Source: a virus
Strand: one strand, 5' to 3'
Virus record (IMG/VR): IMGVR_UViG_3300009157_000001
Coordinates: 1 to 64,000 of that record
Length of the DNA stretch: 64,000 nt
Shown here: one piece after another, positions 1-64,000 of the stretch
Position numbering within the stretch: the first letter of the stretch is position 1
How the letters are laid out: each line of letters starts with the position of its first letter
The notes under the pieces: generated by a model
The model's input: the letters and a program-made list of their open reading frames with translations, nothing else
Told to the model about the DNA's origin: nothing
Databases searched by the model: none
Program-made: the position numbers and the translations under genes

Positions 1-12
1 GAATGTGGAGGT

Positions 13-1530
13 ATGTATAAGAAATCCAGACTGGCCCATGGAGGTGCATATGAACCAGGATCTACAGAATATGCAAAACCTACACCAGCTCAGAAGAGAT
101 CTTATCCCATGTATGCAAAAAGAGTTGTAGATAATGTACCTACTTATTACAAGGGATCTGGTTATTATACTTCTGATGAGTTTTCCAAACTTAACAGAAG
201 AAGTTTTGTTCCCGGGGTACCACAAGTAGTAACTCAAGAGGAATATGAAAAGACCTTAGCAGAAACTCCATACAATATAGTTTATCCCACATATAGATCG
301 GGAGGACAGAATGATTCAGATCTTATGGGAGAGAACCTAATTTCTTATAGACATGGAGGAAGAGCAGTAAAGGGATACTCTCAGGAACAAGTTATGCAAG
401 CAATGGCTCCTTATCACAATCTCCCCCAAGAAGAATATGATCAGATGTTTTATGAGATGTTTGGTCAGTATCCAGAATATAGATACGGTGGATCTAAGGA
501 TTCTAGTCTTCTAATCGAAGACACAAGATCTTTTGCTAAAGGAGGGTCTAAGAAGAAGTGGATTCCCAAGAATTTAAAAAAAGGTAGATGTACCCCTGCA
601 CCAAATCCGGATTGTCCCAAAGGTAGTCCCCAGTACAACCTGGCAATGACCTTTAAAAAGTACCACGGATTTCATAAGAAGAAACAAGATGGAGGAGAGG
701 CTCCCTTCGGAGAGACCTCTGGGGACTTTCTTGAAGGTAAAAGAATCAACTTCATGGATACTATCCGAGATAATACTATTAGATCCATGGCCTTTGATGA
801 AGCAGATGGCATCACTCAGGAGGTAAGTCAGTTTATGCAAGAAGGAGGATATACTGGATACAATCCAAATCTCTATAACCAAAACTCTTTCCAGCAATCC
901 TCCGATAATCTACAATATTCCCCTGAGGAATTTATAGGAGATATCCAGGGAATAGGCAACATATCCTCTGACTTTTATAGACACGGTGGATATTACAAGG
1001 CCCAGGGGGGTGTTGAAGTTCCAGGGAAAGAACTTCCTCCTTATCTTCCTTCAGGAGAAACTCAGTATGTATATAATATTCAAGGATTTCCTACTACAGC
1101 AGAGGACCTCTATAGTCCAGAGAGTAATATTAATGTTCAGAATATGGGACTGGCTTATCTGGAACAACCACAACAACCAAGAAGAGGATTCCAACCTGGA
1201 CCAGGGGCTGCTGATGCTTTACTAGCAGGTATGAGTATGGGATCAAGTCTTATGGAACAGAGGGAAAGAAGGAAAAGAGAAGAAGAAATGAGGAAACGCA
1301 GGATAGGAGATGCAGTTTTTCAACCAGCACCGGCTTCTCAAGGATCCCGAGGAGACTATGATCCAAACTCTGGATTATTCAGACCTGATCAGGATGTTCC
1401 TGTACAGTTCCAAGGAAGGACGTCCCGATATGGAGGGATGAACTACAAACAGGGAGGAGAGTACGAACTCACAGATGAAGAGATATCTCAGATTGTCAAA
1501 TTAGGGGGTGTCATAGAATATCTTGATTAA
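13..1530 (+). CDS. Virion-associated protein with repeated Gly-Gly motifs (possibly 5'-partial)
   Basis: 505 residues, no enzymatic motif recognised. The protein carries about twelve short xGG motifs, such as HGG, YGG, KGG, QGG and EGG, spread from residue 9 to the C-terminus. It ends with a compact tail around ELTDEEISQIVKLGG. It lies first in a + strand run of virion-type genes ending in the viral RNA polymerase, so a structural or cargo role is inferred. The frame is open to the left edge and the four codons before this ATG read E-C-G-G, another GG motif, so the true start may lie outside the window. The next gene follows after 11 bases. Confidence 0.75.
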   Translation: MYKKSRLAHGGAYEPGSTEYAKPTPAQKRSYPMYAKRVVDNVPTYYKGSGYYTSDEFSKLNRRSFVPGVPQVVTQEEYEKTLAETPYNIVYPTYRSGGQNDSDLMGENLISYRHGGRAVKGYSQEQVMQAMAPYHNLPQEEYDQMFYEMFGQYPEYRYGGSKDSSLLIEDTRSFAKGGSKKKWIPKNLKKGRCTPAPNPDCPKGSPQYNLAMTFKKYHGFHKKKQDGGEAPFGETSGDFLEGKRINFMDTIRDNTIRSMAFDEADGITQEVSQFMQEGGYTGYNPNLYNQNSFQQSSDNLQYSPEEFIGDIQGIGNISSDFYRHGGYYKAQGGVEVPGKELPPYLPSGETQYVYNIQGFPTTAEDLYSPESNINVQNMGLAYLEQPQQPRRGFQPGPGAADALLAGMSMGSSLMEQRERRKREEEMRKRRIGDAVFQPAPASQGSRGDYDPNSGLFRPDQDVPVQFQGRTSRYGGMNYKQGGEYELTDEEISQIVKLGGVIEYLD

Positions 1531-1541
1531 AACTTTTTCTA

Positions 1542-3860
1542 ATGAGAAAAGTCAAAATAACAAGGATACCGAGCAAGACTAACAACCAGTCTTTCTGGAA
1601 TAGTATAAATAGTAACAAACTATCTTCTCCTGGAATAAAGGTCAGATCTACCATAGAACCAGTTCCTGAAGAAGAGAGTAACCTAGAGGCAGAAAAAGGA
1701 GAGGTTGTTGTTGGAGATATTAATAATGATACCTTACCTGAGTTCTATAAGGTAGGAGGTGACCGGCATTATGATGGAGGGACCCCTTTGTCTTTACCTG
1801 AAAACACCTTTATCTTTTCCCGGGACAAAGATATGAGGATCAAAGAAGAGATCATTCAGAAGGAATTTGGAAAAGCTTATAAGAAAAAAGGATATACCCC
1901 TGCAGAACTTGCTATAAAATATGACATAAATAAGTATAGGAAACTTCTCCAGGATCCTGATTCTGATGAGATCCTAAAGAGGACTGCCGAGAGCATGATT
2001 GCAAATTATAATCTGAAGCTTGGTAAACTCGCCCTGGTACAAGAATCTATGAAAGGATTTCCTCAAGGAATCCCCCAGATAGCTATTCCATATCTCACAG
2101 TTAACAATATTGACCCCGCTTCCTTTATTGCACCTGCCGGTCCAGCAGAAGGTCCCAGTCAGACACAGGGAGCAAGACATGGTGCTGAGGTCATGAAGAA
2201 ACTTAAGAAGAATAAGTACTTGCCTGTCTATGAACACGGATCAGAAGTATCTACTGTTAAAAGGAGAATAAAGATAAGCTCTCTTCCTAGATACCAGGAA
2301 GGGTCTGAGACAAAGAAGCCCGGGGAAACTACTCCTACAGCATCTCTTAGTGGATTAACTCCATCTGAAAGGTACAAGAAGCTCTATGGTACTGATATCA
2401 CAGAAGATACTTCTAAAGCTGCACTTCTTCTTGAGGCTAAATCCAAAGATAAAGACAGTGGGGTAACCTTAAATAAGAAGACAGGTAAGTATGAGTTTTT
2501 CCCGGGATCTAAGAGATCTCTGAGTCTTCAGGATAAGATACTTATAACACAGGTGGCTTCCTATAACAAAGAGAATAACCTGGGTTCAGGAGAACTTAAG
2601 ATAGGTACCCAACATATAGATAAAGGATCCGGATTTGTGGGCTTTATAACCCCAGATGTTATTGAGTACCAATACTGGAAGTCTAATAGAAAGAATCTGA
2701 ATAAACCTCTTTCTGAGTTTGAGGGCCTTCCCAAAGAAGACAAGGAAAAGAACCGGGTTAATTATCTCAAATATATGGGATATACTCCCGAAGAGGTAAA
2801 GGATCTTGGAGATAAGATATCCTCTCCTGATCAACTGTATACAGAGGAATTTGTAGGAAAACCAGGAAAAGAAGGAGCAAAGTCTCTCACCCGGAGAGTT
2901 GAGGAAGGTTTTGGAGAAGAAGAATTCAGACCTGTACTGGGTAAGAACTACTTTGGTCTGGAGCATGCTGACTTCTATATACAACCGGAAGAGAAGGAGA
3001 CTACAAAACCTGCAGTTACTAAAGAGACCGGTCCAGTAGCAGAAAGAAAACCTTTTGTTATACCTGATGTTAAAGGGCAGGTTCCTAAGGGAGCAGACTG
3101 GTGGTTGCAGGATGTGGTGAAGACTTTTGGGTCAGCTGCAGATCTTGGCAGGATAAAGAAATACACCCCCTGGGGAGCTCCTATTGAGCCTTTCTTACCT
3201 GAACCTACCTTCTATGATCCTACAAGAGAACTAGCTGCTAATGCAGAACAAATGCAAATTGGGACTCAGGGAGCAGCTATGTTTGCAGGCCCTCAGACTT
3301 ACAGTGCCCGATTTTCCAGAATACAAGGAGAAGGTGCCCGGAATGCTGCAGATATCCTGGCCAAGTACAATAACATGAATGTTACTGCGGCTAATCAGTT
3401 TGCCTTAACCAGAGCCGAGATACTCAATAGGGCAGAAGGAGCCAATAAGCAGCTCTCCCAGGATCTTTATGACAAGACTACTATAGCAAACCAACAGTTT
3501 GATAATGCCAAGGCAAAAGCCCGGGAGCAGCTCAGATCCTCTTTTATAGATGCTATTACTAATAGAGCAAATGCTCAGGTCTTAAATGAGCTTTACCCTC
3601 AATACAACATTGCTCCATTAACCGGAGGTATGATGAGATTTACCGGAGGAAGAGATCTTATTCCATCTTCAGGGCAGGAAAGAGATGTGATGAAAGAAGT
3701 CTCTAAACTTAAATATGAGAACCCTGGATTTGATGATAGTGTTTATCTCAATGCTGCTAAACTTAATATGAACTATGACCAACCTACTACAAATGTTCCT
3801 GATTCTGAATATTTTGACAGGTATACAAAAACAAGAAAAAAAGTAGGAGGGACTAGATAA
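1542..3860 (+). CDS. Conserved crAss-like virion protein, GG-motif type
   Basis: 772 residues. The N-terminal third contains an acidic stretch (EEESNLEAEKGE) followed by a YKVGGDRHYDGGTPLSLP block near residues 67-85, of a kind I associate with crAss-like phage structural genes. The C-terminal third is rich in Ala, Gln and Asn and looks helical (residues about 560-690). The protein ends in GGTR. No catalytic motif seen. Position between the GG-motif gene and the 1027-aa protein supports a virion role, but the exact role is unknown. Confidence 0.75.
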   Translation: MRKVKITRIPSKTNNQSFWNSINSNKLSSPGIKVRSTIEPVPEEESNLEAEKGEVVVGDINNDTLPEFYKVGGDRHYDGGTPLSLPENTFIFSRDKDMRIKEEIIQKEFGKAYKKKGYTPAELAIKYDINKYRKLLQDPDSDEILKRTAESMIANYNLKLGKLALVQESMKGFPQGIPQIAIPYLTVNNIDPASFIAPAGPAEGPSQTQGARHGAEVMKKLKKNKYLPVYEHGSEVSTVKRRIKISSLPRYQEGSETKKPGETTPTASLSGLTPSERYKKLYGTDITEDTSKAALLLEAKSKDKDSGVTLNKKTGKYEFFPGSKRSLSLQDKILITQVASYNKENNLGSGELKIGTQHIDKGSGFVGFITPDVIEYQYWKSNRKNLNKPLSEFEGLPKEDKEKNRVNYLKYMGYTPEEVKDLGDKISSPDQLYTEEFVGKPGKEGAKSLTRRVEEGFGEEEFRPVLGKNYFGLEHADFYIQPEEKETTKPAVTKETGPVAERKPFVIPDVKGQVPKGADWWLQDVVKTFGSAADLGRIKKYTPWGAPIEPFLPEPTFYDPTRELAANAEQMQIGTQGAAMFAGPQTYSARFSRIQGEGARNAADILAKYNNMNVTAANQFALTRAEILNRAEGANKQLSQDLYDKTTIANQQFDNAKAKAREQLRSSFIDAITNRANAQVLNELYPQYNIAPLTGGMMRFTGGRDLIPSSGQERDVMKEVSKLKYENPGFDDSVYLNAAKLNMNYDQPTTNVPDSEYFDRYTKTRKKVGGTR

Positions 3861-3895
3861 ACTTTCAAAGGTTAGGATATAAGATTTAAACTTCT

Positions 3896-3903
3896 TAGGT
3901 TTG
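3896..3903 (+). promoter_or_regulatory. TAnnTTTG promoter -7 element
   Basis: The sequence TAGGTTTG is a perfect match to the Bacteroidota -7 consensus TAnnTTTG and lies four bases before the ATG of the homing endonuclease gene. No clear -33 TTG box was found. The spacing implies a leaderless or nearly leaderless transcript. The same arrangement occurs before the gene at 52795. Confidence 0.4.
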
Positions 3904-3907
3904 TTCC

Positions 3908-4405
3908 ATGAAGCAAATACCACTATCAAAGGGGATGGCTACAATGGTAGATGATTCTGATTTTGAATATCTAAATCAGTGGAATTGGCACATACAGGAA
4001 TTCTCTACAGTAAGATATGTTATAAGAAGAGTTTACTGTGAGGGAGGTCGTAAGAAAACTATATTAATGCATAGACTCATCTTAGGATTAACAGATTCCT
4101 CTGAATTATGTGATCATATAGATCATGATGGTTTGAATAATCAAAAGTCAAACTTAAGAAAATGTGAAAGAAGTGGAAATAATAAAAATACAACATCCAG
4201 GAGAGGGTCTAGTTCCAAATATTTGGGTGTAGGGTTTTATCCAGATTCCGGAAGTCTAGAGAAACCTTGGAAAGCTCACATAAGAGTAGATAAAAAACTT
4301 AGAAATCTTGGTTTCTTTTCTACAGAAGATATTGCAGCAAGAGTATATGACAAGGCTGCCAAAAAGCATCATGGTGAGTTTGCCAATTTAAACTTTAAGA
4401 ACTAA
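3908..4405 (+). CDS. HNH homing endonuclease with AP2 DNA-binding domain
   Basis: 165 residues. An HNH nuclease core is visible around residues 60-95 (MHRLILGL, then CDHIDHDGLNNQKSNLR). It is followed by an AP2-type DNA-binding domain from about residue 99, starting SKYLGVGFYP and ending FANLNF. This layout is typical of free-standing phage HNH/AP2 homing endonucleases, which nick or cut DNA at a target site and spread by recombination. It sits between two virion genes with AT-richer, less biased sequence than its neighbours, consistent with a mobile insertion. It has its own possible promoter just upstream and ends 3 bases before the next gene. Confidence 0.9.
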   Translation: MKQIPLSKGMATMVDDSDFEYLNQWNWHIQEFSTVRYVIRRVYCEGGRKKTILMHRLILGLTDSSELCDHIDHDGLNNQKSNLRKCERSGNNKNTTSRRGSSSKYLGVGFYPDSGSLEKPWKAHIRVDKKLRNLGFFSTEDIAARVYDKAAKKHHGEFANLNFKN

Positions 4406-4408
4406 TCT

Positions 4409-7400
4409 ATGGCCACATATATCCAGGGGCTGTCCGACTATATACCTGAAGTTCAGCCATTTAGACCTGACTTTAACTTTTATGCCTCGGCACTCCAAAC
4501 TAAACAGAGTCAGTATGAGGCAGGTTATCAAAAACTTAGTAGCATATACGGGAGTCTTCTTAATTCTCCCATGTCCCGGGATTCTAACATAGCCCGGAGA
4601 GATGAGTACTTCAAAGCAGCAGATGATAGTATCAAGAAGATATCCGGTCTGGATCTCTCTCTTCAAGAAAATGTAGAGCAAGCATACCAAGTATTCAAAC
4701 CTTTTTATGAGGATCCTTACATGGTCAAAGACATGGTCTGGACCAAACAGTACAACAATGAATTAGGAAGAGCAGAGAATTTCAGGAACTGTATTGATGA
4801 GAAGAAGTGTGGAGGAAAATATTGGGACACCGGGGTAGCTGCCCTTAACTACAAAATGGAAGAGTTCAGGAATTCTTCTGATGATCAATCTCTTCAATTC
4901 AATTCTCCCAGGTTTACTCCCTTTGTAAATATGACCCAGAAGGCTCTGGAAGCTGCTAAAGAAGCTGGGTTCAATGTGAAAGTTGATAGTAGACGGGGGG
5001 GATATATTGTAACCACAAAGAACGGAGCAGCTCTTTTAGGATCTGGTACCAAGAATGATCCGGGTATATTACCCTCTTTCTTCACAAATCTATTTGGTAG
5101 TGATCCTGCTATTATGGATACTTTCAAAACCCAAGCTTATGTAAATAGGAAGAACTTTGAAAGAGAGAACCTGGATATATATGGAGGAGACCCTATTGCC
5201 ACAAATCAAGCTTATATGCAACAGTTTCTTACTGGTGTAGTGCCTGCTCAAAAAAGACTCCAGACAAATGCTAATAAAGACCATGATACACTCTTATCAA
5301 GAAAACAAGCTTATGATGAAATCATTGAGAGAGATGGAGTTGTTCCCGGGAGTGATGAGCATAAGGCCTATCTTGATCTCAATGAAGAACTGGGAATAGC
5401 AACAGGTAATAAGGAGTTTTATGGTCAGGTTGGAGATCTTATAGATAGTATCGGGAATGCATCAAACATTACTATGATGCAAGACAGGGTTGATGATATT
5501 GTTGCCCGGAGTCTTTTTGGTGCAGAGGTCAAGCAAGCAGCAAACACCTTTGCATATATGAATTATGAAGAGACTATCCAGGCAGATCCTTATGCTTTAG
5601 CTTCTTATACTTCTTCTCTTTCTCTAAGGAATTCACTTACTTTAAAACAAGAAGATTTAAAAGGGGATCTTATAAAAGAGGGATATAGTCTTGAAGAAGC
5701 CGGTAAGATAATGAGTGGGCAACTTGCTGCTTATAAGAAGAATAACCCTCATGGCACTTTTGAGGATAATACTACAATGGCAGTTATAAAATCGGGAGCA
5801 ACAACAGGCACTGATGTTAAATATGAGACTCTTCAGGTGAACGAACAGGAGAGAAACAGACTCTATGGGGAAAGATGGAATGAAGAAAAGACCTTTCTTC
5901 AACAAATGGCCGAGAGGTTATCTACAGCATGGACTGTTGCTAAGAACTCTACAAATGGGGCTGCACAAATGAAACAGATTGTAGATGCTGCAGATCAGGT
6001 ATTTAAAGGATTAGGTATATCCGGCAATGAGGTGGTAAGTGGTGCTGCCTCAGGTAAGATAGAAAAAGCTCCATGGCAAGGAGGAACCGGTGTAGTAGGT
6101 GCTGCTTATGCAAAAGCTTTGGAGATTGCAAATCCTAATAGTAACTCTCCTTGGAGAGAACTTAATAAGTCTTGGTCAAAAGATTTCTGGGATGACACAG
6201 AACAGATGAGACAGGGTATCCAGGATAGGGAAGTTATGGTAAGTGAGCATGATCAGTTCTACAAAGAAAATTCTAAGAAAGTTCTTAATCTGCTTAAAGC
6301 AGAACAGACAGGAAAGAACAAAGACAAAAAAGTAGAAAGTCTTAACAATTTCCTTGCTCCTGACGGAAGAAGAAAGACTGTAAAGGAATTTCAGGAATGG
6401 TACTATAATGAACACAAAAATGACCCTGAGGTATTAAATCAAGAGATTAATATATATGACCCCCAGGTGTATGGACAGCCCGGGACACAGATAGGAACAC
6501 AACCCCTCACAGTTAAGACAGGGCCTGCTGTAGTACGGATTAAAAGAGGACAGAGTCCAGAAAAAGTTAGGGAGTTTTTGTATGCCGCAGCTCAGAAAGA
6601 ACATAAAGAACTGGACTTTGCTTATAAAGACAAGTATTTGAATCATGGAAATGCTTTTAATGGTATTCTTGCTTATGAAAACAGAGGAAAAGGAGGAGGA
6701 CTTACAGTTCAGGGAAGACAGTTCACAGCAGATTCAGCCAGTCCCCTGTCCGGTAATACTATGAATCTTATGACTGTGGTTAAGGATATCGAAAGATTAG
6801 AAGGAGAACCCGGTAAGATCAGATTTGGTTATGGAAATGCTACAGAACTACCCGAGGTAGGAGATAATTCTGGGGCTAAGACTATCCTTAAAGCTCTCAT
6901 CGCAGATTTCAAAGCAGGTCCTAAGGGTAAAGGGGATGATCCCAATAGAGCTCTTCCTACCGTGACTTATCAAGATATAGCAGCAGGATCAGATGAATGG
7001 ACTGCAGTGACTTTCAGTTTCAATGAAGGATGGGCCCAAAATAGAGGTCTTGGAAAGGAGAAGAGTCCTATACCCCAGACTGAGGGAACTGGTAAATGGA
7101 GGGAAGATGTAGTAGTATATATTCCTAAAGCAGATGCTCAGAATATATTTAGAAGAACTTCTGATCTGACTCCAGAACAAGTCATACTAGATAGGGGAAA
7201 ACCTCTGGAGGTCTCAGTAGCAGGTGGAGGAAAAGTTGTATATAAGAAAATTGCAGAAGGCAAGTTCTCAGTCAATACTTATATAGATGTCTATAAAGAT
7301 GGTCAGAGAGTTGAACAGGTTTATGATTCTAATGTCATGTCTGGAACATTCAGTGCAAAAGACCTGAGAGACAATGCACAGGCTATGATGAAGGCTGTCT

Positions 7401-7492
7401 CAAGAAATAACCAAGCCCAAGTTGATGAATACAGGAGAAATAATTCAGTAAGGAATCCTCAACAACTTCTCCCAAGTGCCGGAACAAGATAA
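4409..7492 (+). CDS. Large crAss-like virion protein
   Basis: 1027 residues, no known catalytic motif. The N-terminus (YIPEVQPFRPDFNFYASALQ, then a KQSQYEAGYQKLSSIYGSLL-like helix) is of a type I associate with crAss-like phage virion genes next to the RNA polymerase block. The middle is largely charged and helical. It ends in SAGTR, recalling the GGTR end of the gene at 1542. Its last 17 bases overlap the GTG start of the next gene, suggesting coupled translation. A virion or cargo role is inferred from context. Confidence 0.75.
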   Translation: MATYIQGLSDYIPEVQPFRPDFNFYASALQTKQSQYEAGYQKLSSIYGSLLNSPMSRDSNIARRDEYFKAADDSIKKISGLDLSLQENVEQAYQVFKPFYEDPYMVKDMVWTKQYNNELGRAENFRNCIDEKKCGGKYWDTGVAALNYKMEEFRNSSDDQSLQFNSPRFTPFVNMTQKALEAAKEAGFNVKVDSRRGGYIVTTKNGAALLGSGTKNDPGILPSFFTNLFGSDPAIMDTFKTQAYVNRKNFERENLDIYGGDPIATNQAYMQQFLTGVVPAQKRLQTNANKDHDTLLSRKQAYDEIIERDGVVPGSDEHKAYLDLNEELGIATGNKEFYGQVGDLIDSIGNASNITMMQDRVDDIVARSLFGAEVKQAANTFAYMNYEETIQADPYALASYTSSLSLRNSLTLKQEDLKGDLIKEGYSLEEAGKIMSGQLAAYKKNNPHGTFEDNTTMAVIKSGATTGTDVKYETLQVNEQERNRLYGERWNEEKTFLQQMAERLSTAWTVAKNSTNGAAQMKQIVDAADQVFKGLGISGNEVVSGAASGKIEKAPWQGGTGVVGAAYAKALEIANPNSNSPWRELNKSWSKDFWDDTEQMRQGIQDREVMVSEHDQFYKENSKKVLNLLKAEQTGKNKDKKVESLNNFLAPDGRRKTVKEFQEWYYNEHKNDPEVLNQEINIYDPQVYGQPGTQIGTQPLTVKTGPAVVRIKRGQSPEKVREFLYAAAQKEHKELDFAYKDKYLNHGNAFNGILAYENRGKGGGLTVQGRQFTADSASPLSGNTMNLMTVVKDIERLEGEPGKIRFGYGNATELPEVGDNSGAKTILKALIADFKAGPKGKGDDPNRALPTVTYQDIAAGSDEWTAVTFSFNEGWAQNRGLGKEKSPIPQTEGTGKWREDVVVYIPKADAQNIFRRTSDLTPEQVILDRGKPLEVSVAGGGKVVYKKIAEGKFSVNTYIDVYKDGQRVEQVYDSNVMSGTFSAKDLRDNAQAMMKAVSRNNQAQVDEYRRNNSVRNPQQLLPSAGTR

Positions 7493-10400
7493 AATACCAC
7501 TTCCAGCAAGTCCCTTGCTAGGGAATATACTTGCTCCGCAGGAAAGACTTACTCCAAAAGTTCTGGAGTCTGATACATTCACCTCATCTATACCTGATCC
7601 AGGACCTGCTGCATATGTAGCCCAGAAGTCTAAGTCCATGGATAGTATGGAGATGGCTAAGTTGGCCAAGGACTTTTTAAGAAAAGCTCCTGAGTATGCT
7701 TATGAAGAGGCTCCTTATACTAAAGTACACTCTTATGGTGCAAGTCATTATCATAAGAACTTTGAGAGATATTACAATAAAGCAGAATTCAAAAACCTGG
7801 GATTTAGTCCTTTTAGAGATAATGAATCTATCTACAATGACAACACCTCAGGATGGTCTGATTTTAAAAGAGCAACCGGTCAATGGGGAAGACTTGCAGG
7901 AACTGGTTTTAAGAGTGCAATAAGATCCTGGGGAGATATCTTAACCGGAGAATTTGACAGTGCAGATCTGGAATCAGCAAAAGAATTCGAGAAGGCTATG
8001 TCCGTGGGACAGTCATCAAGAGGAGGACTAAGTGGATTTGTTGCAAACACTTTCTTAAGTTCAGGATATACTTTCGGTATCATGGGGGAAATGATCTTAG
8101 AAAGTGCAGTATTTGGGGTCCTTACCGGAGGAGCTTCCGTAGCAGCTAGACTGCCTGCCCAACTTGCAATGCTTGCCCGAACCGGTCAGAAGTTTGGGTC
8201 CGTTGCTACAATGGCCGAGCAAGTAAAGAATACCACTCAGGCTATGAAAAACCTGGAGAATCTTCAAACTGCCAAGAACTTTTGGGAAACAACAAAGGGG
8301 GTAGGTAAAACCCTTCTACCAACAGAAACTATATCATATCTAGCCAATGCAGGAAAGGCAGAAGCAGTAGCAGGTCTTGCAAAGAATAGTAATCTCTTTG
8401 GTTCTTTCTATAGAGATATCAGAGAGGTTAACTTTGCTTTGTCTGAGGCAAAGCTAGAAGGGGGGATGACCCAGAGACAAGTCCAGGATGATCTTACCAA
8501 TGAGTTCTACAACAAAGAGGGAAGACTTCCAAACGAGGAAGAGGCCGGTAAGATATTCCAAGCAGCTCAACAAGCAGGTAATACAACTCTCTTAACTAAT
8601 ATCCCTGCGATTTACTGGACCAACCGGATAACCTTTGGGGATAATCTTTTTAGAGGGTTCAGACCTCTTGCTAAGCTAGAAAAGGAATATATTACTGCAG
8701 CAGGATCCAAGATAGGATTTAATGAGAAGTTGGCTAAGGCAGGAAAAGACCCCTTCTCATTTATAGAGACTAATTTTAAGAATGCAGCTAAGTCTTTATA
8801 TAACCCAAGGATATATGCCAAGACTGGTATAAAATACTTTAAGGCTAACCTCTCAGAAGGTCTTCAGGAATCCATGCAGGAGGTTATTTCAGGAGCATCT
8901 TCTGATTATTACAAGTCAATATATCAGGACCCCTCAAAGGCCAATACTGACAATATGATTGGCTCTGTTCTTACTAATACAGCAAAACAATTTACAGCAC
9001 AAGGGTTTGAGACTTTCATGGGAGGATTTCTTATGGGAGGTCTTATGCAGGTTGCTGGAGGCATTCCTGCTTGGGCAACTACTTCTTATAACAAGATATT
9101 TAAACCTTCAGAGTATCAAGCTTACAGAGACTCTAAGAAGACCTATACCGATAAGAAAGTACAGGATCTTAATGAGTTATACAAAAGCCCTCTCAAGTTC
9201 TTTGCTCCAGAACTTGTAAATCTTTCTGCTCAGACTTCTTTATCAGATAAGATGGGAGAAGCTGAAAGACAAGGAGATCAGAAGATTTACCAAGATCTAA
9301 AGGATGAGTCTACCTATAGTCATATTGTAACAGCAATTCAGACCGGGAGTTATGATATTTTTCTTGATAGGCTCAAGTCTATTAAACAAATGGATCCCAA
9401 AACTATATCTGAGGCATATGGTACAGACGGAAATCAGACCCTGGCCGATGTGGACAAGATTATCACCCGGGCAGAAGCTATTAAGAAGAATTACGATCTG
9501 GTAAAGGATAATTTCCCAAGTCCTTACAATCCAGGAAAGTTTGCATTAAATACTCCGGATAGAACCAATGAGGAACTCTCAGAAAGAGCTTGGCAAAGAA
9601 CTCTTACTGATGCTGTATTTATGCCTTATTCCTTCAATAGATCTGTTGAGAGAATGGATGGTTTACTTAAAGATTTTACCACAGATAAAGCAATAAGTAA
9701 AGCAACCAGTAATGATTTTTCAGTTTTACTGGATCCCACTAACTTGGCCAATGAGATTGGTCTTTTAAAAGCTGAGGTTAAGACATATAAGGAAGCCACA
9801 ACACCTCAAGGAAAGAAGACCGGTACTGACAAGAAAGAAAAACTTTCATTTCTTGAGGATTACGCAGAAAAGGTAAGAACCTATCAGGAGTCCCTGGCAA
9901 TAAGAGAACTTGCTTCCAGAACAGATCTGACAGAAGAAGATACAGAAGAGATTGCAAAGATCCAGGAAGAAGCTCTTACAAACCTACATAAGTCTTATAA
10001 GGAGTATGTTGGTCATCTTGCTTCTTCTACCGACTCTCACAGTTTTAATGAGGCTGTAGATAATTCTTTTATAAAGATTAAGGACTATTACTCTTTGAAG
10101 CAAGACGGGAAAAATCTAGCCCAGGCAGTTAATTTATTACACAGTCCTGAAGGATTTACCGAACATCTCAGAAGAACTCATGCCTTCATGAGGCAGGAGT
10201 ATGACAACAGAGGAGAGCTCATCAAGCAGGGGCAGGATAGGATGAATAAGGATAGAGAAACAAATGCGCTTCTCAACCGTCTCTATGAGAGAGGTCTTGT
10301 TATGACTCCTGAGGATCTGGATGCTTATCTTAAGGACGGATCAATACCTGATGTATTCTATGACATAGCTAATAAAGTACCTGTATATCAAGGATCTCCT

Positions 10401-13004
10401 GAGTACTCAGAAGCTGCCAGGATCTTGGTTGAACATGAGGTAGCTACAGCTCCTACAGAAGCTGTTCCTACGGAAGTAGAGGAAAAGCCAGAACTTATCT
10501 TGGCAGAACCTCAGGATGTAACCACAAAGACTCCCTGGGAGGAACTCCCGGAAGAAGTTAGATTACAACTAGAACCTGTCTTTGCAAGACATCTGGAAAA
10601 ACAAAAAGAACTTGGTCCTATAGAGGATTTTATTATACCAGGAATGAGACAGAACTGGATGTTAATAAATCCTAAAGTTCGGGAAATAATCAATGCTTAC
10701 CGGTTAAAATACAAGATGCAGGCCCTGGAAGGATCCAAGAGAATACTTCCTCCCGTAATTAAACTAATGCAACTATCCTCTCAACAGGTGGGAGAGATGT
10801 CTATTGATCAGCTAGACAAACTTCTTGATAAGATTCAGGATAGACAAAACAGAGCAAAAGACAAGAAAGAGCCGGAGCAACAGGTAGAGATCCGTGAAGT
10901 AGACATTAGAAACTTACAGGAGTATATTGACTACAGAAGATCCCTGGCTCCAAAACCTACATCAAAGGACAAACTTATTGATACTATAGAACGAATCAAG
11001 ATTGCTCAGACCCAGGTTCAGGGAAGGAGTGAGGATGAGAAATTCTATATTGTCAACGGCACCCCTTACAAGAGAGTCACTACAGTTATCGATCCTTTAG
11101 AAAAGGAGATCACAGGTAAGGCTGATTTCATGTATCCCGGAGTACAATCCGGACTGGATGTGTATAATCAAACAATAGGAACTGGTCAATCTCTTCAGAC
11201 TTTCATAGATCAATTTAAGGCTCTAAACCTGAAGCAGTTCAATCCCAGGAAGTATGATCTATTACAAAAAGCTCTTGAGAAGGATAGTTCAAGTGAGAAC
11301 CTTGTAAAACTTCTGAATGAACTTTCTTATGATGATTCTAGAATTGCGGGAAACACTGTAGATGCTGCAGTTAGAGAATTCTTCCAGACCGGATCTATAA
11401 AGACTAAGTCTGAAGGGATGACTGAAGGGGCTTTTGTAGATTTACTTACTAATCTGAAACTTCTTGAAAAAGAGTTTGATAAGAGAGGTCTGGCAATCAT
11501 GGCAGAGAACATTGTAATTTATGATCCTAATCTTCAGATAGCAGGAGAGGTAGATATGCTTGCTGCAGATAGAGAGGGTAATGTTTATGTCTTTGATATC
11601 AAGACTTCCAGGAAGGATAAATGGGAGGCTTATGAGGATCTGAAGAACTTCAAATCCAATAAGATAAAACACCAGTTACAACTTTCTGCTTATGGAAATA
11701 TTCTATTCAATAATTACGGCATTGATGTAAAAGGCCTTGGTGTAGTACCTTTTGAGATAAAGTATGATACAGATGGAAACATCCAGGAACTAAAAATTCC
11801 TAGTTTTGATGTAACTAAACCTGAGAAAGGATCTATAGTATATGCTTCACCAGGTTTGGGCAAGACCACCCTGGCCGAGAAGTTCCCCAGGCAATATGTT
11901 GATGCAGATAAAGTTTTGTACAACTTTCTCTTAGAAAATAAAATACCCACCGAGTCTGCTCAAAAGTCCGGAATAAACTTTGCAAATTACTTATCAACCC
12001 AGTCTGCTGAGATACAGGAGAGTTTGAAAAATCAGGTCCGGGATCTGTTACTGCAAGCTAAGGAAAAGGGCAAGATCGTACTTACCAGTAACTTCTGGGC
12101 ATATGACATGGCTGATCAGATATATCTTACAAAGGACCCAGAAAGGATTGCTAAGGAGTTTGAGAAAAGGGGAGATAGTCCAGAAGAAGCTCTGGCAGCA
12201 GCTAAGAGAATTGTTGCAAAAGAAACTGCCAGGTTTGAGTTAGAGGGAAAAGAATTTGTTATTGTTCCTGAAGGGTCTTTTGTCGAAGATATCATAGACA
12301 AGACCCCTACCATAATCCCTTTAGAATATATACCTGAGATAGAGAAGGTAATACCCAAGAAAAGAGTAAAAGGAGCTGCTGAAGAAGAGATCATAGAACC
12401 ACCTATATCTGAACCAGATGTCTTTGAGAAGAAGGCTCCTCTATCAGGTATGAATGCAGAACAGGTCAGGAAGATGATCCAGGACACAAAGACTGAGCAA
12501 GAGTTAGAAAGAGTAAGAGAGATCCTCTTACAACTTCATGCAGGAGATCAGTTATCTACAATTCCTACATCTTTAGTCTCAGAACTTCTTGAGTCTAAGA
12601 GGAATGAATTAGATCAGAACCTGGATAACCTTAAAGAGGGAGATATAATCCTTACAAAGGATCCTACCAAACCAGACTTTAAAGACAGGCTTCATAAAAT
12701 AGAACAGGTTTCAGAAAACACAATAACTATCAGAAAACTCAATGCACCAAAAACAGAAATTACTACCATTAATAGGGAAGATATTCCTAAATTTGTGGAA
12801 TCCAAATGGACACCTTATATGGAAGAAAACTTACAGAAACCTGAGGTCACACCGCAGGAGAAGGTACTTGCCTCAGAGACCAAAACAGACAATCTCGATT
12901 TCACATCAGATACCGGTGCTATAAAGGATCTGGCAGATAAGACAGAGAAGAAGGACAAGAAAGAGATTAATGATGAGTTCATTAAAGGATTAGGTTGTAA
13001 ATGA
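7476..13004 (+). CDS. Giant virion cargo protein with PD-(D/E)XK-like nuclease and P-loop NTPase domains
   Basis: 1842 residues. The first about 550 residues contain Gly/Ala-rich hydrophobic stretches (for example FGVLTGGASVAARLPAQLAM near residue 210, GFLMGGLMQVAGGIPAW near 520) that could contact membranes. Around residues 1355-1382, GEVDML followed by VYVFDIKTSR fits a PD-(D/E)XK nuclease core. Directly after it, SPGLGKTTLAEKF (lysine about residue 1463) is a Walker A motif followed by a kinase-like DADKVLYNFL segment. The start is a GTG inside the end of the previous gene. The ATG of the polymerase gene overlaps its TGA. The motifs are seen directly. The role as RNA polymerase partner or injected cargo is inferred. 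Confidence 0.8.
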   Translation: MPEQDKIPLPASPLLGNILAPQERLTPKVLESDTFTSSIPDPGPAAYVAQKSKSMDSMEMAKLAKDFLRKAPEYAYEEAPYTKVHSYGASHYHKNFERYYNKAEFKNLGFSPFRDNESIYNDNTSGWSDFKRATGQWGRLAGTGFKSAIRSWGDILTGEFDSADLESAKEFEKAMSVGQSSRGGLSGFVANTFLSSGYTFGIMGEMILESAVFGVLTGGASVAARLPAQLAMLARTGQKFGSVATMAEQVKNTTQAMKNLENLQTAKNFWETTKGVGKTLLPTETISYLANAGKAEAVAGLAKNSNLFGSFYRDIREVNFALSEAKLEGGMTQRQVQDDLTNEFYNKEGRLPNEEEAGKIFQAAQQAGNTTLLTNIPAIYWTNRITFGDNLFRGFRPLAKLEKEYITAAGSKIGFNEKLAKAGKDPFSFIETNFKNAAKSLYNPRIYAKTGIKYFKANLSEGLQESMQEVISGASSDYYKSIYQDPSKANTDNMIGSVLTNTAKQFTAQGFETFMGGFLMGGLMQVAGGIPAWATTSYNKIFKPSEYQAYRDSKKTYTDKKVQDLNELYKSPLKFFAPELVNLSAQTSLSDKMGEAERQGDQKIYQDLKDESTYSHIVTAIQTGSYDIFLDRLKSIKQMDPKTISEAYGTDGNQTLADVDKIITRAEAIKKNYDLVKDNFPSPYNPGKFALNTPDRTNEELSERAWQRTLTDAVFMPYSFNRSVERMDGLLKDFTTDKAISKATSNDFSVLLDPTNLANEIGLLKAEVKTYKEATTPQGKKTGTDKKEKLSFLEDYAEKVRTYQESLAIRELASRTDLTEEDTEEIAKIQEEALTNLHKSYKEYVGHLASSTDSHSFNEAVDNSFIKIKDYYSLKQDGKNLAQAVNLLHSPEGFTEHLRRTHAFMRQEYDNRGELIKQGQDRMNKDRETNALLNRLYERGLVMTPEDLDAYLKDGSIPDVFYDIANKVPVYQGSPEYSEAARILVEHEVATAPTEAVPTEVEEKPELILAEPQDVTTKTPWEELPEEVRLQLEPVFARHLEKQKELGPIEDFIIPGMRQNWMLINPKVREIINAYRLKYKMQALEGSKRILPPVIKLMQLSSQQVGEMSIDQLDKLLDKIQDRQNRAKDKKEPEQQVEIREVDIRNLQEYIDYRRSLAPKPTSKDKLIDTIERIKIAQTQVQGRSEDEKFYIVNGTPYKRVTTVIDPLEKEITGKADFMYPGVQSGLDVYNQTIGTGQSLQTFIDQFKALNLKQFNPRKYDLLQKALEKDSSSENLVKLLNELSYDDSRIAGNTVDAAVREFFQTGSIKTKSEGMTEGAFVDLLTNLKLLEKEFDKRGLAIMAENIVIYDPNLQIAGEVDMLAADREGNVYVFDIKTSRKDKWEAYEDLKNFKSNKIKHQLQLSAYGNILFNNYGIDVKGLGVVPFEIKYDTDGNIQELKIPSFDVTKPEKGSIVYASPGLGKTTLAEKFPRQYVDADKVLYNFLLENKIPTESAQKSGINFANYLSTQSAEIQESLKNQVRDLLLQAKEKGKIVLTSNFWAYDMADQIYLTKDPERIAKEFEKRGDSPEEALAAAKRIVAKETARFELEGKEFVIVPEGSFVEDIIDKTPTIIPLEYIPEIEKVIPKKRVKGAAEEEIIEPPISEPDVFEKKAPLSGMNAEQVRKMIQDTKTEQELERVREILLQLHAGDQLSTIPTSLVSELLESKRNELDQNLDNLKEGDIILTKDPTKPDFKDRLHKIEQVSENTITIRKLNAPKTEITTINREDIPKFVESKWTPYMEENLQKPEVTPQEKVLASETKTDNLDFTSDTGAIKDLADKTEKKDKKEINDEFIKGLGCK

Positions 13005-16000
13005 ACTGTACCCTAGATAGAAAACAGCAGGAGCAATTATTTGCTAAGGTATTCAAGGATCTTCTTGATACAGTAGATAAGAGCAAAGAGTTTAACTTCA
13101 GGCTTTATGCCCGGTCTATATATGACCTTGTCCAAGGACACACGAAGGACAACACTCTTGCTCTTACCTATGTATCCTTACTTCCTCAGAACATAAGAAT
13201 GTCTGTGGGACAGAGAGCTTCTATAGCCAAGCTTGTTGCTCCTACCTTTTCAGAGATTGTTGATCTTGAGTCTCAGTTTGAGGATTTGGAAACTGTAACC
13301 GAGTACTTGGGTATATCAGAACAAGCTGTCAAAGATATACAAGTATCAGTAAAAACTGATAGTGAATTAACAGGAACACCTATTCCTAAGGATACTCTGG
13401 ATAAGAGAGATATTACTTTTCAGGCAATGCCTCTTAGTCCTCTTGCAACTTGGGGTCAGGAGGGATACTTCATAGATTTTGAAAGAGATCCTGCAGAAAG
13501 AAGAGCTCTCAAAGATGTTCCGGATCCCGAGAAGAAATGGCATTATGATGTGACAAGAAAGATCCTTCGGGATACCCGGGATGGGAAAAAACCCAATCTC
13601 TATGTGTCAGTAATCTCTTCCACAAGAATACCTGAGGATTCTGTATATCCTGAATTCAGAGATCCCAAAAGAAGGGCTGCTATTGAAAGATACGGAATGG
13701 ATCATAGTATAGCACTTGCTATAACTGATGGAATAGGAAACCTTGTATACTTTGATGATAACTTTGAAATCACCTCTCAGGATAAGGGTAAGGTTGCTTA
13801 TACCTATATGAGGATTCCGAAACTTGAGAAGAAAGAATTCATCCTGGATTTTGGTGAAGTTGTTTCTATAGAAGATCTTTTAAGAAAAGAAGATACACAA
13901 AGAAGAGACAATGGAGTTCCTCCTTATACTGAGAAGGAAGCCAATATTAGAAGAAAAGAACTACACAGACAAAGACAGGAGCAGTTCAGGCTTCTATATG
14001 AGATATCGCAGTACATAAAGTCAGATCCTTTAAACAATATCACTACCAACATTACTGGAGGAAGTTTTGGCTATTTCAATAATGAAGTACTTACTCCTTT
14101 ATCTGCAACCAATGTTTCAGATCAGGAGATCTTGGGAATAAGATTTGAAAGAGATCAAGGTGAGAATGCAGGGTATTCTGTAATCAAACTAAACAATGTA
14201 GATAGAACAATCAGGGTAGACCGGCCAGAGATGACTTCAGATATTGCCGAGAAGATAGCCGATGTCCTTACAAAATCTCTCGAGGTAGAAGGAACTCCCA
14301 TGTTTCCTAGTGACAGAGCTTCTTATGCTAAGCAGTTTCTGTATTTCAAGAAGAAACCCGATCCCAGTCAACCTATATTCATAGAAGCAGATGATCGTGC
14401 TAATACCTTAGTTATATCTCTTGCAGGAGAGAGAATTGAGTTATCTACCTTGAAGACTCCTGTAGAGGTAGAGAATGCTAAAAATAGGATAGTTCAGGCT
14501 TTAATGACTGCAGTATCCACAAAGACAGGCAAAAGACCTGTCAGAATGAATATTAACGGTGACCACCTGAAAACAGGTCAATATATAGACTATGAAATCT
14601 CAGGAGATAATGCCACAAGGCAGATTAAGAGCTATGCTCAGTTTCTTAGGGATACGACTAGTATATATGCTCAGGTTAATTCCAATGGAGATATATCTGA
14701 GCTTAATGCTTATCTTACTTTTTCTGTGCCTGATTCTGAATTGGGTAAAATTAGAGGGGATAAGTCTCCTGAAGAGGTTACATCGCCACTTAATACAGAA
14801 GTCCAATACAGAAGAGTAGAACCGGGAAGTGAGATAGATAAGATCCTTAGAGGAAGTCCTTTAGACAAGAAGGAGACAGGGGATCCCGATCAATTCTTGG
14901 ATGCCCTTAAGAAACTCAAGGCTATTCCTAATGATGCCAGTAAACAGCAGATACTAGATGCTAAAACCTGGTATGAGACAAGTCCTTTAAGCAAGCATGT
15001 CCCATTTACTGAGATGTTCAATATAGTGAACTCAGATGCTTTTGCTCAATGGACTGTTGATGGAATTACTCTATTTGAGGGATCCAATTATACTGATCTT
15101 TATCATGAAGCCTGGCACGGGTTTAGTCAGTTATTTCTAAGCCGGCAGCAGAAGAGGGATCTTTATAAGGAAGCCCGTAAGCTTTCAGGATCCTTCAAAA
15201 CTTACTCAGGTACCAATATTCCTTTTTCACTTGCCAGTGATCTTCAATTAGAAGAACACATAGCAGAGGACTTTAGAAAGTATGTTATTTCTAAAGGTAA
15301 AAGTATTCTGGGAGGAAGGCCTCATAGGAATTCTATATTTAGAAGAATTCTCAATTTCTTAAGAGAACTCTTTTTTGGGGTCACTATGACAGAGGCAATG
15401 AGTCAGATGGAGACTGTCTCAAAGATCAAAGATCTTTATGATAAGCTCTACCTGGGAAATCTCAACGAGTACAGATCTTCTATAGACAATGTCCAGTTTG
15501 GAAGACTTAACAAAGGACTTCAGTCATTAACTAATCCTGAAGATACTCTCTCCTTAGAAGATTCCCGTACTCTTGTGGAAAGTGTTGATTCACTATTATC
15601 TGAGGCAGTAAACAAAAAGAATTTCAGGGATACCACCCATAGATTTACTACTACTCTCTTTACAGACAGAGAAAATCTCAGGAATGCTTATGCTTATGTA
15701 AAGGCCAGACTTACTCAGTATTATAATGATTGGGTTATAAAGGCAGAGGAGGAAGAGAATCCTTTTGTTAAAGAACAGTATTTAAGTAAGGCCCGGATTC
15801 TGGGATTTGGTATTGACAATTATGGGAATATTGACCAGGTTCTTGCTGGTAAAGAGACAGAGGGACTAGTTGCTTATCAAAGACAGAAAAGCAGGTATCT
15901 GGGAGTATCAGAAAAGTTATATGATATTGGAGAAGATCCTTCTAACAGTGAGGAAGCAATTAAAGGAACCTTAAGAGTAGGAGATAGATCAGGTAATGAG

Positions 16001-19000
16001 CTTTCTCTCAAGCAACTTGCACAGGGACAGACTCTATATCTGATAAGAAGTGTACACAAAATCCGGGATGGCAAATCTGTACTAAACAAAGTAGGTATTC
16101 CAGAACTTGCTGATTTTGATAAAGTCTGGAATAGTCTTGTAAGAACTCTTGCAGGAAGTTATGAACCCATGGAGATATTCAGAAGGTTAAATGAGTATAA
16201 GAACATTCACCCCGAGTTTGCTCAGATCTTAGACAAGCTCGGTACTCCATACAAGGATTATGCAAACATACCTTCAGGAGAAGGGGATAATGCAGAGTTT
16301 GATCTTTGGACCGGTTTCTGGCAGGACTTTAACAAACCCAGGATATCTCTTGTACAGTTAGTAATAGACCGAGTAGAAACTAAAGTAGGAGGAGAAGTAA
16401 CAGAGATCAAGTATGATATGAGGGGAGGGGAAGTATCTGCAGATTTCTACAGGGTAAAATCCAATTGGAAAAACAAGTTCCGGGTTGATGATCCTACTCA
16501 AAATCCTTACATTAAGAAGGATCTGACTAAGGTAAATTATCTGGATTTGCCCAAGATTATATCTACTTTCTCAGAAAAGGGAAAGGTCCCTAAAGACAAG
16601 ACTTTTGATTTTTTAAGAGCAATAGGATTTTACTTAGATGACAAGCCTGACATAAGAGTTCTGGTATCAGATAAGTATGAGGATTTTGGTGTGAATTGGT
16701 TACTCAAGGCTCTCGTAGCTGCAGAAGAAGCAAAGGTGGTGATTAGTGATCCCATAGACTTTTTGGAATCATCTCATCCAAAGATAGGTATAGAATCTAA
16801 CAGCTCCGGACGGGTAAAAAAGATACTATCTTTTCACTCCAGAGTATCAGATGAGTTCTCAAATTTCAGTTCAATAAACCCTGAAAATAATAGGGAATAT
16901 GAACACTCTCTTAACAACAGCATGACCAAGATGGTTGAGGGAGTAAATAGAGGAACCAAATATCAGGACATGAGGGATATCCCCAAGATGAGTTATCTGG
17001 ACTCCCGGAGAAATCCTTTTGTCAAGTCATCTGTACTTTTGAATTCCATATTTATTCTGGATGTTCCTGAAACTGATTCTAGATATGGACAGAGAAGAAA
17101 GAGCAACCTTGAGGAAGGTAGCAAGGTCGTCACTCTGAAACTTGAGAACCTTTCTGGTACACAACTTCTAGTCAATTCTTTATATCCAGAGATTGGAGTA
17201 AAGACTAGTAAGTCAGATAGGACAACTAAGTTCCTGGAAGACTTTCATATGCTATTGCTTCACGGAAGAAGTGAGGTAATAAAACATGCATCTAAAAGTA
17301 CCTCTTACGATCTTGTGGTAGACAAGATTATAACAGATCCTACTAAGAAAGATTCAAACCTTTATGTTGATATTGACACATTTGTCTCAAGATCTGGAAG
17401 TGATGACTATAGTGGTTTTGGGCAGGCTTTTGATATTCTAATGAAATACCTGGGAGCAGAACTCAGTAGAGTACATGAAGTCCGGACCAACAAGGATATA
17501 TACAAAAAAGCCAAGGGATATAACAGACCTGTTGAAGGAAAAGATGATAAGGGAGAATCCCTGATAGCAGGAGAAGTGCTTACTGCATTTGATGATATCT
17601 TGTCTCAGGATGTTAAACAGAAATTATATACCTTGATAAAAACTGGAGAGTTTGTAGTAGAGATTCAAAAGGACAAGTATAATGCTCTAAAGATTAAGAT
17701 AAGAGAACAGGTAAAGAACTACTTTGATAAGCAGGTTTCTCTCAATGAGGAAATCATGAATGAGAACCGGTATATTCATCCTGAGATTATAAAGAAGATT
17801 TCTTCTAAAAGACCTAATCTTCCTCCAGGAGATATGCAGAAGGCTGCACTAAGGGCCTTTACTTATAACCAGTGGATGCATAATTTCGAGTCAACTATAC
17901 TTATCTATGGAGACTCTGCCCAGTATAATCATGACAAGAAAGAGTTTGTTAAAAGAAATTCAGGAGCTGCTTCCACAGGATATGTATTTAGAACAGACCA
18001 AGGTGCCCAGGACTTTATAAATAACTATTGGTCAAGACCTTATACCAAATCCAAGAATCTTCCTGTTTCTCGGTATGATGGTACTATGAATACTTCAGTA
18101 CTCCAGGATATGGAGATACAGTCTATATATCTTCCTCAGTATGAGAAAGCTCTAAGAGACTATTTTACCAAAAGATATTCTAAGTCCAAGTTATCTGACA
18201 AGGAAAGGAAGAAGATAGTAGAAGAAAGAGTACAAAGTGCCATAGAACCCTATACTAAAATGAAAGAAGGAGATGGTCAGGGTTGGGTAGGATTTGATGC
18301 ATATAGAATACTTAGAAAACTGGAGAACAAATGGAGCGACAGGCATGAGAAACTCTACCAGGATATCATTGCAGGTAGAGAAGTATATGAGGATATCACA
18401 TCTTTCTTCCCTGTCTACAAAGCTCAATACTATGGCCCTTTGGCTAACCAGATCAAAGAAAACGGTCTTCCTATAACAGCTATGCATAAGTTCTCATTAT
18501 TTCCTCTGATACCTACAGTTATAAAAGGTACTGAGCTTGAGAAGATGCATGATAAAATGATGAGGGAAGAAGTAGATTATACTCTTTTTGAGTCAGGATC
18601 TAAGGTTGGATCTGTTACTTCTGACGGAAGACCTGATGCTTATTATACTATAGACTCTGAAGGAAACCGTAGACTTAATGAGGAAGTGCCTTTTACAAAG
18701 AATACTATCTATCTTGACTATCTCAAAGATCAGGTGGATATAGCAGATGAGTACAAGGGTAATGCTACTTTCTCTACTCAGCTCAGGAAACTGATCATAT
18801 CCGGATTATTTGAAGGAGGTAGCCCTGTTAATAAAGAAGCAGGAGAAATAGCAGATAGGTATATAAAAAATATAGATCTGCTTACAGAACTCAAGAAGCA
18901 AGAACTTCTTAGAGAAGCTGGATGGCAAGAGGATGAGGATGGTAATATCTCCGGACCCATGAGAAATCTCCTGGAGATTGCCAGGACTACTTTATCGGCC

Positions 19001-22000
19001 CGTGACTTTTCTGATCATGAGCTTGAGTTCCTGGACTACAACGAAGAAACTGGGGATATTGCATTTGATCTGTCCTTGCATCCAAGTTCTGAACAAATAG
19101 AAAAGATTCTTACTGCTCTGATTGCTAATAGACTTGTCAGACAAAAAATAAGAGGAGAAGCTCTGGTTCAGGTATCCACTTCTATGTTTGAGAAGAAAGC
19201 TCTCATTGAAAGACATTTCAAGAATCCTAGTCAGGATGATTTAGACAAGTATGGTACAAATGATCTCCCCAGTTATAGGAAACCTCTCAAAGAAGAAAAT
19301 CCAGATTATTCTGAGAAGACTCTTGCTATGAAAGTTAAGATTGCCCTGCAAGGAGACTTTGGAAATCTTTTGAAACTCAGGCATAAAGACGGAAACAGAA
19401 TAGGAACAGGTTCTCCTGAAGAACAATTAAGAAGATTAAATGAGACTATCCGTGATGAAGAGTGGTTGAATAAAGATAAGAATAGGAAGATGGTTACTAT
19501 GGTAGGGGCCCGGATTCCAGTTCAAGGACTCAACTCCATGGAATTTATGGAGGTATATGAGTTTCTACCTACCTCAGCAGGTTCCGTTATAGTTCCTCCT
19601 TCTGAGATAGTTGCTAAAGCTGGTGCTGACTTTGATATTGATAAGCTTACTATCTTCATGCCTGCTATTAGTAAGAATGGAAGTTATCTTAGTAAGGACT
19701 TTGATTCCATAGAAGCAATAGAGAAGAGGATCCGGGAAGTAGAATCTGAGAAAGATACTGCTTATAACAACCTGGGTAAAAGATTTGATGAGGCTAAAGT
19801 AGCTTTCAAAGCAGGAAAATCTCTGGAGACAGATAAGATGAGAGAACTTCTTATTGCTATGGAAGTAGCTACAGATAGAAGAGCTCAATTACTAGATAAC
19901 ATCCGGGAGAACTTAACCCAGATAGAAGGATATACCAGAGTACCTAAAGAATTAGTAGGAGCAACAGGCATGGGGGATATTGAGTTACTAAGAGCTCTTA
20001 ACCAGGTCAATTCAGGACTCAGAAAGTTAAAAGATATTGATGAAAGTGTACATGAGGATTTTCTTGCTATAAAAAGTCTCAGAGAAGATATCGATTCAAT
20101 TAGGGAAGAACTGGAAAGTTCTGCAGGCAAGAATGAAACCTTGTATAAAAAGTACTCTGACTTAAGACAACAGGTCCGGGAACAACTTACTCCGTATAAA
20201 GATCAACTAAGATATCTCAATGAACAGAAGACTAAGTTCATGAGCACTGTAGAAAATGCAGTTATTGAGGATATAAGAACTATTCTAGAATTACCTCAGA
20301 ACTTTGTCTCTTTGATTCGACCTAATAACACAGACATAGCCAAACCAATTTCTGAGAATCTAGAACCTCATGTAAGTAAGTACAATCCCAATATGAGGAT
20401 CTCTGATACCACAAGTAAGAGATTTAGCCCCACCAGGATATTTGAGGCCGGGTACAATCTTTATGTTCATGAAACTAGTAATATAGCTGGAAAGGCTTTG
20501 GGGATAGCTGCAGTAGAAAACACCTATGATTCTATATTTGATCAAATAGGAGCATACTTACAGGAAGGTTATACATATACTACTAGAAAAGGTAAGAAGC
20601 AACCCAGGAGGATCAAGATCCTATTAAATCATAATTCTCAGATATATACTGACAATACAGGAGTAGAGAAGACTGGTATATCACTTTCCAGTCTGTATGA
20701 TGCAAACGGAGAGCACAGAGTATCTGATATCATCTCCCAGATCATGAATGGTCTGGTTGATATTGTGAAGGACACCTGGGTATCTAATATTCAGGGAAAC
20801 AATGAAATTATGCCAGTGTTTCTCTTCCTTCTCAAAACAGGAGTACCGGTTAAAGAAGCTGCATGGTTTGTTTCTCAACCTTTGGTTCTTGAGTATGTAA
20901 AACAACAAAGGTTGATGAAGTCCACCTTTGCAGAGCCTCTCGGAAGAGTACCGAGAGATTATCAGGGAAAGATAAATTACAACTTCTTCCGTGTCAGGGC
21001 CCGGGAAGCTATCACAACAGAACTGCTGGGTAAAGAATTTACAGTACTTGATTTATACAAGGAAATTGTGAATAAGACAGGAGAGGAAACTATAAAACCA
21101 GAGACTATAGAGAAGATAGTTACTACCCAAGACAGATCATCAGAAGATGCTGTTAAGGCATTTCTGCACTATATTGAAATTGAGGAAATGATGAAGGGGA
21201 TACAGGAGCTCAAGTTTGCCACAAATGTGGATACCAAAAGATCCACAAGTCTCTTTGATGCCATTATGAGAACAGTACGGATAAATTCTCTTAGAGAGAA
21301 CTCCCGACTAGCTCCTGAGTTAGTAGATAAAATAATGGATGAGTCTGTCATAGGAAGTTTCTTTGTACAGGACTTCCAGGTAAAACTTTTAGGCAAGTTA
21401 TTCAAATTCAGAAACAATGACATAGTAAATACTTTTCTCAAGGATAAGCTTAATAGAAGTCAAGCAGATGTGGAGGACACCTTTGATGACCAGGAAGAAT
21501 TTGTCAGGACATTTAAAAATGATCTGGTCTCTTTTGTCTTCCAGAATCAGATCAAAGGATTTAACCTAAGTCATTTTAAGACTTACAAAGGTTTCGATGC
21601 TACAACAGAAGTCCCTATCAAACTTATAGACAAGTTAGATTTTGGAGCTTTTGTTAAAGAGGATGTTATGTATATAGATAAAACTCAGTTAGAGAAAGAC
21701 TGGGAGTCAGGGTTATATACCAAGTCCAATAAGGAAAAGAATAACTATAACAGCAGAGGACTAGCTACTCTAGATCCTACTACTTTTACCTGGCAGGGGG
21801 TTAAGAACAAAAATGAGTTCTTCCATTTTGTGGTAGAGAGAGAATACTTAAGAAGTACAATACCTTTTTCTGACTATAGAAAAACTCTTGAGTTCAAAAG
21901 AGCCAATTTACTAAATCAGCAGATTCCTAAACTGGAAGGGGAAAACCAGGAAAGCTTTGAGAGGAGAGTTAAGAAGATTACTTATGAGGAGACTCTTAGA

Positions 22001-23263
22001 GATAAGGCCTTACAGAATATATTTAACTTAAAGACCTTATTCTCTGATCCTGTAAATAGTATAGGAGGACAGTTTCTTTCCATAGTCAATAGAAATCCCA
22101 GCCTGGAAAAAGACTATAGTCTCATAGCAAATATGGGTGTATCCACGGATCTCAATCTGAAGATGTACAACCTTGTCCTAAAAGACAGAGACCTGGATAC
22201 TCTTAAAAAAGACAATTATCATGAGAATCTTAATAATCTTTCTGATATATCTATCAAGAAAGTAGAAGATCCTCAGGAGAACCGGTTCATAAGTGAGTTC
22301 TTCATAAAACTTCCTTTCTATGCCTATTTGCAGTCAGGTCTTAGTAAGAATGAATTCTCATTTACAAGTATAGTTTCTCCTGAACCTTTTGCAAAGATTA
22401 TGGAAAAACCTACACAAGATTTTACTGATAACTATCTCAGCTGGAAAGAAATGGGACCTGAGGATATTAAATCTCTAGATCCCAATCTGAAGAAACTTTT
22501 AGATAAAGATCCTTCTGCTCATAGAGCAGGTAGAGAAGGAACAGGTCCTTATATCAAAAAGGAATCAGGGAAGTACTTCATCCAAGAAAATCCTTGGATG
22601 CTGGACATATTTTATGAGTATTTCTTAAACAACAACCAGAAGTATAACCGCAGGATGAGATCCCGGTTTAAGAACTATGTTGTGAACAGAGCCTCTTCTA
22701 AGATTGCTACTGATATACTTAACCGGGATATCCTGGTAGATTTCAACAGAACCTCTGATCCTAATACTGTAACTTTTGATGGTTATGTCAAAAGGGATGA
22801 GCTGATGAGACTTCTAAATTCTTATCCCGATATAATTTTTGTACATAAGGATACTTTTACTGCAGTTGAGAAGAATCTTCACAGAGCAGGTAATGAAGGG
22901 GATATGAAGATGGCAGATAATGCCGTGGGGATAAGAAGCTCATTCCAGACATTTAATGGAGATTGGGGGGCCAAGACCTCTGAGCAGGTGGAGAAGATAA
23001 AGAGTATGATAGAGGAAGATCTGCAGCCAGCAATTGAAGCAAGGAAAGCAGGAAAGACTATAGCATTTAGTAGTGGAGGTTTTGGTACTAAACTCAAGGG
23101 TTTAGATAGGGAAATCTTCTTATATTTGTCAAAGAGGTTATATGAAGAGTTTGGATACATCAATCCTACTTCATTAGATGAAACCTCTCTGAGAGAAATA
23201 GTAGAGTCCCAACAAGGAATTTCTCAGCAGGAAGTAGAAGAATCAATCCGGAATTGTGCATGA
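13001..23263 (+). CDS. Giant virion DNA-dependent RNA polymerase (DFDID type) with zincin motif
   Basis: 3420 residues. Residues 2210-2214 read DFDID in the context GADFDIDKLTIF, preceded by GARIPVQGLNSMEF. This is the metal-binding double-psi-barrel signature of crAss-like virion RNA polymerases (phi14:2 gp66 type, related to YonO and QDE-1-like polymerases). Such enzymes are carried in the virion, injected, and transcribe early phage genes. An HEAWH motif at residues 702-706, with candidate glutamate ligands near 751-752, indicates a zincin metallopeptidase-like domain. The C-terminal region has a Gly-rich IAFSSGGFG turn near residue 3350. At 3420 residues it is much longer than phi14:2 gp66 (about 2180). 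ATGA overlap couples it to the previous gene. Confidence 0.88.
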   Translation: MNCTLDRKQQEQLFAKVFKDLLDTVDKSKEFNFRLYARSIYDLVQGHTKDNTLALTYVSLLPQNIRMSVGQRASIAKLVAPTFSEIVDLESQFEDLETVTEYLGISEQAVKDIQVSVKTDSELTGTPIPKDTLDKRDITFQAMPLSPLATWGQEGYFIDFERDPAERRALKDVPDPEKKWHYDVTRKILRDTRDGKKPNLYVSVISSTRIPEDSVYPEFRDPKRRAAIERYGMDHSIALAITDGIGNLVYFDDNFEITSQDKGKVAYTYMRIPKLEKKEFILDFGEVVSIEDLLRKEDTQRRDNGVPPYTEKEANIRRKELHRQRQEQFRLLYEISQYIKSDPLNNITTNITGGSFGYFNNEVLTPLSATNVSDQEILGIRFERDQGENAGYSVIKLNNVDRTIRVDRPEMTSDIAEKIADVLTKSLEVEGTPMFPSDRASYAKQFLYFKKKPDPSQPIFIEADDRANTLVISLAGERIELSTLKTPVEVENAKNRIVQALMTAVSTKTGKRPVRMNINGDHLKTGQYIDYEISGDNATRQIKSYAQFLRDTTSIYAQVNSNGDISELNAYLTFSVPDSELGKIRGDKSPEEVTSPLNTEVQYRRVEPGSEIDKILRGSPLDKKETGDPDQFLDALKKLKAIPNDASKQQILDAKTWYETSPLSKHVPFTEMFNIVNSDAFAQWTVDGITLFEGSNYTDLYHEAWHGFSQLFLSRQQKRDLYKEARKLSGSFKTYSGTNIPFSLASDLQLEEHIAEDFRKYVISKGKSILGGRPHRNSIFRRILNFLRELFFGVTMTEAMSQMETVSKIKDLYDKLYLGNLNEYRSSIDNVQFGRLNKGLQSLTNPEDTLSLEDSRTLVESVDSLLSEAVNKKNFRDTTHRFTTTLFTDRENLRNAYAYVKARLTQYYNDWVIKAEEEENPFVKEQYLSKARILGFGIDNYGNIDQVLAGKETEGLVAYQRQKSRYLGVSEKLYDIGEDPSNSEEAIKGTLRVGDRSGNELSLKQLAQGQTLYLIRSVHKIRDGKSVLNKVGIPELADFDKVWNSLVRTLAGSYEPMEIFRRLNEYKNIHPEFAQILDKLGTPYKDYANIPSGEGDNAEFDLWTGFWQDFNKPRISLVQLVIDRVETKVGGEVTEIKYDMRGGEVSADFYRVKSNWKNKFRVDDPTQNPYIKKDLTKVNYLDLPKIISTFSEKGKVPKDKTFDFLRAIGFYLDDKPDIRVLVSDKYEDFGVNWLLKALVAAEEAKVVISDPIDFLESSHPKIGIESNSSGRVKKILSFHSRVSDEFSNFSSINPENNREYEHSLNNSMTKMVEGVNRGTKYQDMRDIPKMSYLDSRRNPFVKSSVLLNSIFILDVPETDSRYGQRRKSNLEEGSKVVTLKLENLSGTQLLVNSLYPEIGVKTSKSDRTTKFLEDFHMLLLHGRSEVIKHASKSTSYDLVVDKIITDPTKKDSNLYVDIDTFVSRSGSDDYSGFGQAFDILMKYLGAELSRVHEVRTNKDIYKKAKGYNRPVEGKDDKGESLIAGEVLTAFDDILSQDVKQKLYTLIKTGEFVVEIQKDKYNALKIKIREQVKNYFDKQVSLNEEIMNENRYIHPEIIKKISSKRPNLPPGDMQKAALRAFTYNQWMHNFESTILIYGDSAQYNHDKKEFVKRNSGAASTGYVFRTDQGAQDFINNYWSRPYTKSKNLPVSRYDGTMNTSVLQDMEIQSIYLPQYEKALRDYFTKRYSKSKLSDKERKKIVEERVQSAIEPYTKMKEGDGQGWVGFDAYRILRKLENKWSDRHEKLYQDIIAGREVYEDITSFFPVYKAQYYGPLANQIKENGLPITAMHKFSLFPLIPTVIKGTELEKMHDKMMREEVDYTLFESGSKVGSVTSDGRPDAYYTIDSEGNRRLNEEVPFTKNTIYLDYLKDQVDIADEYKGNATFSTQLRKLIISGLFEGGSPVNKEAGEIADRYIKNIDLLTELKKQELLREAGWQEDEDGNISGPMRNLLEIARTTLSARDFSDHELEFLDYNEETGDIAFDLSLHPSSEQIEKILTALIANRLVRQKIRGEALVQVSTSMFEKKALIERHFKNPSQDDLDKYGTNDLPSYRKPLKEENPDYSEKTLAMKVKIALQGDFGNLLKLRHKDGNRIGTGSPEEQLRRLNETIRDEEWLNKDKNRKMVTMVGARIPVQGLNSMEFMEVYEFLPTSAGSVIVPPSEIVAKAGADFDIDKLTIFMPAISKNGSYLSKDFDSIEAIEKRIREVESEKDTAYNNLGKRFDEAKVAFKAGKSLETDKMRELLIAMEVATDRRAQLLDNIRENLTQIEGYTRVPKELVGATGMGDIELLRALNQVNSGLRKLKDIDESVHEDFLAIKSLREDIDSIREELESSAGKNETLYKKYSDLRQQVREQLTPYKDQLRYLNEQKTKFMSTVENAVIEDIRTILELPQNFVSLIRPNNTDIAKPISENLEPHVSKYNPNMRISDTTSKRFSPTRIFEAGYNLYVHETSNIAGKALGIAAVENTYDSIFDQIGAYLQEGYTYTTRKGKKQPRRIKILLNHNSQIYTDNTGVEKTGISLSSLYDANGEHRVSDIISQIMNGLVDIVKDTWVSNIQGNNEIMPVFLFLLKTGVPVKEAAWFVSQPLVLEYVKQQRLMKSTFAEPLGRVPRDYQGKINYNFFRVRAREAITTELLGKEFTVLDLYKEIVNKTGEETIKPETIEKIVTTQDRSSEDAVKAFLHYIEIEEMMKGIQELKFATNVDTKRSTSLFDAIMRTVRINSLRENSRLAPELVDKIMDESVIGSFFVQDFQVKLLGKLFKFRNNDIVNTFLKDKLNRSQADVEDTFDDQEEFVRTFKNDLVSFVFQNQIKGFNLSHFKTYKGFDATTEVPIKLIDKLDFGAFVKEDVMYIDKTQLEKDWESGLYTKSNKEKNNYNSRGLATLDPTTFTWQGVKNKNEFFHFVVEREYLRSTIPFSDYRKTLEFKRANLLNQQIPKLEGENQESFERRVKKITYEETLRDKALQNIFNLKTLFSDPVNSIGGQFLSIVNRNPSLEKDYSLIANMGVSTDLNLKMYNLVLKDRDLDTLKKDNYHENLNNLSDISIKKVEDPQENRFISEFFIKLPFYAYLQSGLSKNEFSFTSIVSPEPFAKIMEKPTQDFTDNYLSWKEMGPEDIKSLDPNLKKLLDKDPSAHRAGREGTGPYIKKESGKYFIQENPWMLDIFYEYFLNNNQKYNRRMRSRFKNYVVNRASSKIATDILNRDILVDFNRTSDPNTVTFDGYVKRDELMRLLNSYPDIIFVHKDTFTAVEKNLHRAGNEGDMKMADNAVGIRSSFQTFNGDWGAKTSEQVEKIKSMIEEDLQPAIEARKAGKTIAFSSGGFGTKLKGLDREIFLYLSKRLYEEFGYINPTSLDETSLREIVESQQGISQQEVEESIRNCA

Positions 23264-26200
23264 TAGCTTGTCCAAATAAATCTTCTCCAGCATGGACCTC
23301 CTTAGTCTCAACTATAGGAGAGAATGAGACATGGAAAACCTGGATAAGAAACAAAGGAGAGTATCCTAGTCCTCTAGAGGCTGCTTACCAGATGTATCTG
23401 GAAGAGAGCAAGGATAATGCTATATCTACCCTTTGGCTCAACCTGGCTATTAAGAATGACCTAGGACTTGTTAATAGACAGATGGGTACCTTGGATCTTA
23501 TAAGAATGGCCGATACAACCTTATTTGAGGATAAGAATTTTCTTAGATGGACCACAGAAAAGAACCTAGCCAAGCCTCTTGGATTAGTTCCTGTAAAACC
23601 GTTAGAAAAATCTCTGACCATAGAACTTGCTGGTACTATGGATGTTATAAATGATATAAACAGAACATGGCCGGATCCTACCCCATATTATATAAGTATG
23701 GATTATTCCTCTCTTAAACAGGATAGGGCCCTGGAGATAGCAAGTAAAATTGCAGATAGGTTTGCTTCTCAGCTTAGTATAGCATATGAGATACTAGACT
23801 CTACCCAGGCAGATAAGTTACTAGCCAAGACAGAAACTCCCTATAGAGGACAGGCCGGGTTCTTCTTCTCTGGAAAGGTATATCTTGTTAAGGATAAGAT
23901 CACCCCGGAGATTGTAGTACATGAGTTTTCTCATCCCTTCATTAAAGCTATATCTCTGGATAACAAACCACTATTTGAGTCTCTTTATATCCAGCTTACC
24001 CAATCTCAGGAGGGATTGGATACTATAGACAAAGTTAAAGTCTTGTATCCTAATCTCGATATAGAATCTGACCGGTTCAAAGAAGAAGTCATAGTACATG
24101 GCCTGGAAGATTCTGCCACAAAAAATATGCTGGATCAAACTACTTCTCAGGGTTTTAAGAAGTTTGTACAGAATCTTCTCTACTCAATTAAGCAGATCTT
24201 AAGAAAGTTGTTTGGTAAATCTGTCAAAGTATCCGATCTATCCCCAACTACTACCCTTGAGGAATTATCCCAAATGCTTACCAGTAAAGACTTTGTGATA
24301 GATACCCAGGCTGTAACTAATCAGGATATTGCTGAGTTCAAAGAGTCTGCAGAGAAATACATGAAAGATCTCAAGGCTCTCCAGGATAGTAATAAGACTA
24401 TGAAAACTCTAAATACTGCTTACGAGATAGCAAGTAGTCAGATGAGATGGGTCATGAACAATCCCAAAGCCTTTTCAAAGATCAGGGAGATTCTGGCAGG
24501 AGAGTACAAATCAGGAATACTCAGAGATATCAAAGATCAACTTTCTGCTTTTCAAGATGTTGAGGTATTCAATCAGGAAGCTTTTGATCTTAGAAGGAGA
24601 ATGTTTGACTATAAACAGCAACAAGCCACTGCTCTGGTAGGTAGTATAATAGGACTTAAAGACTTCTCAGTAAGAGTTTTTGAAGACCTTTCAAGAATAG
24701 CCCGGGAATCTGGGGATCCTTCAAAAGAAACTATAGGAGATGTTATTTACTATAATAAGTTACTTGACTCCTGGGGAAAATTCATAAATGAAATGAAGGA
24801 GGATATGAGAAAAGCTGCAATACCAGCTACCTCAGAGCTATCCAACCTTATAAATAATATAGATGGAGTATTAGGACAGGCCAAAGCTACATCTTCAGAA
24901 CTCTACACAAGGTTTTCTGGAGGCTTCTTTGAGAAAGCAGTAGAGCAGATGAACAATCAGGTTGAGGAAAGATACCAGAGAAGAAAGAAAGAGCTAGAAA
25001 AGAAGAATGCTCCGAAGTCTGAGGTCCAGGAGAATGAGGAGTTTTATAAGAAATTCCACTTAAGCAGACAGAAATTAGAAGATATACTTACTGGTAAGTC
25101 CGGAGAGACTAGTTGGGAGCAAAAGACCAAATGGCTTAATGGTATTGCTGAAAGCTTTACTTTATCCACAAGTCCCATAGTAGGAACCTTTGCAACATTT
25201 CTCAAGGATTCCTATACAGACTTTGAGACTTCTGTGCAAAAGAAGTCTAATAAGTTCATGTCTGAATTAAGACCTTTGCTTGAGGATGCAGGATATAATC
25301 CAGATAGACTTGAGAATTTCTGGAGCCAGGTCCTTTTTAAAGATACCGTTGCCATAAGAAATGATAAGGGAGAACTTGAAAAGAAAGAGGTATGGGCATT
25401 TCTTAATCAATGGAAAGATTACAGATATGACTTATCTGTTGCAGAACAAGACCTGGAAGAGGCTAAAGAGAGTCAGGATCCGGAGGCAGTATCTACTGCT
25501 TTAGAAAAACTAAGTAGTCTAAAGAGATATTTTCATCAACCTTACTCCTCTGAACTTTATCAGATGGAGGATAAGTATAAGAAGACTCCTTTGGGAGTAG
25601 AAGCCTTTCATGAAGCAAGTATTGTACTTGCCAAGATAAGAGAGAGAACAAATACCAGTATTCCAGAGATAGAACAATACACCGGATTTGATGAGGTTAA
25701 TGAGCTCTGGAGAGACTACCTTCAGTTATCTTCTCTGACTGATATAGACGGGAACCAAAAAACCGGAAGAGACCTTGAGAAGGCCCGGTTACTTAAGTCT
25801 TACAGACAGGAATCCTCTAAGTTTTATGAATGGAAACCAAAAGAGGGTGCTTTTGAGAAGGCTCTGGATACTTTTGAAGAACAACTTGAGGCAGCAGGAA
25901 CTGCCCGGGGAACTGCTGACTTTAATCAGAATGTACAAGACTGGATAAAGAAAAATACCCGGGTGGTTTATGACCAAGCCTGGTATGAAGAACGTGCAGA
26001 TAAGTTTGCAAAGATAAAGGAGATCACTGCTAAGCTAGACCAGAAGCTTCAGTCTCAGATTGATATATCTTCCGGATGGGAAGAGATCTTAGATACTACT
26101 GCAGGGTACAGAGATAGTGAAGGACAGCCTGTTGCTAGTGATATGGGAGATAAGAGAATTGCCCGGATAAAGAGGATACAACAAGACATAGTAGATGCCC

Positions 26201-28869
26201 AAGCAAAATTTGCTGGAATGTCTGGGTTGACAGTTGAGGAAATGGACCGGTTAAATTTCTACTTTGATAAACGCAGACAAAACCTATGGCTCACTGAGCA
26301 GGAGCAAGAAGACTTTAATGACTTAAGCTCCAAGAAGATTATTCAGGGCCTGGATCAGTTTGAAAAGATAGAACTGTTTAAACTCTATGCTGAGCTCAAG
26401 GAACTACAGGTAAAGGAACCTACTGATTATTATTTGGATAGGGTAAATTACTGGATGAGGGAACTGGAGCAAGCTACTGTAGATAAGGTATCTGCAGATA
26501 ACCTACTTAAATCTGAGGTTATAAGGCCGTTGCTTAGTAAGGATGATAAGTTCCGGACCTGGTTTGAAGCAAACCATGTAAGAAAAGAGACATTTGATAA
26601 GGAGACCAGGACCAAGAAAGAGGTCTGGGAAAGGGTTTATGTATGGAATGTTATAAAACCCCGGGATCCTAAGTATATAAAGACTACTACTTTAAAGAAG
26701 ATAGATCCTACAACAGGTAATCCTATGATTATCCAAGGGGAACCAACAAGGAGGTTTCAGTACAGAACTGTAAAATCTCAGTATAGAACTAAAAGGATTG
26801 TAGGGGAGACTATTGATAATAGAGGGAAGTGGTTACCAAAAACTGTAGTTCAGGATGCCCCGGATAGCAGGTATGTTAATGAAGAGTATTTTAAACTTCA
26901 GAGAGATAACCCTAAGTTATTTAAACTTCTAAAGGTTATAACCAAACATCACCTTGAGTTTCAGGAGAACTCTCCTTCTAACAGCAGACTCTGGCTTGAC
27001 CTACCTAGGTACCGGAAGGATAACCTTGAGTACCTCCAATCGGGAGGGGCTGCTAAGACCGGTAATGCCTTAAAGACCTGGGTAAAAGGAATAAGAGATA
27101 GTTTTGCTAAATCCAAGGATGACTATGATCAGGGACTTAATTTTGAGCCGGATCAACAATTTACACTAGTCAGGGCTGATGTCTTTGGGGAGGAGATCCA
27201 AAGGATCCCTATAACCGGTTTATATAACATGGATATAGACCAGACCTCTTTAGATGTATTATTTGGCATGCACCGGTATCTTTACTCTGCAGAGAGACAG
27301 AAGAAGCTCCTGGAGATAGATCCTATAGCCCAGGCCATAAAACAAACCTTAAACAACCCGGATCATGCCATAAAGGATCTTACTAAAGTAAGTAGGTTTA
27401 GTTTTGTGAAGAGGGGTGAAATGAAGCACCTACCTCTAAAAGGTAAGAAGAACATAATGGCTCAGCAATTTAACTCCTTGTACGATAGGGAGTTCTTAGG
27501 TCAGCAGGTTGCCGGGGACTTCCAGGCATCCTCTGAATTAAACAAGTTTGCTAACTTTCTTATGAAAGGGGCCTCTATGAGCTTCCTGGCATTAAAGATA
27601 CCTTCTGCTGTTGTCAATACCTTTGGTGGGGTATTCCAAAACATTATAGAGACCGCCGGAGGGCAATATGTGAACCCGGTGAGTCTTGCTAAGGGATCCA
27701 CAACAGCAACCCAGGCTATGATGTCTGTGAGCTCTGAGATATACAAAAGAGGCCCCAAGAGTCTATTATCCCAGATGATAGATATATTTGATGCGGTGCA
27801 AGGAAGGTTTGAGACTGACTTTGGAAGATCTTCTTCAAGGACTGTTCTCAGAGACACTGCCAGTCTAAGCTGGATGATGTCTCCCAGAGAATTTGGTCAG
27901 ATGGGGTCCCAGCTACAGTTATTCTTTGGTATGATGCATAATGTATTTGTGGATCAGGTACTTCCAGACGGCACTACTAAAAAACTAGAATATGCAGATG
28001 CTTGGGAAATGCAGGAGGGTCAGATAAAGTTAAAAGAGGGGATAGATAAGTCCTGGGATACAGACGGGGAGAATTTTAAGATGTGGAAAAGGAGGATGCA
28101 GGAGAGGGCCAATCAGCTATATGGTACATATGCTAAGTTTGACCAGGCCGATGGGAACCGGTACCTGCTGTGGAGATTTGTTACTTTCCTTAGAAAGTAC
28201 TTTGTTTCCATGGTGATGTCACGCTTTGGAGTAGAAAGATATAATTGGGGAATGACTGATGTGCAGAGGGGATTTTATACAGAGGCGGGACTGTCCATGA
28301 TTAAGACTATCAGGACCTTAGGACAGCATGTGAAGTATATGAGTGCCGGTGAGAAGATAGCTTTCAGGAAACTTACTGCAGAAATGATGCAGATTACCTT
28401 ACTTACCATGTTAGGAGGATTGCTCTTTGGATATGATGATGATGACAAGGAGAGATATGAGAAGTTAAGAGCCAAGTCCGGACCTTTAGGATCTGAGAAC
28501 TTTGAACTTGCAGGATGGTTGTCTAACCAAGCCCTTTACACCATGATGAAGACCCGGGATGAGAACTCGTCTTTTATTCCTTGGCCAGGTATGGGATTAG
28601 ATGATTATATGCAGTACAAGAATGTTACTTCTATAGCTTTTGGACCTACAGTTGATGCCTGGGCTACTATAGCACAAGACCTGTGGCAAATCTCCTTAGG
28701 GGATGAAAGTGCTTACTATAAAAGGGATGTAGGTCCATATACTTGGCAGAAAGAAGAATCTGCCAAGCTATGGAACCACGTAGGTAAGATGTTGGGAATG
28801 ACAGGAACTTCTGTGGATCCTGTTCTGGCTATTAAGAACTTTGAGACTATGAAGTCGAAGATAAAGTAG
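23260..28869 (+). CDS. Giant virion protein with HEFSH zinc-peptidase motif
   Basis: 1869 residues from the ATG that overlaps the polymerase stop (ATGA at 23260). An in-frame TTG at 23254 is an alternative. HEFSH at residues 221-225 (context VVHEFSHPF) is a HExxH zinc-peptidase motif, with an EExIVHGLED segment downstream that could give the third ligand. Residues about 330-1100 are long, charged and coiled-coil-like. A small-residue-rich segment (MKGASMSFLALKIPSAVV) and a hydrophobic stretch (ITLLTMLGGLLFGYD) followed by an acidic DDDDKE lie in the last 450 residues. Probably injected or processed together with the polymerase (inference). It is the last gene of the + strand arm. Confidence 0.78.
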   Translation: MIACPNKSSPAWTSLVSTIGENETWKTWIRNKGEYPSPLEAAYQMYLEESKDNAISTLWLNLAIKNDLGLVNRQMGTLDLIRMADTTLFEDKNFLRWTTEKNLAKPLGLVPVKPLEKSLTIELAGTMDVINDINRTWPDPTPYYISMDYSSLKQDRALEIASKIADRFASQLSIAYEILDSTQADKLLAKTETPYRGQAGFFFSGKVYLVKDKITPEIVVHEFSHPFIKAISLDNKPLFESLYIQLTQSQEGLDTIDKVKVLYPNLDIESDRFKEEVIVHGLEDSATKNMLDQTTSQGFKKFVQNLLYSIKQILRKLFGKSVKVSDLSPTTTLEELSQMLTSKDFVIDTQAVTNQDIAEFKESAEKYMKDLKALQDSNKTMKTLNTAYEIASSQMRWVMNNPKAFSKIREILAGEYKSGILRDIKDQLSAFQDVEVFNQEAFDLRRRMFDYKQQQATALVGSIIGLKDFSVRVFEDLSRIARESGDPSKETIGDVIYYNKLLDSWGKFINEMKEDMRKAAIPATSELSNLINNIDGVLGQAKATSSELYTRFSGGFFEKAVEQMNNQVEERYQRRKKELEKKNAPKSEVQENEEFYKKFHLSRQKLEDILTGKSGETSWEQKTKWLNGIAESFTLSTSPIVGTFATFLKDSYTDFETSVQKKSNKFMSELRPLLEDAGYNPDRLENFWSQVLFKDTVAIRNDKGELEKKEVWAFLNQWKDYRYDLSVAEQDLEEAKESQDPEAVSTALEKLSSLKRYFHQPYSSELYQMEDKYKKTPLGVEAFHEASIVLAKIRERTNTSIPEIEQYTGFDEVNELWRDYLQLSSLTDIDGNQKTGRDLEKARLLKSYRQESSKFYEWKPKEGAFEKALDTFEEQLEAAGTARGTADFNQNVQDWIKKNTRVVYDQAWYEERADKFAKIKEITAKLDQKLQSQIDISSGWEEILDTTAGYRDSEGQPVASDMGDKRIARIKRIQQDIVDAQAKFAGMSGLTVEEMDRLNFYFDKRRQNLWLTEQEQEDFNDLSSKKIIQGLDQFEKIELFKLYAELKELQVKEPTDYYLDRVNYWMRELEQATVDKVSADNLLKSEVIRPLLSKDDKFRTWFEANHVRKETFDKETRTKKEVWERVYVWNVIKPRDPKYIKTTTLKKIDPTTGNPMIIQGEPTRRFQYRTVKSQYRTKRIVGETIDNRGKWLPKTVVQDAPDSRYVNEEYFKLQRDNPKLFKLLKVITKHHLEFQENSPSNSRLWLDLPRYRKDNLEYLQSGGAAKTGNALKTWVKGIRDSFAKSKDDYDQGLNFEPDQQFTLVRADVFGEEIQRIPITGLYNMDIDQTSLDVLFGMHRYLYSAERQKKLLEIDPIAQAIKQTLNNPDHAIKDLTKVSRFSFVKRGEMKHLPLKGKKNIMAQQFNSLYDREFLGQQVAGDFQASSELNKFANFLMKGASMSFLALKIPSAVVNTFGGVFQNIIETAGGQYVNPVSLAKGSTTATQAMMSVSSEIYKRGPKSLLSQMIDIFDAVQGRFETDFGRSSSRTVLRDTASLSWMMSPREFGQMGSQLQLFFGMMHNVFVDQVLPDGTTKKLEYADAWEMQEGQIKLKEGIDKSWDTDGENFKMWKRRMQERANQLYGTYAKFDQADGNRYLLWRFVTFLRKYFVSMVMSRFGVERYNWGMTDVQRGFYTEAGLSMIKTIRTLGQHVKYMSAGEKIAFRKLTAEMMQITLLTMLGGLLFGYDDDDKERYEKLRAKSGPLGSENFELAGWLSNQALYTMMKTRDENSSFIPWPGMGLDDYMQYKNVTSIAFGPTVDAWATIAQDLWQISLGDESAYYKRDVGPYTWQKEESAKLWNHVGKMLGMTGTSVDPVLAIKNFETMKSKIK

Positions 28870-29041
28870 TAGGGCTTCCGGCCCAGAGATACTTCTCAGC
28901 ATCAAGAAGCATTTTCCTTTGAAACTTAAGATGGATTACTTGCATTATAATGGGTCCAAAAGGTTTACTGTTCTCATTCTTGAATTTGACATAGTTCTCT
29001 ATAGTCTTATCTGATACCCAAGCTAAGTTTTCCTCTATCAT
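28847..29041 (-). CDS. Small hypothetical protein
   Basis: 64 residues, no known motif; mixed charge with a short KFKNENSKP segment. Its ATG overlaps the TGA of the upstream gene (ATGA at 29038-29041), the usual coupling in this operon, which supports it as real. Its 3' end overlaps the end of the giant + strand gene by 23 bases, tail to tail, so it is the last gene of the - strand arm. Confidence 0.55.
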   Translation of the reverse strand: MIEENLAWVSDKTIENYVKFKNENSKPFGPIIMQVIHLKFQRKMLLDAEKYLWAGSPTTLSSTS

Positions 29042-29274
29042 TTCTTCTTTTTGACAGCACTGTTAAGTTTTAACTGATTGATCATCTCCCTAAGAAATTG
29101 ATCTCCCCTCTTGTATTGTTCCCGATATTTTATAACCAGGTCTATCTTTTCTACACTAAACCCCTCCTGAGTAATAATTTTCATATCAGCAGAGAGTTTC
29201 TTATACCTTTCCATCAGAGATTGATAGAGAGGCCTTCTTACAAAACTCTTACTTTGGGTTTTCTTTTTTGCCAT
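29038..29274 (-). CDS. Small basic hypothetical protein
   Basis: 78 residues, very basic at both ends (MAKKKTQSK, VKKKK), with a helical middle. Possibly nucleic-acid binding, judged from charge only. Overlaps the upstream zinc-finger gene by 26 bases and is coupled to the next gene by ATGA. Confidence 0.6.
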   Translation of the reverse strand: MAKKKTQSKSFVRRPLYQSLMERYKKLSADMKIITQEGFSVEKIDLVIKYREQYKRGDQFLREMINQLKLNSAVKKKK

Positions 29275-29656
29275 GTTGTCTTTGTATATGTCCTGTTAGG
29301 TGAATATATGACCCCGGACAATGAGGACACTTTTTCTTAGCAGAAGCTCTTAGTTGATTATATAATTTTACCCTATTTTTCTCTGTCTCAATTAGTTTAT
29401 AATGAAGATTTCTTGCTTTCCCTTCGAGTTCTGCTTTCTCCTTTGCAAACTGTTTCTTTAGTTTAGTTTCTTCAGTCTCTCCTATAAAGGTTCTAGAATG
29501 TCCATTAGGACAATAAAAACTTCCATTCCTGGCTACCAGGGCATCATATCTCTCAGAAGGTATAAGGAAAGGCATCCCACAATGTCCACAGATCAGAGTC
29601 TTGAATTTTGTGGATACAGTGGTTAACTCTATCTCTTTTCCGTTATACAGACTCAT
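29249..29656 (-). CDS. Zinc-finger protein with two Cys/His sites
   Basis: 135 residues. An N-terminal zinc ribbon is formed by CGHC and CPNGH (residues about 23-53). A central helical coiled-coil stretch follows, then a C-terminal C2H2-like finger, CPHCPGSYIHLTGHIQRQH. This layout suggests a DNA- or RNA-binding protein. Coupled by ATGA to the gene upstream at 29653. Specific function unknown. Confidence 0.7.
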   Translation of the reverse strand: MSLYNGKEIELTTVSTKFKTLICGHCGMPFLIPSERYDALVARNGSFYCPNGHSRTFIGETEETKLKKQFAKEKAELEGKARNLHYKLIETEKNRVKLYNQLRASAKKKCPHCPGSYIHLTGHIQRQHGKKENPK

Positions 29657-29898
29657 TTTCTTAGAGATTCTATCATTTTCTTTTTCTCTTTTTCTAGTTT
29701 CTTAAGATCTATTTCAAAGAATTCTGCCAGAAGATCCTGTGTAGACCTTCTTGTTTGAACTGCATGAGGATGATCCTCAGGATATTCATGTAAAGACATA
29801 CCTTTTGTATTGCACCACTCGAGAAACTCTCCTATGCTCTGGGATTTACTAGTTATCTTCTCAAGTTTTGCATGTTCCGGATAAGGATATTTACTCAT
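29653..29898 (-). CDS. Small hypothetical protein
   Basis: 81 residues; Tyr/Pro/His-rich N-terminal half (MSKYPYPEHAKLE, EYPEDHPHAVQ) and a Lys/Glu helical C-terminus. No family recognised. Coupled by 4-base overlaps at both ends, so it is part of the same operon. Confidence 0.65.
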   Translation of the reverse strand: MSKYPYPEHAKLEKITSKSQSIGEFLEWCNTKGMSLHEYPEDHPHAVQTRRSTQDLLAEFFEIDLKKLEKEKKKMIESLRK

Positions 29899-30254
29899 AG
29901 GTTCATGTTGTTAGTTTCACAGAATTTAATACAGAAGTCAGATACTCTTATGAATACTGCCTTCTTTTTAGATTCCCATATTCCAATTTCAGGATCCTCC
30001 TTCATTGAGGCAGTAGACCCACTTATCACAATATTTGAACTCTCAGGGATAGACTCAATTTTCTCTACTATCGGCATTAGTTCATTCCAGGAAGAATCAT
30101 ACTTAAACCTGGCAATCCAGGATCTGTATATAGTTCCTTCCTTCTTAAATATGTTTCCTAGTCCTGGTTCATATGGATGAGGCCGGTCACTCTCTACCCA
30201 CCCATCAAACAGGGCTATTGCTTTCTTTCTTTTGTCTATTTCACTTTGTGTCAT
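29895..30254 (-). CDS. Conserved phage hypothetical protein
   Basis: 119 residues from the third candidate start, MTQSEIDKRKKAIALFDGW, chosen because it limits the overlap with the upstream gene to 14 bases. In-frame ATGs at 30260 and 30278 are alternatives. The sequence has an alternating hydrophobic pattern and one Cys pair near the C-terminus (FCIKFC). I do not recognise a function. Confidence 0.65.
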   Translation of the reverse strand: MTQSEIDKRKKAIALFDGWVESDRPHPYEPGLGNIFKKEGTIYRSWIARFKYDSSWNELMPIVEKIESIPESSNIVISGSTASMKEDPEIGIWESKKKAVFIRVSDFCIKFCETNNMNL

Positions 30255-30504
30255 TGTCATAAGGTTTATAGAGTACACACCCGTAGTCTTTTTTTGTCAT
30301 AATAGTGCTTGAGGCAAATCCAGTAGGACTTTCTGGATTGGTACAACTTGATATGCTTATATCCCAACTCTTGGTAATACTTGGGAGAGTTGTAGGAGCA
30401 ACAGGCAACTGCTCTGATATAGTCCATGAGAACTCGGAGGGATCAACATTCTTCCTCCAAAACTTACAGGTTTTACAACTAATCAGACTTTCTAGGTTCT
30501 TCAT
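30241..30504 (-). CDS. Small cysteine-containing hypothetical protein
   Basis: 87 residues from ATG 30504 (an ATG at 30525 is possible). N-terminal CKTCKFW and a C-terminal YGCVLYK suggest a small zinc- or metal-binding fold spanning both ends. The middle is Ser/Thr/Pro-rich. No function assigned. Confidence 0.6.
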   Translation of the reverse strand: MKNLESLISCKTCKFWRKNVDPSEFSWTISEQLPVAPTTLPSITKSWDISISSCTNPESPTGFASSTIMTKKDYGCVLYKPYDNDTK

Positions 30505-30871
30505 CAGGCTTCTCCTTAGTTTCAACTACAGCAAGAGGTTTTGGCTCGGGTACAGTAAGAACCTCTTTGAGTAACTTAGTCTTACCTTTAAGCTGTTCCT
30601 GAAGACCTCCTATTGTTCCAGCTATCCTCAACCACTCGGCCCCACTCATTGTGTTAGACTGTACTTTGTCTGACATAAAAGTTATGAGGTTGAGATTCAG
30701 AGTTGCTTTGGCTGACTTCTCTTTGAGAGCTCCCAGCTCTTCAGATCCTTCTGCAGTAACATCTACAGAGGAAAGATATTCTGCTCTCTTAATATCCTTG
30801 TCATCAAATTTGTATTTCTCTTCCCAGTCAATGACTGCTACCCGGGTAATCAGATCTACTGTTGTTCTCAT
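30479..30871 (-). CDS. Hypothetical protein, helical
   Basis: 130 residues, mostly helical (residues 20-105), with a charged, Pro/Glu/Lys-rich tail (VPEPKPLAVVETKEKPDEEP). No family recognised. It starts a group of small genes after a 19-base gap from the gene at 30891. Confidence 0.65.
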   Translation of the reverse strand: MRTTVDLITRVAVIDWEEKYKFDDKDIKRAEYLSSVDVTAEGSEELGALKEKSAKATLNLNLITFMSDKVQSNTMSGAEWLRIAGTIGGLQEQLKGKTKLLKEVLTVPEPKPLAVVETKEKPDEEPRKSD

Positions 30872-30890
30872 ATAATTTATTAAGTTTAAG

Positions 30891-31097
30891 TTACATGCTT
30901 ATTACCTTGTGACCACACAGGACACAATACCAAGTAGGTACTCCGTGTCCATTCTTTCTACCGGTATATCTTACAGGATGATACTTGTGACTACACTTTA
31001 TCATATCATTAGTAACCTCATTCCTATAAGTAGGTTTCACAAGAGCTTCCTGGAACTCTATGATATTATCCTCACTCAGTATTACTTCTATCTTCAT
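30891..31097 (-). CDS. Small zinc-binding hypothetical protein
   Basis: 68 residues. CSHKYHPV and WYCVLCGHKV form a four-ligand Cys/His zinc-ribbon pattern in the C-terminal half. Located just downstream of the tRNA-like gene. Function unknown. Confidence 0.6.
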   Translation of the reverse strand: MKIEVILSEDNIIEFQEALVKPTYRNEVTNDMIKCSHKYHPVRYTGRKNGHGVPTWYCVLCGHKVISM

Positions 31098-31112
31098 TTC
31101 TTGTAGATTAGC

Positions 31113-31181
31113 TGTGATAACAAGAATCGAACCTGCATACTGGGTTTAACACCTTGCTCTAACCAGTTGAGCTATATCACA
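31113..31181 (-). tRNA. tRNA-like gene with a shortened anticodon arm
   Basis: Read on the - strand, a 7-bp acceptor stem (TGTGATA with TATCACA), a 4-bp D stem (GCTC/GAGC) with a GG-containing loop, and a T arm with TTCGATT are all present. The stretch between D and T stems is only 19 bases instead of about 22-23. The anticodon arm can form only two or three pairs (AGG or GG with CCC) around TGTTAAA. Centring gives TTA, and shifting by one gives GTT (Asn). Position 33 would be G in the first reading. No CCA is encoded. The fold is tRNA, but the identity cannot be assigned safely. Confidence 0.6.
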
Positions 31182-31184
31182 GTC

Positions 31185-31369
31185 ATGTGGAATTCACCAC
31201 CATAATCAGGTTATACCCTACCTTGAAAAGGTGCATTTATAGGCTCATGCTTTGCTCGCGCAATTACCCTGTCCTACTTCGGGGGGTTTCATGTCTGTCT
31301 ATCCACCCATCCGGACTAGTTAGGTGTTAACCTATCTCTTAAGAGTTTCCTCCCGCAGACCGGATAATA
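31185..31369 (-). ncRNA. Candidate structured non-coding RNA
   Basis: A 185-base gene-free stretch between a CDS and the tRNA-like gene. It is GC-richer than its surroundings and can form several local helices: ATCCGG (31309-31314) with CCGGAT (31360-31365) closing a junction; TAGGT/ACCTA at 31321-31334; GAG/CTC around a GAAA loop at 31343-31352; ACCTT/AAGGT at 31220-31232. It does not match RNase P, tmRNA, 6S, group I or II intron cores that I know. The strand is inferred from its neighbours. Confidence 0.35.
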
Positions 31370-31687
31370 TCAATTACCAGTACCTACCTCAAGATTATAT
31401 ACACCATGATCCGTAGTACCGGCACTAGTAACTTGCCAAGTAGGGTTACCTCCGGGAACAGGATCAACATAATAAGGCTGAAAAGGTTGATGATTAGGAT
31501 TCCAAGGAACTCCTACAGGTATATGTATGGGATTAATCCAAGTAGTAAATGTAGGTGACATTCTTAATGTATATTCCTTCCACTTATCATCAGGAAGTAT
31601 CTGATTTAGAGTTATGAGAAAGTCTTTCAGACTTACCTGTTCTTCTATCTCAATGATTTTATTGATAGTATCAAGTTTGAGTTTCAT
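31370..31687 (-). CDS. Hypothetical protein with Pro-rich C-terminal half
   Basis: 105 residues. Helical N-terminal half (residues 1-40). The second half is rich in Pro, Trp and Asn (HIPVGVPWNPNHQPFQPYYV), probably extended or surface-exposed. No family recognised. Overlaps the upstream gene by 17 bases. Confidence 0.6.
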   Translation of the reverse strand: MKLKLDTINKIIEIEEQVSLKDFLITLNQILPDDKWKEYTLRMSPTFTTWINPIHIPVGVPWNPNHQPFQPYYVDPVPGGNPTWQVTSAGTTDHGVYNLEVGTGN

Positions 31688-31880
31688 CTTGTATATGTTT
31701 TATTTGGTGGGCTTTATAATAAGTACAGTCCTTATAAGGAAGACCCTCCTCCAGAAGGAGGACTATAGGTTCCTTTGACCCAAGTAGTTTGTATCCGGTT
31801 CCTAGTACCTTGGCACTATTGCCGGATTCAAGAAGAACCTGGACTCCCTCTTTTAGTTTTCTAAGCTGCAACCTGGTCAT
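31671..31880 (-). CDS. Small hypothetical protein
   Basis: 69 residues with beta-rich, alternating hydrophobics (VQVLLESG, AKVLGTGYKLLG, PIVLLLEEG), like a small barrel or SH3-like fold, judged only from pattern. Overlaps both neighbours by about 20 bases, as others in this operon do. Confidence 0.6.
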   Translation of the reverse strand: MTRLQLRKLKEGVQVLLESGNSAKVLGTGYKLLGSKEPIVLLLEEGLPYKDCTYYKAHQIKHIQDETQT

Positions 31881-32490
31881 AATCTAATACATCTTCTTTT
31901 TTAATATTAGCCTGATCCATTAAACCATTGTCCCAAAAGTCATTTCCATAAAATCCTCCACAGGAACCAAGCCAGACTTTAGTATTATCTCTTTCATAAT
32001 CAAGATCTGAGAAAACTTTAAAAAACTCATACCTAAATACATTTCCGGTGATGTAGTCATTCATTATTCTTACTTCATTCTCTAAGGTAGTCATGACTTT
32101 TTTCACAACCTGCTTTGTAATCTTCAGAGTATCATAGCATTCTTTTACATGATCTTTCTCTGCATATATAAATCCGATCTGACCGGAGTCCCATCTATCT
32201 CCAAATGGAGTAGTCCTTATGCTCTGACCACTGTGATCATACATATAGATAGGAAGGATAGCTACAGCTTTGAATTCTTTCTGGATGTGCTTCTCCATCT
32301 CTTGCCAGTTCTGGAAATCCTGGAAGGAAAAGGGTACAGTATCTCCAAAATCATACCTATTATGGAAGATAGCCATCGTGCCCACATTCTCCCATTCCCG
32401 AGGACTCCAGTAGTTCTCATCATGGTGTATTTCTAATAATTTATGTTCCCTGATTCTCAGGGACATGTAAGAATCCTTTTCTTCTACCAT
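31861..32490 (-). CDS. Conserved phage protein (WDSGQIGFIY family)
   Basis: 209 residues from ATG 32490; ATGs at 32529 and 32466 are alternatives. The block YMYDHSGQSI followed by WDSGQIGFIYA is a pattern I recognise from conserved proteins of unknown function in many tailed phages. The C-terminus holds a Gly/Asp-rich segment (SCGGFYGNDF). No catalytic role can be claimed. Confidence 0.7.
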   Translation of the reverse strand: MVEEKDSYMSLRIREHKLLEIHHDENYWSPREWENVGTMAIFHNRYDFGDTVPFSFQDFQNWQEMEKHIQKEFKAVAILPIYMYDHSGQSIRTTPFGDRWDSGQIGFIYAEKDHVKECYDTLKITKQVVKKVMTTLENEVRIMNDYITGNVFRYEFFKVFSDLDYERDNTKVWLGSCGGFYGNDFWDNGLMDQANIKKEDVLDYDQVAA

Positions 32491-32579
32491 ACCAGCTCTT
32501 GTCTTTATATAACATAGATAATACCACAAGATATATATGGAAGAGCCAACCTATAAGACCGGCCCTTCTTCTATAGTCT

Positions 32580-33446
32580 TTATATTTGCTGTTCAGTGTT
32601 TGAAAGTTGGTCATCTGTTACTTGTTCTGGATCTACTCCTGGGACATCAAATATACTTACTTGATTGGGATTTGCAATAGGTTCTCCTTCAGAATTTGCA
32701 GGTTGTTCCGGAGTTAATCCTGTGGCAGTTTCTATACTAAAACTATCACATAGAAAATGGTGGATTAATCTTTGTTGATCTAACCAATAACTTGGATGAG
32801 CTTTTCTTAGGGAATAAGTTATATGATTATACATAGTCCACAGAGAGTCCTTATCTGCATTATAATCATACTCCGGGGTATTAAACTGGTTCTTTACTAT
32901 GTTAACCTGTTCACTGTTGAGATATCCATGCTCGAAGTAGATCCTGCCCATAAGTTCAGCTCTCAGTCTCTTATTCACAATTACTTCCTTCATGTTTGCC
33001 TTGTCTGATACTAGTTGTTTGTAATAGTCCTCGGCATTCATTATCTGGTGTTCTATTACTTTAATGGTGTCTTTATCTGCTTCTCCTACATGTCTACGGG
33101 CCCAGGACCCCATTGTTCCTGATATTACCCCATTCATGCAGCAAAATACATAGCCTCCAATTGCACACTTGAATCTTCTGCTCTTATCATAAGAATTAGA
33201 CCAGGCAAACATCATACCCATCTCAGGATCTCCGTCATACTTTAAATGATATACCCCTTGGGCCAGATCTCCTGCTTTTGCACATCTGTAAAGTTCTCTT
33301 TCAATAGCAAATCCTGCAGTTGCAAGTTGCTCTATGGTTCTGTCAATCACAAAACCGTGAGGGATGACAGTATAGGTTTCACTGCCCTCAGGTAGAGTGC
33401 AGGTCTTAATAAATTCTTTTGTTGCTGTTTGTGCTCTTGATGCCAT
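32580..33446 (-). CDS. DUF932-like phage protein
   Basis: 288 residues. The segment FAWSNSYDKSRRFKCAIGGYVFCCMNGV (in two parts, about residues 80-107) resembles the core of DUF932, the phage/plasmid-like protein family of unknown function. The C-terminal 60 residues are acidic, Pro/Gln-rich and low-complexity. The family link is by eye only. Confidence 0.6.
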   Translation of the reverse strand: MASRAQTATKEFIKTCTLPEGSETYTVIPHGFVIDRTIEQLATAGFAIERELYRCAKAGDLAQGVYHLKYDGDPEMGMMFAWSNSYDKSRRFKCAIGGYVFCCMNGVISGTMGSWARRHVGEADKDTIKVIEHQIMNAEDYYKQLVSDKANMKEVIVNKRLRAELMGRIYFEHGYLNSEQVNIVKNQFNTPEYDYNADKDSLWTMYNHITYSLRKAHPSYWLDQQRLIHHFLCDSFSIETATGLTPEQPANSEGEPIANPNQVSIFDVPGVDPEQVTDDQLSNTEQQI

Positions 33447-33447
33447 A

Positions 33448-33693
33448 TTATTTTATACTAAGTAAGTTCATTATTATTCTGAATTCTAGTTCTGAACTAC
33501 ACTTTCCACAATAGAAGTTAGTACTCCAGATACTCCTTTCAACCATGTCTCTTATTTCTATTCTATCATTAGGATACAGATCCATGATATATCTTCCGGT
33601 ATATTCATCACCAAATCTGAATAAAGTTCCAGAATTATTAATTTCCTTCCAACCTTGTTCTTTGATAAGAGATATATTAAATTCTTTCATCAA
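33448..33693 (-). CDS. Small hypothetical protein
   Basis: 81 residues with aromatic, charged N-terminal half and FYCGKCSSELEF near the C-terminus, a possible half zinc site. Its start overlaps the DNA polymerase stop (ATGA), so it is translated from the polymerase message. Confidence 0.65.
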   Translation of the reverse strand: MMKEFNISLIKEQGWKEINNSGTLFRFGDEYTGRYIMDLYPNDRIEIRDMVERSIWSTNFYCGKCSSELEFRIIMNLLSIK

Positions 33694-35603
33694 AAGAGAG
33701 TTAATTGATTACTTACAGGAGGCATTATATTCTCTATCTCATTATAGATAGCCTCCAGGTAATAGTCTTCATTAATATCATAGTTTTCCCAGTTCTTACT
33801 TTCATACTTATTAAATACAGTCTGTAGCCATTTGCCACTTTCCAGTTGAATCTGCCTGGTATCTGTTTTACAGGCTTTGATGATCTTACATCCTTTATTT
33901 GATACATAATACCTTAGAGTACTCTGAAGATCCTCATAGACCACCTGACCATCTATTACACAGGTTTGCTGGAATTTCCAGTCTCCTTTGATTCTTACAC
34001 CTGCACAGTAATCATAGATATTTCTATTAGTCTTGAGATAGTCCTCCGGAGAGGTACCATTAACAAAGAACTCATAGAGACCTTTGGATACTATAAGATG
34101 ACTCTTATTCTTATGTAGAGGAAGATCCTCAAATTCAAACATTCCCTTACACTTGGTCTTTGCAGTACCTTTATAAATTGCCAGATAGTTATTTACATCC
34201 CGAAGGACTATCTTACTATACTCATCATGTTCAAGTCCTAGTTTAGTTAGATCCTCCCACTCTTTACATATTTCCATGTAAGCTTCTTTCTTCTCTTCAG
34301 GGATCATTATTTCCAAACCATCTGTATTAAGTATCAGTAGAGTAGACTCTGGTATTCTTGTAGATACCATCACATAAAGCATACAAAGAAGCATCTGACC
34401 ATTTACAGTTATTTGCATCCCAAATTGAGGATCATAGAGAAATGAGTTCTCATCTATACTAAGTCCAAAAGTTGAGTTGAGAATGATCTTATACACATAG
34501 TTCCTGGGGTCTTTCTTTGGAATCTTCTTTCTTTCCTCAAAGAACCATTCATACAGATCACAGAAATCTTTTACAGGCAAATGAGCCGGGGCCCACTTGT
34601 TCTTTATGGCAAGATTAGGATAGAAACTAGTAACATCCGAGGTCATGATTGTAGTACCTTCCTTAGCTTCATATACCCCCTCAGATCTAGCACCATGAAT
34701 TCCTCCCAGGCCAAAGTCTATCTTTACTCCCTTATGTTTTACAGAATACTTAAATCCTCCTTTTGTCTGAAGAGGGGTAATTACCACTTTTTTAAACTCA
34801 TCAAGAACTCCTTGAAATAAGGGTTCAGAGAAGTTTATTGCAGGAAGAAGTATATCAGATATTTTTATACTTTCTCTTATTGTCCTTAATGCTCTCAGAT
34901 CCCACTTGTTAGTTCCGGTCTTCTCACTTAAAAAGAGTAGGAACAGCTCCCGGGATATCTTAGGCTCAGATGCACTATATAGATTAATATTGTATTCTTT
35001 ACTCAGATCTCTTCTTAGTTTTATCTGATCCTTGCTTTTCTCCATTATCCTCTTGGTAGAGCTTACATCATTCCAACAATAATCTACAACAGTATCCAGG
35101 TCTTGCCAGGAGGTTATAGGTTTATAGTGAGGAATGGGCATCTCCTGAATATTCTCCCAGTCCATTGAATACTGGATCCATTTCAGGGAGCTTCTCTTAG
35201 CCGCATTATCCCAGTGATTTAGTTTAAATACATCAATATGCCTTATAGATAGATGTCTTTCTGAGAACTCAGGAAAACTCCTGATATCATTCTGCACCAT
35301 GATAATAGTCTGAGCTTTATCATATACCTCAGCTGCTATCCTTTCTGGAGGTAATTCCTGAAGTCTCTTATGATCCTTTATTATAAACTGTAGTATCTGG
35401 GAGTCAAATGCTAGTCCATTAAAGGCAACAAGCCATCTCCTGCTCTTTTTAAGATCCATAAGGAACTCCACCAGAGCATTAAAATCATTTCTTAAGTGGC
35501 ATACTACAAACTCTTTTCTCTCATTTGACTTATAGTCCTCAAAGCAGAAGACTGAGGTATTTACCATAGTCTCAATATCATACACGAAATTTGTGTCTAG
35601 CAT
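33690..35603 (-). CDS. Family B DNA polymerase with 3'-5' exonuclease
   Basis: 637 residues, a compact PolB. Exonuclease motifs: FVYDIET (Exo I, residues 6-12), LVAFNGLAFDSQ (Exo II) and VDYCWNDV (Exo III). Polymerase motifs: SDVTSFYPNLA (motif A), YKIILNSTFGLS (motif B, KxxxNSxYG-like) and LLILNTDGLEI (motif C). Motif C reads NTDG instead of DTDS. The second Asp, which binds metal in the family, is kept. It replicates the phage genome with the nearby DnaB, primase and SSB. A hairpin terminator lies only eight bases upstream of the ATG. Confidence 0.92.
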   Translation of the reverse strand: MLDTNFVYDIETMVNTSVFCFEDYKSNERKEFVVCHLRNDFNALVEFLMDLKKSRRWLVAFNGLAFDSQILQFIIKDHKRLQELPPERIAAEVYDKAQTIIMVQNDIRSFPEFSERHLSIRHIDVFKLNHWDNAAKRSSLKWIQYSMDWENIQEMPIPHYKPITSWQDLDTVVDYCWNDVSSTKRIMEKSKDQIKLRRDLSKEYNINLYSASEPKISRELFLLFLSEKTGTNKWDLRALRTIRESIKISDILLPAINFSEPLFQGVLDEFKKVVITPLQTKGGFKYSVKHKGVKIDFGLGGIHGARSEGVYEAKEGTTIMTSDVTSFYPNLAIKNKWAPAHLPVKDFCDLYEWFFEERKKIPKKDPRNYVYKIILNSTFGLSIDENSFLYDPQFGMQITVNGQMLLCMLYVMVSTRIPESTLLILNTDGLEIMIPEEKKEAYMEICKEWEDLTKLGLEHDEYSKIVLRDVNNYLAIYKGTAKTKCKGMFEFEDLPLHKNKSHLIVSKGLYEFFVNGTSPEDYLKTNRNIYDYCAGVRIKGDWKFQQTCVIDGQVVYEDLQSTLRYYVSNKGCKIIKACKTDTRQIQLESGKWLQTVFNKYESKNWENYDINEDYYLEAIYNEIENIMPPVSNQLTLF

Positions 35604-35610
35604 GGTCTTA

Positions 35611-35643
35611 AGATAAAAAGACCCGGGAGTTTCCTCCCAGGTC
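35611..35643 (-). terminator. Rho-independent terminator before the DNA polymerase gene
   Basis: On the - strand a 10-bp stem (GACCTGGGAG with CTCCCGGGTC, one T-G wobble) is capped by GAAA and followed by TTTTTATCTT. It lies 23 bases beyond the stop of the gene at 35666 and eight bases before the polymerase ATG, so it may work as an attenuator. Confidence 0.8.
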
Positions 35644-35665
35644 CTTGTATATGTTATTACTGTCT

Positions 35666-36064
35666 TTAGGACTTCACTGCTTCCAGTGTCTGAACTACCT
35701 GCACCTCTGTAAGGTGAGATAGATAATCAAACTCAGAAGCATTAAAGGCCATTAATTCCACAACAGTCTTAATATCCTCTTTATTTTCAATGTAGTACTC
35801 AGTAAAAGTCTCAATTGCTTTTCTCTCTTGTTTTACTGACTTGCCTCCTTTTATGATTACAGGTTTTCCCTCATCATTAAGTTTTGGGATCATGTGCATA
35901 GTAGTCTTCATTGTCTTTCCAATGATCACGAATACTTTGCTCTCCGGGTCATAGAATCCTTCTACATAGGGGCAATCTAAGGTTACCGGAATCATCTTAA
36001 ATGTCTTTTTCTCGTTCCAGACTGAATTAATAAGGAGCATTGTAGCCCCCTCAAGTTTACTCAT
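35666..36064 (-). CDS. Conserved hypothetical protein
   Basis: 132 residues. Beta-rich N-terminal part (residues 8-60) with a basic KGGKSVKQERK loop and a helical C-terminus. No motif identified. It is followed by a strong terminator. Being just upstream of PolB in the replication arm, it may have a replication-related role (inference). Confidence 0.7.
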   Translation of the reverse strand: MSKLEGATMLLINSVWNEKKTFKMIPVTLDCPYVEGFYDPESKVFVIIGKTMKTTMHMIPKLNDEGKPVIIKGGKSVKQERKAIETFTEYYIENKEDIKTVVELMAFNASEFDYLSHLTEVQVVQTLEAVKS

Positions 36065-36085
36065 AGAGATGTTGGTTTTTGGTTC

Positions 36086-36655
36086 TCACAAATTTACTGC
36101 ATTATCCTTAATTTCCAAATTCCTTATCTCAATTTTTAATGTTTCTTTCTCCATATCGGGCTTACCACACAATTCTCCTACTTCCTGTAAGACTTTCTTC
36201 TGCACCCCCAGTAAATTTGAGTATATGTCAAAATACCTGTCAGGGTGAAGGAAGCTCTCCACATAAACATAATCATTCCTACTTTTTAGGTAGAACTCTT
36301 TAATCTTCTTCTTTAACTCAGGAGATAGTTTTGAGTACCGACCCCTCATAAACTTATCCCAGTCACTACCGTACTCTTTAAGATCAAAAATATAGACTCC
36401 TTTGTTATCCTCTGTCATCTTGAAATCATGAAAGAGTCTGTTTCCCAGGAGTTTGGTTTTCTCAAAGTTAATGAACTCTTGGTCTTTTCTTAGATGATAA
36501 AGACATACTAACTTTCTATCTTCTTGCTTTATCTTACCTTCCCAACAGGTAAAGATTTGGATGGGAGAATTACTCCCTCCTCTTTTTGTTCCAATTATAG
36601 GGAACAAAAACACTCCAGACTTCTGAAAATAATCCGAATATAAGGACTTAATCAT
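36086..36655 (-). CDS. Conserved hypothetical protein
   Basis: 189 residues, basic, with mixed alpha/beta pattern. Includes KEYGSDWDKFMRGRYSKLS, then a helical KKKIKEFYLKSRN segment. No family recognised. Separated by two bases from the nuclease gene upstream, so in the same operon. Confidence 0.7.
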   Translation of the reverse strand: MIKSLYSDYFQKSGVFLFPIIGTKRGGSNSPIQIFTCWEGKIKQEDRKLVCLYHLRKDQEFINFEKTKLLGNRLFHDFKMTEDNKGVYIFDLKEYGSDWDKFMRGRYSKLSPELKKKIKEFYLKSRNDYVYVESFLHPDRYFDIYSNLLGVQKKVLQEVGELCGKPDMEKETLKIEIRNLEIKDNAVNL

Positions 36656-36657
36656 AC

Positions 36658-37665
36658 TTACAAATATACTCCTTCCTTGATAAATCTATAAGGAAGTTTA
36701 TAATTTCTGGACTCATAATGGTATTTTGCTGCTTCTAATAGATGAGTCAATCGGAGCTCCCACTTAGTTACTGTCTCAGGACTTACCAGGAAAGGATAGA
36801 CTTGATTATACTTGTCTATTACTACAAATCTGAACTCTACTTTATAATCATCCGGGTTTCCTGTACAGTACTTTGCCAGCATCATATAAACCACAGATTG
36901 TATACAGTAGTTAAAATACTCCACAGATTCTGGGAAATCTACCAAAGACTTACCAGTCTTCTTCAGATCATTTATCTTAATAGTCTTATTCTCATGATCT
37001 ATAACACAGTTATCTATAATCCCTTTTAGTCCAAATGGATAATCAGTAAGATCCATTTGAGAGAGACTCTCATTGATTATGATAAGACTTTTAGTTGACT
37101 CACTGTCTAATTTAAGAAGATCCACAACTGCTTCATTTTCTTTAACTACAGATACAGACTCCTCACACCTCTCCATTATTTCAGCATCCAGGATAATCTT
37201 CCTTTCACTTTTCTTCAAGAAATCAAAGTATACCTCTGAATCCTGGGTTATTATCTTATCAAGTCTTTGTTTATCTGTCTTAAGTGATTGGTGCAGGTTC
37301 ATTTGTAGGAGCATCTCAAGGATCTCTGGCTCATATCCTGCCAGACTATCTCTCTGAGAACCTATTATTTCTAACTCCTGCTTATATTTGAAATAAACTG
37401 AATCAATTACCTTCTTTGTATTTTCACTTGGTACCGATCCCTGCATTATTATAAACTGCTTATCAAAACTCTTATCATCCAGGAGCTTACAGTGAATCAC
37501 TTTACCTTCAACAAGGTGGGATTCTGTAGACTCCTCCTTTTTCCTAAGGATGTAATCCTTATAAAATAGGTTTGGGGCATAATTAAGCCTACTCAATGAT
37601 GAGTAGCTAAAATAAAAAGGCTTGGAATAGAACTCTTCTTCCAGGGCCACTATGTTATCATTCAT
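36658..37665 (-). CDS. PD-(D/E)XK exonuclease
   Basis: 335 residues from ATG 37665, chosen because it overlaps the upstream stop by eight bases; an ATG at 37704 is possible. N-terminal FSYSSLSRL and EGKVIHCKLLD match the first helices of RecB/lambda-exonuclease-like nucleases. GLKGIIDNCVID, then INDLKKTGKS, provides the D...(D/E)xK core. YCIQSVVYM is a QxxxY-type helix. Such enzymes process DNA ends in phage recombination, and the Sak4-like and SSB genes lie in the same arm. Confidence 0.8.
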   Translation of the reverse strand: MNDNIVALEEEFYSKPFYFSYSSLSRLNYAPNLFYKDYILRKKEESTESHLVEGKVIHCKLLDDKSFDKQFIIMQGSVPSENTKKVIDSVYFKYKQELEIIGSQRDSLAGYEPEILEMLLQMNLHQSLKTDKQRLDKIITQDSEVYFDFLKKSERKIILDAEIMERCEESVSVVKENEAVVDLLKLDSESTKSLIIINESLSQMDLTDYPFGLKGIIDNCVIDHENKTIKINDLKKTGKSLVDFPESVEYFNYCIQSVVYMMLAKYCTGNPDDYKVEFRFVVIDKYNQVYPFLVSPETVTKWELRLTHLLEAAKYHYESRNYKLPYRFIKEGVYL

Positions 37666-38752
37666 CGTGTTCCTCCTCTTCTGGTTCTGGAATCCTTTCT
37701 TCAAGAATATGCTCTAGCTCTTCATCCTCCCGGTCAACCACATCTGAAAGCACCTCACTTGTTGGAACTACTGACTTGACTCTAAAGCTATTTTCTCTAA
37801 TATCATTCTGAATTTCCTCTGCTACTATACCCATAACAGTTCTCAGAACCTCTTTGGTCAGAAGCTTCTTCTTTCTTAGTATAGAAATAATCCTATCTGA
37901 ATTAATCCTGTGAATTTCTCCTTTAATATCCAAAAACTCTATGAGAGCCTTAAAATTCACATGGTGCCGGGTATTACAGTCATATATAGGATTGCCATAT
38001 TCCTTGAATAGTAGAAGTAGCCAGATACAAGACTTCTCATAATCAGAATTAGTCATGATTTCCAGAGCTATCACATGATTATCTTTATCATCACTACTTA
38101 GCATAGTCTTAATTTCATCATACATCTCCCTGGTCATAACATTTGTGTTGATAGACTTGAGAATATCATTTTGATGAAAGTATCTACCTTCAGGATCCAG
38201 ATACTCAAGGAACTTCTCCAAGGTTCCTTTCTCTTGTTTAAAGAACTCGTAAAGATCATAGGTCTGTTCCATCTCAATACTTAAGGTCTCATCTATTATA
38301 CAACTATCTGTGGAACCTGTAAGTATAAAGGAGGAGTCAAGTTGTTTAATTACTCCCCTATGTTTCATATGATTAATAGTACCTTCTCCAAAGAATTTGG
38401 AAATAAACTGATTGTATATGTCCACTGGTACTTGATACTCATAGGAGTTTTGTATAAACCCTTCCAGGTACTTATCTATCCCAAAGATAGCATTAGCCTT
38501 GTCAGGATCTCTTACTACACTAACTTTGTACTTTTCACAGTAATCTTTTATCTTAAATCTGGGTACAGTACAATCAGGCAAGAAGTGAATTTTATCTCCT
38601 TCTTTTGGTGTATATCCTGACTTAAACTTAAATTCTTGTTTCTTACCCGTATAGAGAAGTTTAATCCCACCTTCTACAGTCTTCTCCTCCTGATCAATAT
38701 CATCAACAACATAGACTCTTTGAAAATCACTCAGTTTTAACATATTGAGCAA
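37658..38752 (-). CDS. Hypothetical protein, tandem paralogue B
   Basis: 364 residues. Related to the adjacent gene at 38727. Shared features are GDKIHFLPDC...ANAIFG in the N-terminal part, the MLSSDDKDNHVIALEIM helix region, and the LLTKEVLRTVMGIVAEEIQ end. The shared N-terminal segment (residues about 50-95) has a pattern like a BRCT fold, which is a guess. It ends in an acidic tail (PEPEEEEHDE). Lies downstream of a MoxR/VWA pair. Confidence 0.7.
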   Translation of the reverse strand: MLNMLKLSDFQRVYVVDDIDQEEKTVEGGIKLLYTGKKQEFKFKSGYTPKEGDKIHFLPDCTVPRFKIKDYCEKYKVSVVRDPDKANAIFGIDKYLEGFIQNSYEYQVPVDIYNQFISKFFGEGTINHMKHRGVIKQLDSSFILTGSTDSCIIDETLSIEMEQTYDLYEFFKQEKGTLEKFLEYLDPEGRYFHQNDILKSINTNVMTREMYDEIKTMLSSDDKDNHVIALEIMTNSDYEKSCIWLLLLFKEYGNPIYDCNTRHHVNFKALIEFLDIKGEIHRINSDRIISILRKKKLLTKEVLRTVMGIVAEEIQNDIRENSFRVKSVVPTSEVLSDVVDREDEELEHILEERIPEPEEEEHDE

Positions 38753-39779
38753 ACTTTTGGTTTATTGTTAGTTTCACATTATAGAACTTGTTCTCGGATC
38801 TCTCTTTGATCTCCTCTATTATTTCACCAGAGAGCTTAGAGAAGAGCTCAGTAGTGAGAAGTTTCTCATCACATAGATATTCTGCAAAGTTTTCCTCATC
38901 TAATTTCGAGAGCTGCCAGATATCTACTTTTCTTAAAAAAGCCTTTCCTATCTTGTCTCTTACTGAATAAGTAATTATTCCTGGAATACCATGTTCCGTA
39001 GATAGTTTCCATATATAATACATAGACTTTCTAACATCGCACTGCCAGAGGATATGTTTAGCTACCAGATGATCTGCTTCACTTTTGCTTTTAAACATAG
39101 CTCTTACAGATTCATAGGAGTTCTCATCCAGGACAGTTGACAAGATATTGTTTTCCATCACTGCTCTATCCAGAACTATAGGTACTTTATGAATAAGCAC
39201 TCTCTCAAGTACTTTAAGTCCCAGGGGACGTACTCCCCATACAGTATCACTCAAATAGTTACCTACTCTGGTGTGGTTCCACAGCCGTCCTGAGGAATCT
39301 ATTCTTGCTATCTTAGCTCCTTCTTGTGACAGCAGATAGTCTCGGGCGGTTCCTTTGATCTCAAACTGGTAACTTCTTTTAATTAATTCAATATCCCCGG
39401 ATCTGTAGCTACCCACAAGAGTAAAGGCCAGACAGGTCATCCTTGGCTCAGTACACCTATGTAAGATACTTCCATTACTTATTATAAGAGTTGCCTTCTC
39501 AATATCAGTTACTCTGGATGCACCTAGTTTTTTAAGTTGCTCTCTATAGTCTCTTTCTATAAACTGACTTCCCGGAAGTATGAATACTTTATCACCACTT
39601 ACTATCTTTCGGGTACCATCTCCATGAAGAGATTTCTCTATGGTTATATACCCTTCTTTATTTGTCTGGTAAACTGTATTTATCTTTTTATCCTTACCTG
39701 ATCCTTGTATAAAATACTTAGGTACAAGGTCAAGGTAAGGGGAGAGAGTCTCCTCTCTCCCTTCTTTAACTTCTGTCAT
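38727..39779 (-). CDS. Hypothetical protein, tandem paralogue A
   Basis: 350 residues, similar to the next gene at 37658: GDKVFILPGS...LKKLGASRVTDIEKATLIIS parallels its BRCT-like segment, and LLTTELFSKLSGEIIEEIKE parallels its C-terminus. Coupled to the MoxR ATPase gene by a 4-base ATGA overlap, so it is probably made in step with it. Function unknown; substrate or partner of the AAA/VWA machine is possible. Confidence 0.7.
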   Translation of the reverse strand: MTEVKEGREETLSPYLDLVPKYFIQGSGKDKKINTVYQTNKEGYITIEKSLHGDGTRKIVSGDKVFILPGSQFIERDYREQLKKLGASRVTDIEKATLIISNGSILHRCTEPRMTCLAFTLVGSYRSGDIELIKRSYQFEIKGTARDYLLSQEGAKIARIDSSGRLWNHTRVGNYLSDTVWGVRPLGLKVLERVLIHKVPIVLDRAVMENNILSTVLDENSYESVRAMFKSKSEADHLVAKHILWQCDVRKSMYYIWKLSTEHGIPGIITYSVRDKIGKAFLRKVDIWQLSKLDEENFAEYLCDEKLLTTELFSKLSGEIIEEIKERSENKFYNVKLTINQKFAQYVKTE

Positions 39780-41116
39780 TTTACTGCCATCTCTACCACC
39801 TTTTTATCGGTCATCAATTTTTGCCATTTTTGCTTATTTCCATTAAGCAGAGTTTTAATCATATGATAGTTCAGATCATCAGTAAAGATATCAGGGTCTG
39901 TTACCAGTCTTACAACTCTCTTACTCACTGCATCACTGATTGAGTTCTTCTCTGCATAAGTCAAAGAGTAGTTCATAACCCTGGTTGCCAGGATCGATGC
40001 TATGTCTGCCCTGTACTCAGTTTTGGTACCTATACATGACCTGAGTTCTCCTATAATATAAGTTTCATTCTCATGTAAAAGAATATCCTCAGGCTTCACC
40101 AATTTGTCTAACTTATTATTAATAAACAAGGTAAACATCTGGGTAAACTCCTGACCAACAGAACCTTCTCCTAATTGAGAGATCCTGGACAAGTCCTTCT
40201 GGAAATCTTGTATAGAAAAGATAGAATTGAAGAAGTTGGTAATACTTCTGGGATTTACTTCTTCTTTAACCAATTCCGGGTGTAGTAACAGAAAGTTAAT
40301 ACACCTACCATCAATCCCTTCTCTTTCTGCCCACTCTGCCCAACATTTTATATCAAAGACCAGATTCAGTCTTGTATACCGGGTCTTTTGAGCAATATCC
40401 ATGCTGTTGACCAAGTAGTTTCCTGAGTCAGGATTGGATGAAAGGATTATATGCCAGTCTTTAGGTAACTTCCAGGATACATACTCTTGCTGGTCAATGA
40501 TGTCCATACATGCTTGAATCATACGGACATCGGCCCGGGTATAGTCATCAATAAGGAAGATATATCCTTCTCCTTTGTCTGCAACCCAAGGAGGGGGACA
40601 GTAGTCCATTCTTTTATTACCAGTAAAGGTGTATCCGAGTTTAATGTACTCTCCAAGAGCATGTTCATCAACCCAAATACAATCAGAAGATGCTTCTATT
40701 ACTTCTACTTTTGCAACAGCAGTCTCTTCTTTTGGTACCTCTTGTTGTACAACAGGAACCTGGACAAGCTTTCCATCAATGAGCCGGGCAACAGTTTTGG
40801 CTGCGGGTTTAATAGGAACACTCTTTACTTCTTTCTTTTCAGATACTATACCTGCTTCTTTACACATCTGGAACTGCCTGATAGGAAAACCACACAAGTC
40901 TCCCAGCTCCTCCAATTGACTTAGAGAGAGCTTCTGGAAATTAAGGTTCATTTCCTGAGCTATTTGTTTTATGCACGAAGTCTTTCCAAGACCTGCCGTA
41001 CCCTCAACCTCAAAAGTTATGGGCTTCTTTCCTCTTTCTTGCAAGAACCTATTGTTCTCTACATTATACTTTATTAGCTCCTTGAGCTCCTTGATGTTAA
41101 GTGTTACTTGACTCAT
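39776..41116 (-). CDS. MoxR-type AAA+ ATPase
   Basis: 446 residues. Walker A EGTAGLGKTS near residues 30-39, Walker B GYIFLIDDYTRAD around residue 190, then LSSNPDSGNYLV as sensor-1 region. An insert of about 60 residues (EKKEVKSVPIKPAAKT onward) separates the strands. MoxR ATPases act with VWA proteins as remodelling chaperones, and the VWA partner is the gene directly upstream (41135). Substrate unknown. Confidence 0.82.
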   Translation of the reverse strand: MSQVTLNIKELKELIKYNVENNRFLQERGKKPITFEVEGTAGLGKTSCIKQIAQEMNLNFQKLSLSQLEELGDLCGFPIRQFQMCKEAGIVSEKKEVKSVPIKPAAKTVARLIDGKLVQVPVVQQEVPKEETAVAKVEVIEASSDCIWVDEHALGEYIKLGYTFTGNKRMDYCPPPWVADKGEGYIFLIDDYTRADVRMIQACMDIIDQQEYVSWKLPKDWHIILSSNPDSGNYLVNSMDIAQKTRYTRLNLVFDIKCWAEWAEREGIDGRCINFLLLHPELVKEEVNPRSITNFFNSIFSIQDFQKDLSRISQLGEGSVGQEFTQMFTLFINNKLDKLVKPEDILLHENETYIIGELRSCIGTKTEYRADIASILATRVMNYSLTYAEKNSISDAVSKRVVRLVTDPDIFTDDLNYHMIKTLLNGNKQKWQKLMTDKKVVEMAVK

Positions 41117-41134
41117 AGTTTAGTAAAGTGGTTA

Positions 41135-42445
41135 TTAATTAAGTTTAATGGTATGGCCTGGAAGGTGCTTATGATCCTTGGACTTTGTTGAGAGAACCCA
41201 AAGAATTCTTCCTAAGGGCTTTTCTGGAGCAGGTGCTTCACCATCTGTAAGAAATATACAACAGGTATACTTTCTTCTCTGCTCGTTGTAATACTGACAG
41301 AGAGGAGAGAAGTCGGTACCCCCTCTTCCTACAATTTTGATATCCTGATCTCTTCTATAAAGACTAATATCACTTATTGCAGCATCTGTCTGAGCCACTG
41401 TGACTTCAGCACCAGTTCTATGGATATGATCTATCTCTTTAAAGAACTCTACCAGTTCATCATTAGAGACTGATCCGGACGTGTCCACGGCAACCAGAAT
41501 ATGCTTCTTAGGCTTGATCTTAAGGCCCGGGTTATCCTCAAACCTCTTGTTGAACTTTCTCCTGAGCTTCTTTGTATAAACCCGGGTAGATCCTCCTGCA
41601 AAACGCCTAAGATACCCTCTCCAGTCAAATTTAGGAGGCTCCGGATTTTGAAGAGCTTTAATATAATCACTCATCTCTCCAGGAACAGTCCCCCTGCTCT
41701 TCTCTACCTGCTCAGCAACAGCTTTTAACTGGTAGTCAAGTTGAGACTTAAGTAACCTCTTTGTTGCATCATCCAGTCCTTCAAACTCACTCCAATCATG
41801 ATCACAAGGACCAGGTACTCCATCTTTCAGATCTTTTATAAGATCTCTAAGATTAGAATGACCCGGAGACTGTTTCTTTGACTTAGCCTCTTTTAATAAC
41901 TTGTCATAGTAGTAATCAGCTCCTCTTTTTAATTCCAGGTTAAGATCTTTGAAATCTTCAATGTATACTCCTCTTGGAGGAATATCCTTGCAGGCATTCA
42001 TATAATCTTCCCGGGTTATCTGTTTAGATAAGAACTTTACTTTTAGGCCTTCTACAATAGGATTCCACTTAGCATCAAACTGCTCTTTGGTCACATCTTT
42101 TGCAGGAAGATACAGATCTTCTATGTACTGATTCACACAGATATCAATTGCTATAGCATAGACTTCTTTCTCAGGATACTTACCACTCATACCCATTTCT
42201 ATATGAAAGAAGCATATATGCAAAAGCTCGTGCTTGAGAATTCCGGTTTTCCATGGATCCAGAAGTCTATCCCAGAAGCCCTCTCCGATAGTAAGCTGGT
42301 AGTTTATACCATTCTTACTTACTCCTGCAGTAGGAAAAGTGGAATGCCAGACTTTGTTTAAACCTATGAGAAAAAGCCCCCAAAAGGGCTCTTTCAACAT
42401 AAGGGTTTTACTAGCCTTAGCCAGGGATTCACTTCTGCTTCTCAT
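41135..42445 (-). CDS. VWA domain protein with metallopeptidase-like N-terminus (DUF2201 type)
   Basis: 436 residues. The N-terminal part has KHELLHICFFH, an HExxH zinc-site motif, near residues 71-81, as in the DUF2201 VWA-like metallopeptidase family. The C-terminal VWA domain starts at HILVAVDTSGSVS with an intact MIDAS DxSxS, followed by RGGTDFSP and CCIFLTDGE. It pairs with the MoxR ATPase gene 18 bases downstream. In known systems such pairs remodel or insert cofactors into protein complexes. Overlaps the upstream gene by 17 bases. Confidence 0.82.
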   Translation of the reverse strand: MRSRSESLAKASKTLMLKEPFWGLFLIGLNKVWHSTFPTAGVSKNGINYQLTIGEGFWDRLLDPWKTGILKHELLHICFFHIEMGMSGKYPEKEVYAIAIDICVNQYIEDLYLPAKDVTKEQFDAKWNPIVEGLKVKFLSKQITREDYMNACKDIPPRGVYIEDFKDLNLELKRGADYYYDKLLKEAKSKKQSPGHSNLRDLIKDLKDGVPGPCDHDWSEFEGLDDATKRLLKSQLDYQLKAVAEQVEKSRGTVPGEMSDYIKALQNPEPPKFDWRGYLRRFAGGSTRVYTKKLRRKFNKRFEDNPGLKIKPKKHILVAVDTSGSVSNDELVEFFKEIDHIHRTGAEVTVAQTDAAISDISLYRRDQDIKIVGRGGTDFSPLCQYYNEQRRKYTCCIFLTDGEAPAPEKPLGRILWVLSTKSKDHKHLPGHTIKLN

Positions 42446-42866
42446 CTTCTTTCAGTGTTATTTTTATATCTACTTTCTCAATAAAATCATACCCCCATTC
42501 CAGGAGATTATCTTTCACTTTGATAGCAAACTCATCAAACATAAAAGCAACCTGTTCAATAGGATATCCATTCTTTCCCAGAATAGTTATAATTTTATTC
42601 CAGGTGGGGTTATCATCCCCTTTTATCCCAAGACCTTCTACTTTTTTCAGAGTGTTTGGAGCATTCTCTTTCCATAAGGAAGCACCAAGCTCAGACTTTT
42701 TGTGAAGAAGTAGGATTGGTCCAATAGAGTTCTTAAAATCACAGTTCTCAATCGACTGAAGACCTACTACTTTGTCTTCCTGATTTGAGGAGATGAGAAG
42801 TTGAAGTATCCCATCAAAGTTGCTTGAGTTAATTACTACCTTTTCAGTTGTTGTTTTTGTTGCCAT
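42429..42866 (-). CDS. Conserved hypothetical protein
   Basis: 145 residues. Repeating helical pattern (residues 15-110) reminiscent of HEAT/ARM-like helices, and a Lys/Glu-rich end. No family recognised. It sits directly before the VWA gene with a 17-base overlap, so may belong to the same module. Confidence 0.65.
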   Translation of the reverse strand: MATKTTTEKVVINSSNFDGILQLLISSNQEDKVVGLQSIENCDFKNSIGPILLLHKKSELGASLWKENAPNTLKKVEGLGIKGDDNPTWNKIITILGKNGYPIEQVAFMFDEFAIKVKDNLLEWGYDFIEKVDIKITLKEDEKQK

Positions 42867-42867
42867 A

Positions 42868-43209
42868 TTAATCTTCCAGTTTTTGAGTTTTTAACATCCA
42901 TTTCTTGGGGGTTTTAAGGTTATCCACCCATTCCTTTGCACATGGGAGATATCCGTCACAGTCTTCACGGACATGTCTTTCTCCCACATAGCGAGTATAG
43001 ACGGTCTTCCCGTCTGAATTTACAAAAGAGGCCCCGAAGAGCCTCTCCATTTCAAATATACCTTCTGAGTGATGTCTGAACATCCTATGCACAGAATGTG
43101 ATATCCAACTTTTGGTTTCATCTAGCCAATTGTGCAGATGAATGTAATCTTGTTCCTTGCCTCCCCATTTCTTGACTGAGGATTTTGCATGCAATAAAGG
43201 ATGAGCCAC
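42868..43209 (-). CDS. DUF6915-like protein
   Basis: 113 residues. The start MAHPLLHAKSSVKKWGGKE, then HNWLDETKSWI and FRHHSEGIFEMERLFG, closely fits the DUF6915 pattern I know from phages and bacteria. His- and Trp-rich, possibly metal-binding. Function unknown. Its stop shares one base with the start of the gene downstream. Confidence 0.7.
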   Translation of the reverse strand: MAHPLLHAKSSVKKWGGKEQDYIHLHNWLDETKSWISHSVHRMFRHHSEGIFEMERLFGASFVNSDGKTVYTRYVGERHVREDCDGYLPCAKEWVDNLKTPKKWMLKTQKLED

Positions 43210-43583
43210 TATCTCTCTCCTCCTTTCAGCATTCCTTCATGATTATAAGTTTCATACTGCTCTATCCTGATATTATTCTCAACAGTATACTCTCCGGAAG
43301 GAACTTGTATTTTAACAGTACCCCTTCCTCCTTCATTATTGATCCAATCTTCAATAATATCAGTATTAAGAATATGATCATAACAGTAGTCATGTACAAA
43401 GTCTACTATACTCTCAGAGATTTCTTGGATGAGATCCTCTCCCTCTTTATTCTCAAAGAATGTTTCATCTATCTGTCCACTGTCCCCTTCTCCAGAATAT
43501 TCTACTTTTATTTGTTTCACTCCAAGATCCTCAAGTTTGAACATAAGACCTTCCCAGTCTAAATTCTCATCTCTACCCCTCAT
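43209..43583 (-). CDS. DUF6878-like protein
   Basis: 124 residues. The segment QIKVEYSGEGDSGQID (residues about 24-39) is the hallmark of the DUF6878 family. The C-terminal half is beta-rich (GTVKIQVPSGEYTVENN). Coupled to the RuvC-like gene by a 4-base overlap. Function unknown. Confidence 0.65.
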   Translation of the reverse strand: MRGRDENLDWEGLMFKLEDLGVKQIKVEYSGEGDSGQIDETFFENKEGEDLIQEISESIVDFVHDYCYDHILNTDIIEDWINNEGGRGTVKIQVPSGEYTVENNIRIEQYETYNHEGMLKGGER

Positions 43584-44092
43584 GAAAACTTTCTTCTTGC
43601 ATATTCGGACATAAGAAGAGCATCAACAATACCTTCATGGGCATTCTTGGATTTCTCGGACCCTCTCAGGTCCAGATCTGGAAAAAGTCTCTTTGCTGAA
43701 AGAAGTGCCATTGCTTTAGTGTCTTTAATCATAGTCTTTTTGCTTTTACTTGGTTTACTTATTTCTTGAACACCTTGGAATAGTTCCTTTTGCCAATCTT
43801 TAGCATTTACTTTAGTATAAGGAAGTCCACAGGCAATTACAGCCATCTCAGTTGCCCCGGCCACATGACCAAAGGTAAAAGTAGCCCCTGCAGCACTCCC
43901 AAAAATAGCTCTTAGATTCTCAAATACTACATGACATGGTTTATCTTTGAACTCTGACAAAATCTTGTACAGAGCATGATAATCCACCTCATTGTTTATT
44001 AGGGGTATGGTTACAAGAACAGTACTAAGTGGAGATTGTATTGCAATACCACCTTTTTTTCCTATATCTACACCTATGAAGGTCTTATCCAT
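43580..44092 (-). CDS. RuvC-like Holliday junction resolvase
   Basis: 170 residues from ATG 44092 (an upstream TTG at 44101 is the only other start). RNase-H-fold acidic residues are in place: GVDIGKKGGIA (first Asp), VVFENL (Glu) and HEGIVDALLMSEY (C-terminal Asp pair region). KDWQKELF and a basic SKPSKSKK loop match poxvirus/phage RuvC-like enzymes. It would resolve branched DNA before packaging. Overlaps the primase stop by eight bases. Confidence 0.85.
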   Translation of the reverse strand: MDKTFIGVDIGKKGGIAIQSPLSTVLVTIPLINNEVDYHALYKILSEFKDKPCHVVFENLRAIFGSAAGATFTFGHVAGATEMAVIACGLPYTKVNAKDWQKELFQGVQEISKPSKSKKTMIKDTKAMALLSAKRLFPDLDLRGSEKSKNAHEGIVDALLMSEYARRKFS

Positions 44093-45068
44093 ACATATCA
44101 AAATTTAAGGATTCTTTGAATACCCCGGCAAGTCTTCTTCTGACTTTGGTTATGCCATGGGTCTTTACTGCATCTGCTATGTCCTTCTCCATACTAAGTT
44201 GGATATAAGGAAGAGCATAAATTTCCTTGTACTTCTTCATTGCAAGAAGTCCGGATTTATCATTGTCCAGAAGAGTGCACACTATAGGATAGACCTCTTT
44301 GTAATACTCAATCTTTTCCTGAGGTATTAGGGTATTCTCACTATCCGGAGCTACTACTTCTAGGTTCCAACCGGTCTTGAGCAGACAAAGAGCATCCTTA
44401 AGTGAAGCACAAATTACCAGGATTGGTGAGGTAAAGGTCAGTTGATCACTTCCCTGGATATAACTCTTTACTTTGAGAAACTTCTTTTGTAAGATGGTAG
44501 GTTGATATATCTTATACAAGGTTCCTTCCTTATCAAAATACCCATAGATATAATGTCTGCAGATATTTATCTCTTCCCCGGTCCCATCTCTTCTCATAAG
44601 ATATGATTCCAGGGGTACAACATTATATTTCTCAAGAATAGTAGATGTTATACCATACTTAGTCCAGTATCTTTTGTCCAAGACATTCCAACCTCTTTTC
44701 TTAAAGTCTATAACCCGGTATCTTCCCTGGAGCCTCATCTCAGGAAACCGATATTCCCCATCCTGGATGAACCTTTCATAGTCCTCAATTATCCGGGTAG
44801 TAGCTTCGTCCTTAGACCTTAAGTCAAATAGGAGTCTTACCAGTTCCACTGCTGTTCCCTTGTGACCCGTAGAGAAGTCATTAAACATATACCTTCCTAC
44901 TTTTCCATTCCAGTATATACAGAATGAAGGATTGCTTTCCCCGGGATTAAACAAAGACTTCATCTTTATATCCTGTCCAGAGAGCTTCTCAGAAAGACTG
45001 CAGTACCTTTCAAATATCCACTCTGTGGGAACTTCGTGGAGACCCGTTACAATTTTAGTACTTATCAT
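44085..45068 (-). CDS. DNA primase with TOPRIM domain
   Basis: 327 residues. N-terminal half (FNPGESNPSFCIYW, then YMFNDFSTGHKGTAVELVRLL) matches the catalytic N-lobe of DnaG-type phage primases. The TOPRIM part includes PILVICASLKDALCLLK and LLDNDKSGLLA, the DxD metal site. No clear CHC2 zinc-binding Cys set is seen. It makes primers for PolB. A hairpin terminator lies between it and the SSB gene upstream. Confidence 0.85.
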   Translation of the reverse strand: MISTKIVTGLHEVPTEWIFERYCSLSEKLSGQDIKMKSLFNPGESNPSFCIYWNGKVGRYMFNDFSTGHKGTAVELVRLLFDLRSKDEATTRIIEDYERFIQDGEYRFPEMRLQGRYRVIDFKKRGWNVLDKRYWTKYGITSTILEKYNVVPLESYLMRRDGTGEEINICRHYIYGYFDKEGTLYKIYQPTILQKKFLKVKSYIQGSDQLTFTSPILVICASLKDALCLLKTGWNLEVVAPDSENTLIPQEKIEYYKEVYPIVCTLLDNDKSGLLAMKKYKEIYALPYIQLSMEKDIADAVKTHGITKVRRRLAGVFKESLNFDMYG

Positions 45069-45074
45069 ATAGAG

Positions 45075-45106
45075 GAAAGTAAAATAGGGGGATTTCTCCC
45101 CCTATT
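45075..45106 (-). terminator. Hairpin terminator between SSB and primase genes
   Basis: On the - strand a 10-bp perfect stem (AATAGGGGGA with TCCCCCTATT) is closed by GAAA and followed by TTACTTT. It lies four bases past the SSB-like stop and seven bases before the primase start, so it could limit read-through into the primase gene. Confidence 0.75.
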
Positions 45107-45109
45107 GAT

Positions 45110-45808
45110 TTAATCAAGATTGAAATCCGAGTCTACAGATGAAGAAGACTTGAGTCCTTCTTCTTCTTTATCATCAAAAGATGATACACTTTCTACTTTC
45201 TTTTTTCTTTTATGAGCAGTCTCATCAAATTTCATGAGTTTACTCACTTTGGGATCAGTATCTGCCAGTTCGAACATTACTTTGCCATCAGCAGATCTCG
45301 GCAAGAAAAGATCATAGTTTGTATAACCACTTTTACCTACATACTCTTTTCCTCCAAGACACCAATTCAGAGACTTCCCTTTGAATGGTTTTGCTTTGGC
45401 AAATGCTGCAACAAACCTTTCTATGGTCTCGTGCTTGTTATCCTGGGCATCAAACCACTTCATGGCTCCGGTTGCCTGACAAAGATCTCTGAGGAACTTA
45501 AGGATCTCCTTGTCCCTAAACATTTTTCTACCGCCTTTGGTTACCCTGTCTTCGTATGCATACTCATTGCTTCTCACTTTTCCTACCTGTCCTTTGTACC
45601 TTCCTAATTCTGGTTTGTCTTTGTCTATGAAAAACCCTTCAAATCCTTCTATTGGAGCAGTCTCCAGAAATAGAATCAAATGATAGGCTCCTTCTTTAAA
45701 CTGATATTTTTCCAGTTCTACTTCCTTGATTTCACAAGTGTTATTTCCTGGCTTAATTGATTTTGGTATTCCCCCACCTTCCTGTGGGAGGTCTTTAGTA
45801 CTTAGCAT
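45110..45808 (-). CDS. Single-stranded DNA-binding protein
   Basis: 232 residues. The N-terminal about 150 residues have an OB-fold-like beta pattern (CEIKEVELEKYQF, YHLILFLETAP). The C-terminus is a Ser/Glu/Asp-rich tail ending SDFNLD, as in SSB tails that recruit partners. It lies between the recombinase-like ATPase and primase, the usual place in crAss-like replication arms. Assignment rests on tail and context more than motifs. Confidence 0.7.
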   Translation of the reverse strand: MLSTKDLPQEGGGIPKSIKPGNNTCEIKEVELEKYQFKEGAYHLILFLETAPIEGFEGFFIDKDKPELGRYKGQVGKVRSNEYAYEDRVTKGGRKMFRDKEILKFLRDLCQATGAMKWFDAQDNKHETIERFVAAFAKAKPFKGKSLNWCLGGKEYVGKSGYTNYDLFLPRSADGKVMFELADTDPKVSKLMKFDETAHKRKKKVESVSSFDDKEEEGLKSSSSVDSDFNLD

Positions 45809-45832
45809 AAACTTCTAGTGGTTACAGGTTTA

Positions 45833-46612
45833 TTAATCAATGAAAATTTTATCCCAATAAGTAGTCAGTTTGTTATCTTTCTTCTCGGATATCAGAATTA
45901 CATTATTACTCAGATGAGGGGCTCTTGCACCACAAGAGACTTCATCCGAGGTTTTAAAACTAATAAAGTTCTGATCTTTTACTCTGTATAGATACCCCAC
46001 AGCATCTGAGTATGAGGTTGTAATCCTCTTCAGTTTACCTGTTAGATCTAAGTCCAGGGAGGTAAACTCACTGGTAGCTTTGTCTAGTTGGATGTCTTTG
46101 ACATGTCCCATCAGAATAATACGAGGGGCCCAGGTCTTTATATAATCTAAGGTCTTGGTAAAAGCCTCCCTTTGCCACATCCAACCTGCCCCATTCGGCA
46201 TATTGATGATACTTCCATACTTTGCTTTACCACTATCCGGAGCATACTTATCCGGATCATTGGGATCTTTCTTAAACCAGTTCATCCCCATAGGGGTCTT
46301 TGAGTAGATATCTTCTGCATAAGGAGTAACAATTTCCTCCAGAGCAGTAATTGTATCTACAACTATATAATCATAAGGCTTTGAGGCCTCCCTAATCTTC
46401 TTACCTATAATCTTAATATCTGCTACTGATCTTGCCTTAAGTTTTATAGCACTTACAAAATCTGAACCTTCTTCAAGATCCAGTAGAAGTGCATTATCCA
46501 GTGCAGCCGCAAGTTCTGTCTTACCAGTCTTGGGCTTTGAAAAGATAATTAAATTCCTTGGACTGGTTGAACCAGCCGGTACTTTCTTTGTTGGAAGAAT
46601 TAACTCACTCAT
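45833..46612 (-). CDS. Sak4-like RecA-fold ATPase
   Basis: 259 residues. Walker A FSKPKTGKTELAA (residues about 24-36); Walker B YDYIVVDTITAL; a third motif RIILMGHVKD. Length and single RecA core fit the Sak4/AAA_24 phage annealing-recombination ATPases, which work with SSB and an exonuclease. Coupled by ATGA overlap to the gene upstream. Confidence 0.82.
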   Translation of the reverse strand: MSELILPTKKVPAGSTSPRNLIIFSKPKTGKTELAAALDNALLLDLEEGSDFVSAIKLKARSVADIKIIGKKIREASKPYDYIVVDTITALEEIVTPYAEDIYSKTPMGMNWFKKDPNDPDKYAPDSGKAKYGSIINMPNGAGWMWQREAFTKTLDYIKTWAPRIILMGHVKDIQLDKATSEFTSLDLDLTGKLKRITTSYSDAVGYLYRVKDQNFISFKTSDEVSCGARAPHLSNNVILISEKKDNKLTTYWDKIFID

Positions 46613-47127
46613 TTTACCAGATTATTCAACCATTCCTTTAAAGAAATAGGTTTCCTTGTGAGAATTGCTGCCAGGTCCCTTATAGTCATCTGACTTATTG
46701 GAGCATCCAGATTTGGATCCAGGATCTCAAAATTATCAGGATTGGGTACAACAGAACCTCTATCAATTTTGATAAGTTCTGCTATAGGTACCAGATATCT
46801 GGTGTATCCTTTCTTCTCATCCTTAACCTTTTCAAATTCTTCTTCCCAGTGAGGATTATGCTTAAGCTTGTACAAGATCCTGGCAGGATCTTCTGAGTTG
46901 TAATCCTTATCTATAAACTCAGTATAGATATCTTCATTTTTTCTTAACTCACTCTCAAATAAACCTATATGGTGCTCAGCCCCGGATCTGGGTCTGTAGC
47001 TCATTTTAGGTATATATAAAGCCTCTGGCATTCCCAGTGCCTCAAACAAAGGTTGTTGATGTTCCCTAAGCTTAGCAATCTTGACCTTTCTTTCTTCAGG
47101 TCTGTTTGTTGTTTGGATCATTGTCAT
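46609..47127 (-). CDS. Conserved replication-arm hypothetical protein
   Basis: 172 residues. Helical, with a basic N-terminus (RPEERKVKIAKLREH) and a C-terminal ISQMTIRDLAAILTRKPISL segment that looks like a small interaction helix. ATGA overlaps couple it both to DnaB upstream and to the Sak4-like gene downstream, so it probably assists them. No family recognised. Confidence 0.7.
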   Translation of the reverse strand: MTMIQTTNRPEERKVKIAKLREHQQPLFEALGMPEALYIPKMSYRPRSGAEHHIGLFESELRKNEDIYTEFIDKDYNSEDPARILYKLKHNPHWEEEFEKVKDEKKGYTRYLVPIAELIKIDRGSVVPNPDNFEILDPNLDAPISQMTIRDLAAILTRKPISLKEWLNNLVK

Positions 47128-48128
47128 GTTCTCATTCTTGTTTGTTTGGGTGGTGTCTTCATTTCTATGATTCTCATCCTGTCAAATTCTGCTTTGAAAA
47201 AACTCATTCTATTATCTCCATTCCGGCACTTTAAGAAGTGCATAACCAAAGTTTTATCATCTTCAATGATATACCGGTCCGGTCCATAAAATCTTATTTT
47301 CTGTTTACCCGGTCTGTTAAGACCCACTACCATATCTGCATGTTGTAGTAAAGCATCTGCCCCAAAAATATCACTCTCCAGGACATAATTGCCATACTTC
47401 CCATCTTCATTTCTGTCAGGACTATCTATCCCACGATTAAGTTGACTTAGTATTACAAAAGCTATTGGGTATTTCCTTTTAAGGTCAGTTACTACTTCTC
47501 CAAGTTCATAGAGCATATCTTGTTTGTCCTTCTGACCAACGGCCTTTTTTAGAAGTAAAGAGTGATCTATTGCAATAAGGGTTTTCAAATAAACAGTAGC
47601 ATCTCCAGATAGTACAGCATGATCTTTCATATACAACTTTATAATGTCATAGAATTCTCTCACAGTAGGAGGGGACTCAACAACATCAACAGGATAATCT
47701 GATCTTTTTTTAGCATACTTTAAGCACAACTCAAGATCCTCCCGGGTAAGAGGAGAATCTTCTGCACTACAGAGATATTTATAGGACTTTCCTAGACTAC
47801 TTGCATATTCCCTAATTGCAGAAGTTCTTGCCAACATCTCCATTTGAAATTCCAAGACCCTAAAATTCTCTCCTGGATTCAATTCAAAAGATTCTCTTAC
47901 TATTTGATTTAAGATAAGACTCTTACCTGAACCCGGTCTACCTGCAATTACAGTAGTGGAATTCCATTCTATACCCGCAGTACCTGCATCATTGAATTTG
48001 CTCCAGGGAGTTGATAGGCTTTTTATCTCTCCTTTCATTCTCCCTTGCATATATCTTAGAGAAGCAGTGAATCCTTCCTTCTGATCTTTCCAAGGTCTGT
48101 CTTTGGGTTTTTCTATAGGTTTTATCAT
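47124..48128 (-). CDS. dnaB: Replicative DnaB-type helicase
   Basis: 334 residues from ATG 48128 (MIKPIEKPKD). This start is chosen because its ATG overlaps the TGA of a small membrane-protein gene; an ATG at 48269 would overlap that whole gene. Walker A AGRPGSGKSLIL, helicase motif LIAIDHSLLLKK, VILSQLNRGID and a HADMVVGLNRPGK motif are the DnaB C-terminal (RecA) domain. The usual N-terminal helical domain is missing or very short. It unwinds DNA ahead of PolB and recruits primase. Confidence 0.88.
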   Translation of the reverse strand: MIKPIEKPKDRPWKDQKEGFTASLRYMQGRMKGEIKSLSTPWSKFNDAGTAGIEWNSTTVIAGRPGSGKSLILNQIVRESFELNPGENFRVLEFQMEMLARTSAIREYASSLGKSYKYLCSAEDSPLTREDLELCLKYAKKRSDYPVDVVESPPTVREFYDIIKLYMKDHAVLSGDATVYLKTLIAIDHSLLLKKAVGQKDKQDMLYELGEVVTDLKRKYPIAFVILSQLNRGIDSPDRNEDGKYGNYVLESDIFGADALLQHADMVVGLNRPGKQKIRFYGPDRYIIEDDKTLVMHFLKCRNGDNRMSFFKAEFDRMRIIEMKTPPKQTRMRT

Positions 48129-48316
48129 ATACTGAACCAACCCAGAAATCTTACCTTTTTCTGGGTGACCAAGGTATAAAATAAATGTGAAATTACCAAT
48201 ACAAACTCCACAATTATATAGTGAAGAAAGTCTATAGGAATCACCAGAATGTTCACAACTTGCCAGCATATAACTGACAAAATTGCAGCTAGAATTATTT
48301 TATTGATTGTCTTCAT
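48125..48316 (-). CDS. Small membrane protein between loader-like gene and DnaB
   Basis: 63 residues from ATG 48316, one base after the upstream stop. MKTINKIILAAILSVICW begins a first membrane segment, and HYIIVEFVLVISHLFY forms a second. Positive residues lie at both ends. Its TGA overlaps the DnaB ATG. The tight fit at both ends argues that it is real, although it lies in a frame overlapping the extended DnaB frame. Function unknown. Confidence 0.6.
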   Translation of the reverse strand: MKTINKIILAAILSVICWQVVNILVIPIDFLHYIIVEFVLVISHLFYTLVTQKKVRFLGWFSI

Positions 48317-48317
48317 A

Positions 48318-48929
48318 TTACACAACATTTTCTGGGAACTTGAATGAGTCATCACTCTTATTCCCTGATTTAACAATAGCACAGTAATTAGCCAATTCAC
48401 TCTCCCAGGACTTATCTGAAAGTTGTTTCCTTAAGAAATATTGACTATTTCTACAGTACATCCAGTTTTTGTCCTCATACTCAAAGACATATCTTTCAGT
48501 AGCTTTTAATACTGTTTCCCAGTCATACTTATAATTCCTGAAGAACCATACAAAAGCTCCTTTGAGATTGCCTGCATTAACCCGGGCCCTTTTACCACTG
48601 GGAAGTTTTATGTCAGGCCAGATATTCAGGTACTTTTCTACCTGAAGAGCAACAAGAGCAGCATCTGCACAAGGATCAATCATAGAAGGATCTTTGTCCA
48701 AAAAACTCTCAATCTCTGAAATAGCTTGTAAGCCCTTCTCAGAAATCTTTCCTTCGGAATCCAAGAACTCTGTTAGTATTAACCCTCTTACTTCCTGGTG
48801 TATGTTTACTCCGGGAAGAGCTGTATTCTTCTGTATATTAAGAAGTACATAAACCCTATTAGGGGTCAGACCCTGTTCAGACATCATCTGAAACAAATTC
48901 CAAAGACTGTAAGATTCAAGTTTTTTCAT
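48318..48929 (-). CDS. Possible helicase loader or replication initiation factor
   Basis: 203 residues. An N-terminal winged-helix-like region (QGLTPNRVYVLLNIQK, EGKISEKGLQAISEIE) is followed by a C-terminal helical segment (NLKGAFVWFFRNYKYDWETVLKATERYV in part, then CRNSQYFLRKQ) reminiscent of phage DnaD-like helicase loaders. It lies between a DnaA-like gene and DnaB, which supports a loading role (inference). Overlaps the upstream gene by 14 bases. Confidence 0.55.
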   Translation of the reverse strand: MKKLESYSLWNLFQMMSEQGLTPNRVYVLLNIQKNTALPGVNIHQEVRGLILTEFLDSEGKISEKGLQAISEIESFLDKDPSMIDPCADAALVALQVEKYLNIWPDIKLPSGKRARVNAGNLKGAFVWFFRNYKYDWETVLKATERYVFEYEDKNWMYCRNSQYFLRKQLSDKSWESELANYCAIVKSGNKSDDSFKFPENVV

Positions 48930-49359
48930 TTATCTCAGATAATCTAAAGTTAAGTTTCTCAGTTATTATTTGAACAATCCTAGTAACATTAGGGTCTTTT
49001 ATTTCCAACTGCTGAGTGATTCCTTTAATTGCTAAACTTATTGTAGAATGAGACCAAGTATTGTCCAGGTACCTCCTCATATGATTTTGACTATATCCAT
49101 AATTTTTACCAAAATAGAAGAAGATGTGTCTATAAAGAACGACACACTGATCCCTTACATGTTCTCTTATCCCTGGAGGTTTATATGAAGGATTACAAGA
49201 ATTTATAATATTCTCTATATCCTCAAGAGGGGGGACCCTTTTAGGTCTACCTATAGTCTCTAAATAATACACCTCCGGATAGTATCCAAATTTGCCTTTA
49301 AATTCTTCTTTGAATTTATCAGCAAATTGTCTCATTTGCTGTGATATCTCATCTTGCAT
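48916..49359 (-). CDS. DnaA domain IV-like DNA-binding protein
   Basis: 147 residues from ATG 49359, chosen because it leaves 40 bases for a promoter before the divergent gene. ATGs at 49398, 49401 and 49455 are in frame and would overlap that gene. HVRDQCVVLYRHIFFYFGKN, followed by SHSTISLAIKGITQQL, resembles the DnaA C-terminal helix-turn-helix with its DHSTV-like signature, which binds DnaA boxes. No ATPase domain is present. It heads the replication genes, so it may mark the origin. Confidence 0.65.
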   Translation of the reverse strand: MQDEISQQMRQFADKFKEEFKGKFGYYPEVYYLETIGRPKRVPPLEDIENIINSCNPSYKPPGIREHVRDQCVVLYRHIFFYFGKNYGYSQNHMRRYLDNTWSHSTISLAIKGITQQLEIKDPNVTRIVQIITEKLNFRLSEINEKT

Positions 49360-49399
49360 ATTAGTATTTTTTTTGTATCTTGCCTCAAAATTACTCATC

Positions 49400-49675
49400 A
49401 TGTGGAAGAAAACAGTGAACTTTACTGATAAATTCTTAGGGGCCATGGGGAACACCCCAGGATCTTTCTCTCTTAGAAAATGGTTATCTGTAGGTCTTTT
49501 CTGGCTTGTATCTTATGTGACCATTAAGAATACTAATGAACAGAATATTGAGATGGTACTTACCATTCTCACTCCTTGTATGGTAACCATGGCCGGTATT
49601 TATAGTTACTTCAATAATAAGGATAAAAAGCTAGATCTTGAAAAAAAAGAAGAACCAGCCCGTCCTCAACCATGA
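49400..49675 (+). CDS. Holin-like membrane protein
   Basis: 91 residues from ATG 49400. An in-frame ATG at 49292 would run into the divergent gene. Two membrane segments (WLSVGLFWLVSYVTI and MVLTILTPCMVTMAGIYSYF) are followed by a charged tail (KDKKLDLEKKEEPARP). Size and layout fit a small two-pass holin. It is followed directly by Rz-like and Rz1-like genes, making a lysis cassette on the strand opposite to its surroundings. Confidence 0.65.
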   Translation: MWKKTVNFTDKFLGAMGNTPGSFSLRKWLSVGLFWLVSYVTIKNTNEQNIEMVLTILTPCMVTMAGIYSYFNNKDKKLDLEKKEEPARPQP

Positions 49676-49986
49676 ATAAATCAACATTTGCAATTATTCT
49701 ACTAATCCTTCTGGTAGGAACTGTGGCATATGATATCTTCCTGAGAAAGACTGATATTTCTGCACCAGAGCTCTTTAATGAGAAACCTTATCGGGACTCC
49801 ATTAATTCTCTGGCCAGGAATATCAAGACCCTACAAGTAAAAATTGATAGTTTGGGATCTGAGAATCAAACTCTTTCTGAGCAAAAGTCTAAAACCAAAA
49901 TCATATATGTCCAAAAGATCAAGTTTATATCTGGTGCTTCTGTTTTTCAGTGTGATTCCATTATCCGGAATCTGTCAGGTTTCTGA
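49672..49986 (+). CDS. Rz-like inner-membrane spanin
   Basis: 104 residues. N-terminal signal-anchor (STFAIILLILLVGTVAYDIF) followed by a periplasmic coiled coil (SLARNIKTLQVKIDSLGSEN). This is the Rz/i-spanin layout. Starts in the stop region of the holin-like gene (4-base overlap), and the next gene begins inside it in another frame, as in Rz/Rz1 pairs. Assignment is by architecture. Confidence 0.6.
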   Translation: MNKSTFAIILLILLVGTVAYDIFLRKTDISAPELFNEKPYRDSINSLARNIKTLQVKIDSLGSENQTLSEQKSKTKIIYVQKIKFISGASVFQCDSIIRNLSGF

Positions 49987-50311
49987 TACTACCAAGTGTT
50001 ACGGACTTACTGAACTTAGAAAGATTGCCATTAAATTAACCAAGTGCCAGGAATCGGATACCCTACTTGTCATAACCACCAAACAGTTAGACAATAGAAA
50101 CCAGACTATTCTTCTGAACGAGAAACAGATACAGAGTCTGTACCTGATCTCAGATCAGAAGGACAAAATAATTGAGGGCAAGAACCAGGATATCTCTAAC
50201 CTGACCCTCACCCTCTCTGACACACAGAAATCATTGAAATTCACTAAGTTAAAATGGTTGGGTACCACACTAGTTCTATCAGTCGGACTTATCTACTTTA
50301 TTGTGAACTAG
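49907..50311 (+). CDS. Exported coiled-coil protein, Rz1-like partner
   Basis: 134 residues from ATG 49907 (an ATG at 49844 is possible). N-terminal signal sequence (SLYLVLLFFSVIPLSG then ICQ), a Cys-containing region, a long Gln/Lys/Asp coiled coil, and a C-terminal membrane segment (LGTTLVLSVGLIYFIV). It overlaps the Rz-like gene by 80 bases in a different frame. No strict lipobox is seen, so a tail-anchored, unimolecular-type spanin is also possible. Confidence 0.55.
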   Translation: MSKRSSLYLVLLFFSVIPLSGICQVSDTTKCYGLTELRKIAIKLTKCQESDTLLVITTKQLDNRNQTILLNEKQIQSLYLISDQKDKIIEGKNQDISNLTLTLSDTQKSLKFTKLKWLGTTLVLSVGLIYFIVN

Positions 50312-50651
50312 CCTTTGCTTTAAGAACTGTATTGTAGAACCAGGAAAATACTACATTCCACACTACCCCTAGCAAAATCAGATATACCAGTTTATCCAAC
50401 CAAGAATCTATCCAGGAAGGACTAAGGCATATAGCAATACATAGGAGAATGATCATAATACTCTTGAATAGGTGCCATGCATCAAATTTCCACCTTGTAA
50501 GTGGTGCATACTGAGCCTCTTTCCAACTTATGTCCGGGTTCCAGAACTTGGGGTTCTTGTCTTTAAAGATACTCACATAAAAATGATGGGCCAGGGTATC
50601 CATGACAGCATTACAGATAGCAGCCAGACAAACCAGGATTACAGAGATCAT
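50298..50651 (-). CDS. Membrane protein
   Basis: 117 residues. First hydrophobic segment at residues 1-18. A conserved-looking soluble part (HHFYVSIFKDKNPKFWNP, then RWKFDAWHLFKS) is followed by two membrane segments (IMIILLCIAICLSP, LVYLILLGVVWNVVFSW). I have seen this type in other Bacteroidota phages but know no function. The 3' end meets the lysis cassette tail to tail. Confidence 0.65.
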   Translation of the reverse strand: MISVILVCLAAICNAVMDTLAHHFYVSIFKDKNPKFWNPDISWKEAQYAPLTRWKFDAWHLFKSIMIILLCIAICLSPSWIDSWLDKLVYLILLGVVWNVVFSWFYNTVLKAKASSQ

Positions 50652-50878
50652 ATTGACCCCTTTCTCCTGAGTCTTTTAAAAGTCACCCAGGTCCCTACAA
50701 AGTTGCCAACATTGATTCCTACAAGGAATAAAGCTACCCATGGAGTTTCCGGGACCAGTTCCCATACAAAGAACAGATCAAACAATACCACCAGGGTAAA
50801 GATGATCAGGAACCAACTGTGAACTACTGCAAAGCTCTTCCTCCACAGGAAGAACTGGAAAAAGGTCATCTTCTTCAT
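50648..50878 (-). CDS. Small membrane protein
   Basis: 76 residues with two membrane segments (WFLIIFTLVVLFDLFFVW and VALFLVGINVGNFVGTWV) and a basic C-terminus (KRLRRKG). ATGA overlaps couple it to both membrane-protein neighbours. Function unknown. Confidence 0.6.
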   Translation of the reverse strand: MKKMTFFQFFLWRKSFAVVHSWFLIIFTLVVLFDLFFVWELVPETPWVALFLVGINVGNFVGTWVTFKRLRRKGSI

Positions 50879-51264
50879 ATGAATAGTTTATAAATTATTA
50901 CTAAGAGGGACTGACAGAGAAACTGATCTATCCCTAAAATCATGAAAGAGTTGGTATGCTCCCGATTTCTCTCAAATTTGGCTATAAGCCGGGAAGAGAA
51001 GTATTTCACTATCCAGTGACTTAGATAAGTCAAGGGTAATACTGCTATAAATCTCATAAGGTTAAACTCCTCAGGTTTATGAGCTATAACCATCAAAGCT
51101 ACAAAAAGCCAGCCCATAGATAGCATAAGACTATACATACCAGAATGAATGCTTAACCAAAGTATCCCCCGGCTCTTCTTAGCAGCCATCTCTGGGGTCT
51201 GACATATGTAGTCTCCCACAAAATGAGCTGCCAGTAGTACTATTATTGGTATAGTCTCCATCAT
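50875..51264 (-). CDS. DUF3307-like membrane protein
   Basis: 129 residues. N-terminal LLAAHFVGDYICQTPEMAAKKS with several further hydrophobic helices matches the DUF3307 family pattern (AHxxGDxxxQ). Role unknown. First in a run of three membrane-protein genes read toward the lysis cassette. Confidence 0.7.
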   Translation of the reverse strand: MMETIPIIVLLAAHFVGDYICQTPEMAAKKSRGILWLSIHSGMYSLMLSMGWLFVALMVIAHKPEEFNLMRFIAVLPLTYLSHWIVKYFSSRLIAKFERNREHTNSFMILGIDQFLCQSLLVIIYKLFI

Positions 51265-51265
51265 C

Positions 51266-51475
51266 TTATACTTTATTTAGTTTAGACATCTTACGACAGT
51301 GCTTGCAATACATCCTGGCATAGATCCAGAACTCTTTTTCTATCTCTTCCTTAGTCCATTCATGATCTGCAGGTCTTGGACTAAACTCACAAGGAAGTCC
51401 TTCCTGAACCTTACTGGTCCAGTGATGGTATCCGAAGATATAACAATTAATCCAGTTTAGCAATTTCTTTCCCAT
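51266..51475 (-). CDS. Small zinc-binding protein
   Basis: 69 residues. A CxxC site (MYCKHCRKM) near the C-terminus and an upstream Cys/His pair (INCYIFGYHHW) could form one zinc site. One base separates it from the DUF3307-like gene. Function unknown. Confidence 0.6.
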   Translation of the reverse strand: MGKKLLNWINCYIFGYHHWTSKVQEGLPCEFSPRPADHEWTKEEIEKEFWIYARMYCKHCRKMSKLNKV

Positions 51476-51486
51476 AGTTCTTAGTT

Positions 51487-51777
51487 TTATTGTTCTCCAA
51501 ACCCCATTCTCAGGACATTAGCTCTACTTTTTATCCTGGAAATGCACTGATCAATGGCACCTTCCAGTATCTCTCTAAGTTCTGTCTGAAACTCTCGGTC
51601 CATATAGATAGGGCATGTGTCTGCAAATTCATCAATCCTAACCATAGTAGAACTTCCCTGCTTCAGTTCAAAAGGATATGCTCTGAAATTTATCTGATTA
51701 AGCTTATCTTTGAGATCATTGAGAGCTCTTGAATCTCTAACCAGATTATTTATCTTATTTAGTCTTTCTTCTGTCAT
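51487..51777 (-). CDS. Hypothetical protein
   Basis: 96 residues from ATG 51777 (MTEERLNKINNLV), two bases after the UDG stop. An upstream ATG at 51855 would overlap UDG by 76 bases. Helical N-terminus, then an IDEFADTCPIYMDREFQTEL segment. No family recognised. Confidence 0.6.
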   Translation of the reverse strand: MTEERLNKINNLVRDSRALNDLKDKLNQINFRAYPFELKQGSSTMVRIDEFADTCPIYMDREFQTELREILEGAIDQCISRIKSRANVLRMGFGEQ

Positions 51778-51779
51778 GA

Positions 51780-52493
51780 TTACCAGGTTATTCCAGTTCC
51801 ATTTTGACCAATTAGTATATTGTTCACTTTTTGAAATACATCCCCAGAATCCCACTTCTCCTGTCTATTATGAGCAGCAGCTGCGGGATGCACTGTAAAG
51901 ATCTTGTGGTTCACATCCGGAATGGATTCAGACCACTCCTGAGCCTTCTTACCCATAAATATATATACCAGACCGGTATTAGTAAAACAGAGGACATCAA
52001 AGAGATATGCCATAAAAGGCTGCCAGATATTATAATGCTGACCTATCTTACCTACCGTGGTAGTCAGGGCACAGTTTAGCATCAGTACTCCTTGATTAGA
52101 CCATCTTTTAAGATCCAGTTGGTCCTTGTAAGGATAAGGATCCCCTTTATATACAGTTCTCTCTATCTCCTCAAACATGAATCTTAAGGAAGGTTGAGCT
52201 TTCTCCATCAAACTGCATGAAGTAGCTATCCCATCAGCACAATTGACGAAAGGATAAGGATCCTGAAGTAACATAATAACTCTCAGGTCCGAGTACTTAC
52301 ACTCCTCAAAAGCCCTAAAGACAAGTTTAAGAGGAGGAGTAAATCTTCTTCCTTCCCGAGACTCCTTTGCTAGGTATTCCAAGAGCTTATCCATATCTTC
52401 TGATAATAGAAATGCCTTGAGCTTGTCGGCCCAACCGGAAGGCCGGAGTCTTTCATACAACTTGGACTTTATATCCTGAATATTTACACTCAT
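51780..52493 (-). CDS. ung: Uracil-DNA glycosylase (family 1)
   Basis: 237 residues. MLLQDPYPF carries the catalytic Asp of the UNG GQDPYH motif (the final His is Pro here). ADGIATS follows as the uracil-pocket segment. VLMLNCALTT and the HPAAAAHN motif (catalytic His) complete the fold. It removes uracil from DNA and is common in crAss-like replication arms. Coupled to the gene upstream by a 4-base overlap. Confidence 0.85.
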   Translation of the reverse strand: MSVNIQDIKSKLYERLRPSGWADKLKAFLLSEDMDKLLEYLAKESREGRRFTPPLKLVFRAFEECKYSDLRVIMLLQDPYPFVNCADGIATSCSLMEKAQPSLRFMFEEIERTVYKGDPYPYKDQLDLKRWSNQGVLMLNCALTTTVGKIGQHYNIWQPFMAYLFDVLCFTNTGLVYIFMGKKAQEWSESIPDVNHKIFTVHPAAAAHNRQEKWDSGDVFQKVNNILIGQNGTGITW

Positions 52494-52765
52494 GGTATCT
52501 GATGAGTTGTATGAAACCTTACCCGGGGGAGATAACCTATCTCTGCCAGGCTTCCTTTTTTAACCTTCTTTTTGGGGATTCTCTTAGTCTTGATCTCGAT
52601 AATACACTCTTCTCTAATTTCCAGATCCTTAATAGTCTTCTCCAGAAAGTTAAGAACCTCATTTAAGACTCGATACTCCTTTTTTTCATAGAGAGTATGA
52701 AGATTTGATCTTTGTACCCTGAGGTTGTCATACCAGTTCTCTAAATCTTTAAGATTTACTTTCAT
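52490..52765 (-). CDS. Hypothetical basic helical protein
   Basis: 91 residues from ATG 52765 (MKVNLKDLENWY). Earlier starts would enter the divergent gene at 52795. Two long helices, then a very basic KTKRIPKKKVKKG segment. Function unknown. First gene of its operon, divergent from the + strand gene with 29 bases between. Confidence 0.6.
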   Translation of the reverse strand: MKVNLKDLENWYDNLRVQRSNLHTLYEKKEYRVLNEVLNFLEKTIKDLEIREECIIEIKTKRIPKKKVKKGSLAEIGYLPRVRFHTTHQIP

Positions 52766-52782
52766 ATTACACTTTTTAAGTT

Positions 52783-52790
52783 TAAATTTG
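52783..52790 (+). promoter_or_regulatory. TAnnTTTG promoter -7 element
   Basis: TAAATTTG matches the Bacteroidota -7 consensus and lies four bases before the ATG at 52795, the same spacing as at 3896. No convincing -33 box. Implies a nearly leaderless transcript of the isolated + strand gene. Confidence 0.4.
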
Positions 52791-52794
52791 CTCC

Positions 52795-53088
52795 ATGATA
52801 AAGACCAGAGCAATAGAACCAGATTCACTCATTGACATCAAAGTCAGTGGGTACTTCTATGGAAGACTCCAAGTCTTATTAATATGGCTTGCTAGTCACT
52901 ATGAAGAAAAAGACTTCATAAAGCATATGCAAATCATAAAAGACAAGGAGGTCGATTTAAAGACCCATCCCGAGGCTTATAACCTGGAGACAGTACTGTC
53001 TATCATAAATGAGCTAGAAGTCTCTGCTAAAGACCAGGATAAAGTCAAAGAGGTAGAAATTCCAGAGGAAGGAGCTAGTCCTACCTAA
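52795..53088 (+). CDS. Isolated + strand hypothetical protein
   Basis: 97 residues, helical and acidic, ending in EVEIPEEGASPT. It stands alone on the + strand inside a long - strand operon and has its own candidate promoter. Its end overlaps the converging gene by eight bases. A regulatory role would fit such placement, but no DNA-binding motif is seen. Confidence 0.65.
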   Translation: MIKTRAIEPDSLIDIKVSGYFYGRLQVLLIWLASHYEEKDFIKHMQIIKDKEVDLKTHPEAYNLETVLSIINELEVSAKDQDKVKEVEIPEEGASPT

Positions 53089-53467
53089 GGTTTATATTGA
53101 CCAGATCTCCTGCTTCTATACAGGCCTGGATAAATAGACCAAGTTCTTCTACACTGCACTTGCTTAGGGATTTGCATATTATATACATCTCTCCTTCAAG
53201 TTCTTTCTTGACACAGAGTCCAGCTTTCTTCTTAATTTCGAGTTTAAGATCTTCAAAACTGTACCCCATCTCTGGGGCTAGTAGTCTTACACACTTATGG
53301 GCCTTGGCCAGTTGAGCCAAGGTCTTATTCTCAGTATTAGCATCAAAGAAGGCATCTACTACCTGACCTTCTTCTAATAAGTTGACAAAGTCTGTATACC
53401 TGATATCCCCACCACTCATAGCATTGGTGAGTTTACCATTCTCCTTCTTCAGGAGTATATGAAGCAT
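53081..53467 (-). CDS. Hypothetical protein, weakly NinB-like
   Basis: 128 residues from ATG 53467, one base after the upstream stop (ATG 53491 possible). The C-terminal half (YSFEDLKLEIKKKAGL, then SKCSVEELGLFIQACIEAG) recalls the end of phage NinB-type recombination proteins. The match is weak and by eye. N-terminus is beta-rich. Confidence 0.55.
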   Translation of the reverse strand: MLHILLKKENGKLTNAMSGGDIRYTDFVNLLEEGQVVDAFFDANTENKTLAQLAKAHKCVRLLAPEMGYSFEDLKLEIKKKAGLCVKKELEGEMYIICKSLSKCSVEELGLFIQACIEAGDLVNINLR

Positions 53468-53468
53468 G

Positions 53469-53996
53469 TTATCCTTTTGCTTCTTCCCCATCTTGCTGAG
53501 TTGTGGCTTTGTTAGAATTGAGCCTGATCACTAACTGACTTATCTCATTCCTAAACTTCTGGATATCTTTCTCCAGGTTTGCTATTTTCTTATTCTTGTT
53601 AGTGATTTCATTCTTTAGAGAAGTTACATACTGATCCTTTTTGAACTGGTCCATTTCCTCTTTGGAAAAATGGATCTTAAACTTCTCTCCAACAGCTTTC
53701 TCTAGTACTTTCTTTTCTTTCTCAAGCTCTTCTATCTTCCTTCTTAGTTCTACAAGTTCACCATGTTGAGTCTTTACTATAACTCTATCTGGAAGTTTTT
53801 GAGGCTCAGTATTTTGATCTGCTTCTTTCCACTCTACATATATCCTTACAATACCTTTTTCTTTATGTATCCAACTCATTGCATGCCTTACATCACTATC
53901 GAGGTGGCATCCTAAAATAGGGAAGAGTTGATATTTAGACACATTATTTTTGGTAAGATGCCAACTATAATCTATACCATTAGGAGTCTTCTCCAC
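53469..53996 (-). CDS. Coiled-coil protein
   Basis: 175 residues from a GTG start overlapping the cold-shock gene by 17 bases. Residues 1-60 are globular and aromatic. Residues about 78-160 form long coiled coils (KIEELEKEKKVLEKAVG, KNEITNKNKKIANLEKD). Function unknown. Confidence 0.65.
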   Translation of the reverse strand: MEKTPNGIDYSWHLTKNNVSKYQLFPILGCHLDSDVRHAMSWIHKEKGIVRIYVEWKEADQNTEPQKLPDRVIVKTQHGELVELRRKIEELEKEKKVLEKAVGEKFKIHFSKEEMDQFKKDQYVTSLKNEITNKNKKIANLEKDIQKFRNEISQLVIRLNSNKATTQQDGEEAKG

Positions 53997-54186
53997 GATC
54001 CAGTATTACACCAATAGCAGAAGCCCCTCTCGGACTAGATTTCTCGTCAAAGAGAACCCTATCATCCATCTTAATCTTATCTATGCACCCACTTACATGA
54101 GTGAATATATCAGGTCCACCATCATCAGGAGTGATGAACCCGTATTTTTTGTCCTGGTTAAAGAATTTAACTTTTCCCTTCCTCAT
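53980..54186 (-). CDS. Cold-shock domain protein
   Basis: 68 residues from ATG 54186. GKVKFFNQDKKYGFITPDD carries the RNP1-like segment of CspA proteins and DIFTHVSG the RNP2-like segment. A small OB-fold RNA/ssDNA chaperone, probably acting on phage or host transcripts. Overlaps the upstream gene by 20 bases; an ATG at 54237 is possible but adds a non-domain extension. Confidence 0.85.
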   Translation of the reverse strand: MRKGKVKFFNQDKKYGFITPDDGGPDIFTHVSGCIDKIKMDDRVLFDEKSSPRGASAIGVILDRGEDS

Positions 54187-54796
54187 CTTCTTCTGTTTTT
54201 TGTTGTTCTTTTCTGGTAAGCCAGACAGGAAAGACACTTTGGTCCATTCCCATTTCTCTGGTAAATTCTTCTACAAGTTTACACATATCACTTCTGTTAT
54301 ACAAATCCTTTCTTGTAGTTGCAGCAAGATGAAACCTCTTCTTAGGAATTAATAAAGCAACTGATTGTTTCTCACAGCATTCCTTACAGAGCTTCTGCTT
54401 GGGATATCCCTCAAAATCATTACTACAGAGTCTACACTGTAAGGCAGAGTGACCGGAATAAAAAGGGGTAGGACTTATCTTAGCCTCAACTATAACTCCC
54501 TTATCCAGTTCATCATTCCTAATAATGGGCATCCACTGATGATACTTTATTTTTACCTCAGGACCATCTGTTGGAAAAGGAACAAAGACCGGATAAGCTA
54601 ATCTATCCAGTTCCATAATCTCTTCCCCCTGTACAGTATCTTCTCTTAAGAAATACCAATTCCCAGACGTAGCCAGATGAGTTAGGGTACCTACTGAGAG
54701 ACTTTTCTTCTGCCAATCAAATCTTATAACCCGGAGACCCTCAATGATTTCCTCCTTCTTGTAATCTCTGCTTTCTATATGTCCACTTAGTATCAT
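54167..54796 (-). CDS. Zinc-ribbon hypothetical protein
   Basis: 209 residues. CRLCSNDFEGYPKQKLCKECC (residues about 120-141, given in part) forms a four-Cys zinc ribbon. N-terminal part beta-rich, C-terminus acidic and charged (EQQKTEEDEEGKS). Starts one base into the upstream stop. Function unknown. Confidence 0.65.
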   Translation of the reverse strand: MILSGHIESRDYKKEEIIEGLRVIRFDWQKKSLSVGTLTHLATSGNWYFLREDTVQGEEIMELDRLAYPVFVPFPTDGPEVKIKYHQWMPIIRNDELDKGVIVEAKISPTPFYSGHSALQCRLCSNDFEGYPKQKLCKECCEKQSVALLIPKKRFHLAATTRKDLYNRSDMCKLVEEFTREMGMDQSVFPVWLTRKEQQKTEEDEEGKS

Positions 54797-55368
54797 CAGG
54801 TTTTGATTCTTGGCATTATTATAGCAACTCTTTCTGATACTGAATACTCCTTAAAAGTAAGAAGTACACTATCTTTTGCTGACTTAAAAGTACATATAAG
54901 AGCACCTTCCTTATCATCAAACCCAAGGACTTCCTGACAAGCAAGAAGAGCTTTTGGATTAATACTTATGCTCTTATCCCAAATAATCTTAGTTCTTGTC
55001 TTGACCAATCTCTCTTTTATAAGTTTGTCAATAGAGTTTACAAACTTCTGGGAGGGAAGATCTGTCTCCTCTGGTTCATACTTCCAATCAACCCCCTTTT
55101 CTATTCCTATAATACATTTGGTATAAATAAAAGGAACATAAGCCCTCTTGTTTTTCTGATAAAGTTCCTGGTAAATATACCAAGGAACTGATGCAAAGTT
55201 CAGACAAACCGGAAGATCATCCATTTTCATTCTTACTGCCATAAAACCATTGGTTGCATAAGCATACTTATCTGTGAAATGAACCTTTGTCATGATAGGT
55301 CTGATATCATCTTTGCTACATACTTTGTGTAATGGTATATCAAAGATACTTTCTATTCTTTTTGCCAT
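54796..55368 (-). CDS. Possible sliding-clamp-like protein
   Basis: 190 residues. CSKDDIRPIMTKVHFTDKYA, then ATNGFMAVRMK, resembles a DnaN repeat (RPxLxxVxF...TDGxRL). The end, ISINPKALLACQEVLGF, then VLLTFKEY and AIIMPRI, resembles the last DnaN domain (LIMPxRL). Length suits one and a half clamp domains rather than three. By eye only; if right it would be the processivity factor for PolB. Confidence 0.45.
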   Translation of the reverse strand: MAKRIESIFDIPLHKVCSKDDIRPIMTKVHFTDKYAYATNGFMAVRMKMDDLPVCLNFASVPWYIYQELYQKNKRAYVPFIYTKCIIGIEKGVDWKYEPEETDLPSQKFVNSIDKLIKERLVKTRTKIIWDKSISINPKALLACQEVLGFDDKEGALICTFKSAKDSVLLTFKEYSVSERVAIIMPRIKT

Positions 55369-55949
55369 AGTTTATACTTGTTAATTAATCTGTGATTGTA
55401 ATTAGTGCTCATTCTGATATTATCACTGAATCCATCGTGTTGAATAGCAACCATAGGATAGCATAGATGACTAAGATAATTCCCGTGTCTTTTACTCCCT
55501 ATCCACTTATCCAGGTTAGTATTCTCATCAGCTCCTAGAAAAGTATCATAAAACCGGTGACTTACCATATAACAGTGAAGTCCACTGAATTCTCTGACTT
55601 GGGCCAGTTCTTCTGTGATTGGATATATCTTACCTTCATATACTCCCGATAAATAGATATTCCAGTCAACTGGTAGATCCTTTTTAAGGTTAAGGAATCT
55701 CTGGTAAGATCCTTCAGATGTAAATTTTATATCATCCTCCCAGATGTTTACTTCAGACCACCCTTCCTGTTTAGCCCATCTAACACAGTTTTTATGTGCC
55801 TGGGAGATGTTTACCACAGGTTTCTTAGAAGTATGTACTGAAGGCATCAGGGCATAATCACTTATACCCTGCTCCTTCAGTTCTTTCTCAAGGGTCTCCC
55901 AGCGATCTTTTCTAAGAGGATTGTGAATTATTAAGACCTTAGTTGACAA
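55353..55949 (-). CDS. Glycosyltransferase family 25-like protein
   Basis: 198 residues from a TTG start overlapping the upstream gene by 11 bases. VLIIHNPLRKDRWETLEKEL, then SQAHKNCVRWAKQEGW and NIWEDDIKF match the GT25 pattern with its EDD metal-binding motif. YLSGVYEG and SGLHCYMVSHR fit further strands. The acceptor could be phage DNA, a virion protein or host surface glycan; the sequence does not say. Confidence 0.65.
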   Translation of the reverse strand: MSTKVLIIHNPLRKDRWETLEKELKEQGISDYALMPSVHTSKKPVVNISQAHKNCVRWAKQEGWSEVNIWEDDIKFTSEGSYQRFLNLKKDLPVDWNIYLSGVYEGKIYPITEELAQVREFSGLHCYMVSHRFYDTFLGADENTNLDKWIGSKRHGNYLSHLCYPMVAIQHDGFSDNIRMSTNYNHRLINKYKLWQKE

Positions 55950-56199
55950 GTTCTATTGAGGTTCCTTTAGGTAATGCATTGTAGTCCTCACCACTTACAT
56001 CAGATTCCCAGGTCTTACCTATATCCGGTGAGCTAGGATTTTTCTTATCGTGTAATACTGTTACATATGTTGCAGAAGCAGAACCATCCTCCTTCTTATC
56101 ATTGCTCTTGGTTACAAGTACAATTTGTCCGTACTTACTTACCATCAATCTGGGGAACTCCCCTGTGTTCTTCTCAATTGGTTTATAGGTTACTTGCAT
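55939..56199 (-). CDS. Hypothetical protein
   Basis: 86 residues from ATG 56199 (MQVTYKPIEKN). The open frame runs further back through the tRNA-like gene, which cannot be coding. Beta-rich. The 20 bases before the start are almost identical to those before the gene at 56951. Function unknown. Confidence 0.6.
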   Translation of the reverse strand: MQVTYKPIEKNTGEFPRLMVSKYGQIVLVTKSNDKKEDGSASATYVTVLHDKKNPSSPDIGKTWESDVSGEDYNALPKGTSIELVN

Positions 56200-56217
56200 A
56201 ATTATTATTGGTTTTAG
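56197..56217 (-). repeat. Repeated gene leader, copy 1
   Basis: The start codon and preceding bases (ACCAATAATAATTATG on the - strand) recur before the gene at 56951 with one T added. Probably a duplicated translation or promoter leader; AT-rich without Shine-Dalgarno. Confidence 0.5.
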
Positions 56218-56218
56218 T

Positions 56219-56303
56219 TGTGATGACTGGCATCGAACCAGCAACCTCCAGTCAGAAATGGGTTCAGAACTGACTGGTGCTCTACCAATTGAGCTACACC
56301 ACA
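56219..56303 (-). tRNA. tRNA-like gene with an enlarged anticodon loop
   Basis: On the - strand: 7-bp acceptor stem (TGTGGTG with CATCACA), D stem GCTC/GAGC with GG-containing loop, T arm GCTGG-TTCGATG-CCAGT, 5-base variable loop. The anticodon stem CCAGT/ACTGG encloses 20 bases instead of 7. Three extra pairs (CAG/CTG) give an 8-bp stem and a 14-base loop TTCTGAACCCATTT. The anticodon cannot be fixed; CTG or GAA are present in the loop. No CCA encoded. Confidence 0.65.
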
Positions 56304-56310
56304 AACTTCT

Positions 56311-56646
56311 TTATATTTCCTCAATCTCAGCAGTTAGGCCGTTCTCAAGGAGTGCTTCACAAATAGGTAGGAGCTTGTCATAAGTCCCTCTCTTAACATC
56401 ACACCGACCATTATTGTGGACGATAAGAGCACACTGGTGCCCTTGATGAACCGAGTGTTTACAGTACTTGACTAAACACTCAATGACATGATCAAAAGAA
56501 TTGAAATCATCATTAATTAAAACAATAGACTTCTGTCTATCTTTCTTTTCTTTAACAATGACTTCTTCTTCATCCTGCCACTGAGGATTGAACTTAACCA
56601 GGAGAGGATCATCTCCTCTTCCTGGTCTTGGTTTTTCTCTTTGCAT
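56311..56646 (-). CDS. clpS: ClpS-like adaptor of the Clp protease
   Basis: 111 residues from ATG 56646 (ATG 56727 would overlap the upstream gene by 119 bases). From residue about 42, IVLINDDFNSFDHVIECLVK matches the ClpS N-degron pocket signature (LxNDDxxxxxxV), followed by ALIVHNNGRCDVKRG and ENGLTAEIEEI as in the ClpS end. ClpS delivers N-end-rule substrates to ClpAP. A phage copy may redirect host proteolysis or process phage proteins. Overlaps the upstream gene by 38 bases. Confidence 0.8.
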   Translation of the reverse strand: MQREKPRPGRGDDPLLVKFNPQWQDEEEVIVKEKKDRQKSIVLINDDFNSFDHVIECLVKYCKHSVHQGHQCALIVHNNGRCDVKRGTYDKLLPICEALLENGLTAEIEEI

Positions 56647-56938
56647 TTTTCCTAGGTTTAGATTTAACCTTCTTTTTCTTGAGTTTTGGAAAGTAGGCCT
56701 TGGCAAATACTTTGTTGTAGTCAGCAAGCATTTTCCTGGGATCTACCTCTATGCAAGAACTAGTATTCTCCCTTACTTTAAGTATAGAAGCTTTACCACC
56801 ATCTGGAGAAGTTCTCATTATAACTCCTTCAAGATACACTCCTCCATAAGAATCATCCCCAACATGACTTACCTTTATAGGCCCTCTATAAGGAAGCCAG
56901 TATACCTTACCTATCTTAAACTCTTTTTTCTTAGCCAT
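56609..56938 (-). CDS. Hypothetical protein with very basic tail
   Basis: 109 residues. Beta-rich N-terminal domain (KIGKVYWLPYRGPIKVSHVG), then about 28 residues of nearly pure Lys/Arg (KLKKKKVKSKPRKNAKRK) at the C-terminus, suggesting nucleic-acid binding. A TAAATTTG, matching TAnnTTTG, lies seven bases before its ATG. Function unknown. Confidence 0.65.
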   Translation of the reverse strand: MAKKKEFKIGKVYWLPYRGPIKVSHVGDDSYGGVYLEGVIMRTSPDGGKASILKVRENTSSCIEVDPRKMLADYNKVFAKAYFPKLKKKKVKSKPRKNAKRKTKTRKRR

Positions 56939-56950
56939 AATTTTACAAAT

Positions 56951-57265
56951 TTAGTTAATTCTCCAGATACTTGTTCCTTTGTACTTTTTATTCATATCCT
57001 GAATTGCCCTACAAGCATAATCACAGGATTTCATGGTTTTGTACTTCTCCCGGAATTCTGACTTCAGTTTACTTACCAAGTAAGATACTGTTTGTTTATT
57101 AGGAATCTGTGTTCCAGGAACAAATACACTCTTAAATTTATCCACAGGAAGAGCCAGTAGACTTTCTTTGAGATAGTTCATTATCTCAGGACTCATAGAT
57201 CTGGGTCCTGTAAGAGATGTGTCCTCCAGTATCTGGAAGGGGTTTTCTTTGCTTAGTTTAGTCAT
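56951..57265 (-). CDS. Hypothetical protein
   Basis: 104 residues, helical and basic; KSVFVPGTQIPNKQTVSYLV looks like a helix-turn-helix-type segment but is not a clear match. Shares its leader with the gene at 55939. Function unknown. Confidence 0.6.
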   Translation of the reverse strand: MTKLSKENPFQILEDTSLTGPRSMSPEIMNYLKESLLALPVDKFKSVFVPGTQIPNKQTVSYLVSKLKSEFREKYKTMKSCDYACRAIQDMNKKYKGTSIWRIN

Positions 57266-57284
57266 AATTATTATTGGTTTTTAG
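57263..57284 (-). repeat. Repeated gene leader, copy 2
   Basis: Near-identical to 56197-56217, including the ATG; differs by one extra T in the T-run of the + strand. See copy 1. Confidence 0.5.
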
Positions 57285-58366
57285 TATTCAACATAAGTGA
57301 TTTTTGATTCATCAAAGTCCTCTAAGGCACTTGCCACCCACCGGGTGTCAACTGTGTCCCTATAACAGAGGATATGAACTGTTGCTGTATCTTTTGGGTT
57401 CAGAGAAAGCATTCTACCTATCCTCTGAGCAGTTTTGGTATTATTCCCATAAGAATGAAGAAGAATCCCTTCCTTTAATTCAGGGATTGTAATGCCCTCA
57501 TTCAACTGTAATACACAGGAAAGTCTGATTATTTCCCCACTCTTAAATTTCTGAAGGTTCTCCTCAGAAGTAGGATTCTTACTATGATAACTATAAGGAC
57601 ATAACCGGTCTGCTTGTTCCTGGGTATTAGCAAAGAGTATGCATTTATTCTCAGACTTAAAAAATATCTCTTTTGCAATTACCTCCTTACTAGGAAATCC
57701 CATAAGAGCTTTCATTCTCATAATAGACATAATCTGTTGTTCCTTGGCAGTAGAGGCATTGTCCAGTCTACCACTCCAATACTCATAAGATTTTAACTCT
57801 GAGGTATACCAGGATTTCCCCCGGACTTCTACTTTGAGTGTATTATCTGTAGCTAATGAAAGGTTGTGTATAATGATCCTGTAATCATTTAGGATCTTAT
57901 CTGCTACTGCTTCTTTGACTATGTATTTATAGACAATAGGACAGTACATATCTACCATCTTTCCTTTCTCCGATACAGGAACCCTTGGAGGAGTACCAGT
58001 CAATCCTACAATCTTCCCCTTAAAGTTAGACAACCACTCATCATGATTATACAATAAATTATGACACTCATCCAGATAAACTATATCATAATCCAAAGTC
58101 TGTTTGGTCAAGGAAAGATATGTGGTAAATGTGATATGATCCAATAAATGAACCAGATCAAACTTCTCAGCATCATCTTTCCAGCTCTGGAATATAGACA
58201 ACTTCGGGGCAACTACCAGAACCCTTAAAGTATCTGAGTAGTGGTTGTCCATATGTCTGAGCCCTACAAGAGTTTTACCAACCCGCATTGACACAGCTAT
58301 AGTGCCTCTCTCAACTTTAGACATTGCTTCTAATGCCTCATCTTGCACTATGTTTCTTGTTTTCAT
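57281..58366 (-). CDS. SF2 (SNF2/DEAD-like) helicase
   Basis: 361 residues. Motif I SMRVGKTLVG, Ia-like VLVVAPKLSIFQSW, motif II YLDECHNLL (DECH), motif III GLTGTPP, motif IV region CILFANTQEQ and motif VI QRIGRMLSL are all in order. A short single-chain SF2 ATPase/helicase, as found in crAss-like replication arms. Likely acts in DNA remodelling or replication restart. Confidence 0.88.
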   Translation of the reverse strand: MKTRNIVQDEALEAMSKVERGTIAVSMRVGKTLVGLRHMDNHYSDTLRVLVVAPKLSIFQSWKDDAEKFDLVHLLDHITFTTYLSLTKQTLDYDIVYLDECHNLLYNHDEWLSNFKGKIVGLTGTPPRVPVSEKGKMVDMYCPIVYKYIVKEAVADKILNDYRIIIHNLSLATDNTLKVEVRGKSWYTSELKSYEYWSGRLDNASTAKEQQIMSIMRMKALMGFPSKEVIAKEIFFKSENKCILFANTQEQADRLCPYSYHSKNPTSEENLQKFKSGEIIRLSCVLQLNEGITIPELKEGILLHSYGNNTKTAQRIGRMLSLNPKDTATVHILCYRDTVDTRWVASALEDFDESKITYVEY

Positions 58367-58808
58367 AAGTTACCTTAATTATATACCTTTTCCTAAAAGG
58401 ATAGTTCCATCCTCGAGCTCTTTTAATACTAGTTGCAGAACATCTCAAGTATCTAGCAGCCATCTCCATACTAGGAAAATACATCTGATTCATACTTTCC
58501 TTATCAAAACAACTTACCAAATATCCATCAGTCTTGACTGGCTTTACATAAACTTTACAAGGACAACCTAATTTATAGATAAGGTGGTTATTGAATTTTG
58601 GTTGCTTTCTTCTACCTTTTCCAAGAATGATTTGGGAAATCATAGATTGAATACTTTTTCTAGGAAGATTATACATCCCAAGTAAATATCTAGAAGCATC
58701 ATTCTGAGATTCAGCCTTATACACCTCCTTACACTGAAGAGTATAGACAGTAACTGGAATTTTCTTGTCATCATGAGAAGGATATTTAAGAGTACCTTCT
58801 GCTTTCAT
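58338..58808 (-). CDS. NUMOD-like DNA-binding protein, no nuclease domain
   Basis: 156 residues. Two similar segments: VTVYTLQCKEVYKAESQNDA with SRYLLGM...SIQSMISQIIL, and NQMYFPSMEMAARYLRCSAT followed by SIKRARG. Both resemble the NUMOD1 helix-turn-helix modules of homing endonucleases (xxFxSxxxAaxxLxxSxxTI). No GIY-YIG or HNH nuclease core is present. Basic C-terminus. It is the gene directly downstream of template repeat 1 of the DGR. Confidence 0.6.
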   Translation of the reverse strand: MKAEGTLKYPSHDDKKIPVTVYTLQCKEVYKAESQNDASRYLLGMYNLPRKSIQSMISQIILGKGRRKQPKFNNHLIYKLGCPCKVYVKPVKTDGYLVSCFDKESMNQMYFPSMEMAARYLRCSATSIKRARGWNYPFRKRYIIKVTYENKKHSAR

Positions 58809-58934
58809 CCTGAATCTGATTCTTATCTTTTTTCATAGTACTTTGTATTAAGGTCCTTTCCAGTTTCCTTACTAAGGTCCTTCTCTGTTCAGTCATTTTC
58901 TGGCAAGAGCCAAAGCTTTATACTTATTTGTAGA

Positions 58935-59010
58935 CAAAGTAGTAGCTACCTGGATGGTTAGAATTGTCATGATTGTAATTCACATCATTCAGTACCTAGC
59001 TAGAGGTAGT
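58935..59010 (-). repeat. DGR template repeat TR1
   Basis: A 76-base non-coding copy of the variable repeat in the target gene just upstream, starting eight bases after that gene's stop. Aligned with VR1 on the - strand it differs at 15 template A positions, one T position, and by three bases missing. Contains Asn/Tyr/His-rich AAT, AAC and TAC codons and a TAG where VR1 has TGG, as usual for DGR templates. Confidence 0.92.
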
Positions 59011-59018
59011 ATAAAAGC

Positions 59019-59525
59019 TTAATCTAAGTAATCTATCCATACATCCATAAAAGTAGAAACAGCAAATTTACACTTTTCTTCAGTCTCAAAGTAGCAGCCA
59101 CCCGGACGGTTAGAAACGGCACGAGTGAAGGAAATCCCAACATTCAGCACCCAGCCAGAGGTAGTCTTCTTAAACCAAGGATAATACTTCTTCTGATCAC
59201 CATTATTGAAGTCAGCAATCCACTCACCATTTAGAATAGTGGATATATTGTTAATTCTATGTAATGCAAACTGTCTCTTTCTCTGATCCTCAGGTAAAAA
59301 AGAGAAGTGTTCTAAAGTAAGTTCTTCAAATCCACCTTCTTCACAAATATCCTGGTAGTCTTTTATCCTACTAACAAGATCAATCTTGCTCAGAAGAGAC
59401 TTTGCAGATCTCTTATTAAGACAATGACTAGTCCCACGAAGAATAGTAGCAGCAAGATACATAGACTGCGGATCTTTACTTGTAACCATTTCTTTTAAAG
59501 AATTATAGTTCTGATTTGTCTTCAT
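59019..59525 (-). CDS. DGR target protein 1
   Basis: 168 residues. N-terminal helical module (QSMYLAATILRGTS, SRIKDYQDICEEGG) is shared with target 2. C-terminal domain WIADFNNGDQKKYYPWFKKT leads into the variable repeat (SGWVLNV...GGCYF) and a lid helix. The NGDQKKYYPWF...F-E pattern is typical of diversified Bacteroidota phage domains, likely C-type-lectin-like binding folds. ATG overlaps the reverse transcriptase stop. Its ligand is unknown. Confidence 0.88.
   Translation of the reverse strand: MKTNQNYNSLKEMVTSKDPQSMYLAATILRGTSHCLNKRSAKSLLSKIDLVSRIKDYQDICEEGGFEELTLEHFSFLPEDQRKRQFALHRINNISTILNGEWIADFNNGDQKKYYPWFKKTTSGWVLNVGISFTRAVSNRPGGCYFETEEKCKFAVSTFMDVWIDYLD
59087..59165 (-). repeat. 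DGR variable repeat VR1
   Basis: 79 bases inside target 1. Substitutions relative to TR1 fall almost wholly at template adenines (15 of 16), the signature of adenine mutagenesis by a DGR reverse transcriptase. It carries a three-base in-frame insertion relative to TR1. Confidence 0.92.
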
Positions 59526-59953
59526 ACTGAATACTTTTTTCTTAGATTCTTACTATCACAATACTTAAGCCATCCATTGTAGGAATTAAGAGATGCTCTG
59601 TTCTTTCTGTACTTTACCATCTTTATAAACCTCTTCTTTATTCCTTTTCTGAGAAGAATATGTGTATGATAAAACTTGTACCCCACAAAATCTATTCCTC
59701 TGGAACTAACCGGGAATACCTGATGATTGAAATTAACCAGAAGTTTTAGATTATTCCATAAATACTGCTTAATTTTTACCAAAAGATCATGTAACTCCTT
59801 CTTGTTTGATCCCAGGATAACTATATCATCACAATACCTAAAATAGTATTTTACCCCCCCCTGAACTACTCTTAATCCAATGGTCAAAGTAAGTAAGATA
59901 GAAATTGGCCAAGTATTGTGAAAGATAATTTCCGATTGGTATACCCGGAGCAC
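59522..59953 (-). CDS. DGR reverse transcriptase, C-terminal part (frame +1)
   Basis: The second reading frame of the reverse transcriptase. It contains YYFRYCDDIVILGSNKKEL, the catalytic YxDD box (YCDD), and RGIDFVGYKF, the RT motif 6-7 region. The first about 27 codons of this open frame are out-of-frame shadow of the N-terminal part; real coding begins at the G8 tract near 59855. A change of one base in that tract (7 G) would join both parts into a 317-residue protein. Its stop overlaps the start of target 1. Confidence 0.85.
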   Translation of the reverse strand: MLRVYQSEIIFHNTWPISILLTLTIGLRVVQGGVKYYFRYCDDIVILGSNKKELHDLLVKIKQYLWNNLKLLVNFNHQVFPVSSRGIDFVGYKFYHTHILLRKGIKKRFIKMVKYRKNRASLNSYNGWLKYCDSKNLRKKYSV

Positions 59954-60476
59954 TGTTAATTATCTCATCTAGAAGTAATAAGAGCCTGGGATCTTTGAAC
60001 TTTTTCCTAAGAAGAACTTTCAGAATATCATGATCTATAGAAGGATAGAACTTCTTTATATCAAGTTTTAGACAGTAAGTTGTTCCCTGGACATCCAAAA
60101 GAGATTTTCTTAAAGTTCTCCAAACCCCATGTATACCCCTACCTTCTATACAACTGTAGGTATCTGCTGTAAAAATGGACAGGAATATAGGCTTTAGAAT
60201 ATTCATTATTCCATGATGAACTATCCGATCAGGATAATAAGGAAGTCTATAAATCTCTCTTTTCTTAGGCTCGGAAATTGTATAAACCGTATAAAGAGAG
60301 GTCTTGTACTCTCTCTTATTCAGAACATGATAAAGATTTATGATATTGTCTTCCTTATTCTTGTCATGGAGAATCACTCCATACTGTCTGGACTTTCCCA
60401 GTCTAGCTTTGGAATCTGCTAACTTGAGATTAGCTATAGTACATATTTTTGAGTAAAGATTTCCAACTCTTTTCAT
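59838..60476 (-). CDS. DGR reverse transcriptase, N-terminal part
   Basis: Carries the palm and fingers motifs: EPKKREIYRLPYYPDRIVHH, CLKLDIKKFYPSIDH (motif with first catalytic Asp) and GIPIGNYLSQYLANFYL. The IGxxxSQ box, in place of QGxxxSP of group II intron RTs, marks DGR reverse transcriptases. The frame runs into a stop 17 bases after a run of eight G at 59855-59862. Without frame change the protein lacks the YCDD box and would be inactive. No Avd-like accessory gene is visible beside it. Confidence 0.88.
   Translation of the reverse strand: MKRVGNLYSKICTIANLKLADSKARLGKSRQYGVILHDKNKEDNIINLYHVLNKREYKTSLYTVYTISEPKKREIYRLPYYPDRIVHHGIMNILKPIFLSIFTADTYSCIEGRGIHGVWRTLRKSLLDVQGTTYCLKLDIKKFYPSIDHDILKVLLRKKFKDPRLLLLLDEIINSAPGIPIGNYLSQYLANFYLTYFDHWIKSSSGGGKILF
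59855..59862 (-). other. G8 homopolymer that splits the reverse transcriptase frame
   Basis: Eight consecutive G on the - strand (C on +) between codons for SSS and VKYYF. With eight G the frame ends shortly after; with seven (or ten) the frame continues into the YCDD half. Confidence 0.9.
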
Positions 60477-60582
60477 AGATTCACTTCACTTAAGATCTTC
60501 TTCCCAAAGATTTTGGTACCAAAGCTCTTGTTACTAATGTTTGTCTTTTACCTAGAGGTAAGATCATACTACACATAAAGAA

Positions 60583-60651
60583 GTGGAGACTGAAGCTCAT
60601 GTTAGCATTATCATCATTCCAATTAGTATAAGAATTCACTCGCTAACTAGC
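60583..60651 (-). repeat. DGR template repeat TR2
   Basis: 69-base non-coding copy of VR2, 19 bases after the stop of target 2. Differs from VR2 at 16 template A positions; the only other differences are a C to T change and the edge base. Includes TAG where VR2 has TGG and several AAT codons. Bases 60477-60582 beside it hold nothing I can identify. Confidence 0.93.
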
Positions 60652-60670
60652 TGAGAATTAATAATATGAC

Positions 60671-61189
60671 CTACTCAGGAAGCCACTCTATATATTGTGG
60701 AAGGAAGATGTTTCCTCCAAATAGAGCAAGCTCCTCAGATTTATAGTGAAGACCGAAGCCCACGTCAGCACTACCATCAGCCCAACCAGCACAAGAACTC
60801 ACCCGCCAACCAGAAGAGGTTTTCTCAAACCAGGGAAAGTACTTCTTCTGATTTTTGTCCAGGAAATTTGGTATCCATCCTTCATTAAGGGCTAGAATCC
60901 CATACTGAAGTTTGGCCTGTCCATTTTGTGATATCTGATACTTGTTCTTGGGGTTTAAAAAAGGCAAGATATCTGACTCTATAACCCCGGTCTCATCATA
61001 AGCATCGGATATTGATTTGATCCTTTCCATAATAGGAATCTTACCAAGAAGACTCCTTGCCATTCTCTCTTCTATATGAAGAGAATTACCTCTCAAAAAA
61101 CAAGCAGCTAAGTATCTTGACTGAACATCTTTAGACTCAATCAGTTCCTTTATTCCCTGAATTGTTTTTATTTCTGTGGTTTTCTTCAT
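60671..61189 (-). CDS. DGR target protein 2
   Basis: 172 residues from ATG 61189, which overlaps the upstream stop (ATGA); ATG 61201 also possible. Paralogue of target 1: QSRYLAACFLRGNS, ARSLLGKIPIMERIKS, EGWIPNFLDKNQKKYFPWFEK. The VR encodes SGWRVSSCAGWADGSADVGF, followed by LHYKSEELALFGG. The KYFPWF...YKSEELA frame is a recurrent diversified domain of Bacteroidota phages. Probably a binding protein; no tail-fibre parts or signal peptide are fused to it. Confidence 0.88.
   Translation of the reverse strand: MKKTTEIKTIQGIKELIESKDVQSRYLAACFLRGNSLHIEERMARSLLGKIPIMERIKSISDAYDETGVIESDILPFLNPKNKYQISQNGQAKLQYGILALNEGWIPNFLDKNQKKYFPWFEKTSSGWRVSSCAGWADGSADVGFGLHYKSEELALFGGNIFLPQYIEWLPE
60746..60814 (-). 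repeat. DGR variable repeat VR2
   Basis: 69 bases in target 2, matched base for base without gaps to TR2. All but two differences are at template adenines. Confidence 0.93.
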
Positions 61190-61692
61190 CTCGGTAAACA
61201 TATATCATGTAAATAGATCATTCCTGTTGCAAAACCGATTGATTCCTCCGGAAAAAATACTTGGGTAAGCCTCTCCATATTATGATACACATGGTACAGA
61301 TCGTCTCTTCTACAAAGAGCTGTATGTCTTGTTCTTACTTTCTTACTTGTTATTTTCTTTGCTTTTTCAATACTTAGTACTAAATTCTTATATAATGCAT
61401 AAAGATCAAATTCTGCTACTGAGGGAATAAACTCACAGTATAAAACTTGCTTATACATTAATCCTTTACTTACAATAGACTTGTGTTTTGCTGTACTATT
61501 AGAATATCCCTGACTTGTAAAAAGATAGAGTATAGACCCATCTTGTTTAAGTACTCTCTTTGCTATAGGGAAATGATATCCATAAGAATAAATTGCATTT
61601 TTCTCAAAAAACATACTTCTACTATAAGTTTCTCCTTGAATATCTCCTGCTACAAAACCTTCTACAAGTTCTTCCTGACTTCTATACTTCAT
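61186..61692 (-). CDS. Hypothetical protein of a phage family
   Basis: 168 residues. YSYGYHFPIAKRV, then LYLFTSQGYSNSTAKHKSIV is a pattern I have seen in Bacteroidota phages and plasmids without known function. The end is helical with a Cys (TALCRRDD). Coupled by ATGA to target 2 downstream and to the HNH gene upstream. Confidence 0.6.
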   Translation of the reverse strand: MKYRSQEELVEGFVAGDIQGETYSRSMFFEKNAIYSYGYHFPIAKRVLKQDGSILYLFTSQGYSNSTAKHKSIVSKGLMYKQVLYCEFIPSVAEFDLYALYKNLVLSIEKAKKITSKKVRTRHTALCRRDDLYHVYHNMERLTQVFFPEESIGFATGMIYLHDICLPR

Positions 61693-62102
61693 GCAAGTCT
61701 GGATTCTGAAAATCCCAGGGCTTTTGCCATTGAGGGCATCGTCTCAATCATATGATGACAGTTAGCACAGGAAGATAACCAGGTAGACACATCAAGATAG
61801 TACTTCCCCCTACCTTTTTTATGATGGACCTGACTAGCTCTTGTCTGACACTTAGAAAGTCTTGCTTGACAGAAAGGATTCTTTTCCAAGAACTCTTTCC
61901 TGAGTTTTGAGTATTCTTTGTCTTGAACCTTCCTCTTAGAAGATCGAGGGGAGATGGGTTTCTGTTTCCTTGTTGGTTTAAACTTGGACTGACTAGTGTT
62001 GGCAACTCCAGCACAGTATCTACAGAACCCCTTCCCCTCAATTCTTTTCCAAATTGGTCTTTTCCTTTTACAATTACTACAGATCTTTTTTTTCTGTATC
62101 AT
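61689..62102 (-). CDS. HNH nuclease, NinG-like
   Basis: 137 residues. N-terminal zinc ribbon (CSNCKRKRP...CRYC), a basic linker, then an HNH-type core: CQARLSKC, SQVHHKKGRG and SSCANCHHMIE. Matches lambda NinG-type recombination nucleases. Overlaps the upstream gene by 26 bases. Possibly acts in phage recombination with RuvC and Sak4-like proteins. Confidence 0.75.
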   Translation of the reverse strand: MIQKKKICSNCKRKRPIWKRIEGKGFCRYCAGVANTSQSKFKPTRKQKPISPRSSKRKVQDKEYSKLRKEFLEKNPFCQARLSKCQTRASQVHHKKGRGKYYLDVSTWLSSCANCHHMIETMPSMAKALGFSESRLA

Positions 62103-62325
62103 TTACTTCAGGGATTTCTGGTTCACCCTCTTGTTTTCTTATCATACCCCTCCTTGTAAGAGCCAGGCCATTTTTAACTGTTTTGTTAAGAATGCTCATA
62201 CTACTCCGGAACTCCACTATATCATTATCCTGTCTGGATAAAGTTTTGAGAAGTTCCTCTTCCATAGGATTTTCTGGAGTAAGTACAAGAGTAACATAAT
62301 CACTCACTATAAAGTCATATTTCAT
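62077..62325 (-). CDS. Small hypothetical protein
   Basis: 82 residues, N-terminal beta strand (FIVSDYVTLVLTP), helical middle, acidic end (EPEIPEVNDTEKK). 4-base overlap with the upstream gene. Function unknown. Confidence 0.6.
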   Translation of the reverse strand: MKYDFIVSDYVTLVLTPENPMEEELLKTLSRQDNDIVEFRSSMSILNKTVKNGLALTRRGMIRKQEGEPEIPEVNDTEKKDL

Positions 62326-62645
62326 GCTAGTGCCTCCACTCCTTTAAACATTTGGTCAAGATGATCATACATTTCTACCTCACTTTCTTTTATCAGGGTC
62401 ACAATAGGTTCTAACTTACTATTGACCTCACGAGCACACCTATAAAATTCTGACTTCTTCAGTTCTTCTATGGCATCAGGTTCTACCGGTTTGAAGATCT
62501 TCACATCCCCAAGTCCTGGTAAAGGAATATTAGCATTCACATGAAAGCCTTTATTCTCTATACACCTCTGGTACTTTAACATGGTAATTCTATTACACAT
62601 GTATAGGTATACTATCTCTTCGTTGTTTAAGTTGTGGTAGCCCAT
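62322..62645 (-). CDS. Hypothetical protein
   Basis: 107 residues from ATG 62645; an ATG at 62600 would cut the overlap with the upstream gene from 53 to 8 bases. Helical; two Cys (MCNRI, RCAREV). Function unknown. Confidence 0.6.
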   Translation of the reverse strand: MGYHNLNNEEIVYLYMCNRITMLKYQRCIENKGFHVNANIPLPGLGDVKIFKPVEPDAIEELKKSEFYRCAREVNSKLEPIVTLIKESEVEMYDHLDQMFKGVEALA

Positions 62646-63129
62646 GAGGATCAGTTATTAGTTCATAAAAATTAGGAGGGAGTATCCCTTCCTGGATAAA
62701 CTTGTCAACTACTACCCTTTTATCAATTTTCAAGTCCTTAAGACTTAACTCAATAGGATAATCAGGATCAATCAGCTCAGATTCTGAGAACAGTTCTGAT
62801 CCCAGGATACTCTTAGGAAACATCTGATCTGCAAATCCACCTACTATTTTATTCACTTTTTCCTGCTTAAGGATATTAACCAGGATCTTAGCCTTTTTGT
62901 GGACTTTCAAAATCCTCTGTTTTTTCTCCCTATGCATCTCCTTTAACTCATTTGGCTGGAATATATCCAGACCATATAGTGCTCTCTGGTACAGAAACTT
63001 CTGGTACTTGGTCATAGATAATGCACTGTATCTGCGTCCTTTATACTCAGAACCCTCCTGCTGAAGTTTTTCTAGTTTGCCGAGATACTGCAGGGATTTC
63101 TCAGACAACTGATCAATGATTGGAACCAT
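62593..63129 (-). CDS. Hypothetical basic helical protein
   Basis: 178 residues, largely helical and basic (EMHREKKQRILKVHKKAKIL), with an acidic mid-part (SESELIDPDYPIELS). No family recognised. First gene after the terminator at 63163. Confidence 0.65.
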   Translation of the reverse strand: MVPIIDQLSEKSLQYLGKLEKLQQEGSEYKGRRYSALSMTKYQKFLYQRALYGLDIFQPNELKEMHREKKQRILKVHKKAKILVNILKQEKVNKIVGGFADQMFPKSILGSELFSESELIDPDYPIELSLKDLKIDKRVVVDKFIQEGILPPNFYELITDPHGLPQLKQRRDSIPIHV

Positions 63130-63162
63130 AAATATACAGATTTTTGGATGAATACTAGGAGA

Positions 63163-63198
63163 GAAAAAAAGAGGAGAGGCCTGTATGACCCCTCCTCT
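63163..63198 (-). terminator. Rho-independent terminator
   Basis: On the - strand, AGAGGAG pairs with CTCCTCT (with two more pairs inside after one mismatch), loop of about 11 bases, followed by TTTTTTT. It lies 17 bases past the TAG that ends the extended frame of the gene at 63300. Confidence 0.8.
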
Positions 63199-63215
63199 GT
63201 TATAGATGATCTGGA

Positions 63216-63299
63216 CTACTTCTTTTCCAGTCCGGCTTTCTGAAGCTCCAGGTAAGCAGCCTTGATGGCCTCACCATTGGTATGAGCAACAAGCTCATC
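63216..63299 (-). other. In-frame extension after TAA of the next gene
   Basis: Directly after the TAA at 63300-63302 the same frame continues for 27 sense codons (DELVAHTNGEAIKAAYLELQ and on) to a TAG. The peptide is strongly protein-like. No usable start codon exists inside it, so it is made only by readthrough or is a mutated C-terminus. Confidence 0.55.
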
Positions 63300-63665
63300 T
63301 TAAGCATCAGGATCCAAGGTGAACATCTGCTTGCGGTAGATAGGATCCCCACCTACACAACAAACAATCTTGGTTTCACCAGCCACTTTATAATCCCTCT
63401 CAGGATTTTTAGGATTGAGGGCTTCCAGAGATTCTTTGATGATAATCTTACCATCAATCTCCTGGCCATTTGCCCATTTCATTCCTTCCAGGTCAGCAAC
63501 TGTACCCGGGATGAAAGCACTTACTTTCTGCCTGCGCAAAAAGCCTGCTTCATCAATCATAGCACGGGTTTGTTCTACTCTCACTGAGCCATACTCAGGA
63601 TTGTTTTTGGAAGCTACCACGACTTTTCCATCGGGTGATGCAACCACTTTCACTTTTGTGTTCAT
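63300..63665 (-). CDS. Conserved phage protein, probably interrupted near its C-terminus
   Basis: 121 residues to TAA. NPEYGSVRVEQTRAMIDEAG, then PGTVADLEGM, GKIIIKESLEALNP, VCCVGGDPIYRKQMF. Beta-rich; codons look richer in GC than in neighbours, as in a strongly expressed gene. I recognise it as a type common in Bacteroidota phages or plasmids but not its role. The TAA splits it from a continuing frame that fits its expected end. Two AACTCAAAA repeats precede the ATG. Confidence 0.65.
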   Translation of the reverse strand: MNTKVKVVASPDGKVVVASKNNPEYGSVRVEQTRAMIDEAGFLRRQKVSAFIPGTVADLEGMKWANGQEIDGKIIIKESLEALNPKNPERDYKVAGETKIVCCVGGDPIYRKQMFTLDPDA

Positions 63666-63766
63666 TTTGAGTTGATTTTTGAGTTAAATAAGGACCATGA
63701 GTTGTAAAGATCACTCCAAACCCGGTCCGGGATCTGGATGACCTATATAGTGAAAGCACCTTCTTA

Positions 63767-64000
63767 CTAGGATTCAGTGCTGTCTATATCTTCTTCTGGA
63801 ATTTCAAGAGTAGATTGATCAATCTCCTCTAATTTGGGTTTTTGTAGAGTATCCTCCTCTGGAGAGATATCTAGTTCATTACTAAGTCTTATAGACCTTT
63901 CTTTCTTTCCCAGGGCTGAACCATACCAGGGATATTGTATTACTTCACCGGCATTAATAGAGAGGAGGTATTGATAATCCTGATCATCAAGATCAAGATA
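63767..64000 (-). CDS. Partial hypothetical protein cut by the right edge
   Basis: 77 visible C-terminal residues in an open frame from the window edge to TAG at 63767. It starts YLDLDDQDYQYLLSINAGEV and ends in a long acidic stretch (EEIDQSTLEIPEEDIDSTES). Function unknown. The roughly 100 bases between it and the next gene hold only a short CCCGG/CCGGG repeat. Confidence 0.65.
   Translation of the reverse strand, partial: YLDLDDQDYQYLLSINAGEVIQYPWYGSALGKKERSIRLSNELDISPEEDTLQKPKLEEIDQSTLEIPEEDIDSTES

What the first reader, a model, noticed from the sequence alone, without database searches (positions are those of the whole stretch)
59838..59953. Reverse transcriptase split by a run of eight G
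The DGR RT frame breaks at G8 between the IGxxxSQ and YCDD motifs; seven G would restore it exactly. Slippage at such a tract could switch mutagenesis on and off in the population, or +1 ribosomal shifting could set a low RT level. A sequencing or assembly error is the plain alternative.
Basis: partly seen in the sequence, partly recalled or inferred. Interest (0 to 1): 0.8.

Follow-up and report, generated by a model that had tools for sequence, protein, structure and literature searches.

The report
Phage mutator gene broken by poly-G
In a large crAss-like phage, the reverse transcriptase that scrambles two of the phage's own genes is cut in two by a run of eight Gs; the break is most likely a real and fairly recent "off" mutation, and nothing available here shows that it is an evolved on/off switch.

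Summary
The minus strand has exactly eight G at 59854-59861, and the reverse transcriptase (RT) of a diversity-generating retroelement (DGR) changes frame there by +1. A second, non-identical contig (12,991 bp) has the same eight G.

The DGR is real and has worked. In its two template/variable repeat pairs, 15/23 and 16/21 adenines are changed, against 1/52 and 1/47 other bases.

The 80 closest other RTs checked are unbroken. The loop carrying the tract has one fixed length in 223 of 226 RTs. Seven G would restore the frame but leave one extra residue; four G would give the family length. The tract has probably grown.

No other frameshift shows in the ~65 kb of this genome comparable with relatives. 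The RT was not found in 49 relatives.

Best reading: a recent loss-of-function allele at a slippage-prone tract, perhaps reversible. Programmed +1 frameshifting has precedents (Quimbyvirus, LoVEphage split RTs). Here it lacks conservation, stimulatory RNA structure and variable-repeat diversity. Transcriptional slippage is unlikely.

Separate lead: apparent genome-wide +1 frameshifting at CGG codons in some ruminant Clostridia.

The parts
59854..59861 (-). G8 tract at which the RT frame moves by +1
   Evidence: same in second contig
59838..60476 (-). RT ORF1 (212 aa): N-terminal part through IGNYLSQ and FDHWIK; stop codon ends 16 bases past the tract
59522..59953 (-). RT ORF2 (143 aa as an ORF): VKYYFRYCDD to the C-terminus, in the +1 frame
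59019..59525 (-). DGR target gene 1 (168 aa)
   Evidence: phrog_11581; homologues in 138 fetched RT loci
59087..59164 (-). variable repeat VR1 in target gene 1
   Evidence: 15/23 A changed, 1/52 other bases
58935..59009 (-). template repeat TR1
60671..61201 (-). DGR target gene 2 (176 aa)
   Evidence: phrog_11581; homologues in 137 fetched RT loci
60746..60813 (-). variable repeat VR2 in target gene 2
   Evidence: 16/21 A changed, 1/47 other bases
60583..60650 (-). template repeat TR2
57281..58366 (-). helicase gene on one side of the DGR cassette
   Evidence: neighbour of the HNH gene in relatives
61689..62102 (-). HNH endonuclease gene on the other side of the DGR cassette

Best explanation
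This is a genuine two-target DGR cassette of the Bacteroidetes type in a distant crAss-like phage, inserted between a helicase and an HNH gene. Its RT gene carries a real net +1 frame break at a G tract that has probably grown by slipped-strand mutation from about four or five G to eight. In the consensus genome the RT is truncated before the catalytic YCDD motif, so mutagenesis should be off. The tract is a mutational hotspot, so a return to an in-frame length is easy and RT-on genomes may coexist. Whether selection keeps it as a switch is unknown; a recent, possibly reversible, incidental OFF allele is the most likely reading. Shown: the break, the open downstream frame, past adenine mutagenesis, presence in two contigs, no RT detected in relatives. 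Inferred: growth of the tract by slippage, loss of RT activity, reversibility.
For: G8 and +1 frames; same G8 in a second non-identical contig; relatives have unbroken RTs with a fixed loop length, so this region gained four bases here; only G/C run of 8 or more in 450 kb; adenine-specific TR/VR differences, p=3e-9 and 2e-10, show past activity; 110 codons stay open after the break, with a median of 11 simulated neutral substitutions to a first stop, so the break is young if the gene is dead; only one departure at 42 columns at least 98% conserved; RT remnants in cr111_1 and cr85_1 show that such RTs are lost in crAss-like phages.
Against: No reads, no protein data and no close sister species; the near-intact RT sequence also fits a protein that is still made. 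Split DGR RTs that seem active are reported (Quimbyvirus, PMC8008677).
Confidence: 0.5

Rival explanations
1. Evolved phase variation: slipped-strand changes of the G tract switch the RT, and so targeted mutagenesis, on and off in the phage population, and selection maintains the tract.
For: The tract is inside the frame, one base off, in a loop that might tolerate an extra glycine; it is the only such run in the genome. Poly-G/C tracts of seven or more are phase-variable loci in Campylobacter (PMC4965091, abstract).
Against: Both contigs read eight G; no other RT in IMG/VR has a G tract there; a seven-G form would have a loop length not seen in 170 distinct RTs.
Confidence: 0.18
2. Programmed or low-level +1 ribosomal frameshifting on the G run (one G skipped) makes a small amount of full-length RT and keeps mutagenesis low.
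For: Precedent: Quimbyvirus RT in three overlapping frames with still-varying repeats (PMC8008677); LoVEphage RT split by two shifts, both +1 by my reading; the sign here is also +1; both halves are intact.
Against: No relative shares the site; no RNA structure downstream (z=-0.13); no stop or rare codon at the site (GGG is used 146 times in ORFs of at least 200 codons); identical variable repeats in both contigs.
Confidence: 0.18
3. Sequencing or assembly error: the true tract is in frame and the RT is intact.
For: Homopolymers are a common place for indel errors; the two contigs disagree by one indel elsewhere (53473), so indel error or polymorphism exists in this data.
Against: Two non-identical assemblies agree on G8; no frameshift in other genes over the ~65 kb comparable with relatives. 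Independence of the two samples is not shown.
Confidence: 0.12
4. RNA polymerase slippage on the G run makes a fraction of in-frame mRNA.
For: Slippage is known to serve gene expression on A/T runs (PMC1088944, abstract).
Against: In E. coli and Buchnera all transcription insertions in homopolymers were in A/T runs; G and C runs were not prone to slippage (PMC5574713).
Confidence: 0.02

Closest known systems
Split DGR reverse transcriptase of Quimbyvirus (Benler et al. 2021, PMC8008677) and of Bacteroides phage LoVEphage
   Same: DGR RT spread over overlapping frames in a gut or crAss-like phage context; the LoVEphage shifts are +1 as here; adenine-specific variable repeats
   Different: Two shifts there at other places (LoVEphage: upstream of motif 4 and near query residue 257); no G tract; LoVEphage breaks recur in several records; Quimbyvirus repeats vary between near-identical genomes, here they are identical in two contigs
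Bordetella phage BPP-1 DGR (solved RT, PDB 8ub7)
   Same: RT aligns over residues 2-311 (E=2.4e-38); TR/VR adenine mutagenesis
   Different: BPP-1 RT is one frame and lacks the extra loop residue; two TR/VR pairs and two target genes here
DGRs of crAss-like phages (crAssphage LMMB, PMC7290462; cr55_1)
   Same: Same RT family (57% to cr55_1), same order of phages or near it
   Different: There the cassette is reported with tail-type target genes and an unbroken RT; here it lies between helicase and HNH genes
Poly-G/C phase-variable genes of Campylobacter (PMC4965091)
   Same: G run of 7 or more inside a reading frame, off by one base in the consensus
   Different: Length variation is measured there and has not been seen here; host and gene type differ

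Membership tests
Diversity-generating retroelement | RT of the DGR type (IGxxxSQ motif, RVT_1) | tested here: met
   IGNYLSQ; phrog_1423 E=2.6e-109, RVT_1 E=1.2e-17, best solved match BPP-1 RT
Diversity-generating retroelement | Template/variable repeat pairs differing at template adenines | tested here: met
   15/23 vs 1/52 and 16/21 vs 1/47
Diversity-generating retroelement | Unbroken RT reading frame | tested here: not met
   +1 break at G8
Diversity-generating retroelement | Avd-type accessory protein | tested here: inconclusive
   Nearby ORFs give no Pfam or PHROG match to one; not all ORFs were scanned
Programmed-frameshift DGR RT (Quimbyvirus type) | Overlapping ORFs that together give a full RT | tested here: met
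   116-base overlap; 317-aa read-through matches the family end to end
Programmed-frameshift DGR RT (Quimbyvirus type) | Shift site conserved in diverged relatives | tested here: not met
   80/80 close relatives unbroken, no G tract at this place elsewhere in IMG/VR
Programmed-frameshift DGR RT (Quimbyvirus type) | Variable repeats differ between near-identical genomes | tested here: inconclusive
   Identical in the only two genomes available; sample independence unknown
Phase-variable homopolymer locus | Tract length differs between genomes or reads | tested here: inconclusive
   Two contigs, both G8; reads not available
CGG-type +1 shift of ruminant Clostridia (see Noticed in passing) | Shift at a CGG codon in a genome that avoids CGG | tested here: not met
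   The window uses CGG normally (79 in long ORFs) and breaks at G8

The most novel reading that the evidence does not exclude
The G tract is a contingency switch for a mutator: slipped-strand changes turn the RT on in a minority of phage genomes, so that targeted hypermutation of two phage proteins is itself phase-variable. I found no such report for a DGR in the papers I could search.
Probability: 0.18. Interest if true: 0.75.

Novelty: new member of a known kind. Interest (0 to 1): 0.42.

Why it matters
How phages keep a self-mutating element under control is an open question. If tract length switched the RT, mutagenesis would be gated by a second, simpler mutator, and this could be read directly from metagenome reads. 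As it stands, the locus is one more split DGR RT beside Quimbyvirus and LoVEphage, and a clear test case for telling decay, switching and frameshifting apart.

Tried and rejected
Transcriptional slippage was marked down (PMC5574713: G/C runs not prone to it). Genome-wide recoding at GGG or CGG in this phage was rejected: both codons are used normally and no other comparable gene is shifted. A stimulatory RNA structure: none. An Rfam element in 58300-61800: none. Relaxed selection on the RT: five deviations at columns invariant in the near set shrink to one at columns at least 98% conserved in the wider set, so there is no good evidence of decay beyond the break. Structure prediction was not run: the read-through protein needs a four-letter reading step whose admission was unclear, and the result would not separate the rivals. 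The metagenome collection could not be scanned (cap of zero).

Full report
WHAT IS THERE. On the minus strand the window reads ...GACCATTGGATTAAGAGTAGTTCAGGGGGGGGTAAAATACTATTTTAGGTATTGTGATGAT..., with G8 at 59854-59861. ORF1 (59838-60476, 212 aa) holds the RT N-terminus through IGNYLSQ...FDHWIK, and its stop codon ends 16 bases past the tract. ORF2 (59522-59953) holds VKYYFRYCDD to the C-terminus in the +1 frame. The halves match complementary parts of RVT_1 (3-143 and 147-204); together they score E=1.2e-17 in Pfam and 2.6e-109 in PHROGs. The best solved match is a DGR RT (PDB 8ub7), aligned over residues 2-311 (that it is BPP-1 is my own knowledge).

IS IT AN ERROR? The record is a 126,634-bp virus genome with a 123-bp terminal direct repeat. 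A second IMG/VR contig (IMGVR_UViG_3300027722_000038, 12,991 bp) is 99.98% identical, differing by one indel (53473) and one substitution (60865), and carries the same G8. It is therefore not a copy of the same assembly, but I cannot show that the samples are independent. ORFs of 49 related phages were compared with the genome: about 65 kb was covered and no other gene is frameshifted. One gene has an internal stop (63300-63302), also present in the second contig. A random assembly indel is possible but not favoured.

IS THE DGR REAL, AND WAS IT ACTIVE? Yes. Target gene 2, TR2, RT, target gene 1 and TR1 follow one another on the minus strand. TR1/VR1: 15 of 23 adenines changed, 1 of 52 other bases (Fisher p=3e-9), plus one codon-sized indel. 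TR2/VR2: 16 of 21 adenines, 1 of 47 others (p=2e-10). Both variable repeats are identical in the second contig. Homologues of the targets lie in 137-138 of the RT loci fetched elsewhere, so the cassette is of a common type.

WHERE DOES IT COME FROM? Among 49 relatives found through the neighbouring helicase, six of them over 100 kb, none gave an RT match (that search had no positive control of its own and many records are fragments). In L098 and L100 the HNH and helicase genes that flank the DGR here are about 12 bp apart. The cassette was thus inserted between them in this lineage, or lost in the others. The major capsid protein is distantly related to Leptolyngbya phage Lbo-JY46 and to crAss-like and Cellulophaga phages.

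WHAT DO RELATIVES SHOW? The 80 other RTs checked first (79 IMG/VR loci at 61-66% identity and cr55_1 at 57%) are single ORFs with exactly four residues between DHWIK and VKYYF. In a wider set of 226 RTs, 223 have this length, and the extra residue implied by a seven-G reading is absent in 170 of 170 distinct sequences. So seven G restores the frame but not the family length; four G would do both. Alternatively, by analogy with IK-EVKG-VKYYF in L065 or L075, the sequence may once have read IK-EVQG-VKYYF, with the +1 at AGTA just upstream and an added GGG. Either way the region has gained four bases against the family. A collection-wide pattern search found no other RT with a G tract at this place.

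IS THE GENE DECAYING? After the break, 110 codons remain open; simulated neutral substitutions give a first stop after a median of 11. Only K248N departs from the 42 columns that are at least 98% conserved. YCDD instead of YADD occurs in 3 others. The break is therefore young, or the protein is still made. Loss does happen in this group: cr111_1 and cr85_1 keep only unannotated RT fragments.

MECHANISM. Three options are live. (1) A recent OFF allele made by slippage, possibly reversible: favoured. (2) An evolved phase switch: the same molecular event plus selection, untestable without reads. (3) +1 ribosomal frameshifting. Option 3 has precedents: Benler et al. (PMC8008677) report Quimbyvirus RT in three overlapping frames with variable repeats that still vary, and LoVEphage RT is split by two shifts, both +1 by my reading. 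But here there is no conservation of the site, no RNA structure (z=-0.13) and no stop or rare codon at the site. Transcriptional slippage is unlikely, because G runs are reported not prone to it (PMC5574713).

A SIDE RESULT. While looking for other broken DGR RTs I found three Clostridia genome bins (L235, L236, L237; about 67% mutual protein identity) with the same +1 break inside PI-[C]-GNYTSQ. Several related phage contigs have breaks at this or other glycines in the pattern NNN-[C]GGN. CGG is almost absent from the stretches of these genomes that I read (7 of about 47,500 codons in long ORFs), and +1-shift candidates are about 2 to 15 times commoner per site at CGG than at 13 other triplets. 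Two ordinary genes support it: methionine gamma-lyase matches Pfam positions 2-217 then 219-404 across the CGG, and SpoIIIAA 4-175 then 181-243, with a further CGG at the end of the second piece. This looks like genome-wide +1 frameshifting, or four-base decoding, at CGG. It does not apply to the window's phage, which uses CGG normally, but it deserves its own study.

VERDICT. The switch and programmed-shift readings are open but unsupported.

Noticed in passing
L235, L236, L237 near position 3559; L338, L340, L348, L358, L366, L367 (RT genes); L408 near 6401 (Met_gamma_lyase); L412 near 17157 (SpoIIIAA): Ruminant-gut Clostridia bins and related phage contigs: genes broken by +1 at a CGG codon, read as NNN-[C]-GGN (Gly), in different genes and at different conserved glycines; CGG is otherwise nearly absent (7 of ~47,500 codons). 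Suggests genome-wide +1 frameshifting or four-base decoding at CGG.
   Followed up: partly
window 63300-63302 (-): TAA inside a gene conserved in relatives (Tyr in the closest, L094), cutting off about 33 C-terminal residues; present in both contigs.
   Followed up: partly
window 53473: One-base difference between the two contigs: in the second contig two neighbouring genes (53081-53491 and 53469-53996) are fused into one 304-aa frame; relatives have the downstream gene as its own match, so the window's form looks ancestral.
   Followed up: partly
window 60865: The only substitution between the two contigs lies in DGR target gene 2, upstream of VR2, and changes the protein (Phe in the window, Ile in the other contig).
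   Followed up: no
window 60746-60813: VR2 changes are almost all A to G (15 of 16 adenine changes), while VR1 is mixed (9 G, 4 T, 2 C).
   Followed up: no
L400:3001-3360 (cr111_1) and L401:3001-3381 (cr85_1): Unannotated fragments of a DGR RT beside tail genes in two crAss-like phages, probably remnants of lost DGRs.
   Followed up: partly
L217:3001-3951: DGR RT of a Clostridium sp. bin with five in-frame stop codons under table 11; may use another code or be dead.
   Followed up: no
window 58367-61688: DGR cassette sits between helicase and HNH genes that are adjacent in relatives; one RT lies between two target genes, each with its own template repeat.
   Followed up: partly
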